From Rhodospirillaceae bacterium (GTDB lineage: Bacteria > Pseudomonadota > Alphaproteobacteria > MPNO01 > UBA2964), in contig JABJKO010000274.1 in the NCBI GenBank assembly GCA_018660305.1, positions 1 through 7,430 on the forward strand: a stretch of DNA of 7,430 nt, written 5' to 3'. The notes under the pieces are model-generated. The model was not told the origin of the DNA, did not search any database, and saw only the letters and a program-made list of their open reading frames with translations. Made by a program: the position numbers and the translations under genes. This document shows positions 1 through 7,430 of this stretch, piece by piece (the stretch's first letter is position 1; each line of letters opens with the position of its first letter).

Positions 1-281
1 GCCCGCAGGCTGCGGCGCGGCGTACAGGTAGGGATGGTCCGGCAACAGGTCCCGTCGGGCAGCGGTCCCATATCACAGGCCCCGCCGGCAATAGGCGGTC
101 GGGTGCACTCCCAACGGTCGTCGTCGCGCCGGGGCTCACACTCAAAGGTCGCCTGACAGCAGCCCTTGCCATCGGGACCGATTCGACAGGGGTCGCCCAG
201 TTGAGTTCGTCCACAAATCCATTTCTGGTTGGGCCGCTCGTAATTGCTGGCGCGAAAATCAAATTGCTGAAGTATGCGCAT
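1..281 (-). CDS. Cysteine-rich protein with duplicated CC motif, N-terminal fragment
   Basis: An open frame begins with ATG at 281-279 and stays open for 93 codons to the window edge, so only the N-terminus is seen. Its ATG shares one base with the TGA of the membrane cytochrome b-like gene (TGATG), and a GGGG lies 7 bases upstream, so it is probably translationally coupled. Ten cysteines fall in 93 residues (23, 32, 41, 42, 48, 59, 69, 79, 80, 86). Two copies of one pattern are visible: Cys, two residues, Gly-Pro, a short Gly-containing loop, Cys-Cys, five residues, Cys, x, Pro-Arg-Arg (residues 32-52 and 69-90). There is no CxxCH motif, signal peptide or membrane helix in the visible part. 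The cysteines could bind metal or Fe-S, or form disulfides. I do not recognise the family with certainty; the context says it belongs to the electron-transfer operon, and a longer redox protein is plausible. Confidence 0.75.
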   Translation of the reverse strand, partial: MRILQQFDFRASNYERPNQKWICGRTQLGDPCRIGPDGKGCCQATFECEPRRDDDRWECTRPPIAGGACDMGPLPDGTCCRTIPTCTPRRSLR

Positions 282-1117
282 CACGGCGCCCCGGTCGAAA
301 ATGCATATACGGTGGCGACATGCGCGCAGGCAAGAATGATCAGGCTATAGGTGGCTGGAATATGAACAAACAGCCATAACCGCAGGGCCATATAATGGGC
401 ATAGTGGAAATCCAGATTATCCTTGGCCACGACGCGGTCTTCAATTTCCTGCAATATCTCGACCCCTTTGGGGTCAAGATACCGTTTCAGATTGTCAATA
501 TCCTGCCGAATCCGGCTTAGCTGACGGGGTGACCCGCGCAGATGATCCAACCGGTTGCGCTGGCGTCTCATGAAATGATGCAACGTATCCGTATAGAAAT
601 GGGAAATGGTCAGGGACGCTTCATCGACCACCGACCGCATGGCGAGTTCCTCGACCTCGCGCGCCAATTGAGCGCGAAATCCGGGGATCCGTTCCAGTAA
701 AATGCGTTCCGTGCCTCGTTCCAGCTTCGGCGGAATTGAAGTCGACAGGAAAAGACCGACAAGACCGCTAAGCGCCACAATCAGGAACACCGCCCACAGA
801 GCCCAGTTCAAGGCGCCGATGGGTATTTCGAAATCGGTGTGAAGCAGAAACATGCAAACCGTAAAATATCCCAGATATATGTGGATCTGGGTCCAGGTTG
901 ACGCCTTGCCCAGGGCCAGCATGGGAAGCTTCTTGCGCATGTTAAACCCGGCTAGAACGATCATCCCAGCGGCCAAAGCCCAGCCATCAAGGAATTCATG
1001 CTGGCGCAGCGCATCGGCATAAAGGATCGATATCCAGCCGAATGCCGCCACCGCCACCGCCGTTATGGCCAGGTTGCGCCACCGTCTGCGGGATGCGACT
1101 GTCAACGATGTAGCCAT
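281..1117 (-). CDS. Membrane protein, probable di-heme cytochrome b subunit
   Basis: A 278-residue integral membrane protein with hydrophobic segments near residues 15-34, 44-60, 77-96, 103-126 and 246-272. Helix 3 carries His79 and His93 and helix 5 carries His252 and His266, each pair 14 residues apart. This is the classic spacing for two stacked b hemes between two helices, as in di-heme cytochrome b and ferric-reductase-like proteins. The positive-inside rule (basic residues 10-14 and 61-63) puts the N-terminus in the cytoplasm. His79/His252 would then sit on the cytoplasmic side and His93/His266 on the periplasmic side, giving a path across the membrane. Helices 4 and 5 are joined by a charged, helical loop of about 120 residues, predicted cytoplasmic, which could dock the Fe-S protein encoded just upstream. 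The start overlaps that gene's end by 16 bases. Heme binding is inferred from the histidines; the exact family is not identified. Confidence 0.78.
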   Translation of the reverse strand: MATSLTVASRRRWRNLAITAVAVAAFGWISILYADALRQHEFLDGWALAAGMIVLAGFNMRKKLPMLALGKASTWTQIHIYLGYFTVCMFLLHTDFEIPIGALNWALWAVFLIVALSGLVGLFLSTSIPPKLERGTERILLERIPGFRAQLAREVEELAMRSVVDEASLTISHFYTDTLHHFMRRQRNRLDHLRGSPRQLSRIRQDIDNLKRYLDPKGVEILQEIEDRVVAKDNLDFHYAHYMALRLWLFVHIPATYSLIILACAHVATVYAFSTGAP

Positions 1118-2973
1118 TCGCCAAGCGCCTTCGAATCACGGATATCCATTCGCGTCAGAGCATCATGGGGACAGGCCCGCTCGCATGCCGGGCCACCTTG
1201 CTGACCGGCGCACAAATCACATTTGGTCGCTTTGGCGATCGGCATGAACTGATCGTCGGCAATCAACGCGCCGCTGGAATCCCTGGTTTCGACCATCCGA
1301 ATGTTGTTGTAGGGGCACGACGTCGCACAGGTCGCGCATCCGACACAGGTGGTGTCGTCGATCACCACATTGCCGACTGTGGTGCTACGATGGATGGCGC
1401 CGGTCGGACAGCCGATCAAACAGACCGGGTCGACGCAATGCATGCAGGCATTTGCGACCATGAAATTCCGGTAGGCAATCCCATGGCGGACAAAACGCGG
1501 ATTGCCGTCATGGGTGGCCGCACACGCCCGGACGCAATCATCGCAATTGACGCATTTATCGGTATTGATCAACATCGTGGCGGTGCCGTTGATCACCCGG
1601 TTGTCAATCAGGAAATCCAGCAAGGGCTGTTCCGCCGCTTCGGTTTCGTCCCCGGTCGGCAATGCCTGATCGAGAATTTCGGACTGCTGCACCAGAACGG
1701 AGTCGTCGAGAAGGCCGGACGGCAGATCATCAAGCAGATATTGTTCCACCAGATTTATCGGCACGCGCAGTAGATCAACATAGCCGATGGCGCGGAGGCT
1801 CCGGCGGAGTTTATGATCGCTTTCGCCCCGTTGGCTCGCGACGATTTCCTCCAGCCCGAATGCATCGTCGTTGGCCAGGAACCCAACAGTCTTTTGTCCA
1901 TGATCGACCGCAATGCTGACACGGGCGAACCCAGACCGGATCAGGATCAGTCCGTCGAGATAGTGGCCCTCTTCGGCGATAACCGGTTCCTGTTCGATGA
2001 TGCTGTCAACATGGCCTTCCCGATCGCGCGCGCGCTGAAAAGACATGCTCCATTCGAAATCGCCATGGGTTTCAAACAGGGTCTGGCCGGCGATAATTTC
2101 CAGCGTGGCGTCGTCGAGATGCTTGAAGATCGGCGACGAACGCAGATGGGTTATCAGGCCGCGTTCCCGATACAGCGCATCAATGCGTTTGCTGAAACCT
2201 TCCGACCAGCGGCGGATTTCACGCAGGGCCTGCCAGCGAAGTTCAACGACTTCGACCTCATCCGCTTCGGCAAAAATCGTGGCGCCGCGCGGGCTCCGGG
2301 CCATGGCGGCAAGCTCGCCGAACATTTCCGGCGCTGCGATGGGAAATGTATTGTAGTCGGCAATGATGTCATCGATATCTTCGAGCCGCGTGACGAATGT
2401 TTCATCAGGCTCATCGGGGTTGGAGCGCAGATTCCCTCCCCAATATTCCTTTGAACCGGGCGACGCGCCCCCGGTCATTCGCCCACGCCGGTTGAGTCCC
2501 ATATAGGACGGCGACACCACGATGGCCCGGTTGACGCTTTGGCGGAAACTCTTCTTTCCTCCGGCGGCGCCTAATTCATATTTTACCGCCGACCGGAATT
2601 CTGGAATTTTGGAATTTTGCCAAAGCTGAGCCAAGGCGCCGAACCAGCTTTTCCTGGCGACGGTGTCGGCCGGCGCGATCGCGCGTTCCGCTTCCTCACT
2701 GGCAAGGCCCCTTACCGAGCCCTTCAGGATGACGAAGACGGAACTGCCATAATCGCCACGCTGGACAATGATATCGCCACGGGAAAACCGCTGGATGCGG
2801 CCGTCATTGGCGATAATTTCCCGAAGCGGCAAATCCTTGGGGAATTCATCCGGTTCAACGGATGCGAATGACGGAAGGGCGAGGACGCGATCAACATCCG
2901 CATCCGTCATGGATTGCAGACCAAAGGGCTTATCCCACCGTTGTGGCCTGCCCGCGGCCTGGTCTTCGCTCAC
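1102..2973 (-). CDS. Cyclic-nucleotide-binding-type domains fused to four-cluster [4Fe-4S] ferredoxin
   Basis: A 623-residue soluble protein with no signal peptide or membrane helix, so cytoplasmic. Residues 58-90 match the first half of a cNMP-binding fold (GD at 66-67, QRGDYG at 71-76). The second half, with FGE at 218-220 and PRGAT at 228-232, comes only after an insertion of about 120 residues. A second, more divergent copy spans about 281-412. Residues 466-612 form a DmsB/HybA/NrfC-type ferredoxin with sixteen cysteines in four groups (474, 477, 480, 484; 510, 513, 518, 522; 543, 546, 549, 553; 585, 588, 597, 601), enough for four [4Fe-4S] clusters. Such subunits relay electrons between a redox enzyme and a membrane subunit, here probably the cytochrome b-like protein encoded next. 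The start is GTG, with AAAAGG ending 7 bases before it; the next in-frame candidate is ATG at codon 22. Ligand binding is inferred, and the second domain lacks a clear phosphate cassette. Confidence 0.92.
   Translation of the reverse strand: MSEDQAAGRPQRWDKPFGLQSMTDADVDRVLALPSFASVEPDEFPKDLPLREIIANDGRIQRFSRGDIIVQRGDYGSSVFVILKGSVRGLASEEAERAIAPADTVARKSWFGALAQLWQNSKIPEFRSAVKYELGAAGGKKSFRQSVNRAIVVSPSYMGLNRRGRMTGGASPGSKEYWGGNLRSNPDEPDETFVTRLEDIDDIIADYNTFPIAAPEMFGELAAMARSPRGATIFAEADEVEVVELRWQALREIRRWSEGFSKRIDALYRERGLITHLRSSPIFKHLDDATLEIIAGQTLFETHGDFEWSMSFQRARDREGHVDSIIEQEPVIAEEGHYLDGLILIRSGFARVSIAVDHGQKTVGFLANDDAFGLEEIVASQRGESDHKLRRSLRAIGYVDLLRVPINLVEQYLLDDLPSGLLDDSVLVQQSEILDQALPTGDETEAAEQPLLDFLIDNRVINGTATMLINTDKCVNCDDCVRACAATHDGNPRFVRHGIAYRNFMVANACMHCVDPVCLIGCPTGAIHRSTTVGNVVIDDTTCVGCATCATSCPYNNIRMVETRDSSGALIADDQFMPIAKATKCDLCAGQQGGPACERACPHDALTRMDIRDSKALGEWLHR
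2595..2618. repeat. Three tandem 8-bp units inside the Fe-S/cNMP gene
   Basis: On the plus strand the units are GGAATTCT, GGAATTTT and GGAATTTT, directly abutting. They lie in the insertion that splits the first cNMP-type domain (about residues 119-127). The unit is not a multiple of three, so gain or loss of one copy would shift the reading frame. With only three copies this may be chance. Confidence 0.6.
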
Positions 2974-2980
2974 AATCCAG

Positions 2981-2986
2981 CCTTTT
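2981..2986 (-). promoter_or_regulatory. Ribosome binding site of the Fe-S/cNMP gene
   Basis: The minus strand reads AAAAGG and ends 7 bases before the GTG at 2973-2971. It is a modest Shine-Dalgarno match, but supports the GTG start over the internal ATG at codon 22. Confidence 0.45.
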
Positions 2987-3013
2987 CAGTCAAAGCCTGC
3001 GGCCTCCGATCCT

Positions 3014-3025
3014 GCCCTATTGGGC
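3014..3025 (-). other. Small hairpin just after the tetraheme cytochrome stop
   Basis: GCCC and GGGC arms flank a four-base loop a few bases beyond the stop codon of the cytochrome gene. The stem is only four pairs and no T-run follows, so it is not a convincing terminator. It could be an RNA-processing or 3'-end stabilising element, or chance. Confidence 0.25.
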
Positions 3026-3027
3026 GC

Positions 3028-4041
3028 TCAACGAGCCGGCTTTCCCTTAAATTTAGCGGGTCCGGGAATCGCCTTATCGATAGCGCCAAACGTGCTTCCG
3101 TCATATTTCGCGGCAATCGCCATTCCGGCCGCCGCGACCTTATCCGCCGCCGCCGATAACTGGGCATCGTTGTTGAGTTTCAATCCCGCGGCCTGCGCCG
3201 CCTTGGAGGCCGCCGCCAACTCGGGAACGTTGGACAGAATTTTAGCCGCCCCCGCAAGACGCTTGCGGGCCGTCGCGGCCCGGCGCGCCATTTTCACGGC
3301 ATAGGTCTTTTTCTGGGTTGCCTTGCCGACGGCGCGCAGCGCTGTTTCCAGCTCAACCGCAAGACCGACAACAAACATCAGCCGCTTGCGCTTGGTGCTG
3401 GCGAGTTTGTTTTCCTTGCCGTTTGCGTACCAGAGATTATGGCGGATTTCGCCCTGCGACCAGGACACCAGCTCAAACTTGCTGCCGGCGGAATGCCCGC
3501 CCACATTGACCAGCTTTTCGCGCGGCACCACATGGCAGCTATAGCAATTCTTGGCCAGGGTATACATGGCCTTTGGCCGGATCATGCCGCCGGCTTCGGT
3601 TTTCGCCCAGCGGGATTTTGCTTCGGCGGCGGATTCCGTGGCTTTTTTCTTGCCGCTATAGCCGCTATGAACCTTGATCCAGCTCTTTCCGGCCGAATGG
3701 CATGATTCACAGGAAATTCCGGCGATCGCCTTTACCTTCTCGCCCTTCGTCTGGGTCGTAAAATGGCAGTCCAGACACATGCTGGCCGCTTTGATACGCC
3801 GCGCGCCCATCTTCTTGGCAATTGCGCGCGCTTCCTTGCTGCGCGGCAGAGCCCGGAAGGTTTTGAAATGATGGGTCCCCTTCCAGACCTCGGCCTCATT
3901 CTTATGGCATTCGGCGCAGGCGTTGGGGCCCATGACCTTAGACGGATCATTGGCCGCGCGCACGCTGTTCATGCCGCCGAAAAGCAGAACGAATGCCGAA
4001 ACCAGAACCAGGCCCTTAAAAAGCTTTCGGATCGAATTCAT
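3028..4041 (-). CDS. Exported tetraheme cytochrome c, cytochrome c554-like
   Basis: A 337-residue periplasmic c-type cytochrome. Residues 1-29 are a Sec signal peptide (basic N-terminus, hydrophobic core about 7-22, likely cleavage after VRA). Four heme-attachment motifs are present: CAECH (42-46), CLDCH (89-93), CESCH (111-115) and CYSCH (166-170). Spare histidines at 57, 58, 125, 183 and 201 could be distal ligands. The arrangement resembles the cytochrome c554 multiheme family. After about residue 215 comes a heme-free, Lys/Ala-rich helical region that makes up over a third of the protein. The start is ATG at 4041: it has GGGAG 7 bases upstream and begins the signal peptide, whereas the in-frame extension to 4191 overlaps the reductase gene and would bury that peptide. 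The role inferred from context is a periplasmic electron carrier between the inner-membrane components and the outer-membrane protein. Confidence 0.92.
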   Translation of the reverse strand: MNSIRKLFKGLVLVSAFVLLFGGMNSVRAANDPSKVMGPNACAECHKNEAEVWKGTHHFKTFRALPRSKEARAIAKKMGARRIKAASMCLDCHFTTQTKGEKVKAIAGISCESCHSAGKSWIKVHSGYSGKKKATESAAEAKSRWAKTEAGGMIRPKAMYTLAKNCYSCHVVPREKLVNVGGHSAGSKFELVSWSQGEIRHNLWYANGKENKLASTKRKRLMFVVGLAVELETALRAVGKATQKKTYAVKMARRAATARKRLAGAAKILSNVPELAAASKAAQAAGLKLNNDAQLSAAADKVAAAGMAIAAKYDGSTFGAIDKAIPGPAKFKGKPAR

Positions 4042-4048
4042 GCTAAAT

Positions 4049-4053
4049 CTCCC
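4049..4053 (-). promoter_or_regulatory. Ribosome binding site deciding the cytochrome start
   Basis: GGGAG on the minus strand sits 7 bases before the ATG at 4041. It is the best Shine-Dalgarno match in the window and rules in the signal-peptide start over the longer frame. It lies in an A+T-rich 61-base gap after the reductase stop; that gap could also hold an internal promoter, but no good -35/-10 pair was found. Confidence 0.75.
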
Positions 4054-4102
4054 AGACTGACTCTCATTAATCGATGTAACTATAATATTGCAGGTGATTG
4101 GT

Positions 4103-5386
4103 TCACGCGTCCAGAACGACCCGGCCCGAAGGTTGGGCGATACAGACAAGACATGAACCGGCTTCGGGCTTTTTACCCGGCCGGTGCACATATTCGATTT
4201 CGCCTTCCTTGAGGGCGGTCAGGCAAGTGCCGCAGCCGCCCGAGCGGCAACCGCTATTCATCCTGATGCCATTGGCTTCGCCGAACTCCAACAGAGTGCC
4301 CGCATCGGGGGCCCAGTTCAGCGTCTGATTCGATTTGGCGAACACGACCTCGACCGTCGCAGCAGCATCGGCGCCGGTCGTCGGCTCCTGGGTTTTCTTG
4401 ACCGTGGCGGGCCCGAAGGCTTCGCAATTGATATGTTCTTCAGGGACGCCCCACTCACCGAGTTCCTGGGTGACCATATCCATCATCGGCGGCGGACCGC
4501 AGATGTAAAATTCATAATTATTCGAATCCAGTAGAGATTTGAAAAGCTCGACCGACACAAACCCCTGCTGATGGTAGTCTTCGCCTTCGCGACAGGTTTC
4601 GCTGGGACGGCTGTAACACACCACGAGATGAACATTTGCATGCGCCCGATCAATGGCCCGCAGATGTTCGGCCATGGCGTGCTCGGCGCCGTTGCGAATG
4701 CCATAGAAAAACCAAATCTCGCGATTGCTGCCATGGGCGATCAGCGAATTCAGCATGCTGACGACAGGCGTCAGACCGACGCCGCCGCCAATCAAAACCA
4801 CGCCGCGTTCAGATTCCTCATTGAGATAGAATCCACCGGACGGCGCCATGGCCTCGACAATGTCGCCTTCCTGTAGCTGGTCATGAAAATAGTTTGATGA
4901 CAGCCCTGGAGGCGTGCCTTCCGGCGCTTTGGGCGGCGCGCCCTGGCGTTTGATCGATACCCGGTAGTAATTTTCATGGGGGCTGTCCGACAGCGAATAA
5001 CAGCGAACCACGGGCTGCGGCTCACCAGGGATCGGAAGCTCGAATGTCAGGAATTGGCCGGGATGGAAAGACGGCACCGGGCGTTCATCATGGGGCGCCA
5101 GATAGAATGAACAGATGTCACCGGCCTCGTTCTCGATAACGCGGCGGGCGATCCGGAATTTCCGTTTGCCGTTCCACGACAATTCGGTTCGGTCACGTTC
5201 GACTTTTGCCTGTTCCAGCAAAATCCCGGCGCGTTGTTTGAATGAGTCAAGCTCGGCCGCGGCCTGTCGCTGCGAGCCGGCGGCTCTGATGGCGATGGCG
5301 GAGAAGCTCATCACGACCTGGATCGCAGCGCCCAGAATGATGATCAGACCAGCCGTTTCCACTATTCCGAGCATGGGCCAGTTCAT
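4103..5386 (-). CDS. Membrane-anchored FAD/NAD(P) oxidoreductase with C-terminal [2Fe-2S] domain
   Basis: A 427-residue flavoprotein moving electrons between NAD(P)H, FAD and a [2Fe-2S] cluster. Residues 8-32 form a single N-terminal membrane helix followed by basic residues (34, 40), which places the catalytic part in the cytoplasm. A charged linker (about 40-73) leads to a ferredoxin-reductase fold: FAD-binding RCYS at 128-131, the pyridine-nucleotide loop GGGVGLTP at 200-207, and CGPPPM at 296-301. The C-terminal plant-type ferredoxin has Cys380, Cys385, Cys388 and Cys415; Cys412 is an extra nearby cysteine. This domain order is like NADH:hybrid-cluster-protein and VanB-type reductases, but the membrane anchor recalls NqrF. 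The ATG at 5386 is preferred because GGTGGA precedes it; the GTG at 5398 is part of that ribosome site. In this cluster it is the likely entry or exit point for pyridine-nucleotide electrons. Nothing separates NADH from NADPH use with certainty. Confidence 0.94.
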   Translation of the reverse strand: MNWPMLGIVETAGLIIILGAAIQVVMSFSAIAIRAAGSQRQAAAELDSFKQRAGILLEQAKVERDRTELSWNGKRKFRIARRVIENEAGDICSFYLAPHDERPVPSFHPGQFLTFELPIPGEPQPVVRCYSLSDSPHENYYRVSIKRQGAPPKAPEGTPPGLSSNYFHDQLQEGDIVEAMAPSGGFYLNEESERGVVLIGGGVGLTPVVSMLNSLIAHGSNREIWFFYGIRNGAEHAMAEHLRAIDRAHANVHLVVCYSRPSETCREGEDYHQQGFVSVELFKSLLDSNNYEFYICGPPPMMDMVTQELGEWGVPEEHINCEAFGPATVKKTQEPTTGADAAATVEVVFAKSNQTLNWAPDAGTLLEFGEANGIRMNSGCRSGGCGTCLTALKEGEIEYVHRPGKKPEAGSCLVCIAQPSGRVVLDA

Positions 5387-5393
5387 ATTTATT

Positions 5394-5399
5394 TCCACC
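5394..5399 (-). promoter_or_regulatory. Ribosome binding site of the reductase gene
   Basis: GGTGGA on the minus strand, 7 bases before the ATG at 5386. The in-frame GTG at 5398 lies inside this site and has no Shine-Dalgarno sequence of its own upstream, so ATG 5386 is the better start. Confidence 0.6.
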
Positions 5400-5429
5400 G
5401 CTCACAATGCGTCGAAGGAGTCACGCGGG

Positions 5430-5450
5430 AACCTGACGCCCGGCGTCGTT
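5430..5450 (-). other. Intercistronic hairpin between barrel and reductase genes
   Basis: The arms GACGC and GCGTC flank a three-base loop (5435-5447 core), and outer AAC/GTT bases can extend the stem past a two-base bulge. It lies in the 94-base gap, the longest in the window. No T-run follows, so it is not a standard terminator; it might limit decay or partial read-through between an abundant outer-membrane protein and the reductase. Confidence 0.35.
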
Positions 5451-5480
5451 GCCCGTATCGAGCGTCGCAACCCACCCTGA

Positions 5481-6974
5481 TCAGAACTGCGTCAGAAGTT
5501 CAACACGCGCGCCGGTCCCGTTTTGCCGCCCCTCCAGAACGGAAACGAAACCATCGATTTGCAGCTGAAAATGCTGGCCGATCGCCTGCTGAAACTGCAC
5601 GGAAAACGCCGCGGCGTCATTGCCATCACCATCATGGTCGGTCAGGTCGCGGGCATTGTCTTTTACGCCGGCCAGTTCGAAAACCAGATTTCGGCGGTGA
5701 TTATCCCAGAAAGCCTGATACCCGATGGCGATCCCGACGACTTCCGTGTTAAAGCTTGAGAGCTCGGACAAATGATTGCCCAGGCTCGGCGATGCGAAAT
5801 TGATGCCGAGCGCGGCCAGCGGCCCGCCGACAATGGGTTCCCGGCCGGCCTGGGAATAGCGATTGATGCCAACGAACGGATTTATGTAGACCACATCGTC
5901 GGAGGAATGGGGCGTCCAGGAAAATTCCGCCGACAGCAAAACGCCATCCGTCACCTGAGGAGAGTCATCATCCTCGGAAATTGATGCGTTGATGCGATAG
6001 GCTGTATTGATTTCGCCGATGCCGTTCCAGGGATTAAACCCGCGCTGGATAGCAGACAGGCCGATATAATACCCATTGCCGCCGGTCGAATCGTTATCGT
6101 CATCCTGAACGGTGATCAGATCCAGCGCAAAGGTGCTTGCCGTGGTGTCGGCCTGGGTAAACAGTCCGAAGAAGCCGCTTTCATTGAGACGCCGGCGATT
6201 GCCCACGGTCCCCCGGTCGATGCTGTCAAATGCCCACAGGCCGGTGATCCGGATGTTTGAGAAAAACGGCGCATGCAGATTGTTCCGGACCACGCCGATG
6301 GAATCCAGCACGTCATTGACCATGATCCCTTCCTGGAACGTGATCTGTTGTCGGCCAAAGGAAAAACCGTAATCGATCAGCCGCGTGCCCTTGGGATCAA
6401 GTTTCGGGAACAGGGAGCCGAAATCGCCCTCACAAAAGGCCGCGCGGACAAATATATTGAATTCATCCTGCGCCGCTTCGAGGCCCTGGTTTGATTCGAA
6501 ACTATAACGCGTGAAATTGGTGAACCGGTTTTTATCCATCGGCGCGATGCCAATGATGCATTTTTCAGTCGTTGTCAGCTGCAGGTTTGTAAACAGATCA
6601 AGCCGATGGGCGATTTCCGTATTGCGGCCGGCGGGGCCAACCGATTGATAGGTCTGGAAAGCAGTCCGGAAGGTGCCGAACACCCACAGGCACGGCGTCC
6701 ACACGGCGCCGGTTGGCAACACGATGCCTTTCGGCAGATTGCCCTTGCCGAGGAATTTACAGCCGAGTTCCAGCGGAAGCGCCGGCCTTTCAGGGACGGT
6801 CTTGAACGGTAGCGGCTTGTCCGACAGGCGGGGGACATCCTGAGTTTCCCCCAAAGGAAACAGCCCCTTGCTTTTGCCCGAGGCCCACGCCGGCGCCGAT
6901 ATGCCCGCAGCCACCAAGAACGTGACGAGCACGCCCAGAGTCACTGCCAGCTGCCGTCGATTATTTTCACCCAT
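5481..6974 (-). CDS. Exported probable outer-membrane beta-barrel protein (porin-like)
   Basis: A 497-residue protein. Residues 1-31 are a clear Sec signal peptide (two arginines, hydrophobic core about 9-27, AWA just before the likely cleavage). The mature part is rich in alternating hydrophobic/polar stretches, aromatics and Asp/Asn/Gly turns, and ends in Phe after a strand-like segment (487-497), as outer-membrane barrels do. Long acidic turns occur at 291-296, 334-337 and 446-453; the last matches a calcium-loop-like DxDxDG pattern. Four cysteines (72, 95, 139, 181) in the first half are unusual for a barrel and may form disulfides. There is no CxxCH. ATG 6974 is chosen because GGGAA lies 6 bases upstream and the signal peptide begins there; an ATG at 7016 would add 14 residues ahead of it. 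In this cluster it may form the outer-membrane passage or sheath for electron carriers. The family is not recognised. Confidence 0.8.
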   Translation of the reverse strand: MGENNRRQLAVTLGVLVTFLVAAGISAPAWASGKSKGLFPLGETQDVPRLSDKPLPFKTVPERPALPLELGCKFLGKGNLPKGIVLPTGAVWTPCLWVFGTFRTAFQTYQSVGPAGRNTEIAHRLDLFTNLQLTTTEKCIIGIAPMDKNRFTNFTRYSFESNQGLEAAQDEFNIFVRAAFCEGDFGSLFPKLDPKGTRLIDYGFSFGRQQITFQEGIMVNDVLDSIGVVRNNLHAPFFSNIRITGLWAFDSIDRGTVGNRRRLNESGFFGLFTQADTTASTFALDLITVQDDDNDSTGGNGYYIGLSAIQRGFNPWNGIGEINTAYRINASISEDDDSPQVTDGVLLSAEFSWTPHSSDDVVYINPFVGINRYSQAGREPIVGGPLAALGINFASPSLGNHLSELSSFNTEVVGIAIGYQAFWDNHRRNLVFELAGVKDNARDLTDHDGDGNDAAAFSVQFQQAIGQHFQLQIDGFVSVLEGRQNGTGARVELLTQF

Positions 6975-6980
6975 TGCCAA

Positions 6981-6985
6981 TTCCC
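6981..6985 (-). promoter_or_regulatory. Ribosome binding site deciding the barrel-protein start
   Basis: GGGAA on the minus strand sits 6 bases before the ATG at 6974. The upstream ATG at 7016 has only a GGGG about 18 bases away, too far for efficient use, so the shorter form with a normal signal peptide is preferred. Confidence 0.5.
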
Positions 6986-7052
6986 AGTTTGAATAGCTGT
7001 GTCGTAAAGGCTGCATCCCGGTTCAGGAACAACCCCTGTAAAACTTGCCCAA

Positions 7053-7430
7053 TTACTTCACGTTAAACGTCAGGGACCTCTTCACCAGAACCTCGCGCCC
7101 GGCCACCACGGCATCCGCCGCCGCCCGGGGGCTGATGCCGTAATCGAAGCCGACGACCTGAATCGTGCTGATCAGATTGATCGGGAACATCTGGGCCATC
7201 AACTCGATTGAGGCGGTATAAGGCCCTTTTCCGGTCAACTTACTCGCATCCACATTGTACTGCGCCCAACGGTGGCCACCGGTCTCGATGCCTTTTCGAT
7301 GGTTTCGCTCAACCGTCGATTCGCCGGTCAGGATCAGTGACAGGCGGGTCGGGCGCAGGAACGGAAGCGATGTGGTGGAATAGGGAATTGTCACCGTGCG
7401 TTCCCGTTCGCCGCCACGGACATTCTGCAC
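7053..7430 (-). CDS. C-terminal fragment of a larger protein, possibly a multiheme cytochrome
   Basis: The frame is open from the window edge to TAA at 7055-7053, giving 125 visible residues. The GTG at the very edge is not evidence of a true start, so the gene most likely continues beyond 7430. The visible part has no cysteine and no membrane helix; it alternates beta-strand-like segments (for example TVTIPYS and RLSLILTG) and ends in a conserved-looking block near residues 92-117 (VVGFDYGISPRAAADAVVAG), followed by a strand. A cysteine-free beta domain at the end of a large secreted multiheme protein would suit the neighbouring tetraheme cytochrome and barrel protein, but that is inference from context and a loose resemblance. 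Only 78 bases separate its stop from the chosen start of the barrel gene, so they are probably co-transcribed. Confidence 0.7.
   Translation of the reverse strand: MQNVRGGERERTVTIPYSTTSLPFLRPTRLSLILTGESTVERNHRKGIETGGHRWAQYNVDASKLTGKGPYTASIELMAQMFPINLISTIQVVGFDYGISPRAAADAVVAGREVLVKRSLTFNVK

Follow-up and report, generated by a model that had tools for sequence, protein, structure and literature searches.

The window analyzed here, by which we mean the whole stretch of 7,430 nucleotides, carries the greater part of a gene cluster that almost certainly belongs to Subgroup II of PCC4, a gene set proposed by He et al. (2017, PMC5566968), and its sequence features suggest that it probably encodes an electron conduit of this type between the cytoplasm and the outside of the outer membrane. 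All genes of the window lie on the minus strand and form one co-directional cluster, with two genes for c-type cytochromes cut by the window ends, as listed below:

7053..7430, minus strand: pentaheme cytochrome c, C-terminal 125 aa, cut by the window end (70% identity to the end of the L002 gene)
5481..7016, minus strand: outer-membrane beta-barrel (AlphaFold2 model with 18 strands of 8 or more residues)
4103..5398, minus strand: membrane-anchored FAD/[2Fe-2S] NAD(P) reductase (PF00175, PF00111, PF00970; hydrophobic N-terminal segment)
3028..4041, minus strand: tetraheme cytochrome c of the c554 family (PF13435, 1.4e-17)
1102..2973, minus strand: cNMP-binding-domain and 16-Cys (four [4Fe-4S]) protein, 623 aa, GTG start (PF00027 and Fer4 families)
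281..1117, minus strand: inner-membrane protein with two W-x3-H-x13-H motifs, which would ligate two hemes b (conserved residues, helical model)
3..284, minus strand: decaheme cytochrome c (807 aa), N-terminal 94 aa, Cys-rich, cut by the window end (identity to L001)

The reductase, Fe-S protein, His-pair membrane protein, tetraheme cytochrome and barrel reported in the earlier note are all confirmed, so that the redox and barrel gene cluster is real. The earlier note named one cytochrome, the tetraheme; neither the ORF at 7430-7053, the C-terminus of a five-heme cytochrome, nor that at 284-3, the N-terminus of a ten-heme cytochrome, had been recognised, and these additional proteins complete the route. 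The tetraheme is the only cytochrome complete within the window (four CxxCH motifs in 67 of 69 uncut relatives), the heme numbers of the other two being those of their relatives, with five CxxCH in 43 of 46 uncut sequences for the pentaheme and ten in 66 of 72 for the decaheme. Positions 1-3264 of the window are 100% identical to locus L001, in which the decaheme gene reaches 807 aa, and the pentaheme relative in L006 matches PF13435 (6.1e-9).

The reductase matches PF00175 (3.7e-21), PF00111 (4.8e-10) and PF00970 (2.1e-5), and its N-terminal hydrophobic segment (Kyte-Doolittle 2.4 at residue 19) is present in 61 of the 65 relatives scored. The Fe-S protein, which carries two cNMP-type domains, matches PF00027 (1.4e-18), PF13247 (5e-9) and Fer4 families, each of its 16 cysteines being retained in at least 79 of 81 aligned rows. 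The membrane protein, modelled as helical (pLDDT 92.9), was aligned in 77 rows after a length filter had removed four of the 80 loci (L021, L024, L032 and L048), and residues W75, H79, H93, G118, G121, W248, H252 and H266 are invariant in all of these rows.

This anatomy corresponds to that given for PCC4 Subgroup II in the text of He et al. (PMC5566968), namely a porin, cytochromes with 4, 5 and 10 hemes and an additional redox gene. The PCC4 membrane protein is described there as having five helices, two WX3HX13H motifs and SGXXG, the WX3HX13H motifs and a GxxG motif being matched in 77 of 77 rows of our alignment, and a pfam13247 Fe-S gene lies immediately upstream of its gene, an adjacency found in 80 of 80 loci here. 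According to the same paper, the two proteins may be encoded by one gene in Oceanospirillum; they form a single fused chain in P0083 and P0099. The cluster had previously been considered different from known conduits, but every feature tested matches those published for PCC4 Subgroup II and none excludes membership; because the same parts were already described, the gene set is not new.

The earlier note proposed examining whether homologues of these genes are co-conserved or scattered. Among 80 loci retrieved with the Fe-S protein as query, which span at least eight phyla (assigned by record title), the set is strongly co-conserved, and the commonest neighbour family outside it occurs in only 10 of the 80. 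One scan of species genomes yielded 567 confirmed stretches, and within one phylum the set is present in 23 of 77 genomes. PCC4 had been proposed from the genomes of relatively few hosts (Alpha-, Gamma- and Zetaproteobacteria plus Planctomycetes in the text of PMC5566968), a shorter list than the widespread distribution that our survey shows; cultured hosts include Thalassobaculum litoreum, Nisaea denitrificans and Hwanghaeella grinnelliae.

The systems MtrCAB, PioAB and MtoAB resemble the present one in the concept of cytochromes combined with an outer-membrane barrel. However, they hold a decaheme inside a barrel of 28 strands (the number given for MtrB in PMC5566968), whereas the barrel modelled here (pLDDT 80.8, pTM 0.76) has 18 long strands and a pentaheme as its gene partner. 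Membership of the MtrAB/PioAB type was rejected, as the barrel matches no family in Pfam or NCBIfam, that of MtrB included, and the decaheme scores 28 bits with TIGR03508, far below the cut-off of 192 bits that we used as the test for MtrA homology. Since the model has 18 long strands against the 28 of MtrB, a folded multiheme cytochrome may not fit the lumen. In fold, the model comes closest to porins for solutes (chitoporin, AlgE, OccK and MOMP), in line with a periplasmic system in which the barrel would admit a small soluble donor or acceptor, the redox step being periplasmic and no electrons crossing the outer membrane. That the inner module often occurs without a barrel nearby (the barrel was found in 52 of 80 loci) fits this too. 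We nevertheless consider such a system rather unlikely, because the pentaheme gene is followed by the barrel gene in all 49 loci holding both (counted on one strand) and the two remain paired in five of the seven strong cases in which they are detached from the inner module, an adjacency that suggests a physical pair. PCC4 divides into two separable parts, the barrel and pentaheme pair at the outer membrane and a module at the inner membrane. Five of 16 genomes gave no barrel match genome-wide, in a sample picked mostly for having no barrel near the core and containing many incomplete MAGs.

The cofactor motifs and the conservation of the seven genes as a set lead us to infer a route in which NAD(P)H would reduce the FAD and [2Fe-2S] centres of the reductase at the inner face, and electrons would pass to the four [4Fe-4S] clusters of the Fe-S protein, then to the two hemes b of the membrane protein and, via the membrane-anchored decaheme, the tetraheme and the pentaheme at the barrel, to an acceptor outside the cell. 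The trans-envelope conduit proposed earlier agrees with this anatomy and with the co-conservation, while its novelty, its sole cytochrome and its reverse flow to NAD(P)+ have failed or weakened. We put the chances of a net outward flow at about even; we prefer this direction because electrons would then run downhill in redox potential, with the membrane potential as an additional driving force, as they do in NADPH oxidases. It also seems likelier than reverse flow because reduction of NAD(P)+ would need energy input and oppose the membrane potential, with no ion-translocating subunit visible in the conserved set.

In the proposal of He et al. (PMC5566968) electrons run the other way, from a donor outside the cell to quinone. 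Such an inward conduit, which we regard as possible, would oxidise a donor, for example Fe(II) or Mn(II), and deliver electrons to the quinone pool via the diheme membrane protein, the NAD(P) module reducing NAD(P)+ or constituting a side branch. The finding of PCC4 in FeOB of the Zetaproteobacteria and in water-filter bacteria (PMC5566968) speaks for it, as does the presence of a Mariprofundus MAG locus (L068) among our loci. The energetic argument above weighs against the inward direction. So does the fact that many PCC4 hosts are not known as metal oxidisers. If the flow is outward, many marine bacteria not considered electroactive could reduce extracellular acceptors; if inward, the same genes would flag hidden metal oxidation.

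NADPH oxidases and ferric reductases (FRD, PF01794) likewise have an FAD-NAD(P) module that feeds a membrane part containing two His pairs. Here the reductase and the membrane part are separate proteins, with a 16-Cys Fe-S protein between them and cytochromes c beyond. PF01794 is absent among the Pfam matches listed, and the fold matches of the membrane protein are within noise. A further reading, which we judge improbable, is an assimilatory ferric reductase or a superoxide producer of the NADPH-oxidase kind, which would function in iron uptake or signalling instead of respiration.

Two things are new with respect to the PCC4 paper: Glu and Arg are conserved in the Fe-S protein's first cNMP domain, and cyclase genes are associated with the cluster. 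A word search of the main text of He et al. (PMC5566968) returned neither cAMP nor cyclases; 'nucleotide' appears there solely in the title of a reference. E220 is present in 81 of 81 rows and R229 in 76, while in a second set of loci the equivalent Glu and Arg each occur in 28 of 29 rows, with one gap. We take these residues of the phosphate-binding cassette to be the cNMP ligand-binding motif. R229 is missing in five loci (L012, L014, L018, L067 and L070), whose host genomes hold 3 to 39 cyclases. Class III cyclase genes adjoin the cluster in 11 of 79 first-set loci versus 1.3 expected from genome density, and in three of 30 second-set loci versus 0.36 expected; no cyclase was found in the flank examined at the remaining 68 and 27 loci, nor near any of the 13 second-set loci of Nitrospinota. 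Two of the three second-set matches (L128 and L133) score weakly in Pfam (6.5e-9 and 2.7e-9), have a common architecture and come from genomes with 29 and 33 cyclases.

The conserved motif and the cyclase association lend support to the nucleotide-sensing role suggested earlier for the Fe-S protein, although most loci have no cyclase in the vicinity. The loci with an adjoining cyclase are scattered over the tree. The first cNMP domain is a probable binding site for cAMP or cGMP, through which the electron flow may be adjusted. That cyclic-nucleotide control may apply to PCC4 is a more tentative proposition. Equally speculative is a second-messenger-gated conduit, in which a class III cyclase, at some loci the product of a neighbouring gene, would supply cAMP or cGMP; bound to the first cNMP domain, the nucleotide would act directly, not via transcription, as an on/off switch for electron flow between NAD(P)H and the cell exterior. 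Counting against a link to cyclases, no PF00211 match exists genome-wide in four genomes of the first set and three of the second, although the four of the first set still retain the cNMP motif. Seven genomes carry a single PF00211 match, and in two of them it lies beside the cluster.

The system encoded in the window is real, well conserved and previously named: all the features that we tested in the window and its relatives agree with the published description of PCC4, the putative porin-cytochrome c complex of He et al. (2017; PMC5566968). In this description PCC4 combines a porin with three periplasmic cytochromes, of 4, 5 and 10 hemes, and a five-helix membrane protein that has two WX3HX13H motifs and SGXXG; in Subgroup II a pfam13247 Fe-S gene lies upstream. 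The hosts named, mainly marine, belong to the Zeta-, Gamma- and Alphaproteobacteria and to the Planctomycetes. In the passages seen, a 2026 paper (PMC13264449) cites PCC4 as an architecture and places porins of about 20 strands close to ferredoxin-NADP reductase genes, and two others (PMC10732223 and PMC10809760) report porin-cytochromes in Planctomycetota with PCC4 unnamed; no further relevant literature on PCC4 was among the matches listed. The window adds one further member, and our survey adds host range and modularity together with a possible second-messenger control of the system.

Genes of the window (coordinates, strand, product and family support)
7430-7053, minus strand, pentaheme cytochrome, end of gene only, cut by the window end
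7016-5481, minus strand, barrel, no Pfam or NCBIfam family over cut-off
5398-4103, minus strand, FAD/[2Fe-2S] reductase, Pfam and NCBIfam support
4041-3028, minus strand, tetraheme cytochrome, Pfam and NCBIfam support
2973-1102, minus strand, cNMP/Fe-S protein, Pfam and NCBIfam support
1117-281, minus strand, membrane protein, no Pfam or NCBIfam family over cut-off
284-3, minus strand, decaheme cytochrome, start of gene only, cut by the window end

The identity of the two cut genes was settled from relatives, namely L001, a Rhodospirillaceae MAG contig that shares 100% identity with window 1-3264 and extends the last gene to 807 aa, and L002 (78.5% DNA identity), in which the cluster is complete as far as the pentaheme gene. 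Downstream in L001 (5433-6803) lies a Glutamate/leucine dehydrogenase family gene (PF00208, 1.6e-83), a family recurring in 6 of 80 loci.

As a check, the earlier note had suggested looking for conserved co-occurrence of the seven families across genomes, and such co-occurrence is seen, with strong gene adjacency. A single scan of 84,980 species genomes, based on an 18-row Fe-S protein alignment, returned 579 pattern stretches, 567 of which encode a relative; the best 80 of the confirmed loci form our locus set. By score thresholds, these Fe-S-fetched loci contain the Fe-S protein (80), membrane protein (80), decaheme (77), tetraheme (72), reductase (69), barrel (52) and pentaheme (51), the lower tallies being minima because many stretches stop at contig ends. 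Counting genes as consecutive when they share a strand with a gap <400 nt (open-frame overlap permitted), the Fe-S and membrane protein genes are consecutive in 80/80 loci and the pentaheme and barrel genes in 49/49, followed by membrane protein/decaheme (76/77), tetraheme/Fe-S (65/72), barrel/reductase (35/49) and reductase/tetraheme (38/63). Block order is variable: 26 of the 80 loci have the full order of the window, and 13 have the pentaheme gene downstream of the Fe-S gene. Two Fe-S protein relatives, P0083 and P0099, are fused with the membrane protein in a single chain. Among neighbour families beyond the seven, the top one recurs in 10/80 loci, followed by two others in 8.

Cofactor motifs are well retained. 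Uncut relatives have four CxxCH in 67/69 tetraheme proteins (one CxxCH in the other two), five in 43/46 pentaheme proteins and ten in 66/72 decaheme proteins. Residues W75, H79, H93, G118, G121, W248, H252 and H266 of the membrane protein are invariant in 77/77 rows (four loci left out by a length filter), and each of the 16 Cys of the Fe-S protein is kept in at least 79/81. The reductase shows RxYS in 67/70 rows (3 gaps), the GxGxTP residues in 68-69/70 and the four [2Fe-2S] Cys in 70/70. The N-terminus of the decaheme (gene at window 284-3 and L001 2981-5404) carries eight Cys ahead of a hydrophobic segment, each in 74-76/78 rows; this region would be cytoplasmic if the hemes are periplasmic, and is possibly a metal site there. 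The same L001 gene has DILSGG-type low-complexity repeats, similar to repeats in the pentaheme gene of L006 (12522-15038).

Cofactor type and expected location suggest an order of cofactors along the probable conduit. Electron transfer from a high-potential periplasmic donor to NAD(P)+ is uphill and opposed by the membrane potential; inward NAD(P)+ reduction is therefore unlikely for a system without an ion-translocating subunit. Transfer from NAD(P)H to the outside is downhill in both respects, as in NADPH oxidases. The model of He et al. (PMC5566968), an inward route from an outside donor to quinone, may apply instead.

The possible second-messenger control emerges from the first cNMP domain of the Fe-S protein and from gene neighbourhood. 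This domain has a cyclic-nucleotide cassette, in which E220 is present in 81/81 rows and R229 in 76/81. The top neighbour family around the cluster is that of class III cyclases (PF00211); hmmscan matched PF00211 in all 11 cyclase genes, ten above cut-off, that of L009 falling slightly below because the gene is cut. We counted PF00211 in 78 genomes, the sources of 79 of the 80 loci (all but L006), and computed the expectation from its density per genome and the flank length of each locus: 11 loci have a nearby cyclase vs 1.3 expected, and 0 of 200,000 simulations attained 11. A GGDEF control gave 2/79 loci vs 1.4 expected. In a second set of 30 loci found via the membrane protein (29 further genomes plus a second locus of G061), 3 have a cyclase nearby vs 0.36 expected (P 0.005). 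The cyclase statistics are weakened by the rounding of genome sizes, the incompleteness of many MAGs, some counts that are lower bounds, the initial detection of the locus cyclases with a local profile, and relatedness among rows. The cyclase abuts the reductase gene in L031 and L075, is separated from the decaheme gene by 232 nt in L048 and, in L002, sits in a flank beyond the reach of the window; the genomes of L048 and L039 have no PF00211 match besides this one. On a quick Fe-S protein tree, 10 changes are needed to account for the 11 cyclase loci, and well-supported branches force 9 of them; cyclase proximity is accordingly not a single inherited arrangement. Motif and genome context together suggest that cyclic nucleotides may gate the conduit. 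By word search, neither cAMP nor cyclase occurs in the main text of PMC5566968, and 'nucleotide' is confined to a reference title.

The outer-membrane pair of pentaheme and barrel is a module. We searched sixteen genomes, mostly ones without a barrel near the core locus, with the barrel alignment (E 0.001): five had no match anywhere and 11 matched, one (G051) inside its cluster, three only weakly (1e-19 to 1e-31) and seven strongly and away from the core locus. Five of these seven detached barrels adjoin a pentaheme gene (L081, L082, L083, L085 and L086) and that of L087 adjoins a tetraheme-like gene; L088 is a doubtful case. In L088 (1-2796) a pentaheme frame contains an in-frame stop, after which it reads through to the barrel with no further stop. 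In the genome of L001 there is also another, divergent copy of the inner module (L035 7550-14234; Fe-S protein 44% identical) that has neither barrel nor pentaheme nearby, as well as a pentaheme-barrel pair on another contig (L090; barrel 67% identical).

Host range was sampled around four centre genomes, which are included in the counts and whose loci belong by title to Roseibium, a Planctomycetales, a Nitrospinaceae and an Oceanospirillum. In the class of G003, 19/289 sampled genomes match the membrane protein strongly (E under 1e-80; 47 at E 0.001); strong matches also occur in 9/347 genomes of the class of G004, 23/77 of the phylum of G055 and 3/369 of the class of G044 (at E 1e-30). A further 28/289 genomes in the class of G003 have only weak relatives of the membrane protein (E 5e-22 to 3e-4), which may be different membrane proteins linked to cytochromes. 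The Fe-S proteins of L045 and L070, a Kiritimatiellae MAG and a Gammaproteobacteria MAG, are almost identical, reflecting either misbinning or recent transfer.
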